This document shows, in pieces, positions 1-64,000 of a stretch of 64,000 nucleotides of DNA. The stretch is from Candidatus Tenderia electrophaga (GTDB lineage Bacteria > Pseudomonadota > Gammaproteobacteria > Tenderiales > Tenderiaceae), in assembly GCA_001447805.1 (NCBI GenBank), contig CP013099.1, positions 2,985,181 through 3,049,180 of the forward strand, read 5' to 3'. A model generated the notes under the pieces. The model did not search any database, was not told the DNA's origin, and saw only the letters and a program-made list of their open reading frames with translations. Numbering within the stretch: position 1 is the first letter of the stretch; each line of letters opens with the position of its first letter. Position numbers and translations under genes: made by a program.

Positions 1-334
1 CCCCATCCAACATGGGCGAATGGGCATGGAGAATATCCGGTCGCACTTCCTTCACCACTTCTTCCAGCCTTTTTTCCAGTGCCGCCACGATCGCCCATTG
101 ATTCAGCACCGGCAAGCGGGTCATCCAGCCGCTCGGTGTCGGGCTACGGTAGAAGCGCAGGCCGTCCACCTCTTCCACATCGCCCTCCACCGTGGCGGCG
201 ACGTTGTGCTTGGGGCCGGTCACATGAAACGTCTCCCAACCCAATTCGCGCTGCTGCTGCAGGATGGCGCGACTGCGGAAGGTGTAACCGCTGTGCAGGG
301 GAATGGAATGATCCAGGACATGCAGGATACGCAT
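1..334 (-). CDS. Exosortase A-associated glycosyltransferase, N-terminal part (cut by window edge)
   Basis: Reading the minus strand from the ATG at 334 gives an open frame that runs off the window edge. It starts MRILHVLDHSIPLHSGYTFR and later contains PDILHAHSPML. This is the N-terminal half-domain of a GT4-type retaining glycosyltransferase and matches my memory of the exosortase A-associated glycosyltransferase family (TIGR04063 type). It should add a sugar to the lipid-linked exopolysaccharide repeat unit at the cytoplasmic face. An AGAGG ribosome-binding site lies just upstream. It is the last gene seen of the minus-strand XrtA operon, 44 bp after the amidotransferase gene. The C-terminal nucleotide-sugar-binding half lies outside the window. 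Confidence 0.85.
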   Translation of the reverse strand, partial: MRILHVLDHSIPLHSGYTFRSRAILQQQRELGWETFHVTGPKHNVAATVEGDVEEVDGLRFYRSPTPSGWMTRLPVLNQWAIVAALEKRLEEVVKEVRPDILHAHSPMLDG

Positions 335-378
335 GTTATGACGACCTCTTGTTATTGTTCACCATGATAGGAAGGTTA

Positions 379-2271
379 TTAACAACGCAGCACCTGGCGC
401 GCAAAGGATTCAAACATCAGTAATGACCACAGCGGCACACTGTAATCGCGCCGCCCCGACTGATGCTGGTCCACCATCTCTTTCAGAAACCTGCTGTTGA
501 AATAGCCGGTCTCGGCCAGCACCGGCCCCAGCACCGCCTGGCGCACACGCTCTTTGAGTGGCCCGCGAAACCAGCTGGCCAGGGGCACGGAGAAACCCAT
601 CTTGGGACGATACAGAATGTCGTGGGGCAGATGGGACGTCAGTGCCTTTTTGAATACGGCCTTACCTTCACCGCCCTTGAGTTTCATATCGGGCGGCAAG
701 GTGGCCATCCATTCCACCAGCTTGTGGTCCAGCAACGGCACCCGCACTTCCAGGGAATGGGCCATGCTGGCGCGGTCTACCTTGGTGAGGATGTCGCCCG
801 CCAACCAGGTCTTGATATCCAGGTACTGAACAAAGGATAGCGGGTGGTCCGGGGCGTGTTTGGCATGTTGCTTGAGAACATCGACAGCGTTGTAGCCCTG
901 CAGTTGGTCTTTGAACTGCCGGCTGAATAGTCGGCTGCGCAGCGGATCGCCTAGATGTGAAACGCTGTGAAAATAGCCGCCCACGCTGTCGCGCGCCAAG
1001 GCTTCGAAGGTGGACTTGGCGCGCAGCACCTTGGGGGCCCAATCCGCCTTGGGATACAGCTTGCCCAGCAGACCGAAGACGGGCCGGCGGATGGCCGCGG
1101 GCATAAAGGCGCGCATCCGTTCTTCATGCAGGTGCCAGCGATAACGGCGGTAACCGGCCAGGTTCTCATCGCCGCCGTCACCGGAGAGGGCCACGGTGAC
1201 GCGTTTGCGTGCCAGCTGGCAGACGCGGTAGGTGGGCATGGCGGAACTGTCGGCAAAGGGTTCGTCATAGAGGCCGGCCAGCTTGTCGATCAGGTCGAAG
1301 TCGTCCGGATTGACCTCCTCCACCTGGTGATCGGTGTGATAACGCTCGGCCACCTGGGCGGCATAGCGCGCCTCGTTGAATTTGGGGTCGCCGAACGAAA
1401 TAGAACAGGTATTCACCGGTTTATCGGACAGGCCGGCCATCATGGCCACCACGGCACTGGAATCGACACCGCCGGAGAGGAAGGCGCCCAGCGGCACTTC
1501 GGCGACCAGGCGGATATCCACGGCTTCTTTGAGCCGCTCGAGCAACTCGCTACCGGCCAGAATCTCGTCGCCGGGCCCGCTACTGCTAAAGCTTACATCC
1601 CAATACTGTCGCGGAGAGGGCAAGGCCTGACCATGACGCAGCGTGAGGATATGGCCGGGCGCCAGCTTGCGCGCCTGACGCAGGATGGTCTTGGGATCGG
1701 GCACGTAACCGTAGGCGAAGTAATCCTCCACCGCGCGGGGGTCAATATCGCGCTGCAGACCCGGATGGGCCAGCAGCCCCTTGAGTTCGGAAGCGAAGAT
1801 AATGTGGCCGTCATCCAACTGCGCGTAGTAAAGCGGCTTGATGCCGAGCCGATCGCGCGCCAGAAATAGGGTCTGCCGATTGCGGTCCCACAGGGCGAAG
1901 GCAAACATACCGCGAAAGCGCTCGACACAGGCCTCGCCCCACTCTTCCCAGGCATGGACGATGACCTCGGTATCACAATGGGTGCGGAAGCTGTGGCCCA
2001 ATTCTTTGAGCCGTGTGCTCAACTCCGGGAAATTGTAGATCTCGCCGTTGTAGACCACCACGACCGAACCGTCTTCGTTGAACAGGGGTTGCTGGCCGCT
2101 GGACAAATCGATAATGGACAGCCGGCGGTGCGCCAGGCCGACGCCGGGCTCGGTATGAATACCGCCTTCGTCGGGACCGCGGTGGTACTGGGTCTCGTTC
2201 ATGCGCGACAGCAACCCGGCGTCGATGTCGCGCCTGCCGGTTCTGTCGAAGATGCCTACTAATCCACACAT
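379..2271 (-). CDS. XrtA-associated amidotransferase, asparagine synthase-like
   Basis: The 630-residue protein has the two-domain layout of glutamine-hydrolysing asparagine synthetase (AsnB). Cys2 (start MCGLVGIFDR) is the expected glutaminase nucleophile, with RGPDEGG and YNGEIYN glutamine-site motifs near residues 31 and 74. The ATP-pyrophosphatase loop SGGVDSS lies near 266-272. Family members in exosortase A loci (TIGR03108 type) are thought to amidate a sugar acid or amino-sugar of the exopolysaccharide rather than make free asparagine. That specific role is inferred from context. It lies between the exosortase gene and a glycosyltransferase in one minus-strand operon. Length is normal and no key residue is missing. 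Confidence 0.9.
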   Translation of the reverse strand: MCGLVGIFDRTGRRDIDAGLLSRMNETQYHRGPDEGGIHTEPGVGLAHRRLSIIDLSSGQQPLFNEDGSVVVVYNGEIYNFPELSTRLKELGHSFRTHCDTEVIVHAWEEWGEACVERFRGMFAFALWDRNRQTLFLARDRLGIKPLYYAQLDDGHIIFASELKGLLAHPGLQRDIDPRAVEDYFAYGYVPDPKTILRQARKLAPGHILTLRHGQALPSPRQYWDVSFSSSGPGDEILAGSELLERLKEAVDIRLVAEVPLGAFLSGGVDSSAVVAMMAGLSDKPVNTCSISFGDPKFNEARYAAQVAERYHTDHQVEEVNPDDFDLIDKLAGLYDEPFADSSAMPTYRVCQLARKRVTVALSGDGGDENLAGYRRYRWHLHEERMRAFMPAAIRRPVFGLLGKLYPKADWAPKVLRAKSTFEALARDSVGGYFHSVSHLGDPLRSRLFSRQFKDQLQGYNAVDVLKQHAKHAPDHPLSFVQYLDIKTWLAGDILTKVDRASMAHSLEVRVPLLDHKLVEWMATLPPDMKLKGGEGKAVFKKALTSHLPHDILYRPKMGFSVPLASWFRGPLKERVRQAVLGPVLAETGYFNSRFLKEMVDQHQSGRRDYSVPLWSLLMFESFARQVLRC

Positions 2272-2337
2272 AGTTTTTATAGATTCTTGTTATTCCTGTC
2301 CCACGCGGTTCATGATTATTTCATCGTTAGCGTCCGA

Positions 2338-3906
2338 TCAGGGTCCGGGCTCACTCGCTCGGTAAAGGCTGGTTTCAACAGCCGGATACATATCGGAAAT
2401 GTATTCTTTGATAAGCGCTTCGGCCCGCGTCGCTTCGGTCTCGAATTCGGCGGCGATGATAACCCCTGCGGCATCGGTGCGCCCACCCAACAGGGTGTTC
2501 TTTGCCTCCAACAGTTTGGCGACATAGTCGTTGGCGGCATATTCGCCGCCGAACCAATCCCAATAGTAAACGACAAGATTTTGCTGGGCGGAGCGCAGCT
2601 TTGCCTTGCGGATGGGGAGTTGCTCACCACGCACCTGCAACTGGGCGGGTCGGTTACCGACCTGACTCCATACGGGGTGTTTCTGCTCCACCATCACGTT
2701 TTGGGAGTTGATAAGCTCGGCGCCCTGGCGCTGCGTGCGATAATAGGCCAGATACAGACTGACACGTCGACCGTCTTTGACGTAGGTCTGTTCCAGCTCG
2801 GCGTCCATACCCAGATAACGCGGCCGCCATGGCGTCAGCGATGTGGGCGCTTGACGCCAACCGTTCTGGGCCTCGGGCATGCTTAGGTTTACGTCCAAAC
2901 CTTGATCTTGGTGAGTGTTGATAGCGGCCGCAGCGGGCCAGATGATCAACACGGCGAAGGCCGCCAGCGCGGCAACGGACATGGACTTACGGTCGACGCA
3001 AGGCGCCCCTGGACTTTCCGCAGACTGGGCGTCGATCTGCGGCTGCCGGGCTTCGTCGTCTTCGCGCCAAAACGATCCAAGCCAGAACAACAACAGCATG
3101 ACAATACCGAAGAACACCCAGCCGTAAATAAAGTGATCCACGCCATGGGCCAGTTTGTGGTCGCTGAGATGGGAGATCATGACGATCATGTAGGCGCGCA
3201 GCCCGTTGGCGATGATGGGAACGACGATGGCCGCCAGGACAAACAGCAGGCGGCGCGTCAGGCTGCGATAGGTGACATAGGCGTAAAGCACCCCCAGGGT
3301 GACGGAGGCGATGAGGTAACGCACCCCGCTGCAGCCTTCCACCACTGACCAGCGGCTGCCCGGTATCTCGAAGAACAGTCCTTCCTTGAACACGGGGATG
3401 CCGGTGAGTTGCAGCATCTTGACGGTGAATTCGGCGGTAAAGTTCATCAGCGGCGGGATCAGGCCTTCGCCCATGGGGACGGCAAAGATAAGAAAGCCCA
3501 ACGGAAAGGCTAAGCTGCGCAGCATCCGCCAACCGAACACGACCCACACCAGCACCGGCAGCATGGCCACCAGCGCCAGCTGTTGCACCACCAGCACGTC
3601 GATGGCATTGGCCAACCACCACAGCATGCCCAAAGCGAACAAGGGCGCCAGGGCCTTGTAATCAGGCCGCAAAGGCGTATGGGCAAGCTGTTCGCGCCGC
3701 TGCCAGATAAAGTAGAGACTGATGGGCAGAATAAAGAACCCGTGGGCGAAGGTCTCGGAGCGCCACCAGATGGCCACCATGGAGGCGCTGGTCGGCCAAA
3801 ATATCAGCAGCCCCGCGGCCAGGGTCAGGGCAATCAACGTGGCGATAGTGGTCGGCGAGATTGCGGGTCCACCTGCTTGGGTTATGGTGTGCTGTTCTGC
3901 ATTCAT
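2338..3906 (-). CDS. xrtA: Exosortase A with fused EpsI domain
   Basis: This is a polytopic inner-membrane transpeptidase-like enzyme that recognises PEP-CTERM sorting signals, cleaves them and probably transfers the protein to a surface carrier. The 522-residue protein has about eight hydrophobic segments in the first 280 residues. The exosortase catalytic residues are all visible: Cys192 in EGCSGVRYL, Arg237 in ANGLRAYM and His258 in HGVDHFIYGW. Residues from about 300 on form the periplasmic EpsI domain, fused as is usual for the XrtA subtype. It follows the glycosyltransferase gene with a 4-bp gap. A PEP-CTERM substrate is encoded at 23038-23877. Confidence 0.96.
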   Translation of the reverse strand: MNAEQHTITQAGGPAISPTTIATLIALTLAAGLLIFWPTSASMVAIWWRSETFAHGFFILPISLYFIWQRREQLAHTPLRPDYKALAPLFALGMLWWLANAIDVLVVQQLALVAMLPVLVWVVFGWRMLRSLAFPLGFLIFAVPMGEGLIPPLMNFTAEFTVKMLQLTGIPVFKEGLFFEIPGSRWSVVEGCSGVRYLIASVTLGVLYAYVTYRSLTRRLLFVLAAIVVPIIANGLRAYMIVMISHLSDHKLAHGVDHFIYGWVFFGIVMLLLFWLGSFWREDDEARQPQIDAQSAESPGAPCVDRKSMSVAALAAFAVLIIWPAAAAINTHQDQGLDVNLSMPEAQNGWRQAPTSLTPWRPRYLGMDAELEQTYVKDGRRVSLYLAYYRTQRQGAELINSQNVMVEQKHPVWSQVGNRPAQLQVRGEQLPIRKAKLRSAQQNLVVYYWDWFGGEYAANDYVAKLLEAKNTLLGGRTDAAGVIIAAEFETEATRAEALIKEYISDMYPAVETSLYRASEPGP

Positions 3907-3910
3907 AGCA

Positions 3911-5125
3911 TTATCCGGCCAGCATGGTCTCTAAACGCGACAGATTGTGCTGCCAACTGTAGGATTCGATCACCCGCCTGCGCGCCGCCGGGCCGAGATC
4001 ATCCGCCTGGTCCTGTTGCATCAGCGTGTCCAGGGTATCGACAAAGGCCGCTTCATTGTCGGCCTGCAATACCTCGACGCCGACCTGAGCCTCCAGGCCG
4101 TCCAGGGCCTGGGGCGTAGCCACCACCGGCCGCGCCATGGCCATGGCCTCCAGCACCTTGTTCTGTACGCCGCGGGCCAGGCGTAGCGGCGCCACCGCGA
4201 TACACGCATGGGCCAGATAGGGGCGGATGTCTTTTACCGCGCCGGTCACCGTCACGCCGTCTTGATCGGCCAGCTGTTGCACTTGACGCGTGGGACGCGA
4301 ACCGACGATGTAGAAGCGCGCCCGCGCATGGCGCTCACGCACCCGCGGCAAGACCTGCTCTGCGAACCAGCTGACGGCGTCCACGTTGGCCCAATAATCC
4401 ATGGCCCCGGTAAACACCATCACTTGCTCGCCCTCGGCATAGGGACTGACATAGTCCTGCTGCGGCGTGAAATAATCCGTATCCACACCGTTGTTGACGA
4501 AGCTCACCCGCGGCGCCGCTTCGGGCGCCAGGCTCTTGAACAAATCCGCCTCCTGCTCCGAGACAAAAAAGCTGTTATCGAAACAAGCGGCGACTTTGCG
4601 CTCATAGGCCAGCAGGGTGCGGCCCTCGCGCCGGTAAATCCAGTTCATGGGCCAGGATTTAGCCGCGGCATATTGCCGCCATTTGTCCGAATCCACGTCG
4701 ACGAAATCGATCACGCGGCGCACACCGGACCAGCGTTCACCCATGACGTACTGGGCCATGGCGGAGGAGAACACCAGCACGGCGTGAAACTCATGCCGCA
4801 TCCGCTGCGCCTCCACCCAATCGGCCAGACCGACCTGGCGATAATACGGCAGACTCAAGGGCGCACTGCCCAGCAGGGCGGGCAGACTCTTGAGCTTCGC
4901 CACCGCGGGGTTTAGAGGCGCGGCATAGACGTCGGCGCAATACGCCTCCAAGGCCGGCCGGTGCTGCCAGTCATCGTCGTCATCGACGAAGGTGGCGAGA
5001 TGAATCTCATAATGCCGAGCCAGACACTTGAGGATATTGAAGGAACGGATCTTGTCGCCCTTATTGGGCGGATAAGGGATGCGATGCACCAGGTAAAGCA
5101 GTTTCTTCTTCATCGCCGCCGCCAA
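3911..5125 (-). CDS. XrtA-associated glycosyltransferase (TIGR03087 type)
   Basis: This 404-residue GT4-like glycosyltransferase probably extends the exopolysaccharide repeat unit on the cytoplasmic side of the inner membrane. The N-terminal signature LLYLVHRIPYPPNKGDKIRS is the hallmark of the PEP-CTERM/EpsH1-associated sugar transferase family. Around residues 290-350 there is a donor-binding half with PLRLARGVQNKVLEAMAMAR, giving the usual E-x7-E-like region. The first residues are MAAAMKKKLL, so translation may begin at the Met four codons later. The neighbours are FemAB-like protein upstream (6-bp gap) and exosortase A downstream (4-bp gap), which indicates tight translational coupling. 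Confidence 0.93.
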   Translation of the reverse strand: MAAAMKKKLLYLVHRIPYPPNKGDKIRSFNILKCLARHYEIHLATFVDDDDDWQHRPALEAYCADVYAAPLNPAVAKLKSLPALLGSAPLSLPYYRQVGLADWVEAQRMRHEFHAVLVFSSAMAQYVMGERWSGVRRVIDFVDVDSDKWRQYAAAKSWPMNWIYRREGRTLLAYERKVAACFDNSFFVSEQEADLFKSLAPEAAPRVSFVNNGVDTDYFTPQQDYVSPYAEGEQVMVFTGAMDYWANVDAVSWFAEQVLPRVRERHARARFYIVGSRPTRQVQQLADQDGVTVTGAVKDIRPYLAHACIAVAPLRLARGVQNKVLEAMAMARPVVATPQALDGLEAQVGVEVLQADNEAAFVDTLDTLMQQDQADDLGPAARRRVIESYSWQHNLSRLETMLAG

Positions 5126-5131
5126 TGCCGC

Positions 5132-6181
5132 TCAGCCTAGATTCTTGACGATGTGCGGCCCGATCATACGCGTCATGGCCAGGGGCATCTTTTTCCATGC
5201 GCCGATGAACAGGCGGTATTTCGGATTCAAGGGATTGACATCCGGGACCGCGTCGGCCTTGACCAGCACGTATTCGTAGTGCAGCGGCTCCGGTTCGAAG
5301 CCCCAGTTTTTCTTGAAGCTGTAGGATCCGGTGCCGACCTTGCTGCGCCCGTAGTCGAAAACCTTGACGCCGGTTTCACAGGCGTGGCGCATCACCTCCC
5401 AATACATGAAGTCATTACCCTTGACGGCACGGGCCAGCTCGGTGCCGCCGCCGTAATAAGGCAAGACTTGATCTTTGAAATAGAAATTCATGACGCTGGC
5501 GACCAACTGTCCGTCCTGGGTCACGCTCAGGATGCGACAGTCATCACCGAATACCTGTTTCAATACTTGAAAATAACGCTTGGAGAATACCGGCGTGCCC
5601 AAGGCGTGAACGCTCTGGGAATAGGCATCATAGAGACGCTCGATGTTCTCATCCCAGGCGCTTTCGAGCCCGGCCTTGATGCCCTTGCGCACCATGGCGC
5701 GCTGCTTGCGCGGGATGTTCTGCATGTTCTGATCGAGGTCGGGGTCGATCGCTTTGCGGAAGGTGACATACAAGTCGCGCTTGGCGGGCCAGTCCTTGTG
5801 CTGCGGCGACTGATTACGCAGTTCCAGGCAGTCGACACCGAGTGCCTGGGCCAGCTCGATAGCGGCCTGTTCCAGGGCCTGCCGAGCGGCCTCATCGTCG
5901 GCGACAATGCCGCCGTAGACGCAGAAGGGCGTCGACACCAAACTATTACCGAAGATACGACTGCGGATATGACCGAGTGGCAGGATGCCTGTGATAGCCC
6001 CGTCGCGCTCGGCGTACAGAAAACGGCCCTGGTGACCGAAGGCCTGCTCCAACACCCGACGCCAACCGGCGCGATGGAAAAAAGTGGCCGCCTGCGCCTG
6101 CTCCACATAGTTGTCCCAGCGCTGAACATCCTGCTCTGTCAGCTGTTTGATTTGCACTGCCTTAATCTCCTGCTGTTCCAC
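5132..6181 (-). CDS. XrtA-associated FemAB-like acyl/aminoacyl transferase
   Basis: The 349-residue protein is a FemAB/GNAT-fold transferase of the PEP-CTERM-associated type (TIGR03019). Supporting motifs are the N-terminal FFHRAGWRRVLEQAFGH and the C-terminal block VKGNDFMYWEVMRHACETG followed by FDYGRSKVGTGSYSFKKNWG. FemAB proteins use aminoacyl-tRNA to attach amino acids to peptidoglycan precursors. In exosortase loci the acceptor is not established, and modification of the polysaccharide or of the sorted protein is only a guess. No signal peptide is seen, so it should act in the cytoplasm. It lies 12 bp after the deacetylase gene in the same operon. Confidence 0.92.
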   Translation of the reverse strand: MEQQEIKAVQIKQLTEQDVQRWDNYVEQAQAATFFHRAGWRRVLEQAFGHQGRFLYAERDGAITGILPLGHIRSRIFGNSLVSTPFCVYGGIVADDEAARQALEQAAIELAQALGVDCLELRNQSPQHKDWPAKRDLYVTFRKAIDPDLDQNMQNIPRKQRAMVRKGIKAGLESAWDENIERLYDAYSQSVHALGTPVFSKRYFQVLKQVFGDDCRILSVTQDGQLVASVMNFYFKDQVLPYYGGGTELARAVKGNDFMYWEVMRHACETGVKVFDYGRSKVGTGSYSFKKNWGFEPEPLHYEYVLVKADAVPDVNPLNPKYRLFIGAWKKMPLAMTRMIGPHIVKNLG

Positions 6182-6193
6182 TGGGCGTGTGAT

Positions 6194-7030
6194 TTACCGG
6201 GCGTCGACGAATACTGTATCCATGCGGCCCCAGGAAAAATCGCGCAACAATTGTTCCAAGCGGGCCTCCATGCGTTCCAGATTGAGGTAATGACGGAAAC
6301 GGGTCTTGGCGCTGATGCCGGTCTGGCGCGGTTGTTCGGGGTCGATTTCCCAGGGGTGAAAATAGAACACGCCGGGCTGCCCGTCTTTGTTGTTGACGCG
6401 GCGCATGGCCCAGCGGTAAATCGGATAGGGGAACAGGCGAAAGTAACCGCCCCCGCCGCAGGGAAAGCGCCGCTTGGCCAGGGTGAAGGTGGTCACTGGC
6501 ACTTCCAGCAGACCGTCATCGCCGTTGGGATAAAAAGGAAAACGCGGCGCCTGGGGCATGCCGTATAGATCGTGCTTGATGGGATAGATGCTGGAACTGT
6601 ACTCGTGGCCGGCCTCTTGCAGCACTTCCAGCGCCCACAGATTTTTGGCGCCGATGGAGTAACTGGCGGCGCGATAGCCGCGCACCGGCACACCGCCCAT
6701 GTCTTCCAACAGCGCCTTGGTGCGCATGACGTCGGCGCGGAACTGGTCAGGCTGCTGCTGGGTGACGCGGATGTGCTCGTAACCATGACTGGCCAACTCG
6801 TGACCCGATTCGACAATGCGCTTGATCAAGCCGGGATAACGCTCGGCCACCCAGCCGAGCATGAAAAAGGTGGCCTTCACGCTGTGCTGATCGAACAGGT
6901 CGAGGATGCGCTGAGTATTGCGTTCCACCCGGCAGTCGAGGCGGTCCCAGTCGTCGCGTTTGATATAGGGTTCGAAGGCCGAGACCTGAAAATAGTCCTC
7001 GACGTCCACCGTCATGGCGTTGCGAATCAT
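6194..7030 (-). CDS. XrtA-associated polysaccharide deacetylase
   Basis: The 278-residue protein is a NodB-homology carbohydrate esterase (CE4) of the exosortase A-associated type (TIGR03006). It should remove N-acetyl groups from hexosamines of the exopolysaccharide or its precursor. Visible CE4 motifs are the catalytic and metal Asp in MTVDVEDYFQV, the metal-binding pair in ASHGYEH, the RAASYS motif and a C-terminal FYFHPWEIDP. No secretion signal is evident at the N-terminus, as is common in this subfamily. An alternative start at the second Met (MTVDVEDYF) is possible. It sits 3 bp after the UDP-GlcNAc epimerase gene, which ties it to N-acetylhexosamine chemistry. Confidence 0.93.
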   Translation of the reverse strand: MIRNAMTVDVEDYFQVSAFEPYIKRDDWDRLDCRVERNTQRILDLFDQHSVKATFFMLGWVAERYPGLIKRIVESGHELASHGYEHIRVTQQQPDQFRADVMRTKALLEDMGGVPVRGYRAASYSIGAKNLWALEVLQEAGHEYSSSIYPIKHDLYGMPQAPRFPFYPNGDDGLLEVPVTTFTLAKRRFPCGGGGYFRLFPYPIYRWAMRRVNNKDGQPGVFYFHPWEIDPEQPRQTGISAKTRFRHYLNLERMEARLEQLLRDFSWGRMDTVFVDAR

Positions 7031-7033
7031 GGT

Positions 7034-8152
7034 TTAGAGTCGCTCCTCGAGAACGGCCACGATGCGCGCGGCGGCCTTGCCGTCCCAGTATTCGGGAATA
7101 CGGCCTGCCTTGCCGCCGCTAGTTAACACGTCGTCGACCGCCCGGCGAATCTTGTCCGCATCGGTGCCGACGATGACATTGGTGCCCTGCGTCACGGTGA
7201 TAGGCCGTTCGGTATTCTCGCGCAAGGTGATACAGGGTACCCCCAGGGCAGTCGTTTCCTCTTGAATGCCGCCCGAATCGGTCAGCACCAGTTTAGCCTT
7301 GGACATCGCCCCCAATAACTCCAAATAGCCCAGCGGGGCCAGGCGGCAGATGCGTGGGGTATCAATCAGCGCAGCCAGGGAAAATTGCGCCATGCGGCTG
7401 GCGGTGCGTGGATGCACCGGGAAGATTACCGGCAACTGTTCACTGATTTCGGCGACGACGGACAGCAGTCGCTCAAGCGTTTCCCGATTGTCCACATTGG
7501 ACGGACGATGCAGGGTGAGCAGGGCAAAGCCTTTGTCGCTAAAAAACTGTTCGCTCTGAGCAAGACCGGACAAGGTCTGCTGTAGCGGCACCGCCCGCTT
7601 TACATGTCCGAGTAGGGTATCGATCATGACATTACCGACGAAGTGAACACGCTCAGCGGCGATGCCTTCGCGCTGCAGGTTGTCATGCGCTTGGCGTTCA
7701 GTGGTGAACAGCAGGTCGGAAATCTGATCGGTCAGCACGCGGTTGATCTCTTCGGGCATGGCGCGGTCGTAGCTGCGCAGGCCGGCTTCCACGTGGATGA
7801 CCTTGATATTTTTCTTCACCGCCACCAGGGCACAGGCGATGGTGGAGTTGACATCCCCGACCACCAGAATCGCCGCCGGTTGTTGTTGCTCCAGCACCGG
7901 CTCAAAGCGCTTCATGATCTCCGCGGTCTGTTCGCCATGTGTGCCCGAACCGACACCCAGATCCATGTCCGGCTCGGGAATGCCGAGCTGATCGAAAAAG
8001 CGATGCTTCATGTCGGCATCGTAATGCTGGCCGGTATGCACCAGAAAGGGTTCGAATTTGCTGTCGGGTTTATTCAATTGCGCCATGATGGGCGCGATCT
8101 TCATAAAGTTGGGGCGCGCGCCCACCACGCAGACGATTTTTATTTTTGCCAT
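7034..8152 (-). CDS. wecB: UDP-N-acetylglucosamine 2-epimerase (non-hydrolysing)
   Basis: The cytoplasmic enzyme interconverts UDP-GlcNAc and UDP-ManNAc. The 372-residue length and sequence match WecB. Diagnostic blocks are VVGARPNFMKIAPI at the N-terminus, HVEAGLRSYDRAMPEEINR in the middle and LTDSGGIQEE-TTALGVPCITLRENTERP near residues 290-315. UDP-ManNAc made here is the substrate expected by the UDP-HexNAc dehydrogenase at 41393-42670, so the polysaccharide may contain a ManNAc-derived uronic acid (inference). It lies in the XrtA operon between the ATPase gene (29-bp gap) and the deacetylase gene. Confidence 0.97.
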   Translation of the reverse strand: MAKIKIVCVVGARPNFMKIAPIMAQLNKPDSKFEPFLVHTGQHYDADMKHRFFDQLGIPEPDMDLGVGSGTHGEQTAEIMKRFEPVLEQQQPAAILVVGDVNSTIACALVAVKKNIKVIHVEAGLRSYDRAMPEEINRVLTDQISDLLFTTERQAHDNLQREGIAAERVHFVGNVMIDTLLGHVKRAVPLQQTLSGLAQSEQFFSDKGFALLTLHRPSNVDNRETLERLLSVVAEISEQLPVIFPVHPRTASRMAQFSLAALIDTPRICRLAPLGYLELLGAMSKAKLVLTDSGGIQEETTALGVPCITLRENTERPITVTQGTNVIVGTDADKIRRAVDDVLTSGGKAGRIPEYWDGKAAARIVAVLEERL

Positions 8153-8181
8153 GGGGTACTGCCTTTATCTATCAGTGCAAA

Positions 8182-9195
8182 TTAGCGCCGACTGGTTTCC
8201 AGGAAGCGTCTCAAGGCGCGCTCCAGGATATCGATGCGCTCTTCCAGTATACCCACCCGGGTCTCAACGCCTTCCAGCTGCTCGGACTCGCGGCTTTGCG
8301 AAATGCCCACGTGGATCGGCGCCGAGGGCAATTCCGGTAACTCAGGCTCGGGGTCGTGCGCCGCTGCCTCTGAGGCGGTGGCGGGCGTCTCCTGCTTAAG
8401 CTCGTTGGCGACTTCCTGAACATGCTTCAGTTCCAGCGCGTGCAGCTCTTCGAGATAACCGTAGAGCAGCAGCCGGTCACAAAAATTATTGATGCGACGC
8501 GGCACGCCGCCGCTGATCTCGAAGATGGCCTGATGGGCCTCGACGCTGATCTCCGGATCGCCCTGCCAACCTACCAGCCGCATGCGGTGTTCGATGTAAT
8601 CCCGGGTCTCCTCGGGGCTCAGGGGTTCCAGATGGAAGGCGGCGATAATGCGCTGCCGTAACTGTTCCAGCCTCTCGATCTGAATCGTGTCCTTGAAGCC
8701 GCTCTGCCCCAGCAAAAAGCTCTGCAACAGGGAACGGCCGCCAGCCTCGAAGTTGGACAGCATGCGCAGTTCCTCCAGGGATTCGGGCGGCAGGTTCTGG
8801 GCCTCGTCCACCACCAACAGCACGCGCTTGCCTTCGCGCGCACGGGCCATGAGAAAGGTCTCCAGATTTTTCAGAATGGCGGCCTTGCTTGCCCCTTCGT
8901 GGGCAAGGCCGAAGGACGCGGCCACCATGCGCAGGGTGTCGTCGGCCTCCAGGTGGGTGTTGACCAGCTGGGCGGCGACGATGTTCTCCTCGGCCAGATC
9001 GGCGAACAGGGTTCTCACCAGGGTGGTCTTGCCGGTGCCCACGCCGCCGGTAATGACGATGAAGCCTTCCCCCTGAGTCAAACCATAGCGCAGGTAGGAC
9101 ATGGCGCGCTTGTGGCCCTGGCTGCCGAAAAAGAATTTGGGATCAGGGCTGAGCTGAAACGGTTTGGCGGAAAATCTGTAAAACGACTCATACAT
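8182..9195 (-). CDS. XrtA-associated AAA ATPase
   Basis: This 337-residue protein resembles ExeA/GspA-type ATPases and belongs to the PEP-CTERM-associated ATPase family (TIGR03015). It opens with MYESFYRFSAKPFQLSPDP. The Walker A motif GGVGTGKTT is at about residues 50-58 and the Walker B motif VLLVVDEAQ at about 125-133, followed by an AAA sensor and lid region. The last 70 residues are acidic and proline-rich, then form a short coiled coil. The ATPase probably energises or gates export of the polysaccharide, but its exact partner is unknown. It follows the outer-membrane beta-barrel gene by 15 bp. Confidence 0.93.
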   Translation of the reverse strand: MYESFYRFSAKPFQLSPDPKFFFGSQGHKRAMSYLRYGLTQGEGFIVITGGVGTGKTTLVRTLFADLAEENIVAAQLVNTHLEADDTLRMVAASFGLAHEGASKAAILKNLETFLMARAREGKRVLLVVDEAQNLPPESLEELRMLSNFEAGGRSLLQSFLLGQSGFKDTIQIERLEQLRQRIIAAFHLEPLSPEETRDYIEHRMRLVGWQGDPEISVEAHQAIFEISGGVPRRINNFCDRLLLYGYLEELHALELKHVQEVANELKQETPATASEAAAHDPEPELPELPSAPIHVGISQSRESEQLEGVETRVGILEERIDILERALRRFLETSRR

Positions 9196-9210
9196 GTCTT
9201 TGTAGTCCCC

Positions 9211-10803
9211 CTAAAAATTCATGTTCAAGTGTAACGAGACACGATTTTCGTCGTATTTCGCCTGCGTACCGACTTCTTCGCCGTCCAGGTGACTCACCTC
9301 GACCCTGGCATTGGTCCGCGGGCTCAGCTGCCGAGCCAGGCTTAAACTGGTTTTAACAGTTTGGCCGGGGTCGCTGCTGTTCAAAGCCTCGTAGCGCTGG
9401 CCCTGCACACTGATGCGCGAAGATGTCCGCGCGGCGAAGCGCCAATTCCAGGAGGCGCTGCCGCCTTTTGTTTCAAGCTCCGCGGCGCTCAGCTCGTAGG
9501 TGCGCGTTTCATCATACACCGACAAGCTTACAGTACTCTTGCCGCTGCGATAATTCATTGACAGCTGCGCCCGCGTGCGCAGAAATTCCTGGTTGCTCAA
9601 GCCGAATACATCGCGAAAGCCGATCGCCGGTTCACCGGTATTGGGATCGGAGCTCACCTGGCCCTGGGAATCAACCAAGAAGCCCGCCTCCTGTCCCTGA
9701 AGGGCCAAAAACTGGTCGTTGGTCACCTCTTCCGTGTAGCTCAGGGCCCACGTACTGCGGCGCGTGCGGTGACTGAGAGTGCCGTTCCAGGTCTCCGAGG
9801 TGTTCAAGCCCACATCGCGATCGCGATAACTGATATCGATGGCGGTGCGGGTGATAGGGCTCCACTGCAGGTGTGCCTGCTCTTCATTTCGCCCCTTGGT
9901 CGCCTCCAACGATAACTTGGGACTGGGATGCCACCTGAATCCGGCGCTCCAATAGGTCCCGTCGGGACTGGGTCTGTTACTCTGGATATCGTTCTCCTCA
10001 CGACCGGCGTAACCGATCAAGGAGAGCGTCGACAGCACGCGATAACGCATCATGCCCGTGGTGGAGCTGCGCGTTGAATCGGCGGCGTCGTCGCGAATCT
10101 CTCGTTGTTCACGATGGGCGAGACGCCAGAACAGATGCGTTGCGCCATACCCGTTGGCAATGTAACCGCTGGCCGTGCTGGATTGGGTATCGGATACGCC
10201 GTCGGCCTCATAGTCAACCCAGCCGTGGGAATAGCGCAGCTCGGTGGTGGCGTAGGCGCCGAGATCGCGCTTGATGTACGGTTCGACCTGGAACGTCACT
10301 ACGTCACTGCGATTGCCGGTCAGGTTCAAATTGTCCACAGAAACGCGCTCACTCGGACTGACCAGTTGCTGAGAAATCGAGGCGCTTGAGTCGAAATAAA
10401 ACCAGTCTTTAATGAGTTCACTTTGCTCCCAGGCCCGAAGCTGGTGATGGGTGGTGTTGCTGTCGGGATTATGGGCGTAAAAGAGATTTTGCATGGTATA
10501 GTCGGCGCCCACCCTCACCCTGGCGCCGCGCCCCGTCAACGAAAAACCGGGGTTGATCTGCGTGATACTTTCGTGCTCTTCGTCATCTACCGCCAGGCGC
10601 AGGTTATCCGTATAGATCTCTGATAGATGTAATCGCGCCGTGGCATCCCATTCCGCCGCCAGGGTACTAACTGGCAGACAGGCAAATACAATCCCGCCAA
10701 CCAGCACCCGGAAACCGGGAAGGGAATCGCTATTGTGAATTCTTAGCTTTTCGGACTGACCCAGGCTACTCACCGGATGAGCCATAGTAACCGTAGTAAC
10801 CAT
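9211..10803 (-). CDS. XrtA-associated outer-membrane beta-barrel protein (TIGR03016 type)
   Basis: The 530-residue protein has a signal-like stretch around residues 31-50 ending STLAAEWDA. It continues with alternating polar/hydrophobic strands rich in Tyr, Arg and Ser and ends with the aromatic terminus HLNMNF typical of outer-membrane barrels. Family members in exosortase loci are proposed to be polysaccharide export or secretion porins. The assigned start lies inside the upstream kinase gene, giving a 38-bp overlap across that gene's Tyr/Gly codons. A start at the Met of MAHPVSS (10785) is equally possible, because no clear Shine-Dalgarno sequence decides it. Confidence 0.88.
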   Translation of the reverse strand: MVTTVTMAHPVSSLGQSEKLRIHNSDSLPGFRVLVGGIVFACLPVSTLAAEWDATARLHLSEIYTDNLRLAVDDEEHESITQINPGFSLTGRGARVRVGADYTMQNLFYAHNPDSNTTHHQLRAWEQSELIKDWFYFDSSASISQQLVSPSERVSVDNLNLTGNRSDVVTFQVEPYIKRDLGAYATTELRYSHGWVDYEADGVSDTQSSTASGYIANGYGATHLFWRLAHREQREIRDDAADSTRSSTTGMMRYRVLSTLSLIGYAGREENDIQSNRPSPDGTYWSAGFRWHPSPKLSLEATKGRNEEQAHLQWSPITRTAIDISYRDRDVGLNTSETWNGTLSHRTRRSTWALSYTEEVTNDQFLALQGQEAGFLVDSQGQVSSDPNTGEPAIGFRDVFGLSNQEFLRTRAQLSMNYRSGKSTVSLSVYDETRTYELSAAELETKGGSASWNWRFAARTSSRISVQGQRYEALNSSDPGQTVKTSLSLARQLSPRTNARVEVSHLDGEEVGTQAKYDENRVSLHLNMNF

Positions 10804-11662
10804 AGTAATCCGATGTAAACATTGTCCGGGCTTTATTCAGGACCAAGCCGATCATCTTCGATTGGTCCAGCATCCCCACGGCCTCGTTGATCTCTTGCTT
10901 GGTGGTCTTTTCCGCCTCGACCACCACCACGATTTGGCCGACCAGGCCGGCCAGAACCGCAGCCTCGGTAGTGGCCAGCATAGGAGGTGAATCAAAAATC
11001 ACCACGCGGTCCGAATAGCGCTGGGATAACTCCTCCACCAATAGGCGCATGGCCTCGCTGGCCAGCAACTCGGTGGAATGGATATGGGTACGGCCCGACG
11101 TCAGTACGCGCAGATTGGGCACGTTGGTCTTGAGCATGGTATCGGCAAGCGTCAGGGAATCATCCGACAGGTAATCCACCAGCCCTGGCAGTTTGGACGG
11201 CAAGCCCAGGGTACGCGAGACATTGGGCTTGGCCACATCCGCATCGACCAGCAATACGGTCTTGCCCCGCTCCTTAGCGATACTCATGGCCAGATTCACG
11301 GAGGTGAAGGTCTTACCCTCGCCGGGACGGGCGCTGGTCACCATAATCAGGTTGGAGCTGTCTCCATGTGAAATCCCTTTTTGGAAGGCATTGAGCAGCA
11401 GGGGGCGCTTGATGTGCCTGATTTCCTCAGTCAGCTGACCGCGTCCACTTTCCGGCGTCAGAAAGCCCATGCGCTCGAGGCGGGCCAGATCCAATGAGAT
11501 GCGATTCTTAGATGTCTTCTTTTCGTCGCCCTTGGCGCTATGCAACGCCGTCTGGCCCAGGTTCAGATCGCCCTCCACCTGGACAGGCACATCGACCGGC
11601 ACCTGCGCTTCAGTCTTTTTCGCCGCACCCAGTCTGCCAATGGCTTTTTCTATCGTATTCAT
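10766..11662 (-). CDS. XrtA-associated tyrosine autokinase
   Basis: This 298-residue BY-kinase (TIGR03018 type) controls polysaccharide polymerisation and export with the separate chain-length protein encoded just upstream. The Walker A motif is SARPGEGKTF near residues 110-119 and Walker A' is VLLVDADVAKP near 136-146. A Walker B-like VIFDSPPML lies further on. The C-terminus is a tyrosine cluster, SDYYGYYGYYGSSGE, the expected autophosphorylation tail. Its codons form a short direct repeat that also contains the start of the next gene. As in many proteobacteria of this type, the membrane partner is a separate polypeptide rather than a fusion. Confidence 0.95.
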   Translation of the reverse strand: MNTIEKAIGRLGAAKKTEAQVPVDVPVQVEGDLNLGQTALHSAKGDEKKTSKNRISLDLARLERMGFLTPESGRGQLTEEIRHIKRPLLLNAFQKGISHGDSSNLIMVTSARPGEGKTFTSVNLAMSIAKERGKTVLLVDADVAKPNVSRTLGLPSKLPGLVDYLSDDSLTLADTMLKTNVPNLRVLTSGRTHIHSTELLASEAMRLLVEELSQRYSDRVVIFDSPPMLATTEAAVLAGLVGQIVVVVEAEKTTKQEINEAVGMLDQSKMIGLVLNKARTMFTSDYYGYYGYYGSSGE

Positions 11663-11677
11663 AACATCCTCAAAGCG

Positions 11678-13237
11678 TCACCCTAAGCGGGCCATCAGAC
11701 TGACTCCGTGGTCCTGAAAAACGACGGCCGCGCCGTAGGCCAGCATCAACAGCAGAGTAAAAAAGGTAAACACCACCACCTCGATACGCATTTTGACGCG
11801 TTGCGCCGGCGTCCACTCCATGGAAATGGTGCCCAACACGGGAAGGTCAGTGACATTGCGCAGCATAGTACGGTTATCAAAGGTGGTTTTCAGTTGGGAT
11901 AACAAGAGGGCGATGCCCAAACCGGCGCCCAGCCCTGCTAACAATACGACGCCCATAAACAGGGTGCGGTTGGGACCCGAAGGGTCCAGCGGCACCCGCG
12001 GCGGTTCGATGACACGGAATTTCACCCCTTCGCCGGTGGCATCGGCCTTTTCCGCCATGCGTGCCTGTTCACGGCGCTGCAACAGGGATTCATAGCTACT
12101 CTTGAGGATGCCATAGTCGCGGTTAAGATCCTTCAGCTTGGCCTCGACCTCGGGGATGGTGTCGACCCTCTCCTCGAGGAAATTGACCCGTTTTCTGTAC
12201 TCGTCCACCCGGACCTTGAGCGATGCCACCACCGCCTCGGCCTCACCCAGAGCGATCTTTAATTGCTGGATGATGGGATTTTCACCGGAGCCACTGCCGC
12301 CGCCGAGGCCGGACATGTCTTCAAGCTCCGTCTGTTTCTGGGCCTCCAGGTCGGCAATGGTGGTCTCGATGGCCACCACATCCGGGTGCTTCTCCGTATA
12401 CTTAAGCAACAACTCATCGAGTTTGGTCCGGAGATTTTGGATGCGCGCATCCAGGGGGCTGGATAAGGCGATTCTGTTCTGAGTCAGCAGGCCGTCCTCC
12501 AGGTCCAATCGGGCGTCCTCCAGTTGCGCCTCGAGTTCGTTGCGTCGGTTGGCGGCTTCTTCCAGTTGCAACTCAGCCTCTTTCAGCTGACCCATGGCTG
12601 TCTGCAAACGCCCGTAGTAGTTCTCGCCCTCACCCGGCATGATGCCGACATTGTCGCGTTTGAATTCCTTGAGCCGGTTCTCTGCTTCGACCAAGCGGGC
12701 CTCATACTCCCCTATTTGTTCATCGAGGAAACGCTGGGCGCTGTCGGTGTCCTTGCGCGTAGACCCCAGCGAGGTCTCCACGAATATCGTCAAAAGAGAC
12801 TGCACAACCCTCTTGGCCAGTTGCGGATCACTGTCACTAAAACTGATGGTATAGATGTTTTCTCGCCCGGTACTGCGCAGCGAGATGCGATTCTTGAGTG
12901 AATCGAGCAAGGACTCCATCGCCGCCGGCGTCTTGGCACGCAGGTCCAGATCGGTCATACGCGCGACCTTTTCCAGATTGGGGCGACTCAACAAGGTGCG
13001 CGTCATCAAGGAGACTTCCTGGCCGAGATTGGTTTGCGCGGCGATACCGCGCAACAACGGACCGAGCATGGAGCGGGTATCCACATGGACCTTTGCAGCG
13101 GCACTATACTCATCAGGCATTTGCAGGACCACGGGCCAGCCCGCCATACACACCGCCCAGGCCACCAATATCATCGGCCAGCGGCGGCGCCAGATACCGC
13201 GCACGTAACCGTAAAATTGATCCAGTATCTCTTGCAT
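11678..13237 (-). CDS. XrtA-associated chain-length determinant protein
   Basis: The 519-residue Wzz/GNVR-type inner-membrane co-polymerase (TIGR03007 type) sets polysaccharide chain length. A first membrane helix lies near residues 18-38 (MILVAWAVCMAGWPVVLQM). A long periplasmic coiled-coil region follows, rich in Glu, Leu, Lys and Arg from about 160 to 390. A membrane segment near 435-455 carries the preceding proline-rich EPPRVPLDPSGPNR motif, and a third hydrophobic segment ends the protein. It lies 31 bp downstream of the export lipoprotein gene and 15 bp upstream of the tyrosine kinase gene, giving the standard export-module order. Confidence 0.95.
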   Translation of the reverse strand: MQEILDQFYGYVRGIWRRRWPMILVAWAVCMAGWPVVLQMPDEYSAAAKVHVDTRSMLGPLLRGIAAQTNLGQEVSLMTRTLLSRPNLEKVARMTDLDLRAKTPAAMESLLDSLKNRISLRSTGRENIYTISFSDSDPQLAKRVVQSLLTIFVETSLGSTRKDTDSAQRFLDEQIGEYEARLVEAENRLKEFKRDNVGIMPGEGENYYGRLQTAMGQLKEAELQLEEAANRRNELEAQLEDARLDLEDGLLTQNRIALSSPLDARIQNLRTKLDELLLKYTEKHPDVVAIETTIADLEAQKQTELEDMSGLGGGSGSGENPIIQQLKIALGEAEAVVASLKVRVDEYRKRVNFLEERVDTIPEVEAKLKDLNRDYGILKSSYESLLQRREQARMAEKADATGEGVKFRVIEPPRVPLDPSGPNRTLFMGVVLLAGLGAGLGIALLLSQLKTTFDNRTMLRNVTDLPVLGTISMEWTPAQRVKMRIEVVVFTFFTLLLMLAYGAAVVFQDHGVSLMARLG

Positions 13238-13268
13238 TGCTTATTGGCTTCCTAAAAAACGGGTACCG

Positions 13269-13901
13269 CTAGAACCACGACTCGGGCACGATGAGAATGT
13301 CGCCCGGAAGCATGGGGACATTGGCACTGATATCCCCCTCGTCGATGAGATCATCAATGCGCAGTCGGTATTGCATTTCACGACCGTTGACTCTGCGGAC
13401 CAACACCGCATTGTTTCCCGCTGCGAATTCGGTCAATCCCCCGACGGCGATCATCAAATCCAACAGCGTCATATTTTCACGATAAGGCAGGGCCTGGGGA
13501 CTGGTGGCTTCACCGATGACGCGGACTTGTTGATCATACGGGCCGACGAAACCGGTGACGATCACGGTGACGGAAGGGTCCTTTATGTAGGTTCCCAACA
13601 CTTCCTCGATTTTGCGCGCCAACTCGGTCGGGGTTTTGCCGCTGGCCTGGAGGTCCTCAACCAGCGGGGTGGTGATCTTACCGTCGGGGCGAACCGGCAC
13701 GGACATGGACACTTCCGGATTACGCCAAACGAAAATATTGACATTGTCACCCGGGCCGATGATGTAGTTGTAATCGGGAATGGACTTAATGTCTTTCATA
13801 GAGGAGGCAGGTTTAACGTTGCCTGTGCAGCCGCCCAAACCCAGCAAGCTCAGCACACAAAGCAGCATGAGTGGTATCTTGATGTAATTGTTTTGCACCA
13901 T
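13269..13901 (-). CDS. Polysaccharide export lipoprotein (Wza-like), XrtA type
   Basis: This is the outer-membrane export lipoprotein of the exopolysaccharide system (TIGR03027 type). I place the start at the ATG at 13901 because an AGGGGA ribosome-binding site precedes it and the protein then begins with a lipoprotein signal. The frame is open to 13934, but that start has no such site. The lipobox LGLGGC puts the lipidated Cys at about residue 25. A Poly_export domain follows (YIIGPGDNVNIFVWRNPEVS), then a SLBB-type domain with VRVIGEATSPQALPY. The predicted length is 210 residues. It is the first gene of the minus-strand operon. Confidence 0.94.
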   Translation of the reverse strand: MVQNNYIKIPLMLLCVLSLLGLGGCTGNVKPASSMKDIKSIPDYNYIIGPGDNVNIFVWRNPEVSMSVPVRPDGKITTPLVEDLQASGKTPTELARKIEEVLGTYIKDPSVTVIVTGFVGPYDQQVRVIGEATSPQALPYRENMTLLDLMIAVGGLTEFAAGNNAVLVRRVNGREMQYRLRIDDLIDEGDISANVPMLPGDILIVPESWF

Positions 13902-13990
13902 GTTTTCCCCTGCCAATACGTAAGCGATCACCACAATACTTCGTCCGCAACGACGAAACCTTGATGAACCAGTTTGAATATCAGCGCGGG

Positions 13991-14019
13991 ATTATACCAG
14001 CTCAGGCCCCTTTCAAGAC
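13991..14019 (-). promoter_or_regulatory. Extended -10 sigma70-like promoter of the XrtA operon
   Basis: Read on the minus strand, TGGTATAAT at 13999-13991 is a perfect -10 element with a TGN extension. The best -35 candidate at 17-bp spacing is GTCTTG, which is weak. TTGAAA is also present, but at only 14 bp. Transcription would start near 13984 and leave a leader of about 80 nt before the export lipoprotein gene. Confidence 0.6.
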
Positions 14020-14377
14020 AGCCTAAGCCCTGCAGTTTGCCTGGTAAAAGCAGTCAAACCGTCCCGCCTGAACACGCTCACTCGAGCGCACCGCCCCGGA
14101 CACTCAACCCGGCAAATATCAACATAAATTAAGATGAATTTACCGCTCGGGGGGGGTCGCGGCTTAGCGCCCACTCGCCGACCCGCCTGCAATGACATAA
14201 ATATCAATATGTTAAACATAACACGGAAATGCCGAGCCTCTTTGAAGCCGTGCAGGCTGGCGTGGCGACACGATTCGATGCGTAGATTGAAACGCGCAAC
14301 GAATACAACAGATCGACGAAACAGTCACCTACCACAGGCGGATGAATGATGTCCTGTCGTATATGCCCCAAAAAAAA
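14020..14377. other. Intergenic region, no gene seen
   Basis: This gap lies between the XrtA operon promoter and the end of the acyltransferase gene. It is unusually AT-rich in two patches (about 14117-14142 and 14191-14222), which contain related strings such as ACATAAAT and ATATCAA. Such patches could bind a nucleoid protein or regulator, but nothing specific can be named. I see no convincing coding frame or U-tract terminator for the acyltransferase gene that ends here. Confidence 0.5.
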
Positions 14378-15277
14378 TTAAGCGGCACCAACTGGGATAC
14401 GTTTGGCGAACACCCGCTCGAAACCCTCCGCCGGAACACCTTCCAGCAAACGATACGGACTGTAATCCCGGGGACGGCTCGCCGCGAGCGTGGCATCGGC
14501 AGCGGGCTTGCACATCTGTGCCGCGAGCGATTCGTTGAGTGGCCAGGTGCGCCCGGCGTCGGTAATCAACTCCCACACATCGGGGCGTTCCACAAAGATC
14601 CTGGCGAGCACTCGATCGATATCCCCCATGACCGGCTGGCGCCTGCCCCGGTGGTCGAGTAGCGGCCCGACAGGCTGGAAATAGATTCCGAAGCGACTCA
14701 GCAGGCGCGACAAGGTTGGCTCCATCAGCGCATACCAGTGACTGACTTCATTCGCCGCGCTCATGCGCACAATTGCGGTAAACAAACCCAGTGTGGCGTG
14801 GGGCAAGATTTCGTTTTCGGGCTTGGCCGCAGACGCCAACGAAGAGGGCCGCGCGCTGATACCTGTTAGATCCGTCTCATTCCCAGCACCCGCCCGGCGC
14901 AGCTTCGACACCGCAAAGCGCGAAATTTCGGCCACCTGGAAAGAAGCGCGTCTATGCGCCACAGCCAATCGCGCCCGATGCAGATTACGACAAAGATTCT
15001 CGATCGGAAACGGCGCGTCCGGTGCTTGCCGATCGGCAAGCACCAGCCTGACGCTGCCAATATATCGCGCCAGACGCCGGTGATAGACCAGACTGTGAAC
15101 CGAACGCATATCATATTGATCGGATTCTTTATCCTCATCAAAGCAGCTCGAGGCCTCAAAATCCTTTTCCAGGCAATACACCTGATAGCGCAGCGCGAAC
15201 GACTGTTCAATCAGTGCCTGGTTGTCGGCATGGACAACGTCGAAGGTTTGCTGAAATCCTTCTAATAAATGAGTCAT
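14378..15277 (-). CDS. PEP-CTERM/exosortase-associated acyltransferase, copy 1
   Basis: The 299-residue protein has a GNAT-like N-terminal half related to acyl-homoserine-lactone synthases, as in the exosortase-associated acyltransferase family (TIGR03694 type). Recognisable blocks are AEISRFAVSKL in the middle and LFTAIVRMSAANEVSHWYALMEPTLSRLL, then FGIYFQPVGP-LLDHRGRRQP. Similar blocks recur in the next gene at 15593-16372, so these are paralogues. Substrate and product are unknown; family logic suggests an acyl-carrier donor and an amino acceptor. A plausible AGGAAG ribosome-binding site precedes the ATG. It has its own 315-bp upstream region, so it may be transcribed separately from its paralogue. 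Confidence 0.85.
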   Translation of the reverse strand: MTHLLEGFQQTFDVVHADNQALIEQSFALRYQVYCLEKDFEASSCFDEDKESDQYDMRSVHSLVYHRRLARYIGSVRLVLADRQAPDAPFPIENLCRNLHRARLAVAHRRASFQVAEISRFAVSKLRRAGAGNETDLTGISARPSSLASAAKPENEILPHATLGLFTAIVRMSAANEVSHWYALMEPTLSRLLSRFGIYFQPVGPLLDHRGRRQPVMGDIDRVLARIFVERPDVWELITDAGRTWPLNESLAAQMCKPAADATLAASRPRDYSPYRLLEGVPAEGFERVFAKRIPVGAA

Positions 15278-15592
15278 GACTTCCTAGTCCCTCTGCGGTT
15301 ATTGGTTTAATTACCCCAGCATGTACTAGTTATAGTTATTTTGGACGCACATCCCTGGTGCTAAAAAACGCACCCCCGTCACTGCTACATCCCCACGGGT
15401 ATCATAATTGGCGCGGACGCAGTGTGTCCATTGATTCCCGCTGTTTTGCAAGGATAAGGCAACGGCTGAGACGACGCTCGGATTGCGAGCGCGTACCGGG
15501 AGACGTACGGCGCTCAGGGGCGGCTTCCTGAAAAAGCGGGGGCCGATGCTGCGCGGCGCCCGCATTTCTCAGCGGGCGGCGATTCATACGGG
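15278..15592. other. Intergenic region between the two acyltransferase genes
   Basis: No convincing gene is seen. A strong hairpin lies at 15487-15515 (arms GAGCGCGTAC and GTACGGCGCTC), without a following U-tract in either direction. It could be the 3' end structure of the upstream minus-strand gene or a processing site. The segment next to the downstream start is AT-rich and could hold a promoter for the 14378-15277 gene, but no clear -35/-10 pair stands out. Confidence 0.4.
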
Positions 15593-16372
15593 CTAGCGAG
15601 ACGCGCTGGTATATCTGGCCGGCGGCGGCCAATCGGCACCGTCGCCGGTGATCAACGCCCACACATCCTGGCGTTTTTTCCACATTCCTTCGAGCACCTG
15701 TTCCACGGCACCGAAGCAGGGTTGACGCAGGCCGTGATAATCCACCGGTTCACCGATGGGGGTAAACTCGATCCCGAAACGGGTCAGCAGGCGTAGTAAG
15801 GAAGGTTCCATGACTGCGTACCAATGACTGATATCATGGGCCGCACTCATGCGCACAATGGCGGCGAATAGACCCAATGTGACGTGAGGAATCAAACGCT
15901 TGCCGTTATTGAGGGGCTTCACGTAGGCCTCCGGGTCGGGGCCGACACCGGCCAGGGTGTCCGCCTCGCCGGCCCTGCGCTTGAGCTCCTTGGAGACCGC
16001 GAAACGGGAGATTTCCGCCAACGAACGGCGCGGCAATAACCGCGTGTTGAGCCCGGACAACGCGAAAGAAGCGGCGCAATTCTGCTCAATGGGGAACGCA
16101 GTCCCCGGATCGTCGTTATCCGGCAATACCAGGCGCACCGTGGCCACCACCCAGCCTGTCGGCCGATAACGCACCAATCCGTGGACGGAGCGGTCGTCAA
16201 ATACATCTTTTTCCAGTTGATCGGGAAAGTCGGCGGCATTTTCAAACGGGTTTTCAACACAATAGACCTGGTAGCGCAGCGCAAACACCTCACGCAGCAG
16301 GTCTGGCGTATCCGCCACCTCGATGTCGAAATAATCGTTGTAGGTTTCAATCAGACTGGCGTTCTGCTTCAT
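15593..16372 (-). CDS. PEP-CTERM/exosortase-associated acyltransferase, copy 2
   Basis: This 259-residue paralogue of the 14378-15277 product shares ALRYQVYC near residue 30 and AEISRFAVSKELKRRAGE near residue 118. It also has LFAAIVRMSAAHDISHWYAV, then FGIEFTPIGEPVDYHGLRQP. It belongs to the same GNAT-like acyltransferase family (TIGR03694 type). The residues expected to bind an acyl donor appear intact in both copies, so neither looks like a pseudogene. The start region MKQNASLIETYNDYFDIEVA is more typical of the family than that of copy 1. It is divergent from the E1-like/nitroreductase gene with about 240 bp between them. The precise reaction is unknown. Confidence 0.87.
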   Translation of the reverse strand: MKQNASLIETYNDYFDIEVADTPDLLREVFALRYQVYCVENPFENAADFPDQLEKDVFDDRSVHGLVRYRPTGWVVATVRLVLPDNDDPGTAFPIEQNCAASFALSGLNTRLLPRRSLAEISRFAVSKELKRRAGEADTLAGVGPDPEAYVKPLNNGKRLIPHVTLGLFAAIVRMSAAHDISHWYAVMEPSLLRLLTRFGIEFTPIGEPVDYHGLRQPCFGAVEQVLEGMWKKRQDVWALITGDGADWPPPARYTSASR

Positions 16373-16613
16373 TCAGGTGGCCTCCCGACCTTGGCGCAAG
16401 CGCGTCTGTGCCTGGCTCTATCTTGCTGTCGTCGTAATGCTACTATCGACGCAGCGCGGTGAACGTATTAGAAAACTCTGTCACAGTTTTCGGAATCGGC
16501 TTCGATTAATGCTTCAATCCACTCATCTGAAGTGTAGTCAACGGACCCGTGTATACATAAAATCACTCCCGGGCCGATATCACCCCAGGGGACTCACGGA
16601 GAGAGTAAATAAA

Positions 16614-18605
16614 GTGACGGACACATTCGATTACGGCACTGCATTTTCACGCAATATCGGCTGGCTCACCCAGGCCGAACAATCCCTGCTGCGCCACAAA
16701 CGCATCGCCATCGCCGGTCTCGGCGGCGTGGGCGGCAGTCACCTGCTCACCCTGACCCGCCTGGGAATCGGCAATTTCCACCTGTCCGACTTCGACAGCT
16801 TCGAACTGCCCAACTTCAACCGCCAGGCGGGGGCGACGGTTTCGGCCCTGAATCAACCCAAGGCCGACGTGCTCACTCGCATGGCACGCGACATCAATCC
16901 CGAGCTGGATATACGCGTGTTTCCGCAGGGCGTACAGCAAGACAATGTCTACGAATTTCTGGAGAATGTGGATCTGTATGTGGACGGCCTGGACTTTTTC
17001 GCCGTGCCGGCGCGGCGCGCGGTATTTGCCGCCTGCACCGAGCTGGGCATCCCCGCCGTCACGGCAGCGCCGCTGGGCATGGGCACCGCCCTGCTGAATT
17101 TCATTCCCGGCAAAATGAGCTTCGAGGAATATTTCCGCCTCGAAGGCGAAACCGAACAGGAACAGCTGCTGCGCTTTTTGCTCGGGCTCTCGCCGGCCAT
17201 GCTGCAAGGCCGCTACCTGGTCGACCCGAGCACAGTGGATCTGGCCAATCACCGCGGCCCCTCCACGCCCATGGCCTGCGACCTTTGTGCCGGCGCGGCC
17301 GCCACCCAGGCCCTGAAAATCCTGCTGGGACGCGGTAAGGTGATCGCGGCGCCCTGGGGGCTGCATTTCGATGCCTACCGCAACAAACTGGTGCGCACCT
17401 GGCGCCCGGGCGGTAACCGCAATCCCCTCCAGCGCCTGGGCATGGTCATCGCCCGGCGCCGTTTGGGCACACCGCCACCCCGCCGCCCGTCGGCGGAAGT
17501 GGCGCAAACGCCCGGCGGCACCCTCGAACACATCCTCGATCTGGCGCGCTGGGCGCCCAGCGGCGATAACACCCAACCCTGGCGCTTCGAGATCATCGAT
17601 CAGCACCACTTGGTGGTGCACGGCCGCGACACCCGCGACCACGTGGTCTATGACCTACAGGGTCATGCCAGTCAGATGTCGCTGGGGGCCCTGCTGGAAA
17701 GCATCGCCATCGCCGCCAGCGGTCACGGCCTGCGCGCCGAGTTCCAACGCCGCAAGGGGCTGCCCGACACCACCCCGACCTTCGACGTCTATTTCAAGGA
17801 CGACCCCGAACTCACGCCCAGTCCGCTCATCCCCTATCTGCCGCTGCGCACCGTGCAGCGCCGCCCCATGCAGACGCGGCCGCTGGGCAAGCGCCATAAA
17901 CAGGAGTTAGCAGAGTCGCTGGGACCCGATTTCGATGTCGCCTGGGTGGAAGGCCTGAGCGGCCGCTGGCAGGCGGCGCGCCTGATGTTCCGCAATGCCG
18001 GGCTGCGGCTCACTCTGCCCGAGGCCTATGCGGTGCATCGCGACGTGATCGAATGGGACGCGCGCTACAGCAATGAGCGCATCCCCGATCAGGCCGTCGG
18101 CGTCGACCCACTCACCGCTCGCTTGATGCGCTGGACCCTGCAGAGTTGGCAACGGGTGCGCTTCATGAACCGCTACCTGGCCGGCACCCTGATGCCGCGC
18201 CTGCAGCTCGACCTGATCCCGGGACTGGCCTGCGCCGGCCATTTCGCCCTGCTGGCCAGGCAACAACCCGAGAGCGTGGATGATTTCATCGCCGCCGGCC
18301 GCGCCATGCAACGCTTTTGGCTGTGTGCCACCCGGCTGGGTTTGTTCATCCAGCCGGAAATGACGCCCTTGATCTTCCATGAGTATGTGCGCGACGGCGT
18401 GCCGTTCTCCTCGGCCGCGGGCATGGCGCAAAAGGCCGCCAAGGTCTCGCGCGGCCTGGCACACCTGTTGGGCGAGGATCGCGCCGACAAGGCCGTGTTC
18501 ATGGGTCGCCTGGGCTTCGGCCCGCCGCCCATGGCACGTTCCCTGCGCCGCCCCCTGGCGCAGCTCATGTACTCTGAACACGATTCAGACCCGGCGGCGC
18601 GATGA
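16614..18605 (+). CDS. E1-like (ThiF) domain fused to a nitroreductase domain
   Basis: The start is placed at the GTG at 16614, which a GGAGAG ribosome-binding site precedes. The frame is open further upstream but reads as non-protein-like sequence. The 663-residue product has an N-terminal ThiF/E1-like adenylating domain with AIAGLGGVGGSHLLTL near 31-46 and a PNFNRQ motif. A single CDLC pair near 220 replaces the usual two zinc CxxC pairs. From about residue 298 a nitroreductase-like FMN domain begins (LDLARWAPSGDNTQPWRFEI), and the C-terminus is long and less familiar. Similar fusions exist, for example Rv1355c-like proteins, but their function is unknown. The stop overlaps the next start, which implies co-translation with the transporter. 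Confidence 0.82.
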   Translation: MTDTFDYGTAFSRNIGWLTQAEQSLLRHKRIAIAGLGGVGGSHLLTLTRLGIGNFHLSDFDSFELPNFNRQAGATVSALNQPKADVLTRMARDINPELDIRVFPQGVQQDNVYEFLENVDLYVDGLDFFAVPARRAVFAACTELGIPAVTAAPLGMGTALLNFIPGKMSFEEYFRLEGETEQEQLLRFLLGLSPAMLQGRYLVDPSTVDLANHRGPSTPMACDLCAGAAATQALKILLGRGKVIAAPWGLHFDAYRNKLVRTWRPGGNRNPLQRLGMVIARRRLGTPPPRRPSAEVAQTPGGTLEHILDLARWAPSGDNTQPWRFEIIDQHHLVVHGRDTRDHVVYDLQGHASQMSLGALLESIAIAASGHGLRAEFQRRKGLPDTTPTFDVYFKDDPELTPSPLIPYLPLRTVQRRPMQTRPLGKRHKQELAESLGPDFDVAWVEGLSGRWQAARLMFRNAGLRLTLPEAYAVHRDVIEWDARYSNERIPDQAVGVDPLTARLMRWTLQSWQRVRFMNRYLAGTLMPRLQLDLIPGLACAGHFALLARQQPESVDDFIAAGRAMQRFWLCATRLGLFIQPEMTPLIFHEYVRDGVPFSSAAGMAQKAAKVSRGLAHLLGEDRADKAVFMGRLGFGPPPMARSLRRPLAQLMYSEHDSDPAAR

Positions 18606-20932
18606 CGCAGGGCTTGGCCAGATGGGTCACGGCCCATCCCATCGGGGTAATTCTCACCACCCTTATCCTGGTGATACTGGCCGCCAGCGGCGCCAGACTG
18701 CTGGGCTTCAGCAATGATTACCGCCTCTTTTTCAGCGCCGACAATCCACAGCTGCAAGCCTTCGAAGAACTGCAACAGACCTATACCAAGAGTAACAACG
18801 TCGTCATCGTCATCGCCCCCGAGCGCGGCCAGGTCTTCAACCGCGAGGTGCTGAGCGTGGTGGAACAACTCACCGAGGCGGCCTGGCAAACACCCTATTC
18901 CACCCGCGTCGATTCCATCACCAACTTTCAGCACAGTTATGGCGAAGGCGATGATCTGATCGTGGAGCAGCTGGTGGAGGATGCGCCGCAACTCACGGAC
19001 GCCGAGATCCAGGCCGTGCGCCGTATCGCCCTGAATGAACCCCTGCTGGTGAATAAGCTGATCGCGCCCGAGGGCGACGTCACCGCCATCAATGTGGCCG
19101 TCTATCTGCCCGAGAAAGAGGCCCACCGCGCCACCCCCGAGGTGATGGAGTTCATTCAGCGCCTGGTGACCGAGGCCGAACGGCAACACCCGCAGATAGA
19201 CTTTTACGTCACCGGCATCGTGGCCATGAACCATGCGTTGCAGGAATATTCCGAAGCCGATCTCAAGACCCTGGTGCCGGCGACATTCCTGGTCGTCGTC
19301 ATCGGCCTGGCGCTGTTACTGCGCTCCGCCACCGGCACCCTTAGCACAGTCTTGGTGGTGTGCTGCTCAACCGCCGCGGCCATGGGTCTGGCCGGCTGGT
19401 TGGGCATTATTCTGACGCCCTCCTCCATCGGCGCCCCGACCATCATCGCCACCCTGGCCATCGCCGATTGCGTCCACGTGCTGACCAATTTTCTCTTCGC
19501 CCGGCGCGACGGCAACGACAAGCAAGCCGCCATGGTCGAGAGCCTGTGTCTCAATTTCAAGCCCATCGTGCTCACCTCGGTGACCACCGCCGTCGGCCTG
19601 CTCAGCCTCAACTTCAGTGATGCACCGCCACTGCGCGACCTGGGCAACATCGCCGCCATGGGCGTCATGGTGGCCCTGCTGCTGTCGGTCACCCTGCTGC
19701 CCGCCCTGATGATGATCCTGCCAGTGCGCCGGCGGCCACAGGCCGGCGCCGTGGATACCACGATGGCGCCGCTGGCCGACTTCGTCATTGCCCGGCGCCG
19801 CAGTTTGTTGTGGGGCGTGGGACTGGTGATCGTGATCCTGGCCGCCGCCGTGCCGCAAAACCGCTTGAATGACGAATTTCACAAATTCTTCAGCGAGGAT
19901 ACGGCGGTGCGCCAGGCCACCGAGTTTATCGATCGAAATCTCACCGGCATCTACGAGATCCACTATTCCCTGGCCGCCAGCGAACCCGGCGGGATCAGTG
20001 CGCCGGCGTTCCTGGAGACCCTGCAGGCCTTCACCGACTGGTACCGCCAGCAGCCCCATGTGATCCATGTGCACAGTCTGGTGGACATTATGAAACGGCT
20101 GAACCAGAACCTGCACGGCGACGATCCGGACTGGTATCGCATCCCCGGGCAACGCGACCTTGCCGCCCAGTATCTGCTGCTGTATGAAATGTCGCTGCCC
20201 TACGGTCTCGATCTCAACGATCGCATCAATATCGACAAATCGGCCACCCGGGTCACCGTTACGCTCACCAATCTTTCCTCCCGGGAACTTCTCGATTTAG
20301 AAGCGCGCGCCCAGGCCTGGCTGCGCGAACACGCGCCGCCGTCCATGCAGACCGAGGGTGCCAGTTCGCCCATCATGTTCGCCCACATCGGCGAACGCAA
20401 TATCCGCAGCTCTCTGCTCGGCACGGCGGTGGCGCTGGTGTTGATCTCCTTCATCCTGATCTTCGCCCTGCGCTCGCTCAAACTCGGCCTCATCAGCCTC
20501 GTCCCGAATCTGGTACCGGCGCTGATGGCCTTCGGCGTGTGGGCACTGAGCGTGGGCCAGATCGGCTTCGCCATGTCCATCGTCGCCAGCATGAGTCTGG
20601 GGATCATCGTCGATGACACGGTGCATTTTCTGAGCAAATATCTGCACGCCCGGCGCGAAAAAGGCATGGACGCGGAGGCGGCGATTCGCTATACCTTCGC
20701 CACCGTGGGTCGGGCGCTGTGGGTCACGTCCCTGGTACTGATCGCCGGCTTTCTGGTGTTGTCCCTGTCGGACTTCGAGTTCAACTCGGGCACCGGGGCC
20801 TTGATGGCGCTCACCATCTTTTGCGCCCTGCTGGCCGATTTCTTTTTCCTGCCGCCGCTGTTGATGACCCTGGAACAGGGCAGGCCCGGTGCACCGCCAC
20901 AAAGACAGGGCCTGGGCGATGATGAACGCTAA
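18602..20932 (+). CDS. RND/MMPL-family transporter
   Basis: The 776-residue inner-membrane protein has the duplicated RND layout. One membrane helix is near the start (IGVILTTLILVILAASGARL), followed by a periplasmic loop of about 190 residues and a bundle of five to six helices. The whole unit then repeats from about residue 400. Conserved charged residues are seen in the helices after SIGAPTIIATLAIADCVHVL and MSLGIIVDDTVHFLSK. MMPL-like members export lipids, hopanoids or polyketides, and no adaptor or outer-membrane partner gene lies nearby. Its 4-bp ATGA overlap with the E1-like/nitroreductase gene suggests that it exports that pathway's product (inference). Confidence 0.88.
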   Translation: MTQGLARWVTAHPIGVILTTLILVILAASGARLLGFSNDYRLFFSADNPQLQAFEELQQTYTKSNNVVIVIAPERGQVFNREVLSVVEQLTEAAWQTPYSTRVDSITNFQHSYGEGDDLIVEQLVEDAPQLTDAEIQAVRRIALNEPLLVNKLIAPEGDVTAINVAVYLPEKEAHRATPEVMEFIQRLVTEAERQHPQIDFYVTGIVAMNHALQEYSEADLKTLVPATFLVVVIGLALLLRSATGTLSTVLVVCCSTAAAMGLAGWLGIILTPSSIGAPTIIATLAIADCVHVLTNFLFARRDGNDKQAAMVESLCLNFKPIVLTSVTTAVGLLSLNFSDAPPLRDLGNIAAMGVMVALLLSVTLLPALMMILPVRRRPQAGAVDTTMAPLADFVIARRRSLLWGVGLVIVILAAAVPQNRLNDEFHKFFSEDTAVRQATEFIDRNLTGIYEIHYSLAASEPGGISAPAFLETLQAFTDWYRQQPHVIHVHSLVDIMKRLNQNLHGDDPDWYRIPGQRDLAAQYLLLYEMSLPYGLDLNDRINIDKSATRVTVTLTNLSSRELLDLEARAQAWLREHAPPSMQTEGASSPIMFAHIGERNIRSSLLGTAVALVLISFILIFALRSLKLGLISLVPNLVPALMAFGVWALSVGQIGFAMSIVASMSLGIIVDDTVHFLSKYLHARREKGMDAEAAIRYTFATVGRALWVTSLVLIAGFLVLSLSDFEFNSGTGALMALTIFCALLADFFFLPPLLMTLEQGRPGAPPQRQGLGDDER

Positions 20933-22145
20933 TCAAGAGCATCCGGCGCGGCCGCGCATCCTGTTTGTAGCCGAGGCGGTCACCCTGGCCCATGTGATGC
21001 GGCCCATCCAGCTCGCCCGCAGCCTCGACGCCGCGCGTTTCGATATACGGCTGGCCTGTCATCCCCGCTATTTGAAGCTGTTTCCGGATCTGGCATTCGA
21101 GCACATTGGCATTGACTCCATCGCCAGCGAGATGTTTATGCGCGCCCTTGCCAAGGGGCAACGCGTGTATAGCGCGCAGCAATTAGAGCGCTATGTTGAG
21201 GAAGATCTAAGCGTCATCGAGGCGTTTAAACCCGACCTGGTCATTGGTGATTTTCGCCTCTCACTGGCCGTCAGCGCGCCGCTGGCAGGTGTGCCCTATT
21301 GCACCGTGACCAATGCCTATTGGAGCCCTTATGCCAGCGGCTGCACGCCCATCCCCGAACACCCCTTGGCCGGCCTGCTCGGCGCCGGCGCGGCGCAACA
21401 CCTGTTCGACTGGGTCCGTCCCTTGATTTTCGCCTGGCACGCCCGGCCCTTGAATCAGATCAGGCGTCGCCACGGCCTGCCGTCCCTGGGCCATAATCTG
21501 AGGCGCAGCTACACCTGGGCCGATCATGTACTCTATGCCGACATTCCGGAATTGACCGAGCTGCACAATCCGCCTGCCAATCATCACTTTCTCGGGCCGG
21601 TGCTGTGGTCGCCGAGCATCCCCCTGCCGCCGTGGTGGGAGGAATTGCCGGGCGAACGCCCCATTGTCTATCTCAACCTGGGCAGCTCGGGACGCCACGA
21701 CCTGCTACCCTTGGCGCTCGAGGCGCTCAGCGATCAAGACGTCACCGTCATCGCCGCCACCCTGGGCCGCCCCCTCGATACGCCCGTGCCCGATAACGCC
21801 TTCCTGGTCGACTACCTGCCCGGCGATGCCGCCGCGGCGCGGGCCAGCCTGGTCATCTGCAACGGCGGTAGCCCCGCCACGCAACAGGCGCTGGCAATGG
21901 GTGTTCCCGTGATGGGGATCGCAAGCAACATGGACCAGCACATGAACATGGCGTCCATCGAACGCTTCGGTGCCGGCCGGCTGTTGCGTTCCGAACAAGT
22001 GACCCGGCAATCCGTTAAAGACGCCGTCAGTGCGACACTTGAGCAGGCCGGTTACAAGGCACAGGCCGTACAGGTCAAAGCCCTCTATCAGCGCTACCCG
22101 GTCAGCGAACTGTTTCCGGCATTGATTGAGGACTTGCTGGCATAG
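20919..22145 (+). CDS. UDP-glycosyltransferase-like protein (GT1 type)
   Basis: The protein resembles MurG/UGT-fold family 1 glycosyltransferases that glycosylate lipids or natural products. The N-terminal block ILFVAEAVTLAHVMRPIQLA is followed by GDFRLSLAVSAPLAGVPYCT. The C-terminal donor half has NLGSSGRHDLLPLALEAL and the signature CNGGSPATQQALAMGVPVM near residue 310, then NMDQHMN. The frame is open from 20889, but the Met at 20919 or 20922 gives a better start and reduces overlap with the transporter gene (stop at 20932). It is probably co-translated with that transporter. The acceptor is unknown. Confidence 0.85.
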   Translation: MMNANQEHPARPRILFVAEAVTLAHVMRPIQLARSLDAARFDIRLACHPRYLKLFPDLAFEHIGIDSIASEMFMRALAKGQRVYSAQQLERYVEEDLSVIEAFKPDLVIGDFRLSLAVSAPLAGVPYCTVTNAYWSPYASGCTPIPEHPLAGLLGAGAAQHLFDWVRPLIFAWHARPLNQIRRRHGLPSLGHNLRRSYTWADHVLYADIPELTELHNPPANHHFLGPVLWSPSIPLPPWWEELPGERPIVYLNLGSSGRHDLLPLALEALSDQDVTVIAATLGRPLDTPVPDNAFLVDYLPGDAAAARASLVICNGGSPATQQALAMGVPVMGIASNMDQHMNMASIERFGAGRLLRSEQVTRQSVKDAVSATLEQAGYKAQAVQVKALYQRYPVSELFPALIEDLLA

Positions 22146-22165
22146 AACCCTCCGGCAGCGATAGA

Positions 22166-22840
22166 CTAAGCGTCGCTGTCGAGGGCCTTGATCTTTCTGG
22201 CGGGCACCCCGCCCCACAACTCGCCGGCGGGAATGACCGTCTTGGGCGGCACCACGGCCCCGGCGGTCAGCACCGCCCCCTCGCCCACCTGAACCCCGGA
22301 CATAATCACCACATTCACCCCGACCGTGGCGCGGGCACCGATGACCACCGGATCGAGAATGATCCGGCCGCTGGTAATGGTATGGGCGGTAATCACCGAA
22401 TCCTGACCGACAATGGCTTCATCGCCGATGGAGACGAACTGAGGGTCCACCAGGCGCCCGCCCAGGGCGATGTCGTGGCCGATCCCGGCGCCGAACATCT
22501 TCGCCACCAGCGGCTTGGCGAAAACGGTGGTAAAGGGCAGCAGCGCGCCGCGGCCGAATTCGTAAATGACCGTAAACAGTTTCCACCAGCGGAACACCGG
22601 GTCGCTCATGGGAAACGTGCCGGCACGGATAAGGCCCCGTTTCACCAGGCCGCGGCAGGCCAGCGCTGAAAACACCCCATAGAAGAGCAAAAACAGCAAG
22701 GCGTCGGCCAATACACCATAGTCACCCAGTAATAGCGCTGTGATCCCGCCGGAAAGCATTGCCGTAACGGCCAGCGAAAATAGCGCGAGCAGGCTGATGG
22801 CGAGCGCGGATAGCAGATAGTCCAGGGGTTCGGTCTTCAT
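22166..22840 (-). CDS. Membrane-anchored hexapeptide-repeat acyltransferase
   Basis: The 224-residue protein starts with two hydrophobic helices (about residues 8-35 and 40-65). It then has a left-handed beta-helix made of hexapeptide repeats, for example ISIGDEAIVGQDSVIT-like turns and VVIGARATVGVNVVIMSGV, with a typical end WGGVPARKI. This is the fold of LbH acetyl/acyltransferases. It may acylate a sugar or lipid headgroup at the membrane. It converges on the glycosyltransferase gene, only 20 bp apart, and could modify the same product (inference). No exact family is recognised. Confidence 0.78.
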   Translation of the reverse strand: MKTEPLDYLLSALAISLLALFSLAVTAMLSGGITALLLGDYGVLADALLFLLFYGVFSALACRGLVKRGLIRAGTFPMSDPVFRWWKLFTVIYEFGRGALLPFTTVFAKPLVAKMFGAGIGHDIALGGRLVDPQFVSIGDEAIVGQDSVITAHTITSGRIILDPVVIGARATVGVNVVIMSGVQVGEGAVLTAGAVVPPKTVIPAGELWGGVPARKIKALDSDA

Positions 22841-22972
22841 GTGTCCTCATTCCACAGGCCGTGACAGAGGCCAGTCTACAACGCTGCAGGACAAACTCAA
22901 ATCTGTATCGAAATCACGGGGCGCACTGAACAGGCGCGGAGGCGAGGACTCGATTAGCGACGTTCGAACAAT

Positions 22973-23005
22973 AAAAAACGCGGCCCCATCCAAGATGGGA
23001 CCGCG
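22973..23005 (-). terminator. Rho-independent terminator of the PEP-CTERM protein gene
   Basis: Read on the minus strand, the arms CGCGGTCCCATC and GATGGGGCCGCG form a near-perfect stem closed by TTG, followed by six T residues. It lies 33 bp after the stop of the PEP-CTERM protein gene and so ends that monocistronic transcript. Confidence 0.9.
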
Positions 23006-23037
23006 TCGAGTCTAGAAGCCAGAATTTGAAATCTGGA

Positions 23038-23877
23038 TTAGGCGCTAGCGGCCTTATTCTTCTTGTTGCGACGTGCAACCAGACCACCGGCCAGCAGACC
23101 TGCGCCCATCAGGCCCAGAACCGAAGGCTCAGGGATGGTGGTGATCTGGTCAAGGGTCAGGTCGATCGAGGTAGAACCACCGTTCGGGTCGATGACGAAC
23201 TCCAATGCACCCAGGTTGGTGAAGTCTACCACCTGAGTACCACCCGGGGCACCGACGGCATCGGAACAGGTGATGGAGTTGACACCCGGTGCCGGATTCA
23301 CCGCGCCGCACAGGAAGGGGTTGGTGAAACCGGAGAACGGAATGAATGAAGTCGTGGCACTGTTAACCGCACTAGCGGAGAAGCTGATTTCGGTCCAGTG
23401 GGTCGCATCGGTGTAGGCACCGACCAGGAACTCATAACCCGCGTCAGAGAACAGAGTGGTGACACCAAAGCCGCTAAGAGTACCACCAGCGGTCAGATCC
23501 ACACCACCCAAACCATCGGGATCAAGGGCGATGCTGCCGTCCAAACCATCCCATTGCACGGTCCCGGTCCCTGCGGCCAGGCTATCAACACTGAAATCCA
23601 GCACGCCACCCGCAACACCAATAGTTGCTTCACGAGTCGGCACGCCGTCGTTATCCAAAAGCTCTACGAACAGATCGCGTTCACCCGCAGCATCACCGAC
23701 ACCCGTAAGAATATCCCCGAGGCCACTGCTAACGGAACTCGAAACCCCACCACCGCCAACGGTACCGTCGGACAACTCAGCCTGATCTGTGGTAAACAGA
23801 TCGATAATAGCCGCGTTGGCGCTCATGCTCATGCCCAACAGCGCGGTTCCAACCATTAATTTCATTTCGCCTTTCAT
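23038..23877 (-). CDS. PEP-CTERM sorting-signal protein
   Basis: The start is placed at the ATG at 23877, preceded by AAGGAG. The 279-residue product has a signal peptide ending MSMSANA-AIIDL. A secreted domain of about 225 residues follows, rich in Gly, Thr, Asp and Ser. At the C-terminus lies the PEP-CTERM signal: IPEPSVLGLMGAGLLAGGLV, then a basic tail ARRNKKNKAASA. XrtA should cleave this signal and release or anchor the protein outside the cell. The secreted domain resembles the N-terminal domain of the 27581-31246 product, with shared blocks such as GVLDFSVDSL, VQWDGLDG and VDFTNLGALEF. It has its own -24/-12 promoter and terminator. Confidence 0.93.
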   Translation of the reverse strand: MKGEMKLMVGTALLGMSMSANAAIIDLFTTDQAELSDGTVGGGGVSSSVSSGLGDILTGVGDAAGERDLFVELLDNDGVPTREATIGVAGGVLDFSVDSLAAGTGTVQWDGLDGSIALDPDGLGGVDLTAGGTLSGFGVTTLFSDAGYEFLVGAYTDATHWTEISFSASAVNSATTSFIPFSGFTNPFLCGAVNPAPGVNSITCSDAVGAPGGTQVVDFTNLGALEFVIDPNGGSTSIDLTLDQITTIPEPSVLGLMGAGLLAGGLVARRNKKNKAASA

Positions 23878-23936
23878 CTCTAGCTCCTTAAGAAAACTGT
23901 AATCATTCAAAAATTGTTGTTCTTCGCTCATCATAA

Positions 23937-23953
23937 TGCGATTTGCGTGCCAA
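23937..23953 (-). promoter_or_regulatory. Sigma54 (-24/-12) promoter of the PEP-CTERM protein gene
   Basis: On the minus strand the sequence TTGGCACGCAAATCGCA fits the sigma54 consensus YTGGCACGN4TTGCW with one change (TCGC for TTGC). The invariant GG and GC are exactly 10 bp apart. The start codon lies 60 bp downstream. PrsR at 34372-35736 carries the GAFTGA loop needed to activate such a promoter. Confidence 0.75.
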
Positions 23954-24024
23954 AACTTTTATTTTTATATTTTACAATAAGTTACACATATCCATTACTC
24001 GCCCCACGGCGCTCCAAAACGATG

Positions 24025-24042
24025 AATGTAAAGTATTTCGAC
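24025..24042 (-). promoter_or_regulatory. Candidate upstream activator site for the PEP-CTERM protein gene
   Basis: GTCGAAATACTTTACATT on the minus strand matches 14 of 18 positions of a motif at 27293-27310 upstream of the other sigma54-type gene. Its near edge lies 74 bp from the -24 GG, against 52 bp for the other site. The 22-bp difference is about two helical turns. A PrsR binding site is a reasonable inference, not shown. Confidence 0.4.
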
Positions 24043-24368
24043 ATCTTGGCACCCCGAACACCCAAGCCCCCTCGAGCTGCGCAGAGCATACACCAGTTTT
24101 AGAGCGCAATGCCCAGCGCCTTGCGGGGCATAAACATCATGCTTAAGTACACCGCCATCGACTGGCGGCGCTCCGGTGTAAAAAATTTTGACACCCCCGC
24201 CCGACCAAACCCCCGGATCTTAAATTAGGGCATGATTGTATTCCCTTGTGCGCTGGGGCATCATGTGGCGTGCCCAGGGCCCGCGACGGCCAAACGGCAC
24301 ACGCATCAATCAAACACGACACCCGGACCACCTGTATATATAGTAAATCACGACCTCGCGGAGCACGC
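24043..24368. other. Intergenic region upstream of prsT copy 1
   Basis: No gene is seen between the divergent PEP-CTERM protein and prsT genes. Two small hairpins are visible, one at about 24110-24131 (ATGCCC/GGGCAT) and one at 24148-24180 (TACACCG/CGGTGTA with an inner GCC-GGC stem). TTGACA occurs at about 24187-24192, but no good -10 follows at the usual spacing. The prsT promoter is therefore not assigned. A weak ribosome-binding site (CGGAG) precedes the chosen ATG at 24369. Confidence 0.4.
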
Positions 24369-27155
24369 ATGTTCGATTTTTCCACCAAGAATTCTGCCCT
24401 GACGTTCATCACCTTATTATTGCCGCTGCTGCTGGCCGCGTGCAGCACCGAGCTGTCCGAACAGGCGTTGCTCGAACGCGCCAAGGACCACCTGGACAAG
24501 GGCGAACTGCGCGCCGCTTCCATCCAGCTCAAAAATACGCTGCAACAGAATCCTGAAAATCCCGAGGCGCGCTGGCTGCTCGGCAATGTACATTTGGACA
24601 TGGGTGATCCGGCGGCGGCGGAAAAGGAGCTCAAACGGGCCCGCGAACTGGGTGTCGTAGACGAATCGGTGCGCCCCCTGCTGGCCCGCAGCTATGCGTC
24701 CCAGGGCAAGTACGACGACGTGCTGGCCTTACCGATCGAGGGGCTCTCGCCCAAGGCGCAGACACAGATCCTGGCCGCCCAGGCCACCGCCTTGATCGCC
24801 CAGAACCGTTATGAGGAGGCGCAGGCGAAGGTCGAGCGGACACTCGCCCTGCAGCCCGACTCAACCGTGGCCGTCACCGAGCAGGCCCGCCTGGCGCTGG
24901 CCCGCAACGAGCTGGAACACGCCAGAGATCTGCTGGACAAGCTGCTCCAACGCGACGACACACACGCCCCGGCCTGGAGCCTGCTGAGCGAAATCGAACG
25001 CCGCGAACAGCGCCCCGAGGCGGCGGAAGCCGCCCTCACTCAGGCCATCGAAAACCGCTTTAACAATGTGATCGATCGCCTCAAGCGTGCCCTGGTGCGC
25101 GTCGAGCTGAAGAAATACGATGCCGCCCAGGCGGACATCGACAAAGTCAAAAAACGCATCCCCAACTACTACGAACTCCATTACGTCCAGGGCCTGGTGC
25201 ACTATTATCAGCAGCGCTACCCCCAAGCTCAGGCGGCCTTGGAACTGGCGCTTAAGGCCAACGACCAATTCATGCCGGCGCTGTTCTATCTCGGCGCCAC
25301 CCATCACCAGCTGGGACAACGGGAACAGGCGGAGAACTTGATATCCCGCTTCGTCGCCGCCAATGCGGGCTTTATCCCGGGCCGCAAGTTGCTGGCCGAA
25401 ATCCGGTTGCAGGAGGGCGATTTCGCCGCGGTGGAACGGCTGCTGCGCCCGGTGGTAAACGCCAATGGCGAAGATGTGGCGGCGCTCAATCTGCTCGCCA
25501 TCGCCCTCATCCAACAGGGCAAACGCGACGAAGGTGTCTCGCTGTTGGAAAAGATCGTCGCTCTGCAACCCGACTCCGCCGACGCCTACCTGCGGCTGGG
25601 CGCCGCCCTGTTGGCCCAAGACAATGAGGCCGAGGGCATCCGCATGCTGGACAAGGCCGTCGAGCTTGACCCCGAACGCCAAGCCACCGCCGACAAAGTC
25701 CTCATCCGTCACTATCTCGATAATGATAAACCGGACCAGGCCCTGGCGATCGCACAGAGCTATCGCCAGCGCAATCCCGAACAGGCCGATGCCCATATCA
25801 TGTTTGGCTTGGCGCAACTGGCGCGAGACGAGACTGAAGCGGCCAAGGCGGCGTTCAACAAAGCCCGCCAGATCGAATCGAGCAACATCACGGCCAACCA
25901 GAACCTGGCCGCACTGGCCCTCAGCGACCAGGATTACGCCGCGGCGCGCCAATACTATGAGGCGATCCTGGCACAGCACGCCGATCACCTGGACACCTTG
26001 ATGAAACTGGCGCTGTTGGACGATTTGCAACAACGCCCAGCCGACATGGTGACGCATCTGGAGCAGGCTATCGCCGCCCACCCGGAGGCCGTGCAGCCGC
26101 GCACATCCCTGGCCCGTCACCACCTCGCCAATGGCGAACCCGAGAAGGTCGCCGTGGCGCTGGGCGATCTGTCCCAAACCCGTTTCGACCATCCTGAAGT
26201 GGTGGAGGTGTTGGGTCGGGCCCAGCTGGCACAACGCGCCTCCGGCGAGGCGCACGCCACCCTGGCCCGCTTGGTGGCGCTGCAGCCGGAATCCGCCCAG
26301 GCCCATTATCTGCTCAGCCTCGCCTATGCCCAGCTCGATAACCTGCAGGCCGTGCGCAAGGAACTGGAGCAAAGCACTCGCATCGACCGCGACTACCTGC
26401 CCGCCCACCTGGCGCTGACCCGGCTCCTGCTCAGCCAAGGGGATACCGCGGCCGCGCAACAGCAACTGGACACACTCAAGCGCCTGGCCCCCGGCAACCC
26501 CGACGTGTTGGCGCTGCAAGGCCGATTGGCGCGCGCCAGCGGGCAGCAGGACAAGGCGCTGGATATTTATGCCGAGCTGTTCGAAAACAACTCCACCAGC
26601 ACCAACATGCTGGCGCTGGTCCAGCAACGCTGGGAGTCCGCTGACCGTCAGGGCGCCATGGCCTTGTTGAAACAGTGGCTGCAACAACACCCTGACGACC
26701 TGGCCGCGCGCCTGCGTCTGGCCAATGCCTACACACTCAGCGAACAGGATGACGCCGCTGCGCAGCAGTATCAAGCGGTACTTGAGCGTTCGCCGAATAA
26801 CCTGGTCGCCCTCAACAATCTGGCCTGGCACCTGCAAGACAGCGACCCGAAACAAGCGCTGCAATACGCCGAGAAGGCGGATACCTTGGCGCCCGGGTCG
26901 GCGGGCATTCGCGATACCCTGGCGGTAGTGCTCATGAAAAACGGCCAACACGAACGTGCCCTGCGTATCAGCGACACCCTACTCGAAAAACACCCCGATG
27001 ATGCCGCGCTCACCTTCCACAGGGCCATGATCCTGGCAGGCGCAGGACGCGGCGCCGAAGCGGAAGGTCTACTCACCGAATTACTGCAACAGGCGGATGC
27101 CTTTCCCGAGCGCGCCGCAGCCGAGGCACTGCTGAGCCGACTCCGGAACAGCTGA
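24369..27155 (+). CDS. prsT: PrsT, XrtA system TPR-repeat lipoprotein, copy 1
   Basis: The start is placed at the ATG at 24369, which begins a lipoprotein signal with lipobox LLAAC (Cys about residue 25). The frame is open to 24246, but the upstream part is not protein-like. The 928-residue mature protein is almost entirely tetratricopeptide repeats. It opens LSEQALLERAKDHLDKGELR, and one clear repeat reads NPENPEARWLLGNVHLDMGD. PrsT proteins (TIGR02917 type) accompany XrtA/PrsK/PrsR systems and probably act as a periplasmic scaffold for polysaccharide or PEP-CTERM protein export. A second copy lies at 31549-34338 in the opposite direction. Confidence 0.93.
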   Translation: MFDFSTKNSALTFITLLLPLLLAACSTELSEQALLERAKDHLDKGELRAASIQLKNTLQQNPENPEARWLLGNVHLDMGDPAAAEKELKRARELGVVDESVRPLLARSYASQGKYDDVLALPIEGLSPKAQTQILAAQATALIAQNRYEEAQAKVERTLALQPDSTVAVTEQARLALARNELEHARDLLDKLLQRDDTHAPAWSLLSEIERREQRPEAAEAALTQAIENRFNNVIDRLKRALVRVELKKYDAAQADIDKVKKRIPNYYELHYVQGLVHYYQQRYPQAQAALELALKANDQFMPALFYLGATHHQLGQREQAENLISRFVAANAGFIPGRKLLAEIRLQEGDFAAVERLLRPVVNANGEDVAALNLLAIALIQQGKRDEGVSLLEKIVALQPDSADAYLRLGAALLAQDNEAEGIRMLDKAVELDPERQATADKVLIRHYLDNDKPDQALAIAQSYRQRNPEQADAHIMFGLAQLARDETEAAKAAFNKARQIESSNITANQNLAALALSDQDYAAARQYYEAILAQHADHLDTLMKLALLDDLQQRPADMVTHLEQAIAAHPEAVQPRTSLARHHLANGEPEKVAVALGDLSQTRFDHPEVVEVLGRAQLAQRASGEAHATLARLVALQPESAQAHYLLSLAYAQLDNLQAVRKELEQSTRIDRDYLPAHLALTRLLLSQGDTAAAQQQLDTLKRLAPGNPDVLALQGRLARASGQQDKALDIYAELFENNSTSTNMLALVQQRWESADRQGAMALLKQWLQQHPDDLAARLRLANAYTLSEQDDAAAQQYQAVLERSPNNLVALNNLAWHLQDSDPKQALQYAEKADTLAPGSAGIRDTLAVVLMKNGQHERALRISDTLLEKHPDDAALTFHRAMILAGAGRGAEAEGLLTELLQQADAFPERAAAEALLSRLRNS

Positions 27156-27198
27156 TTTCGCGGCGCTAGACCGCGATATATACCCACAACCAAGCCGC

Positions 27199-27224
27199 GC
27201 CGCCCGAGTTCAAACCCGGGCGGC
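27199..27224 (+). terminator. Hairpin after prsT copy 1, possible weak terminator
   Basis: Perfect 8-bp arms GCCGCCCG and CGGGCGGC enclose a 10-nt loop, 43 bp after the prsT stop. The following bases are CTTCCCC rather than a run of T, so intrinsic termination would be inefficient. Confidence 0.4.
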
Positions 27225-27292
27225 CTTCCCCGCGTCCTGCCGGATCATTCCTTTATCACTTGTTTCTTCAGCCGCCCCGGCGCCCCTCAATC

Positions 27293-27310
27293 GTCGAAAA
27301 ATTTAACATC
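27293..27310 (+). promoter_or_regulatory. Candidate upstream activator site for the repeat-protein gene
   Basis: GTCGAAAAATTTAACATC resembles the minus-strand motif at 24025-24042 (14 of 18 identical). It lies 52 bp upstream of the -24 GG of a sigma54 promoter, a normal distance for an enhancer-binding protein. PrsR is the obvious candidate by context. Confidence 0.4.
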
Positions 27311-27360
27311 TTAGAAAGAGCTGTTTTTCCAGGGCCTTGATTAACAACCATTAATATCAA

Positions 27361-27376
27361 TGGCACCAAAATTGCT
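27361..27376 (+). promoter_or_regulatory. Sigma54 (-24/-12) promoter of the repeat-protein gene
   Basis: TGGCACCAAAATTGCT matches the sigma54 consensus at all key positions, with GG and GC 10 bp apart. Transcription should start near 27388, leaving a leader of about 190 nt before the ATG at 27581. With the matching promoter at 23937-23953 it suggests joint control by RpoN and PrsR. Confidence 0.82.
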
Positions 27377-27449
27377 TTGCATCCATGCAGATATGCCTCC
27401 CCGCGCTGCGCGTTCCGAAAATGCAGTGCCGAAGTTAGCAGGAAACACT

Positions 27450-27584
27450 ATGTCGATCATCAACAACGCACGTTTGCAACACGGTCCAGCCCGTTTGCTG
27501 TCGCCGACAACCGGCTTAGCGCCTCTGGCGTCCGGTCATGGCCACCACAACAATTCAAATACATGCAAGGAGACTGCGTCATGA
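27450..27584 (+). CDS. Possible 44-residue leader ORF, stop overlapping the repeat-protein start
   Basis: Within the leader expected from the sigma54 promoter, an ATG at 27450 opens a 44-codon frame (start MSIINNARLQHG). It is preceded by GCAGGAAACACT, which contains a weak AGGA ribosome-binding site. Its TGA stop overlaps the ATG of the large downstream gene (ATGA), the arrangement seen in translational coupling. The predicted peptide has a GHGHH stretch but no known motif. The downstream gene also has its own good ribosome-binding site (AAGGAG), so coupling is not required. The frame may be non-coding. Confidence 0.3.
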   Translation: MSIINNARLQHGPARLLSPTTGLAPLASGHGHHNNSNTCKETAS

Positions 27585-30500
27585 GGAATTCATTCACAGC
27601 GGCAACGTTACGGCGTTGGCTGATAGCATTGCTGGTGCCCCTGGCCATGCTGCCCGCCCTGGTCCCCACCGCCCAAGCGGGGATTATCGACAGCTTCACG
27701 GTGGCGCAGCAGGCCATCGACACGACGGCGGGCGCCGGCGGCGTGTCAGACACGTCGGCCTTCGGCGCCTCTATCCTCGGCGGCCAACGCGACATTAACG
27801 CCGATTCTCTGATCATTTCCAGCGGCAGTGCCGCTGAAACGAATATCACCATCGGCTCTGGTGTACTCGACTTCAGCACCGATTCACTGGTCACCGGCAC
27901 CGGCCTGGTCCAGTGGGACGGCCCCGATCAGGACACCACCCTCGACCCCACCGGCCTCGGTGGTATCGATCTGACCGAAGGGGGCACGGTAGGCCCAATC
28001 TCGTTCCAGATTCTGTTTGCCCAGCCGACTGCGGGTTTCCGCTTCACCGTGGAGGCCTATACCGATGCCGGGACGTATTCCATTGTCGAGTTCTACTCGC
28101 CCGAAGTGCCTGCCGCGACAGCAGTCAACATCCCTCTGGGGATCTTCCAAGACTGCGGTACGGGCCCCGTCAATCTGGGAATGGTCGACGTATTATCAGT
28201 CAGCTGCGGCTCTGGACCAGTAGACTTCACTAACCTCGGCGCGCTGCAAATGCGCATTAATACCGGCCCCAACCCGACCACCTCGCTGGATCTCACCATT
28301 GCCGAGATCAACACGGTTCAGACCCTGGCCGCCATCGGCGACTATGTCTGGGAAGATAACAACAGCAACGGTATTCAGGATAACGGCGAATCCGGTATCG
28401 CCGGTGTCAATGTCAATCTGTATACCTGCGGCGGCGTATTGGTGGACTCCACCGTCACCAATGCCGGCGGCAACTACCAGTTCACCGGCCTGATGCCCGG
28501 TGATTACTATGTCGAATTCATCACCCCGGCCGGCTACACCCCCACCCAACAGGATGCCAATGGCAACGCTCAGGATGCCCTGGATAGCGACGCCGATCCG
28601 TTCACCGGCCTGACCATCTGTACCACCCTGGTCGCCGGCGAAGTGGACAACACCTGGGATGCGGGCTTTGTGCCCGAACAGGCCACCGCCGCCATCGGTG
28701 ATTACGTCTGGGAAGACAGCAACGCCAACGGCGTCCAGGATCTGGGCGAACCCGGCATTCCCAATGTGACCGTCAACCTCTACACCTGTGTCGGCGACCT
28801 GGCGGGTTCAATGCTGACCGACCTTAACGGTAACTACCTGTTCTCCGACCTGGCCCCCGGCGACTACTACGTCGAATTCGTCGCCCCTGCCGGTTACAGC
28901 TTCACTCAACAAAACGTCGGCAACGACGGCACCGACAGTGATGCCGACCCGATCACCGGGCAGGCCGATTGCACCACCTTGACCGCCGGTGAAACCGACC
29001 TGACTTGGGATGCCGGCCTGTACCGGCCCGCCGCGCTGGGCGATTTCGTCTGGAACGATCTGAACCAGAACGGTATCCAGGACGACGGCGAACCGGGAAT
29101 CGGCGGCGTGACCGTGCGTCTTTGGAATTGCGCCGGCACGGTGAACCTCGCCACCATCGCCACCGATGTCAACGGTTTCTATCTGTTCGACAACCTGGCC
29201 CCCGGCAGCTATATGGTCGAGTTCGTGCTGCCCAACGGCTTCGTGTTCAGCCCGCAAATCGGTGGTATTCCGGCGCTCGACAGCAACGCCAACCCGGCCA
29301 CCGGCAGGACCGAATGCGTCGATCTGGAGTCGGGTGAGAACGACCTCACCATCGATGCCGGCATGTATGAGCAGGTCGTCGCCACGGCCGAATTGGGTGA
29401 CTATGTCTGGCACGACATGAACGCCAACGGTGTTCAGGATGCCAACGAACCCGGCATCCCCGGTGTCATCGTGGAGCTGACCGATTGTGTCGGCACGCCG
29501 ATCGCCACCACCCTCACCGATGCCTCCGGTCTGTACCTGTTTACCGGTCTGGATGCCGGGGACTATCAGGTCCACTTCAACCTGCCGGTCGGTTATGACG
29601 CGTTTACCCTGCAGGATCAGGGCGCTGATGATGCCAGAGACAGCGACGCCGACGGCAACGGCGACAGCCCGTGCGTCAGTCTCGCCGCCGGCGAAAGCAA
29701 CCGCACCATCGATGCCGGCGTATTCCAGCTGGCCGCCCTGGGCGACTATGTCTGGGAAGACCTGAACCGCAACGGTATTCAGGATGACGGCGATACCGGT
29801 ATCGCGGGTGTGGAAGTCAGGCTGTACCGCTGCGACGCACCTGCGCTTGTGATCGCCACCACCAGCACCGATGCTAACGGTTTCTATCTGTTCAGCGGCC
29901 TGACGCCCGAGCAGTATTTCGTCGAATTCGTCAGCCCGGCCGGCTACGTCTTCAGCCCGAAAGATCAGGGCGGCGACGAGACGCTGGACAGCGACGCCGA
30001 TGCCTCGGGCACCACAGACTGCGTCACCCTGAGTTCGGGTGAAACCAATCTGGACGTGGATGCGGGTCTCTATATCCCCGCGGCGCCGGCCATCGACATC
30101 GAGAAACACACCAACGGTGAAGATGCCGATACGCCCACCGGTCCGATCCTGTCCGTGGGTGACGCCGTGACATGGGAATATTTCGTCACCAATACCGGTA
30201 ACGTCGACCTGATCAATATTGTGGTCACCGACGACCAGGCTGTGACGGTTACTTGTCCGACGGATGTCTTGGCAGTGGGTGCAAGCATGACCTGCACAGG
30301 CGCAGGAATCGCAGTCGCCGGGCAATATGAGAACACCGGCTCGGTGGTGGGCTTCTCGGTATTCGACAACACCATGGTCACGGATGCCGATCCCAGCCAT
30401 TACATTGCCGCGCTGTGTGATCTCAATATCACCAAGACCGCCACGCCTGACAAGATCGGCAACTACGACAAGGACGGCTACGACAAAGACGGCAGCTACA

Positions 30501-31246
30501 GCAGCTATGACAAATACGACCGTTATAGCAGCTACGACAAGGACGGCAGCTATAGCTACAGCAGTTACGATAAATACGACCGTTATAGCAGCTATGACAA
30601 AGACAGCAGCTACGACAAGGACGGTAGCTATAGCTACAGCAGTTACGACAAAGATGGCAGTTACGACAAAGATGGCAGTTACGACAAAGATGGCAGCTAC
30701 GACAAGGACGGCCACTATGTCGGCAAGAGCTACTACGACAAAGACGGCTATGACAGCGGCGCCTGCCCCACCGGCCACGAGGTCACCTATACCTATGTGG
30801 TAAGCAATTTAGGTAGCGCCCTGGCCAATGTCCTGGTCTCCGATGACAAACTGGGTATGATCAGTTTCCCCAACCAGCTTGCCAACGGCCAAAGCGTTAC
30901 CGTTACCAAGACCGCCTGTATCGAGAAGACCACCACCAATGTGGTCACCGTCACCGGCAACCTTCCCACCGGCGCCATATGTTCGGCGACAGATTCCACC
31001 ACTGTCACTGTTGATGGCCACGACGATAAGGATGGCTATGACAAGGACGGCTACGACAAGGACGGTAGCTACAGCGGCTATGACAAGGACGGCTACGACA
31101 AAGACGGCAGCTACAGTAGCTATGACAAGGACGGCTACGATAAAGACGGCAGCTACAGTAGCTATGACAAGGACGGCTACGATAAAGACGGTAGCTACAG
31201 CAGCTATGACAAGGACGGTAGCTACAGCGGCGGCGGTGGCTGGTAA
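27581..31246 (+). CDS. Large secreted SdrD-B/DUF11 protein with YDKDG repeats
   Basis: The start is set at the ATG at 27581, with AAGGAG before it. The 1221-residue product has a signal peptide ending VPTAQA (about 33). Residues 34-245 form a domain related to the PEP-CTERM protein at 23038-23877. Five SdrD-B-like domains of about 115 residues follow (about 249-835), each with a GDYVWED-type start, N-x-NG-x-QD and a DSDAD segment suited to calcium binding. A DUF11-like domain (836-942) and a second DUF11-like domain come next. The second is split by a block of YDKDG/SYSSYDK repeats (about 962-1059), and a further repeat block forms the C-terminus, ending SYSGGGGW. No PEP-CTERM, LPXTG or membrane anchor is visible. 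An extracellular matrix or adhesive role is inferred. Confidence 0.88.
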   Translation: MRNSFTAATLRRWLIALLVPLAMLPALVPTAQAGIIDSFTVAQQAIDTTAGAGGVSDTSAFGASILGGQRDINADSLIISSGSAAETNITIGSGVLDFSTDSLVTGTGLVQWDGPDQDTTLDPTGLGGIDLTEGGTVGPISFQILFAQPTAGFRFTVEAYTDAGTYSIVEFYSPEVPAATAVNIPLGIFQDCGTGPVNLGMVDVLSVSCGSGPVDFTNLGALQMRINTGPNPTTSLDLTIAEINTVQTLAAIGDYVWEDNNSNGIQDNGESGIAGVNVNLYTCGGVLVDSTVTNAGGNYQFTGLMPGDYYVEFITPAGYTPTQQDANGNAQDALDSDADPFTGLTICTTLVAGEVDNTWDAGFVPEQATAAIGDYVWEDSNANGVQDLGEPGIPNVTVNLYTCVGDLAGSMLTDLNGNYLFSDLAPGDYYVEFVAPAGYSFTQQNVGNDGTDSDADPITGQADCTTLTAGETDLTWDAGLYRPAALGDFVWNDLNQNGIQDDGEPGIGGVTVRLWNCAGTVNLATIATDVNGFYLFDNLAPGSYMVEFVLPNGFVFSPQIGGIPALDSNANPATGRTECVDLESGENDLTIDAGMYEQVVATAELGDYVWHDMNANGVQDANEPGIPGVIVELTDCVGTPIATTLTDASGLYLFTGLDAGDYQVHFNLPVGYDAFTLQDQGADDARDSDADGNGDSPCVSLAAGESNRTIDAGVFQLAALGDYVWEDLNRNGIQDDGDTGIAGVEVRLYRCDAPALVIATTSTDANGFYLFSGLTPEQYFVEFVSPAGYVFSPKDQGGDETLDSDADASGTTDCVTLSSGETNLDVDAGLYIPAAPAIDIEKHTNGEDADTPTGPILSVGDAVTWEYFVTNTGNVDLINIVVTDDQAVTVTCPTDVLAVGASMTCTGAGIAVAGQYENTGSVVGFSVFDNTMVTDADPSHYIAALCDLNITKTATPDKIGNYDKDGYDKDGSYSSYDKYDRYSSYDKDGSYSYSSYDKYDRYSSYDKDSSYDKDGSYSYSSYDKDGSYDKDGSYDKDGSYDKDGHYVGKSYYDKDGYDSGACPTGHEVTYTYVVSNLGSALANVLVSDDKLGMISFPNQLANGQSVTVTKTACIEKTTTNVVTVTGNLPTGAICSATDSTTVTVDGHDDKDGYDKDGYDKDGSYSGYDKDGYDKDGSYSSYDKDGYDKDGSYSSYDKDGYDKDGSYSSYDKDGSYSGGGGW
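30464..30756 (+). repeat. YDKDG-coding repeat block 1
   Basis: The units are multiples of three bases. They encode YDKDG, SYSS and YDKYDRYSS in a tandem and partly nested pattern, for example four successive SYDKDG units near 30655-30712. Synonymous codons vary (GACAAGGACGG, GACAAAGATGG, GACAAAGACGG), so the protein repeat is older or more constrained than the DNA repeat. Confidence 0.93.
31022..31231 (+). repeat. YDKDG-coding repeat block 2 (C-terminal)
   Basis: This block holds more regular repeats than block 1, built on an alternation of GYDKDG and SYSSYDKDG. A longer unit of about 45 bases (YDKDGYDKDGSYSS) recurs nearly unchanged three times. The high DNA identity suggests recent expansion by slippage or recombination, so copy number may vary between strains. 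Confidence 0.93.
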
Positions 31247-31279
31247 GCCAAGCTAGTCGGCCGGGAAATTCCCGCTCAG

Positions 31280-31307
31280 GAGGCCCCTTTTGGGGCCTCT
31301 TTTTTTT
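31280..31307 (+). terminator. Rho-independent terminator of the repeat-protein gene
   Basis: A perfect 8-bp stem GAGGCCCC/GGGGCCTC with a TTTT loop is followed by eight T residues. It begins 34 bp after the stop codon. Confidence 0.95.
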
Positions 31308-31548
31308 GCGTGATAACACGCGTGCGTATGCGTCCGTGCCCGTAGACAAGAGCAAGCGGGCGCCGCTTATGCGCTTCAGAGTTCAGCGAGTCATGCAAGA
31401 GAGGGGCGTTGTGCCGGCTAGCGCCTGTGGAGCCAGCCGGTGAAGCGCCTCAGTGGATCGTAGAGAACTCGGCAGCGTGATTCACCTGGCGGCCACGCGT
31501 CTGAGCTTAGACCGGGGGCGAGCCGGGTGGCCCGATAACACAGCCCGG
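31308..31548. other. Convergent intergenic region, no gene seen
   Basis: This gap lies between the terminator of the repeat-protein gene and the end of prsT copy 2. A hairpin with arms AGCCGGG and CCCGGCT lies at about 31518-31548, immediately after the prsT stop on the minus strand. It lacks a U-tract, so it is a weak terminator candidate at best. Nothing else stands out. Confidence 0.4.
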
Positions 31549-34338
31549 CTAGTCCAGCCGCTCCAAGAGTTGCTGTGCCGCCTGGCGCTCATCGAAGCGT
31601 TCAAAATCCCGCAGCAAGCGCTGCAAGGTCTTTTTCGCCTCCTGTTGCCGCCCCGCCTGGTCGAAGGCCACGGCGAGATGGTAGGCGATGCCGGGGATAT
31701 GAGGTGCACGTATCTTGGCCGCCTGCAACAGCTCCAAGCCACGATTGAGGCGACCGTTCTGGACGAAGATCCAGCCGACCGTATCCACGACCGCAGGACG
31801 ATCGGCGGCCAGGCGGTAGACCCGCTCCGCATACTCCACGGCGCGCTTGTCGCCCTGTTCCTGAAAAGACCAAGCCAGGTTGTTCAACACCACCACGTTG
31901 TCGGGCTCGCTGGCGAGAGTTTGCAGATAATGATCGATCGCCTTATCAAGCTCGCCCAGCCCCTGATAGGCCATGGCCAGCTGCAAGCGGACATGGGCAT
32001 CGTCGGGGTGCTGCTGCAGCCAGGCCTGCAAGGGCTGCAGCGCCTCCTGGCTGCGTCCGGTCTGCCTCAGGATGCGGTGCAGCTTGGCGGCCAAGTCAGC
32101 GCTCTTAGTCTTAGCGAAGGCACTGCGGTAGGCCTCAATAGCTTGCTCCACCCGGCCTTGCACGAGATGGACATCGCCTTCCAGCTCATAACCCGCCCCC
32201 TGTGTCGGCCGATCCTGTTGTAGCTGAGTGGCTATCTCAGTCGCCTGCCGATACTGCTCCAGCTCGATATTCACGCGGCCCAACAACAGGCGGGCGGGCA
32301 CATTGCCCTTATCCAGCGTAACGGCCTGGGTCAGGGTTTCGGCGGCTGCCCGCCACTGCTTGTCATTGATCTGCGCCTGCGCCAGCAACAGCAGGGGTTC
32401 GGGTGCAGCGGGTTGTAGCCCTATCAGTTCTCGGAAGGTGGCCTGGGCACTGTTTGGGTCACCGGCGGCCATTTGCGCTCTGCCCAACAGGGTCAACACC
32501 AGGGGGCGCTGCGGGCGCAGATCGTAGGCCGTCCTGGCCAGCGTCAGCGCCTTGAGGGGCTCACCGGCCGTCAGATGGTGGTTGGCCAGCAACAGCATGG
32601 GCTCGATGGCCTCCGGCTTGGCCTGGCGCGCCTTGTTGATCCACACCATGGCGGTTTCACGATCGCCATTGCTGTCAGCCAGACGTGCCAACGCCAGCAT
32701 GGCGCCGAGATGCTTGGCATCCACCTCCAGCAGATCCAGATAATGCTGTTTGGCGGCCTCGGGCCGCGCCTGGCCCAGCGCCACTTGGGCCAAGCCGGCA
32801 TAGGCGGCGGTGTATCCGGGATCGGTCTGCAAGACCTTTTCGAACTGACGCTCCGCCGCGTCCAGATTCCCGGCATTGGCATGACTGACGCCGAGCAGGT
32901 TGAGAGCCATAGGATTGTCGGGATGCTTTTTCACCAGATTTTGGGCGGCGGCGATCGCCTTATCGAACGCCTGCTGGCGCAAATGGGTATGGACCAGCAG
33001 GATATCCGCCATGGGCATGTCCTGGCCCAGATCAACGGCCATTTCCAGATCACTGACGGCGGCCTCCGCTTCACCGGAGGCCAGTCGACCCAAGGCCAGC
33101 TGAGCGCGTAGGGCCGCGGTATTCGGCGCCAACTCGACCGCCCGTTGCAGATATTCAGTGGCCGTTTCGTTATCGCCGCGTTGCAAATGGGCGGTGCCCA
33201 GCAGGGCGAGCAGCTGGGCGTCGGCGCTTTGATCGGCGATGACATCGAGGGTGGCGATGGCCTGGTCGGCTTGCTTCAGCTTGATATAGACGCTGGCCAG
33301 CACCTTGCGCCCGGTGGTGTGATCGGGCACCGCGGTGACAAACTGACTGAGATAGTATTCCGCCTGTTCCAGCTCGCCTTGCAAATAGTTGGTCACACCC
33401 AGTAGCAACAAGCTCTGAACATGGCCTGGGGCCTGGACCAGCACCTTGTGGAGCGCATTTTCGGCGGCGTCCAGCTGCTGCTGTTGGAACAGTACCACGG
33501 CGTAAAAATAATTGGCCATGGGATGATCCGGCGCCCGTTCCAGGACGCGGCCCAGATCTTCCGCCGCAGAATCAAATTTGCGCAAACGCACCTCGGCGAT
33601 GGCCTTGCCGAGCAAGGCGGTGAAGTTGCCGGGCTTGATGGCCTGCGCGCGCCGGAACACCTCCAGGGCGGCATCGGCGTCGCCGCTGCGGTACAACAAG
33701 TCGCCCTTGAACACCAGGGCGTCGATATTGTCCGGGGCCTGCGCCAGGGCACGGTTTACATACGCCCTGGCCTGCTCCTCGTCCCCGGCGACCAGGGCCA
33801 GCCGGGCCAAGCCCAGCAGCGCCTCGGGCAAGTCGGGACGCAGCTCCAACGCGGCATCGTAGGACTGCCGCGCCGCGCTTATCGATTCCGTCCTCAGCTG
33901 GGCGTCGCCGCGCAGCGCATGCACCAGGGCCTGCGTCCGCGCGTCGGCGTGCTTATCGATCTGAATCTGATCCAGGACTTTGTCGGCCTCGCCCTGCATC
34001 AGATAGGCCCGTCCCAGCAGGGGAATGCCCTCGGCCCGTGCCAAGCCCAGCTCCAAGGCGCGGGCGATCTCCTTTTCCGCGGCGGCGCCGTCGCCCTGCT
34101 CTAGATAGGCCTGTCCCAGCAGATAACGGGCCTGTACATGGCGCGGATCCTGTTGCAGGGCGTTTTTCAATTCGATGACGGCGGCCTGATAGTCCTGCCG
34201 CGCAAGATAATCTTCGGCATTGCGGAGATAGCGATCGGCCTGTTGGGCCGTGACCGCAGTCGGCCCCAGCGCCAACAACACGGCCAGCGTGCAGCGCTTG
34301 GCGCTTAATTTAAAGGGTAAGTATTTCATTTCAGCCAT
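31549..34338 (-). CDS. PrsT-like XrtA system TPR-repeat protein, copy 2
   Basis: This 929-residue TPR protein is full-length homologous in layout to the product of 24369-27155. It starts MAEMKYLPFKLSAKRCTLAV and has a cleavable signal ending TAVTAQQ instead of a lipobox, so it is probably periplasmic but not lipidated. Mature repeats begin DRYLRNAEDYLARQDYQAAV, and one clear repeat reads DPRHVQARYLLGQAYLEQGD. The true start may be the Met at 34329, which has GGA at a reasonable distance. It lies 33 bp after prsR on the minus strand, so it probably belongs to a prsK-prsR-prsT operon, the usual arrangement. Copy 1 may be the derived copy. Confidence 0.9.
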   Translation of the reverse strand: MAEMKYLPFKLSAKRCTLAVLLALGPTAVTAQQADRYLRNAEDYLARQDYQAAVIELKNALQQDPRHVQARYLLGQAYLEQGDGAAAEKEIARALELGLARAEGIPLLGRAYLMQGEADKVLDQIQIDKHADARTQALVHALRGDAQLRTESISAARQSYDAALELRPDLPEALLGLARLALVAGDEEQARAYVNRALAQAPDNIDALVFKGDLLYRSGDADAALEVFRRAQAIKPGNFTALLGKAIAEVRLRKFDSAAEDLGRVLERAPDHPMANYFYAVVLFQQQQLDAAENALHKVLVQAPGHVQSLLLLGVTNYLQGELEQAEYYLSQFVTAVPDHTTGRKVLASVYIKLKQADQAIATLDVIADQSADAQLLALLGTAHLQRGDNETATEYLQRAVELAPNTAALRAQLALGRLASGEAEAAVSDLEMAVDLGQDMPMADILLVHTHLRQQAFDKAIAAAQNLVKKHPDNPMALNLLGVSHANAGNLDAAERQFEKVLQTDPGYTAAYAGLAQVALGQARPEAAKQHYLDLLEVDAKHLGAMLALARLADSNGDRETAMVWINKARQAKPEAIEPMLLLANHHLTAGEPLKALTLARTAYDLRPQRPLVLTLLGRAQMAAGDPNSAQATFRELIGLQPAAPEPLLLLAQAQINDKQWRAAAETLTQAVTLDKGNVPARLLLGRVNIELEQYRQATEIATQLQQDRPTQGAGYELEGDVHLVQGRVEQAIEAYRSAFAKTKSADLAAKLHRILRQTGRSQEALQPLQAWLQQHPDDAHVRLQLAMAYQGLGELDKAIDHYLQTLASEPDNVVVLNNLAWSFQEQGDKRAVEYAERVYRLAADRPAVVDTVGWIFVQNGRLNRGLELLQAAKIRAPHIPGIAYHLAVAFDQAGRQQEAKKTLQRLLRDFERFDERQAAQQLLERLD

Positions 34339-34371
34339 TCCATCTGCGTCGCCGCCCGCTGCGGCGGCACA

Positions 34372-35736
34372 TCACTTCAAACCGTATTTATTCATCAGGT
34401 CATACAGGGTGGGCCGACTGACGCCGAGGGCCTCGGCCGCCTGGGAGATATTATTGTCAAACATATTGATCGCCCGCGCGATGGCGCCACGCTCGGCGCG
34501 CTCGCGCACCGCGCGCAGATTCAAGGGCATGCTGCCCTCATCGGCCACTTCGTCCAGCTCCAGCGCTTCGGCGTTGATGCAATTGCCCTCGGCCATAATC
34601 ACGGCGCGCTTGAGCTTGTTTTCCATTTCACGCACATTGCCGGGCCAGCGGTAGTTCTCGACGGCCAGGGTACCGTCTTCGGTGAAGCCGCGCAGATTGC
34701 GGCCATGGTCGCGGGCGAAACGTTCCAGGAACACCCTGGCCAACAACAGGGCATCGCCGTCGCGCTCACGCAGCGGCGGGATGTTGATAATGATTTCGCT
34801 GATGCGGTAATAGAGATCCTCACGGAAGGCGCCGCTTTCCACCAGCTGCATGAGATTCTGGTTGGTGGCGCAGACTACGCGCACATCCACCGGGATTTCG
34901 CCGCGCCCGCCCAGGCGTTCGATGACCCGCTCCTGAAGAAAACGCAGCAGTTTGACCTGCAAGGATTGGGGAATATCACCGATCTCATCGAGAAACAAGG
35001 TGCCGCCGTCGGCATATTCGATCTTGCCCTTGGTCTGCTTGCCGGCACCGGTAAAGGCACCCTTTTCATAACCGAACAATTCGCTTTCCAGCAGGGTCTC
35101 GGGGATGGCGCCGCAGTTAATGGCCACGAAGGGCTTCTTGGCCCGGTCGCTGAGATTATGCAGGGCCCGGGCGATGACCTCTTTACCCGTACCGCTCTCC
35201 CCCAGCAGCAAGGTGGTCGCCCCGGTGGGCGCGACTTTTTCGATGGTGCGGCAGACCTTCATCATCTGCGGACTGGTGGCGATAATACCCTCGATGGGCG
35301 AGGCGCCGCTCTGCTGCAGCAGCTTGCGGTTTTCCTGTTCCAGCTCGAACAGGTAGTAGGCCCGTTCCACCAACAGCCCCAGCACCTCGGGTTCCACCGG
35401 CTTTTGATAAAAGTCATAGGCGCCCTTGGCGATCGCCTGGACGGCGTTGGCGCGCTCGTCGTTGCCGGTCACCACGATCACCTTGGTGGCCGGCGCCAGG
35501 GCCAGGATTTCCTCCAGTGCGGCCAGGCCTTCGGAGGCATTTTCGGGATCGGGCGGCAAGCCCAGGTCGAGCAGCACCACCGCCGGCTCGTGGCGCCGTA
35601 GGGCGCTGATGGCTGTGCCCCGGTCGGCGGCAATCACGACGTCATAGCCTTCAAAACACCACTTCATCTGGCTCTGCAGGCCGGGATCGTCCTCGACTAC
35701 CAGCAGCTTCTTTTGCTCTTGCTTTGCACGACTCAC
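34372..35736 (-). CDS. prsR: PrsR, PEP-CTERM-system sigma54-dependent response regulator
   Basis: The 454-residue protein is an NtrC-like regulator (TIGR02915 type). The receiver domain has its phospho-acceptor Asp at about residue 57 (VVLLDLGLP). A sigma54 AAA+ domain follows, with Walker A GESGTGKE near 179-186 and the sigma54-contact loop GAFTGA near 226-231. At the C-terminus is a Fis-type helix-turn-helix ([20 protein letters not shown]). It should activate -24/-12 promoters, and two good ones occur at 23937-23953 and 27361-27376. It lies 41 bp after prsK, its presumed kinase gene. Confidence 0.96.
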
Positions 35737-35777
35737 TGTTTACGATTCCAATGATCTAGAAATTGAGCAGCGCCGGA

Positions 35778-37859
35778 TCAACCTGGCACCTTGGGTAGCG
35801 ACAGGCGAAACAGGGTGCCCTCCCCGGGCCGGCTATGCACCTGCACCTCTCCGCCCAGGCCGCGCACGAACTCGCGGCACTCATAGGCGCCGATGCCCAT
35901 GCCAGCATTCCCCTTGGTGGTGTCGAAGGGACGGAACAGCCGATCGCGGATAAATTTTTCGTCCATGCCGCAGCCGTTGTCTTGTATTTCGATGACAGCA
36001 TTTTGACTATCCGAAGTCAACCGCAGCTCCACCCGGCCATCGGCGGCGCTGGCCTCCTGGGCGTTCTGCACCACATGCTCGATCACCGCCGCCAGGCGGT
36101 CATGCTCGGCGATGACACTCACACCGGTATCGCCCGCGCTGAACACCGGCACCGGCTGCTGTGCCGAACGCTGGCGCACCACCTCTTCCAGCAGGGGCGA
36201 CAGGCGCACGGCGACCGAGCTGCGCTGCGCTTCACGCCCTTGGCGCAACTGGGTGAGCATGCGCTGCATCTTGTTGACGGCGTTATCCACCGTGGCCATG
36301 GCGTCGTCGACAAATTCCTGCTTGTGGCCGAACTTCTTGGCGTTGGCCACCACCAGCGACAATTGACCCACGACATTCTTAAGGTCATGGACCACATAGG
36401 CCGACAGCCGGTTGAAGGCCTCGAACTGGCGCGCATTGGCCAGCTCGGCGCTGGCCCGGGATAAAGCCAGATAACTGGCCGCCTGGCTGGCGGCGGTCTT
36501 GAGCAGGTCGCGGTCCTCCCAGTTGATCGTGTGCGCGGCGCGCGACTGCAGCAGCAGCACCATGCCAATCATACGCCGATTCTGGAATAACGGTATCACC
36601 AGCCAGGCGCGCTCGATTGCCGCCAGCCAGGCGGGCAGCGTCAAGGACGCGTAGACCTCGGGCGCCACCGCCCACTCATCCAGATCCACCAGCCACTCGC
36701 TGGTCTTGAGAAACTCCACCAGGGCGTCGTCCGCCGCCACTGCGGCGGGACCGGTGGCGTTCCACTCACTGGCCAACTCGAAGCGGCCGGTTTGCTCGTC
36801 GACCACCCACAGCAAGCCGCCCGGGCTGTCGACGATGGCCGCCAGGGCCTGCAGGATGCGCTCGCTCAGGCCGGGCCCGGGTTCCTCGCTGGCCAGGGCG
36901 CCGATGAAGCTCAGCCACTCCTCGCGGTAGTCGTATTTGTAGTTGAAAAAATGCTTGCTGAGAAATACCCGCACCCGGGCCCGCACCTGCCCGGAAAACA
37001 TCAAGGCAAACAGCAACAGGGCGGCGCCGAACAGAAAGATCACCTGGGCCAGGGTGCCCCAGTCGCCGCCCAGAAAGCGGATGGCATAGCCCCCCAAGGC
37101 CATCAAGGTGAGATAGGTGCCGGCCCCGAGGATGGCGGCGCTGTGGAATACCATGCGCCGGGAGACAAACACATCCAGCGACCATTGCGGGTTACGTGCC
37201 GCCGACACGGCGATCAAGGGAATCACCAGGATATGAATAAAGCCGCGCACGTCCCAGAGTTCGCGATCCACGGTGTTGAACAGCACCGCATTGGAATAGA
37301 GATAAAAGTCGTACGCGAACAGCCCGCCCAAGCCCAGACACAGATACTTGATGGCCCAGCGTTGCTGCGGTGGGCTGTTGCGAAACAAGTGCTCGACCAG
37401 CACCAAGCCGAACAGCGCCAGGACCAGGTGTCCGGCAAAGCGCGGATCGTAACCGAGCGTGGCGGCGACGGATTGCTCATAAAACCAGGTGTAGCCATGC
37501 AGCGCCAGCACGCAAACCCAGACCGCCGCCACGGCGTAAGCCATCCAGCGCAGGCCGCTGACATTGGACGAGTCAAGGCCTTTACCCAGCGGCAGGATCT
37601 TGTAGAGAAACAACAGCGCCACACCGCTGCGCAGCAATTCCAGCGCGGCGTACTGAATCGACAGCGGCAAGGCATAAGCCAGGGCGTAGGCCAGGGAGCC
37701 GGCCCACAGCGCCGACACCAGACTGAGGGCCAGCAATAACCCGCCCTGCAAGCGACCGCGCCAACTGGTCAGCAACAACACGGCCAGCAGCACATAGCCA
37801 GCGGCGGCCAGGGCGTAACCCCACACACCGGGATGTAAGGCTGCCGAGGTATCAGTCAT
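35778..37859 (-). CDS. prsK: PrsK, XrtA/PEP-CTERM system histidine kinase
   Basis: The 693-residue membrane sensor kinase (TIGR02916 type) has about ten hydrophobic helices in the first 300 residues. A GAF-like domain lies around 310-470, and a dimerisation helix carries the phospho-acceptor His near 491 (YVVHDLKNVVGQL). The ATPase domain includes N, G1 and G2 boxes (VVQNAQEAS, DNGCGMDE, GNAGMGIGAYECREF). It should phosphorylate PrsR. The signal it senses is unknown. It is probably the first gene of the prsK-prsR-prsT operon, 47 bp after the sugar transferase gene, so transcription may run through from that gene. Confidence 0.95.
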   Translation of the reverse strand: MTDTSAALHPGVWGYALAAAGYVLLAVLLLTSWRGRLQGGLLLALSLVSALWAGSLAYALAYALPLSIQYAALELLRSGVALLFLYKILPLGKGLDSSNVSGLRWMAYAVAAVWVCVLALHGYTWFYEQSVAATLGYDPRFAGHLVLALFGLVLVEHLFRNSPPQQRWAIKYLCLGLGGLFAYDFYLYSNAVLFNTVDRELWDVRGFIHILVIPLIAVSAARNPQWSLDVFVSRRMVFHSAAILGAGTYLTLMALGGYAIRFLGGDWGTLAQVIFLFGAALLLFALMFSGQVRARVRVFLSKHFFNYKYDYREEWLSFIGALASEEPGPGLSERILQALAAIVDSPGGLLWVVDEQTGRFELASEWNATGPAAVAADDALVEFLKTSEWLVDLDEWAVAPEVYASLTLPAWLAAIERAWLVIPLFQNRRMIGMVLLLQSRAAHTINWEDRDLLKTAASQAASYLALSRASAELANARQFEAFNRLSAYVVHDLKNVVGQLSLVVANAKKFGHKQEFVDDAMATVDNAVNKMQRMLTQLRQGREAQRSSVAVRLSPLLEEVVRQRSAQQPVPVFSAGDTGVSVIAEHDRLAAVIEHVVQNAQEASAADGRVELRLTSDSQNAVIEIQDNGCGMDEKFIRDRLFRPFDTTKGNAGMGIGAYECREFVRGLGGEVQVHSRPGEGTLFRLSLPKVPG

Positions 37860-37906
37860 GGACGAGAAATCTTAACGAATATGCACCCAAGCGGACCCAC
37901 GGCGTA

Positions 37907-39298
37907 TTAACGTGCGCCCTGGCCGAAGATGACCACTTCGGCGGTCTGAAACAAAATCAGGCAATCGAGAAACAGGCTGTAATTTTTTACATAGTAGAGA
38001 TCGTATTGCAACTTTTCCCGGGCATCCTCATCCGAGGCGCCGTAGGGATAACGCACCTGGGCCCAGCCGGTGATGCCCGGCTTGACCCGGTGGCGCTCGG
38101 CGTAATAGGGGATTTTATCCGCCAGTTGTTCGACGAACTCCGGCCGCTCGGGACGCGGGCCGATGAAGCTCATATCGCCGCGCAGCACGTTGAAGATCTG
38201 GGGCAGTTCGTCGATGCGGCTGCGGCGGATGAACTTGCCGGTGCGGGTGATGCGGCTGTCGTTTTTCTGCGCCCACTGCGGCGTACCGTCCTTTTCCGCA
38301 TTGATCACCATACTGCGGAACTTGAGCACCTGAAACAGGCGCCAGTTCTGGCCGACGCGCACCTGACGGTAAAGCACCGGCCCCCTGAAACCGCTTTCCG
38401 CCCAAATGGCGATGGCGGCCGCCAACATGATCGGCCAGGTAAAAAACAGGATCAGGGAACTGGCGAAGATGTCGGAACCGCGTTTGACCATGTGTTGAAA
38501 CCCGATGTGACGAAAGCCGTCCGAATACACCAGCCAGCTGGGGTGCAGCGTCTCGAGCCTGACCTTGCCGGTCTCGCGCTCGAAAAAGCTCTGCAGATCC
38601 ACCACATCGATACCGCTCATCTTGCAGTCAAGCAGGTCTTCCACCGGGAAGGACTTGCGCCGATCCTCGATGGCGACCACGATTTCCTGGATGTGGTGCT
38701 GCATGGCGTAATCGATGAGCGGAGTATCGATATGGATCACGTTTTCGCGCGGTATCACATCGTGTTCGCCGTGCACATGCACAAAGCCCAGAATCTTGAA
38801 ACCGATCTGATCGCCCTTACGGCGCAACAACTTGAACTGCTGAGCACGCTTGCCCGCCCCCAACACCAAGACACGACGCTTCAGCGATTCATTGTCGATA
38901 AATTTCATAAAGAAAAACCGCACCAGAATGATTCCCAGCACAGCGATGAAAAAGGCCCAGGCAAAGGCGCCGCGACCAAGAAACAGATGGGGCACGAGAT
39001 AGAACACCAGACTCATGGCCGCCAAGGCGATCAGCATGCTCAGCCCAAGCCGCAGGATGGTGCCCTCGATGCCCTCGCGATAGAGATTTTTATACAACCC
39101 CATGGCCGTCAGTGAGAGGAACATCACCGAGGCGAACAACAAGGCCTTGGGCCACAGCGGCAGCAGGTCATTGTCGATCTCGCTGCCGAGAAAGCGCAGC
39201 TCGGCGCCGAGATAAATCGCGCCCCAAAACAACAACAGTTCTACAAAAACCAGAAGAACGAAGGAGACGGGGATATAATGTCTGAAGAGCCTGAGCAT
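37907..39298 (-). CDS. Initiating sugar-phosphate transferase (exosortase A-associated, EpsB2 type)
   Basis: This 463-residue polyprenyl-phosphate sugar-1-phosphate transferase starts repeat-unit assembly by moving a sugar phosphate from a UDP-sugar to undecaprenyl phosphate (TIGR03013 type). Four to five membrane helices fill residues 10-130, then a CoA-binding-like Rossmann region (VLVLGAGKRAQQFKLL). The C-terminal catalytic domain opens KRGSDIFASSLILFFTWPIM and has PVLYRQVRVGQN, KFRSM, RRSRIDELPQIFNVLRGDMS and IGPRPERPEF. All are standard for WbaP/PssA-like enzymes. Its position between prsK and a cyclic-nucleotide-binding gene links polymer initiation to the regulatory block. Confidence 0.95.
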   Translation of the reverse strand: MLRLFRHYIPVSFVLLVFVELLLFWGAIYLGAELRFLGSEIDNDLLPLWPKALLFASVMFLSLTAMGLYKNLYREGIEGTILRLGLSMLIALAAMSLVFYLVPHLFLGRGAFAWAFFIAVLGIILVRFFFMKFIDNESLKRRVLVLGAGKRAQQFKLLRRKGDQIGFKILGFVHVHGEHDVIPRENVIHIDTPLIDYAMQHHIQEIVVAIEDRRKSFPVEDLLDCKMSGIDVVDLQSFFERETGKVRLETLHPSWLVYSDGFRHIGFQHMVKRGSDIFASSLILFFTWPIMLAAAIAIWAESGFRGPVLYRQVRVGQNWRLFQVLKFRSMVINAEKDGTPQWAQKNDSRITRTGKFIRRSRIDELPQIFNVLRGDMSFIGPRPERPEFVEQLADKIPYYAERHRVKPGITGWAQVRYPYGASDEDAREKLQYDLYYVKNYSLFLDCLILFQTAEVVIFGQGAR

Positions 39299-39408
39299 TG
39301 TTGGTATTTTTAAGTAATGGCTAACCTGCGTGGTACGTGATTGTATCCGACCTTGATGGCGCTCAACCCGACATATCGACCATGCCGCATCAATCTACAG
39401 CGTTTTAA

Positions 39409-39882
39409 TTACAAAAGCGTATCCAGCCCTTTGGATTTAAGCCCCCAGGCGAACAGGGAAAAGATGCGTTGATTGGCCTTGCGCAAACGCCCCACCATCA
39501 CCGTCATCAGCTCCTTGAGGAGCGGATAGCCGATCTCGGGGTGGGCATCCAGAAACCGTAGCAGTTCATCCCCGTCCAGTACCGCCAGCTCGGACTCGGA
39601 GACCGTCATCACGGTGGCGGAACGCGTCATCTCATCGAACAACACCAACTCACCGAAAATATCCCTCGGCCCGAGTTCGCCGAACCCCGGCTGGATATGA
39701 CGTTGCGCGTCCAGATCCAACTTGCCCAGCACCCGCAACGTACCGTCCAGCACCAGATACAGCTCCCGACCGCTGTCACCTTCGGAAAAAATCGGCGTGT
39801 TGGCGTCATAGCGCGCTTTGCGCCAATGCCTGCCCTCTATAAATTCAGGGTGTTGCAACAAGTCAAATAACAGAGTTGACAC
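39409..39882 (-). CDS. Stand-alone cyclic-nucleotide-binding domain protein
   Basis: The 157-residue protein consists of one CRP-like beta-barrel sensor domain and a short helical tail. Evidence is TPIFSEGDSGRELYLVLDGT near residues 29-48, then FGELVLFDEMTRSATVMTVS around 75-95. This matches the phosphate-binding cassette region, although RSATV replaces the classic R(T/S)A core. No DNA-binding helix-turn-helix follows, so it is probably not a transcription factor. It may bind cAMP, cGMP or another ligand and act by protein contact, possibly on the neighbouring sugar transferase (inference). It is divergent from ugd with 157 bp between them. Confidence 0.85.
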   Translation of the reverse strand: MSTLLFDLLQHPEFIEGRHWRKARYDANTPIFSEGDSGRELYLVLDGTLRVLGKLDLDAQRHIQPGFGELGPRDIFGELVLFDEMTRSATVMTVSESELAVLDGDELLRFLDAHPEIGYPLLKELMTVMVGRLRKANQRIFSLFAWGLKSKGLDTLL

Positions 39883-39993
39883 AAATCTTCCTTAATCCGA
39901 ACCGACGGACGTCCTGTTCACTAAGTATAACGGCAGGAAAACAATAATAAAATTTCAAATCCATACTGACGCCGCGGTGAAGCTTTGATATCT

Positions 39994-40021
39994 TTGACGG
40001 CCGAACACTCGCTTCTATTAG
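39994..40021 (+). promoter_or_regulatory. Sigma70-like promoter of ugd
   Basis: TTGACG at 39994-39999 and TATTAG at 40016-40021 are 16 bp apart, a good match to sigma70 elements. Transcription would begin close to 40028, leaving a very short leader before the ATG at 40040. Confidence 0.5.
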
Positions 40022-40039
40022 TTTTGACAGGACCACCCT

Positions 40040-41380
40040 ATGAAAATAACAGTCTTTGGCTCCGGCTACGTCGGACTCGTGACCGGCGCCTGCCTCGCCG
40101 ACGTCGGTAACGACGTGCTTTGTATCGACATCGATGCGGACAAAATAACCAAGCTTAATCAAGGGATTATTCCTATTTACGAGCCCGGACTCGAGGCCAT
40201 CGTGCATGCCAATCATGAAGCGGGTCGGCTGAAATTCTCCACCGATGTGGCAGAAGGGGTGAACCACGGCCTGTTCCAGTTTATCGCCGTCGGCACGCCG
40301 CCGGATGAAGACGGTTCCGCCGATCTGCAATATGTGCTGGCCGTGGCCGAGAGCATCGGCAGCCACATGCAGGACTACAAGGTGATCGTGGACAAATCCA
40401 CCGTGCCCGTCGGCACCGCCGACAAGGTCCGCGCCAAGGTCTTGGAAACACAAAAGAACCTCGGAAAAGATGTGGATTTCGACGTGGTCTCCAATCCGGA
40501 ATTCCTCAAAGAGGGCGCCGCCGTCGACGACTTCATGAAGCCCGACCGCATCATCGTCGGTACCGATAATCCGCGCACCACCGAACTGCTGCGCGCCCTG
40601 TACGCCCCCTTCAACCGCAATCACGACCGCGTCATCGCCATGGATATCCGCTCCGCGGAGCTGACCAAATACGCCGCCAACGCCATGCTGGCCACCAAGA
40701 TCAGCTTCATGAACGAACTGGCCAACATGGCGGAGAAGCTGGGTGCCGACATCGAACAGGTGCGCATCGGTATCGGCTCCGATCCGCGCATCGGTTATCA
40801 CTTTATCTACCCCGGCTGCGGCTACGGCGGCTCCTGCTTCCCCAAGGACGTCCAGGCGCTGGAGCGCACCGCCCGGCAGATCGGTTACCAGGCCTCCTTG
40901 CTGGAGGCCGTGGAGGCGGTCAACAAGTTCCAGAAACAGCGCCTGTTCACCAAGATCGTGGATCATTTCGACAACGAGCTGCAGGGCAAGACGATCGCCC
41001 TGTGGGGCCTGGCCTTCAAGCCCAATACCGATGACATGCGCGAGGCCCCCAGCCGCACCCTGATGGAGGCCCTGTGGGACAAGGGGGCCAAGGTACGCGC
41101 CTATGACCCCGAGGCCTTGGAAGAAACGGCCCGTCTCTATGGCGAGCGCGACGACCTGGTATTGTGCGACTCACCCGAGGCGGCCTTGGAAAACGCCGAC
41201 GCCCTGACCGTGGCCACCGAGTGGAAGGTATTCCGCAGCCCCAATTTCGATCAGATCAAACAGAGCCTCAAGAACCCCGTGATTTTCGACGGCCGCAATA
41301 TCTACGATCCGGACATAATGGCGCAACTCGGCTTTACTTATTACGCCATCGGCCGAGGTATAACCCAACCCGTCATTTAG
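40040..41380 (+). CDS. ugd: UDP-glucose 6-dehydrogenase
   Basis: This 446-residue cytoplasmic enzyme oxidises UDP-glucose to UDP-glucuronate with two NAD. The Rossmann motif [18 protein letters not shown] is at the N-terminus. The catalytic Cys lies in [15 protein letters not shown] near residue 264, preceded by the SNPEFLKEG block. The C-terminal dinucleotide fold has [18 protein letters not shown]. It is the first of three plus-strand nucleotide-sugar genes. The product would feed the 4-epimerase at 42695-43702 and the polysaccharide of the adjacent XrtA locus. Confidence 0.97.
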
Positions 41381-41392
41381 CAGGAGCCCTCC

Positions 41393-42670
41393 ATGCACAC
41401 CTTGAAAAACGTAAAAATCGGCATGATCGGTCTGGGTTATGTCGGCCTGCCGCTGGCGGTAGAATTCGGCAAAAAGATGCCCGTCGTCGGCCTGGACATC
41501 AACCAGGGCCGCATCGACGAGCTCAAGGCGGGCAAAGACAGCTCGCTGGAGGTGGAGCCCGAGGAGCTGATCAAGGCCACCCAACTCAGCTACACCAGCA
41601 ACCCGGCGGACTTGAAGGATTGCAATGTCTATGTCGTCACCGTGCCCACCCCCATCGACAACCACAAACGCCCCGACCTGTCGCCCCTGATCGGCGCCAG
41701 CCAGACCGTCGGCAAGCTGTTAAAAAAAGGCGACATCGTCATTTTCGAGTCCACGGTCTATCCCGGCGCCACGGAAGAGGTCTGTATCCCCATCATGGAG
41801 GCCCAATCGGGCATGAGCTATAACACGGACTTTTATGCCGGTTACAGCCCCGAGCGCATCAATCCCGGCGACAAGGAACATCGCGTCACCAACATTCTAA
41901 AAGTCACCTCTGGCTCCACGCCCGAGATCGCCGATTTCGTCGACGAACTCTACCAACAGGTGATCGAAGCCGGTACTCACAAGGCCAGCAGCATCCGCGT
42001 CGCCGAGGCCGCCAAGGTGATCGAGAATACCCAGCGCGACGTCAACATCGCCCTGATCAACGAACTGGCCCTGATCTTCAACCGCCTCGGCATCGACACC
42101 GAAGAGGTGCTCAAGGCCGCCGGCACCAAGTGGAATTTTCTGCCCTTTCGCCCCGGCCTGGTGGGCGGTCACTGCATCGGCGTCGACCCCTATTACCTGA
42201 CCCACAAGGCGCAGGAGATCGGCTATCAACCGGAGATGATCCTGGCCGGCCGGCGCATCAACGACGGCATGGGCGCCTATGTCGCCCAACAGGTGGTCAA
42301 GTTGATGACCCAGAAGCGCATCGCCGTGGTAGACGCCAAGATCCTCATTATGGGCTTGACCTTCAAGGAGAACTGTCCCGATCTGCGCAATACCCGCGTG
42401 GTCGACATCCTCGACGAGTTCGCGGACTACCACTGCCAGATCGATGTCTATGACCCCTGGGTCAACCCGGCCGAGGCCCAACACGAGTACGACATCAGTC
42501 CCGTCGCCGAGGCCCAGCCTGGCAGTTATGACGCCATCATTCTGGCGGTCAATCACCGCCAGTTTGAAAAGATGGGACTGGAGGGCATTAAGGCCCTGGG
42601 CAAACCCAACTGCGTCATCTATGACGTCAAGTACGTGTTTCCCGCAGGCACCGTAGACGGCCGCCTATAA
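41393..42670 (+). CDS. UDP-N-acetylhexosamine dehydrogenase (TviB/WbpO-like)
   Basis: This 425-residue NAD-dependent 6-dehydrogenase has [20 protein letters not shown] at the N-terminus. The catalytic region [20 protein letters not shown] is the form typical of UDP-HexNAc dehydrogenases rather than Ugd, and [19 protein letters not shown] lies in the C-terminal fold. TviB and WbpO make UDP-GalNAcA or UDP-GlcNAcA, whereas WecC-type relatives use UDP-ManNAc. The exact substrate cannot be told from sequence alone. The wecB gene at 7034-8152 would supply UDP-ManNAc. It follows ugd by 12 bp with an AGGAG ribosome-binding site and is clearly co-transcribed. Confidence 0.93.
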
Positions 42671-42694
42671 TCAGTCAAAAAGGCGAACTCAAGC

Positions 42695-43702
42695 ATGAAG
42701 GTATTAGTAACAGGCAGCGCCGGCTTTATCGGCTCCAATGTGTCCCACGCCCTACTCGACCGCGGCGACGAAGTGGTAGGCCTGGATAATCTCAACGATT
42801 ACTACGACGTGACATTGAAACAGGACCGCCTGGCGCGCCTCATTGCCCGGGACGGATTCACCGATATCCGCCTGGACCTGGAAGACCGTGACGGCGTGGC
42901 CAGATTGTTCAGCGATCACAAACCCGACCGGGTGGTGCATCTGGCCGCCCAGGCCGGCGTGCGTTATTCCCTGATCAATCCGCACGCCTACATCGACAGC
43001 AATATCCAGGGCACCACCAACATCCTGGAGGGCTGCCGCCACAACGAAGTGAAGCACCTGGTCTACGCCTCCAGCAGCTCGGTCTACGGCGCCAACACCA
43101 AGATGCCCTTTTCGGTGCACGACAACGTGGACCACCCGGTCAGTCTCTACGCCGCCTCGAAAAAGGCCAACGAGCTGATGGCCCACACCTACAGCCATCT
43201 CTACCAGCTGCCGACCACCGGGCTGCGTTTCTTCACCGTCTACGGGCCCTGGGGCCGCCCCGACATGGCCCTGTTCCTGTTCACCAAGGCGATTTTGGAA
43301 GGCAAGCCCATCGATGTCTTCAACTACGGCAAGTGCCGGCGCGACTTCACCTATATCGACGATATCGTGGAAGGCGTGGTACGCACCCTGGACAAGGTCG
43401 CCACCCCCAACCCCGACTGGTCGAGTGATGATCCGGACACCGGCACCAGCTACGCCCCCTATCGCATCTACAATATCGGCAACAACCAGCCTGTGGAATT
43501 GCTGCGCTTCATCGAAGTCATTGAGGAATGCCTGGGCATGGAGGCGGAAAAGAACATGCTGCCGCTGCAGCCCGGTGACGTGCCGGCCACCTTTGCCAAT
43601 GTGGATGATTTGATGAACGATGTCGGCTTCAAGCCGGCCACTTCCATTGAGGATGGGATTGGGCGGTTTGTGGAGTGGTATCGAGGGTATTACAACGTTT
43701 AA
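42695..43702 (+). CDS. UDP-glucuronate 4-epimerase-like SDR enzyme
   Basis: This 335-residue extended short-chain dehydrogenase has [18 protein letters not shown] for NAD binding at residues 7-24. The catalytic Ser/Tyr/Lys set is in YASSSSVYG near residue 125 and [11 protein letters not shown] near 150. The blocks [14 protein letters not shown] and [16 protein letters not shown] identify the UDP-glucuronate (or galacturonate) 4-epimerase group (CapI/LspL-like). It would convert UDP-GlcA from Ugd into UDP-GalA. It is the last gene of the three-gene operon, 24 bp after the dehydrogenase gene. An inverted-repeat element starts 16 bp beyond its stop. Confidence 0.92.
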
Positions 43703-43718
43703 TTCGTGAAGACCGTGT

Positions 43719-44359
43719 TTGCGCTGCGCGCAGGGTTTGATTTTGATGCGGTTTCCGGACCGCGGCCGGGTTCATTTCTTTTGCGCGGCCAAAAGAAACG
43801 AACCAAAGAAAAGGCCGCCCGGATGACTTGCCGGATTGGTAAAAAAAACCAATCCGGTGCCCTGCGCTCCTCGCCCATAGCGGCGCACTCTAGAACTCGC
43901 CCGCTCGCTATCGCTCCCGGGCTCAGACAAAGAGCGCTTGTTTCCGCTATGGGCTGCGGTGCTCGGCGGCGTCATACGGGATCTTCCAACCCATCTTAGC
44001 CCTAACGCTTGCAAGAAGCATCCATGCAGTTTTGAAACCCGCTTATTCCAAATCGGATGTGCCACAAGCGTTGAACCTTGCCCGCCAATCCCGTCCGACG
44101 CCGCCGAGCATCGGAAGAAATTAAGGAAAGGCCCGTCAGGGTTCGCGCATGGACGCGCGAACTCTCCAGCCAGGCCAGGGATGGCCTGTCTGGAGAGCCC
44201 CTTAATTTCTGAGAAGCGCAGGGAACCCCAGCAGCGCTTTTTGCTGATGGGGCAAGTCGCCGGGAGCGTTTCTTTGGTGACTTTCTTGTCGCCACAAGAA
44301 AGTCACTCGCCTTGCGGGGCGAAATCCCGCATCAAAATTAAACCCTGCGCGCAGCGCAA
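43719..44359. repeat. Gene-free inverted-repeat element, possibly a non-autonomous mobile element
   Basis: The ends at 43719-43751 and 44327-44359 are inverted copies 33 bp long that differ at one base (outer part TTGCGCTGCGCGCAGGG). Inside are nested palindromes. One is a 9-bp stem at 43775-43798, and another is a 13-bp perfect stem at 44277-44306 (arms GTGACTTTCTTGT and ACAAGAAAGTCAC). A pair AGAAATTAAGG/CCTTAATTTCT at 44116-44220 encloses two further hairpins. The frames across it are not protein-like and no transposase is present. I recall similar structured segments between genes of other gammaproteobacteria, but cannot verify this. No target-site duplication is evident. Confidence 0.7.
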
Positions 44360-44365
44360 TCAAAC

Positions 44366-44392
44366 AAAAAAGGGCGGGATAAACCCGCCCTC
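44366..44392 (-). terminator. Rho-independent terminator of fba
   Basis: On the minus strand the arms GGGCGGG and CCCGCCC, with a TTTAT loop, are followed by six T residues. It lies 24 bp after the fba stop. The T-run abuts the end of the inverted-repeat element, so the two are distinct. Confidence 0.9.
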
Positions 44393-44415
44393 TTAATATC
44401 TACAAAAGTAACCGC

Positions 44416-45453
44416 TTACTTGTAGAAGTCGATCATCTTTTCCAGAGACTTGGCCTTGATCTTGGAAGCATGACCGGCACAGCCGAAGGCCTCGTAACGC
44501 GCCTTACAGATCTCCATCATCGCCTTGGTAGATTCCTTCAGGAATTTACGCGGGTCGAAGTTGGCCGGGTTTTCGGCCAGGTGCTTGCGCACCGCACCGG
44601 TCGAGGCCATGCGCAAGTCGGTATCAATATTGACCTTACGCACGCCGTTCTTGATGCCTTCCACGATCTCATCGACGGGCACGCCATAGGTCTGACCCAT
44701 GTCGCCGCCGAAGCTGTTGATGATCTCCAGCCAATCCTGGGGCACAGAGGAAGAACCGTGCATAACCAGATGCGTGTTGGGCAGGACGGCGTTGATTTCA
44801 CGTACACGGTCGATACGCAGAATGTCACCGGTGGGTGCCTTGGTAAACTTGTAGGCACCGTGCGAGGTACCGATGGCGATGGCCAGGGCGTCTACGCCGG
44901 TCTTCTGGACAAAGTCCTTGGCCTCTTCGGGATCGGTCAATAGCTGATCCATGTCCAGGGTACCTTCGGCCCCGTGGCCGTCTTCTTCGCCCGCCTGGCC
45001 GGTTTCCAGAGACCCCAGACAACCCAGCTCGCCTTCGACGGAAACACCGCCGGCGTGAGCCATCTCAACCACCTTGCGAGTGACTTCGACATTGTACTCG
45101 TAGGTCGCCGGGGTCTTCATGTCGGGCATCAGCGAACCGTCCATCATGACCGAGGAAAAACCGGACTGAATGGAACGCAGGCATACAGCCGGCTCGGAAC
45201 CATGGTCCTGGTGCATAACCACCGGGATGTGAGGATACTGCTCGATCGCGGCGGAGATCAGGTGACGCAGGAAGGGCTCGCCGGCATACGAACGGGCGCC
45301 CGCGGAACCCTGCATGATGACAGGTGAATCAACGGCATTAGCCGCCTGCATGATAGCGTGAACCTGTTCCATGTTATTGACATTGAACGCCGGCAGGCCG
45401 AAATCATTCTCTGCCGCGTAGTCCAACAATTGACGCATTGAAATTAGAGCCAT
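44416..45453 (-). CDS. fba: Fructose-bisphosphate aldolase class II, Calvin-cycle type
   Basis: This 345-residue zinc-dependent aldolase interconverts fructose-1,6-bisphosphate with dihydroxyacetone phosphate and glyceraldehyde-3-phosphate. The start [20 protein letters not shown] and the block [20 protein letters not shown] (zinc His) are typical of the Calvin-cycle subtype found in autotrophic and many heterotrophic proteobacteria. Later come [13 protein letters not shown] (zinc His) and [10 protein letters not shown]. The subtype can also use sedoheptulose bisphosphate. It is the last gene of the minus-strand tkt-gap-pgk-pyk-fba series, 47 bp after pyk, and a strong terminator follows. Confidence 0.97.
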
Positions 45454-45500
45454 ATCAATCTCCTAAACTTAGAGTGTTGTTACAAATAAAAAGAACGCTG

Positions 45501-46955
45501 TCATGCCTCTGTGGAGGAGGGTTCATGCATATCCCCGACGCGCACGATCTTCAGCGCGTTGGTACCGCCCAAGACCCCCATGAGATCCCCTTTGGTAATG
45601 ATCACAAGATCGCCGTTGCGCACCGCACCGCGCCGCATCAACTCGTCCACCGCCTCTTTATTGACCACCGAATGGTCGGTGGTGGTATGGGTAAAACTGA
45701 CGGGACAAACACCGCGATACAAAGTCACCTTGCGGCGCGTTTCCACATGAGGTGTCAGGGCATAAATCGGAATCCCGGAACTGATACGCGACATCCACAA
45801 TGGAGTCGCACCCGACTCGGTCAGGCAGGCGATGGCCTTGACGCCAAGATGATTGGCGGCATACATGGCCGCCATGGCGATGGCCTCGTCGACACGGCTA
45901 AAACGGGTGTTGATACGATGATCCGAGGTGCTGGCCAGCTCCTCCTTCTCGGCGCTGATACAAATACGCGCCATGGCCGCAACCGCCTTGGCCGGATATT
46001 TGCCGGCGGCGGTTTCGGCAGACAGCATCACCGCGTCGGTGCCGTCCAGCACGGCATTGGCCACGTCGAAGACCTCCGCCCGCGTGGGGATGGGGTTCTC
46101 GATCATGCTCTCCATCATCTGGGTGGCGGTAATGACGACACGGTTCATGGCGCGCGCCATCTTGATCAGGCGTTTCTGCACCGCCGGCAGTTCGGCGTCG
46201 CCGATCTCCACGCCCAGATCGCCGCGGGCGATCATGATAGCGTCGGAGGCGGCAATAATCTCTTCGGCATCGTCCACGGCTTCGGCCCGTTCGATCTTGG
46301 CCACGATGCCGCCGTGGCCGCCGGCCTCGCGCAGCAGTTCGCGGGCCAGATGCACGTCATCGGCCTTGCGCGGAAAGGAGATGGCCACATAATCGGCCTG
46401 CATCTCGGCGGCGGTCTTGATGTCCGCCTTGTCTTTTTCCGTCAATGCGGCGGCGGACAGCCCCCCGCCCATACGATTGATGCCCTTGTTGTTGGAGAGC
46501 ATACCCCCCACCTGCACCTTACAAACGATTTCCTGGCCTTGGACCTCTTCTACCCACAGCACGATGCGGCCGTCGTCGAGCAACAGCGTATCGCCGCGGT
46601 TGACGTCATTGGGCAGCTCTTTGTAAGTCAGGCCGACACGCTCCTGATCACCGTCGTTGGTGGCGCAGGCGGCGTCGAGGATGAAGCGCTGACCTTCGGC
46701 GAGTTTGACCTTGCCGTCCTTGAAACGCTCGGTGCGAATCTTAGGACCCTGCAGGTCGGCGAGCACGCCGACTTGGCGTCCGTGCGCGCGGGCGCGATTG
46801 CGTACCGCCTCGGCGCGATTGATGTGTTCTTCAGCCGAACCGTGGGAAAAATTGGCGCGCACCACGTCAACACCGGCTTGAATCAGCTCATCCAGTGCTT
46901 TCGGGTCATCCGTTGCCGGCCCAAGGGTCGCAACAATCTTTGTGCGTCTAAACAT
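45501..46955 (-). CDS. pyk: Pyruvate kinase
   Basis: The 484-residue cytoplasmic enzyme makes pyruvate and ATP from phosphoenolpyruvate and ADP. Typical blocks are [34 protein letters not shown] (substrate and K+ site), [12 protein letters not shown] and [20 protein letters not shown]. The C-terminal allosteric domain follows, ending in a [16 protein letters not shown] region. The sequence favours the type II (AMP or sugar-phosphate activated) pyruvate kinase, but I cannot assign the effector. It sits between pgk and fba, so it belongs to a glycolytic and Calvin-type cluster. Only an imperfect hairpin separates it from pgk. Confidence 0.96.
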
Positions 46956-47006
46956 ATGTGTGGATTTACACCTATTCGTATTTATTATCGTTATATAACT
47001 TCAAAC

Positions 47007-47029
47007 TTCCCCGGGAAAACGCCGGGGAA
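47007..47029 (-). terminator. Hairpin between pgk and pyk, possible attenuator
   Basis: Arms TTCCCCGG and CCGGGGAA with a 7-nt loop form a perfect 8-bp stem just after the pgk stop. The following bases on the minus strand (GTTTGAAG) are not a clean U-tract. Partial termination or an RNA processing point is more likely than full termination. Confidence 0.45.
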
Positions 47030-47042
47030 AACACCATAAATT

Positions 47043-48221
47043 CTAGTTGGCGGCACGCTCTTCCAAAATGGCCACAGCCGGCAGGGTCTTGCCTTCCAGG
47101 AATTCGAGGAAGGCGCCGCCGCCGGTGGAAATGTAGGATACTTTATCAGCAATATCGTACTTATCAACCGCGGCCAGGGTATCACCGCCACCGGCGATTG
47201 AGAAGGCAGCGGACTCGGCGATCGCCAGTGACAAGGCCTTGGTGCCTTCGCCGAATTGATCGAACTCAAACACGCCTACCGGGCCGTTCCAAACGATGGT
47301 GCCGGCGTCCTTGAGGATCTCGGCCAGTTGCTTTGAGGTCTCGGGACCGATGTCGAAGATCATGTCATCGTCAGACACTTCAGTCACCGCTTTGAGTGTC
47401 GCTTGCGCGGTTTCAGAGAATTCCTTGCCGCAGACCACGTCCGTAGGGACCGGGATCTCGGCGCCGCGGGACGTGGCATCCGCCGTCAACCTGTCACAGG
47501 TGTCAACCAGATCGGCTTCGTACAATGATTTACCGACGTTATAGCCCGCCGCCGCGATGAAGGTATTGGCGATGCCGCCGCCGACGATCAACTGGTCGAC
47601 CTTCTTGGAGAGAGATTCCAACACGGTCAGCTTGGTGGACACCTTGGAACCGCCGACAATCGCGACCATGGGACGTTTGGGATTGTCCAGCGCCTTGCCC
47701 AATGCATCCAGCTCATCGGCCAGCAGGGGACCGGCGCAAGCGGTGGGGGCGTACTTGGCCACGCCGTGGGTGGAACCCTGGGCGCGATGCGCGGTACCGA
47801 AGGCGTCCATCACGAAGACATCGCAGAGTGCGGCATATTTCTTGGCCAGCGCATCGTCATTTTTCTTCTCGCCCACATTGAAGCGAACGTTTTCCAGGAT
47901 GGCCACTTCGCCGTCACCCAGCTCGACGCCGTCCAGATAATCCTTGATCAACTTTACCGGCTTGCCCAGCAGATTGCTCATATGCTCGGCCACCGGCGCC
48001 AGAGAAAACTCATCGCTGTACTCGCCTTCGGTGGGGCGCCCCAGGTGAGACATGATCATCACCGCGCCACCCGCAGCCAAGGCCTTTTCGATGGTCGGCA
48101 GGGAGGCGCGGATACGCTTGTCTGAAGAGACCTTGCCGTTCTTCACCGGCACGTTGAGGTCCTGGCGAATCAATACACGCTTACCTGCCAGTTCCAGATC
48201 AGTCATCTTGATTACGGACAT
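47043..48221 (-). CDS. pgk: Phosphoglycerate kinase
   Basis: This 392-residue monomeric enzyme moves phosphate between 1,3-bisphosphoglycerate and ADP, in reverse during carbon fixation. The N-terminal substrate domain has [18 protein letters not shown] and [13 protein letters not shown]. The C-terminal nucleotide domain has [13 protein letters not shown] and [20 protein letters not shown], with the end [18 protein letters not shown]. All expected catalytic segments are present. It is the middle gene of the tkt-gap-pgk-pyk-fba series. A strong terminator separates it from gap, so it may have its own promoter in the AT-rich region upstream. Confidence 0.97.
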
Positions 48222-48311
48222 TGGGTTTATCTCCTGATGTGTTTCGAAAAAATTTGCTCAAGGCGGTCCTTCAGCAAATTACTCCGCAATTCAGCACAAA
48301 GAGAAAAGAGC

Positions 48312-48350
48312 AAAAAAACAAGAGGCGGACGTACGCCCGCCACCTTGTTT
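48312..48350 (-). terminator. Rho-independent terminator of gap
   Basis: On the minus strand the arms AACAAG-GGCGG and CCGCC-TTGTT form a two-part stem around a GCGTACGT loop, followed by seven T residues. It lies about 40 bp after the gap stop and separates gap from pgk. Confidence 0.85.
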
Positions 48351-48390
48351 TTCATTACTCTTTACATCTTTACTTTATATCTCTGCAGTT

Positions 48391-49462
<1,072 letters not shown>

Positions 49463-49477
49463 TAATAATCGTTATGT

Positions 49478-51472
49478 TTAGAGCACGCTCTCAACAGTCT
49501 TGACGACGTTCTCTACGGTAAAGCCGAACTCCTTGAACAGCTGGCCTGCAGGCGCCGACTCACCGAAACGGTTCAAGCCGACCACCTTGCCGTTCAAACC
49601 GACGTACTTGTACCAACCGTCGGTCACACCGGCCTCCACCGCGACGCGGGCGGTGACGGATGACGGAATCACGGATTCGCGATAGGACTCGTCCTGCGCT
49701 TCGAAGACATCGACTGCGGGCATGGAAACGACCCGGACCTTCTTGCCCTTGCCGGACAACTCTTCAGCCGCACCGGTGGCGAGGGCGACTTCGGAACCGG
49801 TGGCGATGATGATGGCGTCCGGGGTACCGTCGCAATCCTTCAGCACATAACCGCCCTTGGCGATGGCAGCGATCTGCTCGTCGTTGCGCGATTGATGGGC
49901 CAGGCCCTGGCGCGAGAAGATCAGCGAGGTCGGACCGTCTCTCTTCTCGATGGCCGCTTTCCAGGCCACGGCGGTCTCTACTGCATCACAGGGACGCCAG
50001 ACTGTCATATTGGGAATCATACGCAGGGTGGCGGTCTGCTCCACCGGCTGGTGGGTGGGGCCGTCTTCGCCCAGACCGATGGAGTCGTGGGTATAGACGA
50101 AGATGGAACCCTGCTTCATCAGGGCCGCCATGCGCAGGGCGTTACGGGCATATTCAGAGAACATCAAGAAGGTGCCGCCGAAGGCGATGAAACCGCCGTG
50201 CAGAACGATACCGTTGAGGATGGCCGACATGCCGAACTCACGCACACCGTAGGACAGATAGTTGCCGTCGGTGACCGTGTTGGTGATGGCTTTGGCGTCG
50301 GGCCAGTTGGTCAGATTCGACGGGGTCAGGTCGGCGGAACCGCCCAGGAACTCAGGCAGGACCGCGGCATAGGCGGTGATGGCACCCTGAGACGCCTTAC
50401 GGGTGGCCGGGCTCTCAGCCTTTTCATTGACCGCGGCGATGTACTCGGCGGTCACCTGTTCCCAGTTGGCGGGCAACTCACCGGCGGTGCGGCGCTCGAA
50501 CTCCGCCGCCAGGTCCGGATGGGCGGCCTTATAGGCGGCGAACTTTTCGTTCCAGGCCGCTTCGGCGGCGGCGCCCTTTTCTTTCGCGTCCCAACCGGCG
50601 TAGATCTCGTCGGGCACTTCGAAGGTGCCGTGGGGCCAGCCCAGGTTTTCACGCGTGGCGGCGATTTCATCGTCGCCCAGCGGGGCGCCGTGGCAGTCGT
50701 GGCTGCCGCACAGATTGGGCGAGCCGTAACCGATGACGGTCTTGGTGCAAATCAGACTAGGCTTGTCGTTAACCGACTTGGCCTCGCGGATGGCCGCGGC
50801 CACCGCGTCGGCATCGTGGCCGTCCACATCACGCACCACGTGCCAGCCGTAGGCTTCGAAGCGCTTGGGCGTGTCGTCGGTAAACCAGTTGTCCACATGA
50901 CCGTCGATGGAGATGCCGTTATCGTCCCAGAAGGCCATCAGCTTGCCCAGCCCCAGAGTACCGGCCAAGGCGCAGGACTCGTGGGAGATGCCCTCCATCA
51001 TGCAGCCGTCGCCCAGAAAGACATAGGTGTAGTGATCGACGATGTGGTGATTATCGCGATTGAATTGACCGGCCAGGGTGCGCTCGGCCAGGGCCATGCC
51101 GACGGCATTGCTGATGCCCTGCCCCAAGGGTCCGGTGGTAGTCTCCACGCCGGCGGTGTAACCATACTCGGGGTGACCCGGGGTCTGGGAATGCAGTTGA
51201 CGGAAGTTTTTCAGCTCTGCCAAGGGTAGGTCATAGCCGGTCAGGTGCAGCAGGGAATAGATCAGCATGGAGCCGTGACCGTTGGACAATACGAAACGGT
51301 CGCGGTTGACCCACTGCGGGTTGGTTGGGTTGTGGTGCATGAAGTCGTTCCACAGCACTTCGGCAATATCCGCCATCCCCATGGGGGCGCCAGGGTGACC
51401 TGAATTCGCTTTTTGAACTGCGTCCATGCTCAAGGCACGGATGGCATTCGCTAGATCTTTGCGAGAGGGCAT
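49478..51472 (-). CDS. tkt: Transketolase
   Basis: The start is set at the ATG at 51472 because GAGGAGAG precedes it and homology begins there ([19 protein letters not shown]). The frame is open to 51595, but that part is not conserved. The 664-residue enzyme uses thiamine diphosphate to move two-carbon units in the pentose phosphate and Calvin cycles. Motifs are [19 protein letters not shown] at the N-terminus, the ThDP/metal motif [12 protein letters not shown] near 155 and [20 protein letters not shown] near 460 (written FVYTHDS here). It is the first gene of the series that continues with gap, pgk, pyk and fba. Confidence 0.97.
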
Positions 51473-51842
51473 AAAACTCTCCTCAACTCTTGTAGGTGAA
51501 CGGAAAAATAAATAAAAACAATGTGTTACCAATAAAATCGGGGCCGCCTGGACCTTGCCGAGAGCGGGAAAGCGGGCAATTCTAGCACAAAACACTTGCC
51601 CCCAACATGGCTTGAATCAAAAACAGGGCTATATACCACAACCTGCGAATGGCTATTGGCTGATTCTTACGCACTTTTGATATTTTTGGGCCACTCCGAC
51701 GGGTAGGGCAAAAAATTTTATTTTTATAGTTTTTTGTGGGCCGCCGGGCACCCTTTATTCTTATTTATTACTATAGGCGCTATTTTCCCTTACTTCACAC
51801 CTCCAAGCAAGCCCAAAAACCACCCCAAAACCGGCCCCGGGG
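51473..51842. other. Divergent intergenic region between tkt and metK
   Basis: No gene is seen. It contains AT-rich stretches around 51700-51735 (ATTTTATTTTTATAG) that could carry a promoter for either direction. There is also a GC-rich inverted stretch around 51738-51750. I looked for a SAM riboswitch before metK and found no K-turn/P1-P4-like or SAM-II-like pattern. Confidence 0.4.
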
Positions 51843-51871
51843 TTCACTGGAACGGCCTTTCGCTATAGAAT
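51843..51871 (+). promoter_or_regulatory. Sigma70-like promoter of metK
   Basis: TTCACT at 51843-51848 and TAGAAT at 51866-51871 are separated by 17 bp. The -10 region can also be read as TATAGAAT. Transcription would start near 51878, about 64 nt before the metK ATG, which has GGAG at a proper distance. Confidence 0.5.
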
Positions 51872-51941
51872 ATGCCGTCGGTCCGGGGGGGGTCATCATT
51901 AACTCACATATCTTTCATTCAAGTATTTTGGAGCAAATTTA

Positions 51942-53102
51942 ATGTCCAAGAATTATTTATTTACATCTGAATCGGTGTCCGAAGGGCATCCGGATAAGGT
52001 CGCCGACCAAATTTCTGACAGTGTCCTGGACGCCATCCTGGATCAAGACACAAAGGCGCGTGTCGCCTGCGAAACCATGATCAACACCGGCATGATTATC
52101 CTCTCCGGCGAGATCACTACCTCGGCCTCGGTCGACTTCCAGGACGTGGCCCGCCAAGCCGTCAAGCGCATCGGCTACAACAGCTCCGAGATGGGCTTCG
52201 ACTGGGAGACCTGCGCTGTATTGGTCGCCATGGACAAGCAGTCCGCCGATATCGCCATGGGTGTGGACGAAGTCAACGACCGCGAACAGGGTGCCGGTGA
52301 CCAGGGCCTGATGTTCGGTTACGCCACCAACGAAACCGATGTCCTCATGCCCGCGCCCATCACCTACGCCCACCGTCTGGTCCGCCGTCAGGCCGAAGTG
52401 CGCAAGAACGGCGCCCTGCCCTGGTTGCGTCCCGACGCCAAGAGCCAGGTGACCTTCCGTTACGAAGACAACAAGCCGGTCGGCATCGACGCGGTGGTTC
52501 TGTCTACCCAGCACAATGAAGAGATCAACACCGAGACCCTGCGTGCCGCGGTCATGGACGAGATCATCAAGCCGGTCCTGCCGAGCGAGTGGATCACCTC
52601 CGACACCCAGTTCCACATCAATCCCACTGGCCGTTTCGTTATCGGTGGCCCCGTGGGTGACTGTGGTCTGACCGGCCGTAAGATCATCGTCGACACCTAC
52701 GGCGGCATGGCCCGTCACGGGGGTGGCGCCTTCTCTGGCAAGGATCCGTCCAAGGTGGACCGTTCCGCCGCGTATGCCGGCCGTTACGTCGCCAAGAACA
52801 TCGTCGCCGCCGGTCTGGCCGAGCGCTGCGAGATCCAGATCTCTTATGCCATCGGCGTGGCCGAGCCGACCTCGATCTCCATCGACACCTTCGGCACCGG
52901 CAAGGTTGACGATGTCCGCATCGAAGAATTGGTCCGTGAGCATTTCGACCTGCGCCCCAAGGGCCTGATCGCCATGCTTAATCTGATGCAGCCTATCTAC
53001 ACCGCCACGGCCGCTTACGGTCACTTTGGCCGCGAAGATGTGGAACTCCCCTGGGAGCGTACCGACAAGGCAGCTGCATTGCGTGACGCAGCACGCATCT
53101 AA
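51942..53102 (+). CDS. metK: S-adenosylmethionine synthase
   Basis: The 386-residue enzyme makes S-adenosylmethionine from ATP and methionine. It opens [20 protein letters not shown], with the ATP-site His and metal Asp. The block [16 protein letters not shown] is the MetK signature, and [19 protein letters not shown] is the P-loop-like signature near residue 260. Length is standard. It starts the plus-strand S-adenosylmethionine cycle cluster metK-ahcY-metF. The 181-bp space to ahcY holds an SAH riboswitch, so ahcY can be controlled separately from metK. Confidence 0.98.
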
Positions 53103-53158
53103 GGACTGCGCAGGCGAGGGACGGTGTTCCGGCCTGCACCTGTAACAACTATCTCTTA

Positions 53159-53187
53159 CCGCCTTTATTAACAGGCGGCCCTCTTTT
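53159..53187 (+). terminator. Weak hairpin after metK
   Basis: Arms CCGCCT and AGGCGG enclose TTATTAAC, followed by CCCTCTTTT. The T-rich tail is also the 5' strand of riboswitch stem P1, so termination and riboswitch folding could interfere. Intrinsic termination is only a possibility. Confidence 0.35.
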
Positions 53188-53262
53188 CGAGGAGCGTTGC
53201 GACAGCTATCCCAGCGGATATCTGCCAGGCTCGAAGAGAGGCTTCATTAACAACGGCGCTCG
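53181..53262 (+). promoter_or_regulatory. SAH riboswitch controlling ahcY
   Basis: The sequence matches the S-adenosylhomocysteine riboswitch (Rfam SAH_riboswitch class) at its conserved parts. These are CGAGGAGCGTTGCGAC at 53188-53203, CCAGGCTCG at 53225-53233 and the pseudoknot strand AACGGCGCTC at 53252-53261. Stem P1 is formed by CTCTTTTCGAG and CTCGAAGAGAG with one G-U pair. The riboswitch turns on AhcY synthesis when SAH accumulates. The ahcY ribosome-binding site (GGAGG) lies just 3' of the pseudoknot, consistent with control of translation. Confidence 0.92.
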
Positions 53263-53283
53263 GTTAAATTTGGAGGACTATCC

Positions 53284-54693
53284 ATGTCTGAATTTACCGA
53301 TTATAAAGTTGCCGACATCTCACTGGCCGATTGGGGCCGCAAGGAAATGAATATCGCCGAGACCGAAATGCCCGGTCTGATGGCGCTGCGTGAGAAATAC
53401 GGCAAGGAAAAACCGCTCAAGGGCGCGCGCATCATGGGCAGCCTGCACATGACCATCCAGACTGCAGTACTCATCGAAACCCTGGTGGAATTGGGTGCCG
53501 AGGTACGCTGGGTATCGTGCAACATCTTCTCCACCCAGGACCATGCCGCAGCCGCTATTGCAGCCCAAAACATCCCGGTCTTCGCCTGGAAGGGCGAAAC
53601 CCTGGAAGAGTATTGGTGGTGTACCGAGCAGGCCTTCAAATGGCCCAATGGTCAGACCGCGAATATGATCCTGGACGACGGCGGCGACGCCACCCTGCTG
53701 GTGCACAAGGGTGTCGAATGTGAAAAGAACGGTGCCGTGCCCTCGCCCAACACCACGGACAACGAAGAGCTGAAATGTGTCTACGGCGTGCTGGCCCGGG
53801 TCATGGAAGAAGATCCCAAGTTCTGGACCAAGCAGGCGGAAAGCATCAAGGGTGTCACCGAAGAAACCACCACCGGTGTCCATCGCCTGTATGACATGAT
53901 GAAGAAGGGCGAGCTGCTGTTCCCCGGCATGAACGTCAACGACTCGGTCACCAAGTCCAAGTTCGACAACCTCTACGGCTGCCGTGAGTCGCTGGTTGAC
54001 GCCATCAAGCGTGCCACCGACGTCATGATCGCCGGCAAGATCGCCGTGGTCTGTGGTTACGGCGACGTTGGTAAGGGTTCCGCTCAGTCACTGCGCGGTC
54101 TGGCTGCCACTGTTTGGGTCACCGAGATCGATCCCATCTGCGCCCTGCAGGCGGCAATGGAAGGCTTCCGCGTGGTCACCATGGAAGAAGCCGCTCCTGT
54201 CGCCGACATCTTTGTCACCACCACCGGTAACAAAGACATCATCACCCACGATCACATGGTCAAGATGAAGAACCAGGCCATCGTTTGTAATATCGGTCAC
54301 TTCGATAACGAAATCGATATCGCCGGTATGAAGAAGTACGAGTGGGAAAACATCAAGCCGCAGGTCGACCACATCATCCTGCCCAACGGCAACCGCATCA
54401 TCATGTTGGCCGAAGGCCGCCTGGTGAACCTGGGCTGTGGTACCGGTCATCCCAGCTTTGTCATGTCCAACTCCTTCACCAACCAGGTGTTGGCACAGAT
54501 GGAGTTTTTCAACAAGAAAGAGGATGAGTATCCGATCGGCGTCTACATCCTGCCGAAGCAACTGGACGAAGAGGTCGCCCGTCTGCATCTGGGCAGGGTC
54601 GATGCGCATCTGACCAAGCTGAGCCAGGATCAGGCCGACTACATCGGTGTTGCCGTGGAAGGTCCTTACAAGTCCGACCATTATCGCTACTAA
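53284..54693 (+). CDS. ahcY: Adenosylhomocysteinase
   Basis: The 469-residue NAD-dependent enzyme hydrolyses S-adenosylhomocysteine to adenosine and homocysteine, removing a methyltransferase inhibitor. The block [20 protein letters not shown] opens the protein. The NAD-binding region has [20 protein letters not shown] near residue 258, and the C-terminal lid ends with the conserved YKSDHYRY. Bacterial-type length, with the proteobacterial insertion, fits. The ATG follows TTGGAGGACTATCC, a strong ribosome-binding site. It is regulated by the SAH riboswitch at 53181-53262. Confidence 0.98.
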
Positions 54694-54706
54694 AAAGCAG
54701 AGCGAA

Positions 54707-54748
54707 GAGGAAAGCGCACAGGGAAGTCACTTTCCTGTCTCTTTCCTC
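54707..54748 (+). other. Nested hairpin between ahcY and metF
   Basis: Outer arms GAGGAAAG and CTTTCCTC surround inner arms CAGGGAAG and CTTTCCTG, forming a long interrupted stem right after the ahcY stop. No U-tract follows. A second palindrome with the same AGGAAAG core lies at 54800-54852. The two could form alternative pairings with each other and so act as a leader structure of metF. Confidence 0.5.
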
Positions 54749-54806
54749 GGCTTTCCCACGGTGAGTTGATTCACTCCATGTAACAACAACTGAGGAAACA
54801 GGAAAG

Positions 54807-54866
54807 ATGATGGAACTCGAGAGTCTTTTCTCTTTACTCTGTCATCTTTCCTCTGCTTTTATATGA
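54807..54866 (+). CDS. Possible 19-residue leader peptide overlapping metF start
   Basis: A short frame starts with two Met codons (54807 and 54810) after TGAGGAAACAGGAAAG, a plausible ribosome-binding site. It encodes MMELESLFSLLCHLSSAFI and ends at a TGA that overlaps the metF ATG as ATGA. The metF start itself lacks a visible ribosome-binding site; the 15 bases before it are pyrimidine-rich. Translation of the small frame could thus deliver ribosomes to metF. The frame spans a palindrome (AGGAAAGATGA at 54800-54810 with TCATCTTTCCT at 54842-54852), which ribosomes would melt. It is not a recognised leader peptide. Confidence 0.4.
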   Translation: MMELESLFSLLCHLSSAFI

Positions 54867-55708
54867 ATACACAGTCAAAATTTCCCAAACAATTCAGTTG
54901 CGAGTTTTTCCCGCCCAAGTCGGAAAAGGGCGCCGATAAACTCCACAACACGCTTGAGGCGCTGGCCAAACTCGAACCGGCCTATTTCTCTGTGACCTTT
55001 GGTGCCGGGGGCAGTACCCAAGAGGGCACCTTCGACACCGTCAAAGAGATCCAGGAAAAGGGGTACGAAGCGGCGCCCCATTTGTCCTGTATCGGCGGCA
55101 CCCGCGACAGTATCCGGGCCCTGCTGGACAAGTACATGAGCATCGGCGTCAAGCGCATCGTGGCGCTGCGCGGCGATCTCCCTTCCGGCATGCGCGACCG
55201 TGGCGATTTCCGCTACGCCAACGAGCTGGTTGAGTTCATCCGCGCAGAGACCGGCGACCAGCTCAAGCTGGAAGTCGCGGCCTATCCCGAGATCCATCCC
55301 CAGGCCCCCAATGCCAAGAAGGATGTCAGAAATTTCGTGCGCAAAGTGAAGGCCGGCGCCAATGCCGCCATCACCCAGTACTTCTACAACGTCGACGCCT
55401 ACTTCTATTTTGTCGACGAGTGCGAAAAGCAGGACGTGGATATTCCCATCATTCCCGGCATCATGCCCATCATCAATTATAGCCAGTTGACCCGCTTCTC
55501 CGACATGTGCGGGGCCGAGATCCCGCGCTGGATCCGCAAACGCCTGGAGAGCTTCGGCGATGACAAGGCCTCGATTCTGGCCTTCGGTGAAGAGGTGGTC
55601 ACCGATCTCTGCCGCAAACTGCTGGACGGCGGCGCGCCTGGCCTGCACTTCTACACCATGAACCAGACCGCGCCCACCGAGAAACTGTGGCGCAATCTGG
55701 ACCTGTAA
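54863..55708 (+). CDS. metF: 5,10-Methylenetetrahydrofolate reductase
   Basis: The 281-residue FAD-dependent TIM-barrel enzyme reduces methylenetetrahydrofolate to methyltetrahydrofolate for methionine synthesis. The start NTQSKFPKQFSCEFFPPKSE carries the catalytic Glu of EFFPPK. VTFGAGGSTQEGTFD and the FAD-contact block RGDLPSGMRDRGDFRYANEL follow. PGIMPIINYSQLTRFSDMCG lies in the C-terminal half. It completes the metK-ahcY-metF cluster for the methyl cycle. No Shine-Dalgarno sequence is visible before the ATG, so coupling to the short upstream frame is possible. Confidence 0.97.
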   Translation: MNTQSKFPKQFSCEFFPPKSEKGADKLHNTLEALAKLEPAYFSVTFGAGGSTQEGTFDTVKEIQEKGYEAAPHLSCIGGTRDSIRALLDKYMSIGVKRIVALRGDLPSGMRDRGDFRYANELVEFIRAETGDQLKLEVAAYPEIHPQAPNAKKDVRNFVRKVKAGANAAITQYFYNVDAYFYFVDECEKQDVDIPIIPGIMPIINYSQLTRFSDMCGAEIPRWIRKRLESFGDDKASILAFGEEVVTDLCRKLLDGGAPGLHFYTMNQTAPTEKLWRNLDL

Positions 55709-55732
55709 GCCACGACTCAAGTACAGCCATTG

Positions 55733-55760
55733 AAAAGCCACCCTCGGGTGGCTTTTTTTA
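55733..55760 (+). terminator. Rho-independent terminator of metF
   Basis: Arms AAGCCACC and GGTGGCTT with a short CTCG loop are followed by a run of T residues (TTTTTTTA). It lies about 25 bp after the metF stop. Confidence 0.92.
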
Positions 55761-55958
55761 TTTGCCCGCAAACAAACGCGAGTGAACGCTGCTAAAGTTA
55801 GCCACGAGGATGTAGCGCCGTAAATTGATAAGCGCATTCTGGGCACCCGCTTGGTGGCTCAGCAAGGCCGGACCTGTTGGGATGCGCTGCGCTTACCCCA
55901 ACCGACCCTGTTTCTTGCATTATCATAGCGCCATGATTGCTCTGCTTCCGAGGCCTGC

Positions 55959-57704
55959 ATGACAGTCCTGTTCAAATTGGGCTGGTTCTTCCGCCGTTAT
56001 TGGCGCCATTACGTTTCGGCCTTCACCGCCCTGCTGGCCATCGCCGGGCTGATCATGGTACCGCCCTGGATCACCGGCCGCCTGGTGGACGCCATCGCCC
56101 AGCAGCGCCTGACGCTGACCCTGTTGCTGCAGTACCTGGGCCTGTTGTTGGCCCTGGGCATTGTGGTGTACGGGCTGCGCATCGTGTGGCGCGCCAAGCT
56201 CTACGGCGCCTCGTATTACCTGGCCGCCCTGTTGCGCCGTCGCATCTACGATCATCTCACCCTGATGGCGCCGCAGTTCTTTCAGCAGCACCGCACCGGT
56301 GACCTGATGGCCCGCGCCACCAACGACGTCACGGCGGTGGAGATGACCGCCGGAGAGGCGGTGCTGGCCCTGGTGGATGGGGTGCTCACCGGCCTGGTGG
56401 TGCTGGCGGTGATGATGCTGGTGGTGAGCTGGAAGCTGACCCTGTTGGCCCTGTTGCCCTGGCCCGTGATGGGCTATTTCATGTGGCGCTTCGGCCACCA
56501 GATGCACAGCGCCTTCAGCGAGGCGCAGCACCAGTTCAGCCGACTCAACGACCACACCCAGGAGAGCCTCTCCGGTATCCGTCTAATCAAGGCCTACGGT
56601 CGCGAGTCCCACACCCTCGCCGACTACGCCCGGGTCACCGCCGCGGTGAGCCGCGCCAATCTGGCCGTGGCCAGGATCGACGCCAAGTATGAGCCGGTCA
56701 TCTTCGTCACCGTGGGCAGTTCCTTTCTGTTGGCCGTGGGCGGCGGCGCCTGGTGGATACATCAGGGCCAGCTCAGTGTGGGCGAACTCACCGCCTTCAC
56801 CATGTATCTGGGCTATTTGATCTGGCCCATGTTCGCCTATGGCTGGACCCTGAACCTGCTGGAGCGCGGTGCCGCCGCCCATGCCCGCATCGAGGAACTG
56901 CTGCAGACCGCGCCACAAATCGAAGATAACGGCACCCTGGGCCCGCCCGGCTCCACCGCCCTGGACGTGGCCATCCGCCGCTTCGCCTATCCCGGCACCC
57001 CGGCGCCGGCGCTGCACAACGTGCATTTCAGCATCGCGCCCGGCGCCAGCCTGGGCATCGTCGGTCATACCGGCAGCGGCAAGACCACCTTGATCCATCT
57101 GTTGCTGCGTCTCTATGCGGACGAACAGGCCAAGATCCATCTGGACGGCCAGCCCCTGGCCGACTACCGCCTCGCGGCGCTGCGCCGGCAGTTCGGCCTG
57201 GTGCCCCAGGACCCGTTTCTGTTTTCCCTCAGCATCGCCGAGAACATCGCCCTGGGCCGACCCGAGGCCAGCCTGGAGCAGATCCGCGCCGCCGCCCGAC
57301 AGGCCTGCATCGACGCGGATATCCAGGCCCTGCCGCAAGGCTATCAGACCCCGGTGGGCGAGCGCGGCATCACCCTGTCGGGGGGACAACGCCAGCGTAT
57401 CGCCATCGCCCGGGCGCTGTTGCTGGATCCGCCCATCCTGATCCTGGACGATGCCCTCTCCGCCGTGGACGTACAGACCGAGGCGCGCATCCTGCGCCAC
57501 TTGAGACAGACGCGTAAAGGGCGCAGCAACATCATCGTCTGCCATCGCCTATCGGCAGTGGTGGCGGCGGATGAGATCATCGTGCTGCGCCACGGTGAGA
57601 TCGACGCGCGCGGCCGCCATGCCGAATTACTGACTCAGGATGGGTGGTATGCGCAGATGTATCGGTATCAACAGATTGAGTGGGCGATTGATAATGAACA
57701 GTAG
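55959..57704 (+). CDS. mdlA: ABC exporter half-transporter, MdlA-like
   Basis: This 581-residue half-transporter has six membrane helices in the first 300 residues and a C-terminal ATPase. The start FKLGWFFRRYWRHYVSAFTA and the following MVPPWITGRLVDAIA resemble E. coli MdlA. The ATPase has Walker A GHTGSGKTT, signature LSGGQRQR and Walker B ILILDDALSAVD. The Asp in place of the catalytic Glu after Walker B (LDDA) suggests that this is the degenerate ATP site of a heterodimer. The partner would be the 57873-59618 product. The substrate is unknown; related SmdAB/MdlAB pairs are called multidrug-like exporters. Confidence 0.9.
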   Translation: MTVLFKLGWFFRRYWRHYVSAFTALLAIAGLIMVPPWITGRLVDAIAQQRLTLTLLLQYLGLLLALGIVVYGLRIVWRAKLYGASYYLAALLRRRIYDHLTLMAPQFFQQHRTGDLMARATNDVTAVEMTAGEAVLALVDGVLTGLVVLAVMMLVVSWKLTLLALLPWPVMGYFMWRFGHQMHSAFSEAQHQFSRLNDHTQESLSGIRLIKAYGRESHTLADYARVTAAVSRANLAVARIDAKYEPVIFVTVGSSFLLAVGGGAWWIHQGQLSVGELTAFTMYLGYLIWPMFAYGWTLNLLERGAAAHARIEELLQTAPQIEDNGTLGPPGSTALDVAIRRFAYPGTPAPALHNVHFSIAPGASLGIVGHTGSGKTTLIHLLLRLYADEQAKIHLDGQPLADYRLAALRRQFGLVPQDPFLFSLSIAENIALGRPEASLEQIRAAARQACIDADIQALPQGYQTPVGERGITLSGGQRQRIAIARALLLDPPILILDDALSAVDVQTEARILRHLRQTRKGRSNIIVCHRLSAVVAADEIIVLRHGEIDARGRHAELLTQDGWYAQMYRYQQIEWAIDNEQ

Positions 57705-57733
57705 AAAAGATGGGCGCTTGACTCTACCCCTGC

Positions 57734-57851
57734 AAATCCCCCCCGCCCCCTCTTTTACAAAGGGGGGTGACTGGATTGGAGCGACGGCACCATGCCGTTG
57801 CGCGCCCGCTTTAATCACCCCCCTTTGTAAAAGGGGGGCCAGGGGGGATTT
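57734..57851. repeat. MITE-like inverted repeat between mdlA and mdlB
   Basis: Arms of 37 bp at 57734-57770 and 57815-57851 are inverted copies with a few differences. Their shared core is TCACCCCCCTTTGTAAAAG with outer GGGGGGATTT ends. The 44-bp centre contains a second palindrome (GCGACGGCA and TGCCGTTGC). The layout resembles small palindromic repeats that are common in bacterial genomes. It would form a strong hairpin in the mdlAB mRNA and could alter the expression ratio of the two half-transporters. Confidence 0.8.
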
Positions 57852-57872
57852 CAACTCGGCGCACCCGTCACC

Positions 57873-59618
57873 GTGAGCATGAAGGAGCCCACCTTCCGCC
57901 GCCTGCTGCGCTACGCCCTGGCCGACCGTGGTCTGCTGCGCCAGGCCCTGATCCTGCTGCTCATCGCCACCGCCGCCGATGTCGCCGGCCCCTTGCTGAT
58001 CAAGGTATTCCTGGATGATTTCGTGCTGCCGGGCCACTGGCCGCTCAATGCCATGCTGGGCCTGGGCGGGGCCTATGTGGTGGCGATGATCGTGGCCGCC
58101 GCCAGCCATTACCTACAGGCGCTGCGCTTCAATCTCATCGCCCAGCAGGCGGTGCAGACCCTGCGCCAAGAGGTCTTCGCCAAGGTAGTGCACATGCCGC
58201 TGGGCTTTTTCGATCGCAGCGCCACCGGCGCCCTGATTTCGCGCATCACCAATGACACCGAGTCCATCAAGGAACTCTATGTCAACGTGGTGAGCACCTT
58301 CATCCAGAACCTGGTACGCGTGCTGGGCATCCTGGTGGCCATGGCCCTGCTGGACTGGCACTTGATGCTCATCTGCCTGCTGTTCATCCCGCTGGTGGCA
58401 GGCCTGATGGTTCTCTACCAGCGCCTGAGCGCGCCCCTGTTCCATCGCGCCCGCGCCCTGCTCAGCGACATCAATGCCCGGCTGCATGAATCCATCCAGG
58501 GAATGAGAGTGATCCAGCGGACCCATCAGACGCCGCGCTTCCGCCGCGATTTCGGTGCCCTGGCGGACGCCCATTATCAAGCCCGTCTGCGCAACATCAA
58601 GCTGGATGCTTACATCCTGCGCCCGCTGGTGGATCTGATCCAGACCCTGATCCTCATCGGTCTGTTGTTCAGCTTCGGCTATCGCGCCCTGGATACGCCC
58701 CTGGAGATCGGCGTCATCTATGCCTTTGTCGCCTACCTGGGGCGCTTCGCCGAACCGCTGATCGAAATCACCCAACGACTCGCCCTGTATCAACAGGCCC
58801 TCGTCGCCGGCGAGCGGGTGTTCGAGTTATTGGATCAGCGACAGCCCATAGCGACGCGGCGGGAGCAGGCCCATATCCACGCCGGCAAGGTGGAATTGGA
58901 TGACTTGCGTTTCAGCTACGACGGTGACCACGAGGTGATCAAGGGCGTCTCGCTCACCGTCCCGCCCGGCCGTTTCTGCGCCATCGTGGGACACACCGGC
59001 AGCGGCAAGAGCACCCTCGCCCAACTGCTGTTGCGCTTCTACACGCCCCAGCACGGCATCATCCGCATCGACGATCAAGCGCTGGAAGACTTCAGCGAGA
59101 CGGAACTGCGCCATCAGGTCGGCATCGTGCAGCAGGACCCCTATCTGTTCAACGCCAGCCTGCGGGACAACATCACCCTGGGGCGCGACATCGACCCGGC
59201 GCAGCTGTTGTGGGCCGCCAAGCAGAGCGGCCTACACGCCCACGTGCAGGGCCTGGCCGAGGGCTATGACACCCTGATGGATGCGCGCGGCGCCAAGCTC
59301 TCCACCGGTCAGCGTCAGCTGCTGGCCCTCACCCGCGCCCTGGTGGCCCAGCCCCGGGTATTGATCCTGGACGAGGCCACCGCCAACATCGACAGTCACA
59401 GCGAGGCCCAGATCCAGCGCGCCCTGCTGCAGCTGCACGGCCAGGTCACCCTGTTGGTGATCGCCCATCGCCTCTCCACCATCGAGCGCGCGGACCAGAT
59501 CCTGGTCATGCACCAAGGCGAAGTGGCACAGCGTGGCAGCCATGGCGAGCTGCTGCGCCAGCCCGGCATCTACCGCCAGCTCTATCACATGCAGACCTTG
59601 GGAATAGAGGACGAATAG
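57873..59618 (+). CDS. mdlB: ABC exporter half-transporter, MdlB-like
   Basis: This second half-transporter has 581 residues from a GTG at 57873, or 579 from the ATG at 57879; no strong ribosome-binding site decides. Six membrane helices precede the ATPase. The start TFRRLLRYALADRGLLRQAL with ATAADVAGPLLIKVFLDDFV resembles E. coli MdlB. The ATPase has Walker A GHTGSGKST, Walker B VLILDEATANID with the catalytic Glu intact, and a non-standard signature LSTGQRQ. The variant signature and full Walker B complement the degenerate partner site in MdlA, as expected of a heterodimeric exporter. It probably shares a transcript with mdlA. Confidence 0.9.
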   Translation: MSMKEPTFRRLLRYALADRGLLRQALILLLIATAADVAGPLLIKVFLDDFVLPGHWPLNAMLGLGGAYVVAMIVAAASHYLQALRFNLIAQQAVQTLRQEVFAKVVHMPLGFFDRSATGALISRITNDTESIKELYVNVVSTFIQNLVRVLGILVAMALLDWHLMLICLLFIPLVAGLMVLYQRLSAPLFHRARALLSDINARLHESIQGMRVIQRTHQTPRFRRDFGALADAHYQARLRNIKLDAYILRPLVDLIQTLILIGLLFSFGYRALDTPLEIGVIYAFVAYLGRFAEPLIEITQRLALYQQALVAGERVFELLDQRQPIATRREQAHIHAGKVELDDLRFSYDGDHEVIKGVSLTVPPGRFCAIVGHTGSGKSTLAQLLLRFYTPQHGIIRIDDQALEDFSETELRHQVGIVQQDPYLFNASLRDNITLGRDIDPAQLLWAAKQSGLHAHVQGLAEGYDTLMDARGAKLSTGQRQLLALTRALVAQPRVLILDEATANIDSHSEAQIQRALLQLHGQVTLLVIAHRLSTIERADQILVMHQGEVAQRGSHGELLRQPGIYRQLYHMQTLGIEDE

Positions 59619-59709
59619 GCCACCCCTGTCCTGCCCAACAACCCTCGTTGAATGCCCACGCCCGACCATCCCAAGGCCGGTGAGATCGCGATCAGTGCCG
59701 AATAAGCGT

Positions 59710-59738
59710 TTGACAGCCATCCACCCGCTGCCTAGTAT
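59710..59738 (+). promoter_or_regulatory. Sigma70 promoter of the small-protein operon of the metal locus
   Basis: TTGACA at 59710-59715 and TAGTAT at 59733-59738 are separated by exactly 17 bp, close to the consensus. Transcription would start near 59745, inside the dyad at 59740-59770, so a protein bound there would block initiation. Confidence 0.75.
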
Positions 59739-59739
59739 T

Positions 59740-59770
59740 TGGTGGCACGTTTTGTATAAACGTAATACCA
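59740..59770 (+). promoter_or_regulatory. 31-bp operator-like dyad, copy 1
   Basis: An inverted repeat has left half TGGTGGCACGTTT and right half AAACGTAATACCA, five bases apart. It overlaps the expected transcription start and ends at the ribosome-binding site. Similar 31-bp sites lie at 60487-60517 and 60532-60562 before the TonB-dependent receptor gene. It does not match the Fur, Zur or NikR consensus as I know them. Confidence 0.65.
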
Positions 59771-59781
59771 GGAGCATGCCC

Positions 59782-59976
59782 ATGTATTGTGACAGTACCT
59801 ATCAACGCAAGCACCGCACAGCCGCGAATGGCACCACGCCGGCGCCACGGTATGGCCTTGATTGCATGTGCGATTGCAAGTTCGTCCGCCGCCTGACGCA
59901 GGCCGCGGCGACCGCCGACGCGCCAAATCATCCACCGTACCTGTCAAGGCCGCAACCGATGGACCCATGGACTTAA
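59782..59976 (+). CDS. Small Cys-containing protein of unknown function
   Basis: The ATG at 59782 is preceded by AGGAG at ideal 7-bp spacing and opens a 64-residue frame starting MYCDSTYQRKHR. The frame is open to 59680, but the strong ribosome-binding site favours this start. A CMCDCK cluster near residues 29-34 and several His and Pro residues (NHPPYL) are visible; no signal peptide or membrane helix is seen. The Cys cluster could bind a metal. It is the first gene after an operator-controlled promoter and lies 39 bp before a His-rich gene, so a metal-related role is inferred. I do not recognise the family. Confidence 0.6.
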   Translation: MYCDSTYQRKHRTAANGTTPAPRYGLDCMCDCKFVRRLTQAAATADAPNHPPYLSRPQPMDPWT

Positions 59977-60015
59977 TGGTGATCCCCACAAACCTGCACC
60001 ACAAAGGAGACGGCA

Positions 60016-60294
60016 ATGTCCCAAGATGACCATAAGCATGAGCACGAACATCAACACAGTCATGAACACCGTCATACGCATACCCATGAACATGTTCATG
60101 GTGACGAGAAACACAGCCACGAGCACAGCCATCAACATAGCCATGATCACGGACACAGTCACAGCCATGCCCATCGCCATGGTGGTGACGCGGAGACCCA
60201 TGACCACAGCCACAGCGCCGAGGAGAACCACGGGTCCCATGAACACACCCACAGCGGCCACGAAAAGGAGTCCCACGACGATCATCAACACTGA
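60016..60294 (+). CDS. Histidine-rich metal-binding protein
   Basis: The 92-residue protein has 35 His residues, mostly in HxH and HSHEH patterns, plus many Asp, Glu and Ser (start MSQDDHKHEHEHQHSHEHRH). It lacks a signal peptide, so it probably stays in the cytoplasm as a metal store or chaperone for nickel, cobalt, zinc or copper. AAGGAG lies 7 bp before the ATG. Similar His-rich proteins accompany nickel and zinc systems (for example Hpn-like proteins), but this is not a named family match. It is in the same operator-controlled unit as the 59782-59976 gene, and a strong terminator follows. Confidence 0.85.
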   Translation: MSQDDHKHEHEHQHSHEHRHTHTHEHVHGDEKHSHEHSHQHSHDHGHSHSHAHRHGGDAETHDHSHSAEENHGSHEHTHSGHEKESHDDHQH

Positions 60295-60385
60295 GTGTTG
60301 ATATCAAGCGGGCGGGCAAAACGCGCCTCTGCCCGGCCGCCTCCCCGTTCCCTCATCAACCACCCTGACAACTAGGCACCCGTCT

Positions 60386-60413
60386 CCCCGTCCGGAACCG
60401 GACGGGGTTTTTT
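60386..60413 (+). terminator. Rho-independent terminator of the His-rich gene
   Basis: Perfect 10-bp arms CCCCGTCCGG and CCGGACGGGG with a two-base gap are followed by six T residues. It separates the small-protein unit from the receptor unit. Confidence 0.95.
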
Positions 60414-60448
60414 GACTTTATTCAACGCGAACGCCTAACGGCGGAGGG

Positions 60449-60484
60449 CGTACGTAAATCCGTACGTAAATCCGTACGTAAATC
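60449..60484. repeat. Three exact 12-bp direct repeats upstream of operator copy 2
   Basis: CGTACGTAAATC occurs three times head to tail with no gap, ending 2 bp before operator-like copy 2. Each unit contains the palindrome TACGTA. One unit is about one helical turn plus 1.5 bp, so stacked binding of a regulator is possible. A simple slippage product is an alternative. Confidence 0.85.
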
Positions 60485-60486
60485 AT

Positions 60487-60517
60487 GGTGGCACGTTTTT
60501 TATAATCGTGTTATTTT
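60487..60517 (+). promoter_or_regulatory. 31-bp operator-like dyad, copy 2
   Basis: The left half TGGTGGCACGTTT is identical to copy 1. The right half (ATCGTGTTATTT) is degenerate. A TATAAT lies inside the site at 60502-60507, so it may overlap the -10 element of the receptor promoter; no good -35 is visible. Confidence 0.55.
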
Positions 60518-60531
60518 TCGATTCTGATTCT

Positions 60532-60562
60532 GGTAGCACGTTTATTATTTTTGTAACACCAC
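60532..60562 (+). promoter_or_regulatory. 31-bp operator-like dyad, copy 3
   Basis: Left half TGGTAGCACGTTT and right half TTTTGTAACACCA have the same total length as copies 1 and 2. Both outer ends are TGGT/ACCA. It starts 45 bp after the start of copy 2, about four helical turns, and lies about 70 bp before the receptor gene. Confidence 0.6.
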
Positions 60563-60634
60563 TCTGACGTCCCATAAGCGACAACGCGCAGCAACAACTC
60601 AACCACAAAAGAAAACCCAACCAGGGAGCCTCCA

Positions 60635-62719
60635 ATGAGAATAGAGTATCGTCCGTTTTCGTGCCCGCCGCGCCGCACCGGCGGCCACGCATTCCACCGG
60701 GTCAGACCCGCAGCGGCGCCCATTCTGGCCTGCGCCCTCGGCCTGCTGTTGCCGTATACCGGCGCCGCTGCCGCCGACGGCGTCCGCCTGGGTGAAATCA
60801 CGGTCAAAGGGGAGGCCCTGGATCCCAGCCAGGGCGCCTTCACCGTCAACGTCATCGAGGGTGACGCCATCCGCGACCAACATCTGCAACAACCCCTGCG
60901 CCTCATCGAGCAGGTCCCCGGGGTGGATCTGGGCGCCTATCGCCAGGGCGGTGTCGCCGATGTCTTTACCATCCGCGGCTTCACCGGCGCCGGCCACGGC
61001 AGTGACGCCGGCATCAGCCTTGACGGCATCACCCTGAACCAGGGTGAGTCCCATGCCGACGGCTATGCCGATACCAACATCATGATCCCCCTCGAGCTGC
61101 AGCGCCTGAACGTCTACAAAGGCCCGGTATCGGCGCTCTACGGCAACTTCGCCCGCGGCGGGGTGCTGGAGTTCATCACCCGTAAGGGCGGCGAATACCA
61201 GGAGGCGGACATCTCCTTCGGCGCCTTCGACACCTTCGACGCCCAAGCGGCCGCCGGCGGCGCCTTCGGTCCCGTCGCCACCAACTTCGCCGTGCAGGCC
61301 TATGACAGCGAGGGCTGGCGCGACAATTCCCGCTACACCAAGGCCAACGCCGCCGGACGTCTGTCTTATGACCTGTCCGAGCGTGCCGAAATCGCCCTCT
61401 CCCTGCGCGGCCACGCCGGCCAATGGGAAGCCCCCGGCTATATCCCCGAGGACCAATTCAACGACGAGGACCGCCGCGATCAGCAATCAGTGAACGCCGA
61501 GGACGACGGCGGCGAAAAACGCTTTTTCGCCCAACGCATCGATTACAACCATCTGATCAACGAACAGATGAAACTGCTGGTATTCGCCTACGGCACCCAG
61601 AACGATTTCACCCGTTTCGCCAAATTCGGTTACGACCCCGGCGGCCAGACCGAGCGCTTTTACAACCGCGACGTGCTGGCCATCGGCGCCAGCCTCAATG
61701 GCGCCCATCGTCTGGGCGAGGCCCCCATGAACTGGGTGGCGGGCGTCGAGTATTACGATGAAGAGACCGATTGGAAGCGTTGGAACACCTCCAATCGGGT
61801 GCGCACCGCGCAAACCCAGGAGCGCATGTTCACCATCGATACCCTCTCCCTGTATGGCCAGGCCGACTGGGAAATCAGTCCGGCGCTGCGCCCCATGGCC
61901 GGGCTGCGCTACGACAGCTTCTCGGGCAGCTACGACAACCGCGACCCGGGCGGCACCCCCTTCAGCCGTGACATGAACGACTACGACCATATCAGCCCCA
62001 AGCTGGGTCTGCGTTCCCGGGTGGCCGAGGGCATCGAGCTGCGCGGCAGTGTCGCCAACGGCTTTGGCCTGCCCAATGGCGAGGCCAAGTACGATCCCAC
62101 CCTGGACGTGGACGCCATCGAGTATTGGCAATACGAAATCGGCGCCACCCTCACCGCCAGCCCGGATTTCTACGTCGATGCGGCCTACTTCATCCTCAAC
62201 AGCTCCGACGAGATCCTCGAAGACCCCGTCGGCTCCGGCAACTTCCGCAACGTAGGCGAGACCCGGCGCAGCGGTCTGGAGGCGGAGTTCCGTTATTTCA
62301 CCCCGGTGGAATATCTCGAACTGTCCCTGATTACCTCGCTCTTCGACAGCGAGATCGAGAGCAATCCGAATGCCGCCCTGGTGGGCAAGGAAGTGGTCGG
62401 ACTGCCCGACAATATCACCACCCTCAGCCTCGACTACAACCCGGCCAGCGGCTGGGGCGGGCGGCTGAGCTGGCGCCAGGTGGGCGAGTACGCCCTCACC
62501 GACGACAACAGCCAAAGCTATGAAGGCTACGACCTGGTCAACGCCAGCCTGTTCTACAAGGCCCGTTTCGAGCGCGGCCGCAGCCTGCGCTGGTATCTGG
62601 ACCTCTACAACCTCACCGACGAAGACTATGCCGAGGCGGTGTTTTTCGGCTCCGGCACCCGGAACTACGCCCCGGCACCGCCGACCCATCTCACTGTTGG
62701 TGTAGCACTGAAATACTAA
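60635..62719 (+). CDS. TonB-dependent outer-membrane receptor
   Basis: The 694-residue receptor has a signal peptide ending TGAAAADGVRLGE. A TonB box-like ITVKGE and the plug domain follow (LRLIEQVPGVDLGAYRQGGV, then VYKGPVSALYGNFARGGVLE). A beta-barrel makes up the rest and ends TVGVALKY with the terminal aromatic residue. The substrate is not clear from sequence. The neighbouring His-rich protein and DUF4198 protein suggest a metal ion or metal complex. GGGAG lies upstream of the ATG. Two operator-like sites precede it, and the downstream tonB gene probably powers it. Confidence 0.92.
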   Translation: MRIEYRPFSCPPRRTGGHAFHRVRPAAAPILACALGLLLPYTGAAAADGVRLGEITVKGEALDPSQGAFTVNVIEGDAIRDQHLQQPLRLIEQVPGVDLGAYRQGGVADVFTIRGFTGAGHGSDAGISLDGITLNQGESHADGYADTNIMIPLELQRLNVYKGPVSALYGNFARGGVLEFITRKGGEYQEADISFGAFDTFDAQAAAGGAFGPVATNFAVQAYDSEGWRDNSRYTKANAAGRLSYDLSERAEIALSLRGHAGQWEAPGYIPEDQFNDEDRRDQQSVNAEDDGGEKRFFAQRIDYNHLINEQMKLLVFAYGTQNDFTRFAKFGYDPGGQTERFYNRDVLAIGASLNGAHRLGEAPMNWVAGVEYYDEETDWKRWNTSNRVRTAQTQERMFTIDTLSLYGQADWEISPALRPMAGLRYDSFSGSYDNRDPGGTPFSRDMNDYDHISPKLGLRSRVAEGIELRGSVANGFGLPNGEAKYDPTLDVDAIEYWQYEIGATLTASPDFYVDAAYFILNSSDEILEDPVGSGNFRNVGETRRSGLEAEFRYFTPVEYLELSLITSLFDSEIESNPNAALVGKEVVGLPDNITTLSLDYNPASGWGGRLSWRQVGEYALTDDNSQSYEGYDLVNASLFYKARFERGRSLRWYLDLYNLTDEDYAEAVFFGSGTRNYAPAPPTHLTVGVALKY

Positions 62720-62784
62720 CGACCCAGCTGCCCGGCATCCGGCTGCTTCGGTCGTCGAGCACTCAACTTAAAAGGAAAACCAAT

Positions 62785-63486
62785 ATGAACAAACATTCCG
62801 TATTATTGCTGACCGCCGGCATCGCCATGACCACCAGCATCCAGGCCCACGACGTGTGGCTGGAAGGCGAAAGAGGAAATCTGCGAGTGGTCTACGGCCA
62901 CGTAGGCGAACTGCAGGCCTACGACCCGGATAAGGTTAAGGCCGTGCGCGCCTACAACGACTCGGGCAAAGACGTAGACATCCGCGCCGAGACCAATGAC
63001 CATAGCATGCGGGTCAAACCCGCCGGCGAGGCCGGCATGATCACCGTCGAATACGACAACGGCTACTGGACCAAGATCGACGCCACCACCTGGGAAAATC
63101 AGTCCAAGCGCCGCTTCGACAACTATCTGGATGCCTCCCACTCGTTGAAATACAACAAGAACCTGCTCAGCTGGAGCAATGAGTACAAACAACCCACCGG
63201 GCTCAGCTTTGAAATCGTGCCCCTGGAAAACCCCCTGGCGGTGCGCGCCGGCGATAAGGTCACCCTGCAGGTGTATTACCAGGGCAAGCCCTTGGCCGAC
63301 GCCGGGGTCGAGGTGCACGGCTTTGACGACAGCTTCAAGACCGATGCCCAGGGTAAGGTGGAGGTGCCCCTCAATGCCAAGCACGACCTGCAGCACATCG
63401 CCGCCTATTATCGCTATGATGTGCCGGGCCACCTGGACGCCGACGAGGTCTCTCTGACCGCCAATCTGGTATTCCACACCCGCTAG
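62785..63486 (+). CDS. DUF4198 periplasmic protein, NikM-like
   Basis: The 233-residue secreted protein has a signal peptide ending [10 protein letters not shown]; the mature protein begins with the HDVWLEGE motif typical of DUF4198. The middle has [20 protein letters not shown]. The C-terminal half is an Ig-like fold with [20 protein letters not shown]-like (written [18 protein letters not shown]) and [23 protein letters not shown]4198 proteins are often found beside nickel or cobalt uptake genes and TonB receptors, and may bind metal through the N-terminal His. It sits between the receptor and tonB genes with AAGGAA before the ATG. Confidence 0.88.
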
Positions 63487-63499
63487 CCGCGCCGTGTCG

Positions 63500-64000
63500 A
63501 TGGTAGTAGTCAATCAACATCGACTGTTTGCGCTGGGACTGTGCGCCGCCCTCGCCCTGCACGGGGTAGGGGCGGCCGCACTCCTGTATCGTCATTACGA
63601 GCCGCCGCAGCCCCTGTTGGCGAGCTCCAGTTTTCAGGTGGTGGCACTGGGGGAAGTAAGCACCGCGCCGCCACCACTGGCACAGCGCCAAGCGCCGCCG
63701 GAACCCATTCCCGAGCCGGAACCCATTCCCGAGCCGGAACCCATTCCCGAGCCGGAACCCATTCCCGAGCCGGAACCCATTCCCGAGCCGGAGCCTATTC
63801 CCGAGCCGGAACCGGAACCCATCCCCGAGCCAGAGCCCCTGACCGAGCGTGTGGCGCAACAGGCCCCGCCCCCGCCGACCACGGCACCAGCCATGCCGGC
63901 CGCACCGGTCAAGGACGCCGTAATGGCCAAGGCTGAGTCCGCCACCACGATACAACGCACGCCGCCGCGCAGTGATGCCGCCTATCTCAACAACGCGGTG
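63500..64000 (+). CDS. tonB: TonB energy transducer, N-terminal part (cut by window edge)
   Basis: From the ATG at 63500 the frame is open to the window end (167 codons). A single N-terminal membrane helix ([20 protein letters not shown]) is followed by a rigid Pro/Glu linker of EPIPEP repeats. Then comes the beginning of the TonB C-terminal domain ([12 protein letters not shown]; compare the family pattern YLNNP-x-PPYP). TonB spans the periplasm and transmits proton-motive energy to the receptor encoded at 60635-62719. It lies 13 bp after the DUF4198 gene. exbB/exbD would be expected beyond the edge. Confidence 0.92.
63701..63832 (+). repeat. 18-bp tandem repeats coding the EPIPEP linker of TonB
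   Basis: GAACCCATTCCCGAGCCG occurs five times exactly, then once with two changes, followed by GAACCG and a variant copy. The unit encodes EPIPEP. Near-perfect DNA identity suggests recent expansion, so linker length could vary between strains. Confidence 0.95.

Follow-up and report, generated by a model that had tools for sequence, protein, structure and literature searches.

Gene content and transcription signals of the locus

The window analysed here is a 64,000-nucleotide stretch of the Candidatus Tenderia electrophaga genome. It contains a gene for a 1221-residue, apparently secreted protein, placed between two prsT genes in a locus that also holds prsR, prsK and an exosortase gene. The features of the locus are as follows:

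2338-3906, reverse strand: exosortase gene (TIGR04178 match at about 3067-3348)
23038-23934, reverse strand: PEP-CTERM neighbour, with an N-terminal domain in common and its own PrsR box and -24/-12 site
24246-27155, forward strand: prsT copy 1 (TIGR02917)
27293-27308, forward strand: PrsR box (motif 1), GTCGAAAAATTTAACA, found by composite pattern match
27361-27376, forward strand: sigma-54 -24/-12 promoter, TGGCAC-CAAAA-TTGCT (TGGCAC-N5-TTGCT)
27581-31246, forward strand: secreted-protein gene (whole), an intact ORF of 1221 aa
31278-31301, forward strand: intrinsic terminator
31549-34338, reverse strand: prsT copy 2 (TIGR02917)
34372-35736, reverse strand: prsR, sigma-54 response regulator (TIGR02915)
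35778-37859, reverse strand: prsK, histidine kinase (TIGR02916)

The initial annotation had placed prsT on both sides of the gene, and the two flanking genes score 672 and 828 bits against a cut-off of 312. In the nearest relative the locus is the same, with a prsT2 that is 73% identical, but a 328-bp gap stands in place of the gene. No copy of the gene turned up in close relatives, so it is not a conserved member of the regulon; an exosortase was present in all nine of the relatives tested. No match to a defence family was found. Reading of the sequence places an AAGGAG ahead of the ATG at 27581. A longer ORF starting at TTG 27377 was dropped; this codon begins 1 nt past the -12 element, making ATG 27581 the likelier start.

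A sigma-54 promoter had been proposed for the gene and was recovered at 27361-27376, with a full PrsR box besides. The PrsR assignment, motif 1 and a spacing of 32-92 nt to the -24/-12 element of PEP-CTERM genes are taken from published work (PMC1569441); here the spacer between the PrsR box and the -24 element is 52 nt. The motif-1 copy ends in TTAACA and not TTTACA (one change), and the 204 nt between the promoter and ATG 27581 fall towards the upper limit of the published range of 23-221. Genome-wide, the plain sigma-54 pattern is uninformative (10 matches vs 9 in the reversed control), but its composite with the PrsR box is informative. The composite occurs at only three places in this genome, preceding the gene studied here, the PEP-CTERM neighbour and rph (at 272 nt), the last being an unlikely target that was matched in two genomes. 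Across 11 genomes of the family it was found at 19 sites, most of which lead into PEP-CTERM genes, compared to none for the reversed control, and sites were present in 55 of the 369 class genomes, the reversed control giving three matches. The pairing of PrsR box and -24/-12 promoter that characterises PEP-CTERM genes in Proteobacteria is present upstream of this gene, which looks to be under the same regulatory switch. Other genes behind a PrsR box encode large, exported-looking proteins that have no PEP-CTERM and contain PKD, F5/8C, laminin-G, DUF11 or dockerin/TSP3 domains.

Domain architecture and loss of the sorting tag

The architecture given in the initial annotation (signal peptide, substrate-like domain, five SdrD_B domains, DUF7507/DUF11 domains and two repeat blocks) was recovered in full:

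27581-27679, forward strand: signal peptide, residues 1-33 (sequence read and alignment with signal peptides of PEP-CTERM homologues)
27680-28321, forward strand: PEP-CTERM-substrate-like N-terminal domain, residues 34-247 (alignment with homologues)
28325-30073, forward strand: five SdrD_B domains, about residues 249-831
30083-30412, forward strand: DUF7507 (CLIPPER_2) domain
30413-31018, forward strand: second DUF11-like domain, residues 945-958 and 1061-1146, split by block 1
30455-30760, forward strand: repeat block 1, residues 959-1060, nine YDKDG with SYSS spacers
31019-31243, forward strand: repeat block 2, residues 1147-1221, the C-terminal tail, nine YDKDG in 42-bp units with a GGGGW end

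The signal peptide is likely cut after TAQA, at residue 33, and the mature protein has a pI of about 4.05. The N-terminal domain is 45-46% identical to that of the PEP-CTERM neighbour. As the homology ends at the start of the neighbour's PEP-CTERM, the sorting tag has been replaced by the SdrD_B domains, the DUF7507/DUF11 domains and the repeats. The protein had been reported to carry neither PEP-CTERM nor LPXTG, and this is so: its end has no Pfam or NCBIfam match to PEP-CTERM, its translation contains no LPXTG, and all three frames, read to ~350 nt beyond the stop, contain no hidden PEP-CTERM or frameshift. The last result excludes a frameshift concealing a normal PEP-CTERM end, a case raised at the outset. 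AlphaFold returned a mean pLDDT near 38 both for the N-terminal domain (two window sequences, pTM 0.35) and for the C-terminal 387 residues (single sequence, pTM 0.23), a value that says nothing firm on fold or disorder.

The SdrD_B family (PF17210) matches over five stretches with 614 bits against a cut-off of 29.7, and all five domains contain D-x-N-x-N-G-[IV]-Q-D-x-x-[ED], the predicted calcium-loop ligands. A sequence-based search of solved structures gave a useful placement for the SdrD_B part only (SdrD, UafA). SdrD-type B domains bind three Ca2+ and withstand about 2 nN (PMC6232131). The DUF7507 domain is above its cut-off (56.6 vs 27 bits) and contains a putative isopeptide triad, K842-D884/885-N918, whose spacing matches the one published; Lys-Asn isopeptide bonds occur in DUF11/DUF7507 domains (PMC12617251). 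The last domain is DUF11/DUF7927-like with a weaker score than DUF7507, and its K952, D1088/1089 and N1120 occupy triad-like positions.

Composition and distribution of the repeat blocks

Both blocks are composed of Tyr, Asp, Lys, Gly and Ser, and they hold 18 YDKDG in total; TRF scores run up to 312. Block 1 (102 residues) interrupts the DUF11-like domain just after its lysine strand. The YDKDG DNA pattern has 18 copies in this gene and one elsewhere in the genome. As first put, the claim that the repeat is special was not supported. YDKDG-[ST]-Y-[ST] was found in one of 369 class genomes, this one, so that the SYSS-spaced form was seen here only; the YDKDG pentad itself recurs in tandem elsewhere, in proteins unrelated to this one from thaumarchaea, Nocardia, Elusimicrobia and other groups, and some of these proteins show no clear signal peptide. 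Occurrence in unrelated proteins had been named as grounds for giving up the claim, and this applies in part to the pentad and leaves the SYSS-spaced form unaffected. The GYDxxG pentapeptide-array proteins (Nitrosopumilus, Nocardia, Elusimicrobia, others) resemble the blocks in their tandem YDKDG pentads. However, these pentads are mostly uninterrupted, without SYSS and, in the stretches examined, without an SdrD_B/DUF11 context, whereas here SYSS or SYSYSS spacers separate them. A literature search for YDKDG, judged by title and abstract, returned nothing relevant.

Similar insertions can be found in other genomes. In the genome of a relative from another family (G025, loci L024 and L093), a homologous DUF11 domain (44% identity) is accompanied by a KDKDSD/RRRSYSS repeat at both of the positions that the blocks take up here, and G090 has an Asp/Ser-rich insert at the homologous position. 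A giant protein of the same genus (G001, L122 and L278) has DUF7507 four times, ends in a Ser-Asp tail and lies behind a PrsR box; an anchor is missing from this giant, as it is from SdrD_B proteins of other genomes. Homologous positions hold differing repeats, and it is therefore the charged low-complexity character that is kept and not the sequence. This, together with the Asp/Ser tail of the same-genus giant, would fit blocks that act as flexible charged spacers, a local counterpart of the Sdr Ser-Asp repeats in which length and charge count and the tyrosines do not. We regard this as possible but doubtful: tyrosine makes up 19-24% of the blocks (24 residues in block 1, 14 in block 2) and is regularly placed, which a mere spacer does not need, the G025 repeats also carry SYSS, and block 1 sits inside a domain loop and not as a stalk between domains and anchor.

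That the repeats arose by recent slippage and serve no function is very unlikely. Although the 42-bp units are 95% matching and the gene was not found in relatives, the frame stays open across both blocks, four of the five variable codon columns in the 42-bp array are synonymous, and both places are also occupied by repeats in an independent lineage.

Canonical calcium loops follow D-x-D-x-D-G. The D-x-D-G of the blocks, initially likened to such loops, is without the third ligand, and the case for calcium shifts to the five SdrD_B domains. Specific Ca2+-binding folds of the RTX or thrombospondin type 3 kind, folding with calcium, are an improbable reading of the repeats: Asp reaches 25% and 28% of the two blocks with a regular D-K-D-G, and the protein's SdrD_B domains have calcium-type loops, but no Pfam calcium-repeat family matches the blocks and the spacing in block 1 is irregular. 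The tyrosines might instead be there for cross-links, made covalently or by redox chemistry (through dityrosine, phospho-tyrosine or metal-tyrosinate), such as adhesive matrix proteins have; this seems a slim chance, its sole basis being composition (38 Tyr in 177 residues).

Relation to known systems and proposed role

The exosortase A system is commonly read as sorting PEP-CTERM proteins. The 1221-residue protein resembles such XrtA/PrsKRT proteins (e.g. PepA of Aquincola tertiaricarbonis, PMC9850573) in its PrsR-box and sigma-54 promoter, adjoining prsT, signal peptide and the N-terminal domain common to it and its neighbour, but it is tagless, far larger and adds the SdrD_B domains, DUF7507/DUF11 domains and blocks. 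Like staphylococcal Sdr adhesins (SdrD, SdrC; MSCRAMM), it has SdrD_B domains in tandem that carry the calcium-loop motif and lead into an acidic repetitive region. However, it has no N2N3 ligand-binding domains or LPXTG, falls far short of the cut-offs in NCBIfam (382 vs 1700 and 360 vs 2500 bits), and its repeats are YDKDG/SYSS, with one block inside a DUF11-like domain. The CLIPPER (DUF11/DUF7507) fibrillar adhesins of Gram-negatives (PMC12617251) are alike in having DUF7507 over the cut-off and triad-like Lys/Asp/Asn, and differ in that here the second domain is interrupted, past its lysine strand, by a 102-residue repeat block and there is no sorting domain. The parts are known and their combination is new; what the repeats do we infer.

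Taken together, these data make it reasonably probable that the product of this gene belongs to the PrsK/PrsR/RpoN regulon, is exported by Sec and serves in the matrix as an unanchored fibrillar protein that arose by domain swap. The PrsR box and the domain swap from the neighbour strengthen the earlier view that the exosortase system here includes a secreted, matrix-type protein with no sorting tail, and the layout of the promoter, the domains present, the swap, the missing tag and the places of the repeats can all be read from the DNA. The N-terminal domain of a neighbour-like PEP-CTERM protein would have been copied, stripped of its sorting tag and fused to the five SdrD_B domains of calcium type, the pair of CLIPPER-type DUF7507/DUF11 domains and both repeat blocks. 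PrsR would switch on the gene and the PEP-CTERM neighbour together when exopolysaccharide is being made, and the protein would exit the cell, type II secretion being a candidate route. The N-terminal domain may hold it close to sorted proteins or polysaccharide, the SdrD_B and CLIPPER domains would make a force-resistant rod, and block 1, attached through a loop in the last domain, and block 2, as a tail, are presumed disordered and multivalent. The blocks could bind one another, polysaccharide, cations or surfaces and so hold the matrix together. An RpoN-dependent PEP-CTERM gene adjoining prsT takes part in floc formation (PMC9850573).

The promoter and substrate-like domain were kept and the tag gave way to force-resistant adhesin domains of calcium type and a tyrosine-rich repeat, which suggests a composite matrix to which the regulon contributes both sorted and unsorted components. 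A PrsR box without PEP-CTERM offers a sequence signature for further matrix proteins, and this gene a simple test of the role of the shared N-terminal domain. More tentatively, and with the odds against it, PrsR may run another arm of the exosortase-linked matrix, one free of PEP-CTERM. It would consist of giant secreted proteins, of which some have a domain in common with sorted PEP-CTERM siblings, with interchangeable charged or tyrosine blocks in a DUF11 loop and tail, and the block here would be a new tyrosine-rich matrix polymer that forms a condensate or gel. The G025 and G001 giants differ in having KDKDSD or SD repeats, other N-terminal domains and no SdrD_B, but like the protein described here they are exported, lack PEP-CTERM and contain DUF7507/DUF11 domains together with charged low-complexity sequence as a block or tail.

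The gene, its domains and its repeats

The open reading frame at 27581-31246 (+) is real and unbroken, as the initial annotation had it, encoding 1221 aa from an ATG with AAGGAG ahead of the start; a strong terminator lies 31 nt past its end. The absence of a PEP-CTERM end also held up, as there is no concealing frameshift and no reading frame of the gene encodes one. PrsT is indeed encoded on both sides; farther out come the genes for PrsR, PrsK and an EpsB-type transferase, and an exosortase lies at ~3.1-3.3 kb of the window. Pfam searches found SdrD_B in five stretches (614 bits); a DUF7507 domain also scored over its cut-off, and a DUF11/DUF7927-like domain matched more weakly. The protein is, judged by sequence, an assembly of known parts in an arrangement found nowhere else in the genomes compared. 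Its repeats form two blocks:

Residues 959-1060: repeat block 1, nine YDKDG, Tyr 24%, Asp 25%
Residues 1147-1221: repeat block 2, nine YDKDG, Tyr 19%, Asp 28%

The arrays score up to 312 (Tandem Repeats Finder), and 18 of the 19 YDKDG DNA patterns in the whole genome lie inside this gene. Variable codon columns of the 42-bp array are synonymous in 4/5 cases, a small-number bias that fits selection on the protein. Two other tandem repeats were seen in the window: an 18-bp unit at 63697-63813 (6.5 copies, 96% match) and a 12-bp unit, CGTACGTAAATC, in three perfect copies at 60449-60484.

The annotation knew of no described system with this repeat; tandem YDKDG does, however, occur elsewhere. A scan of ~85,000 genomes, whose pattern starts GACAARGAYGG and is hence not exhaustive, found 56 stretches, most of those in frame being GYDxxG pentad arrays from Nitrosopumilus and other thaumarchaea, Nocardia, Elusimicrobia and others. 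SYSS spacers are present in the window protein but absent from the contexts printed for these arrays, and among 369 genomes of the class only one, Tenderia itself, yielded the spaced form YDKDG-[ST]-Y-[ST].

Origin of the gene and possible mechanism

Residues 34-247, the N-terminal domain, share 45-46% identity with the neighbouring PEP-CTERM protein (23038-23934, -). The alignment extends to DLTIAEINTVQT in the window protein versus DLTLDQITTIPEPS in the neighbour, so the replacement starts precisely at the edge of the sorting tag. The closest relative, whose prsT2 is 73% identical, has prsT1, prsT2 and the PEP-CTERM gene in the same arrangement and orientation, and at the position expected for the window gene there is a gap of 328 bp. 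The gene was thus either gained in this lineage or lost in the relative; one locus fits both.

In a genome from another family (G025), a protein whose DUF11 domain is homologous (44% identity over the core) has KDKDSD/RRRSYSS repeats in the same two places as the repeat blocks here: in the tail, and inside the DUF11 domain, between the strands whose counterparts in the window protein read ITKTATP and VTYTYVV. Another genome (G090) has an Asp- and Ser-rich insert at the corresponding place, and a giant protein from the same genus (G001) combines four DUF7507 domains with a Ser-Asp tail, its gene lying behind a PrsR box. What recurs across relatives is the position and charged low-complexity character of the repeats, not their sequence.

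SdrD-type B domains bind three calcium ions and were the strongest folds measured up to the date of that study (PMC6232131); the D-x-N-x-N-G-[IV]-Q-D-x-x-[ED] loop is kept in all five here. Lys-Asn isopeptide bonds form in DUF11/DUF7507 domains (PMC12617251), and K842, D884/885 and N918 fit a putative triad in the DUF7507 domain, as do K952, D1088/1089 and N1120 in the second domain, its insert discounted. Read this way, the protein would be a tough rod whose N-terminal domain is also found in sorted proteins and whose far end carries two flexible segments. These segments could act as multivalent stickers, given their composition of tyrosine flanked by Gly/Ser and alternating Asp/Lys; structure prediction was uninformative on this role. 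Export by a type II route is possible, since the genome encodes a type II secretin.

Promoter and the proposed PrsR regulon

Proteobacterial PEP-CTERM genes are preceded by a 17-nt motif ending TTTACA, a 32-92 nt spacer and a -24/-12 site (Haft et al., PMC1569441), and the phylogenetic profile of this two-part element matches PrsR, PrsK and PrsT (PMC1569441). Both halves precede the window gene:

27293-27308: PrsR box GTCGAAAAATTTAACA, 52 nt ahead of the -24 element
27361-27376: sigma-54 site TGGCAC-CAAAA-TTGCT

From its sequence, the gene looks like one under the apparent PEP-CTERM switch yet without the PEP-CTERM tag. The composite pattern gave 19 sites across the 11 family genomes (reversed control, 0), most with PEP-CTERM genes downstream. 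Tenderia has three, ahead of the window gene, ahead of its PEP-CTERM neighbour and 272 nt before rph. Within the class, sites occur in 55/369 genomes (three reversed-control matches). A simple and rough tail rule called the first gene PEP-CTERM in 41 of 87 fetched site regions; several other first genes have visibly variant PEP-CTERM tails, and among those left over are large proteins that look exported and carry PKD, F5/8C, laminin-G, DUF11 or dockerin/TSP3 domains. In Aquincola, floc formation involves an RpoN-dependent PEP-CTERM gene adjoining prsT (PMC9850573). Exported proteins with a PrsR box but without PEP-CTERM are, as a class, most worth following.

Composites precede rph (RNase PH) at about 272-284 nt in G000:C1:52735-52830 (-) and G003:C227:1981-2075 (+); their target could be a small gene or RNA, or their presence there could be chance. 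Related ~60-aa proteins (VDQVPQDFV...VESDxQHVDL) directly follow PrsR boxes at L223 (G265) and L224 (G153), and the boxes at L210 (G318), L211 (G091) and L214 (G215) are followed by related proteins of 163-165 aa that have hydrophobic segments and, close to the N-terminus, a basic HxxRGRRR stretch. Read by eye, a 719-aa peptidase/ABC-transporter-like frame follows the box at L274 (G010:C5) and might be a second export route within the regulon, and related GGDEF-like proteins follow at L222 (G265) and L225 (G360), hinting at a cyclic-di-GMP link. PrsR-box genes without PEP-CTERM at L206 (G195) and L239 (G046) encode twin-arginine-like or basic signal sequences, the L206 protein carrying NNQGCPGGGG close to its end.
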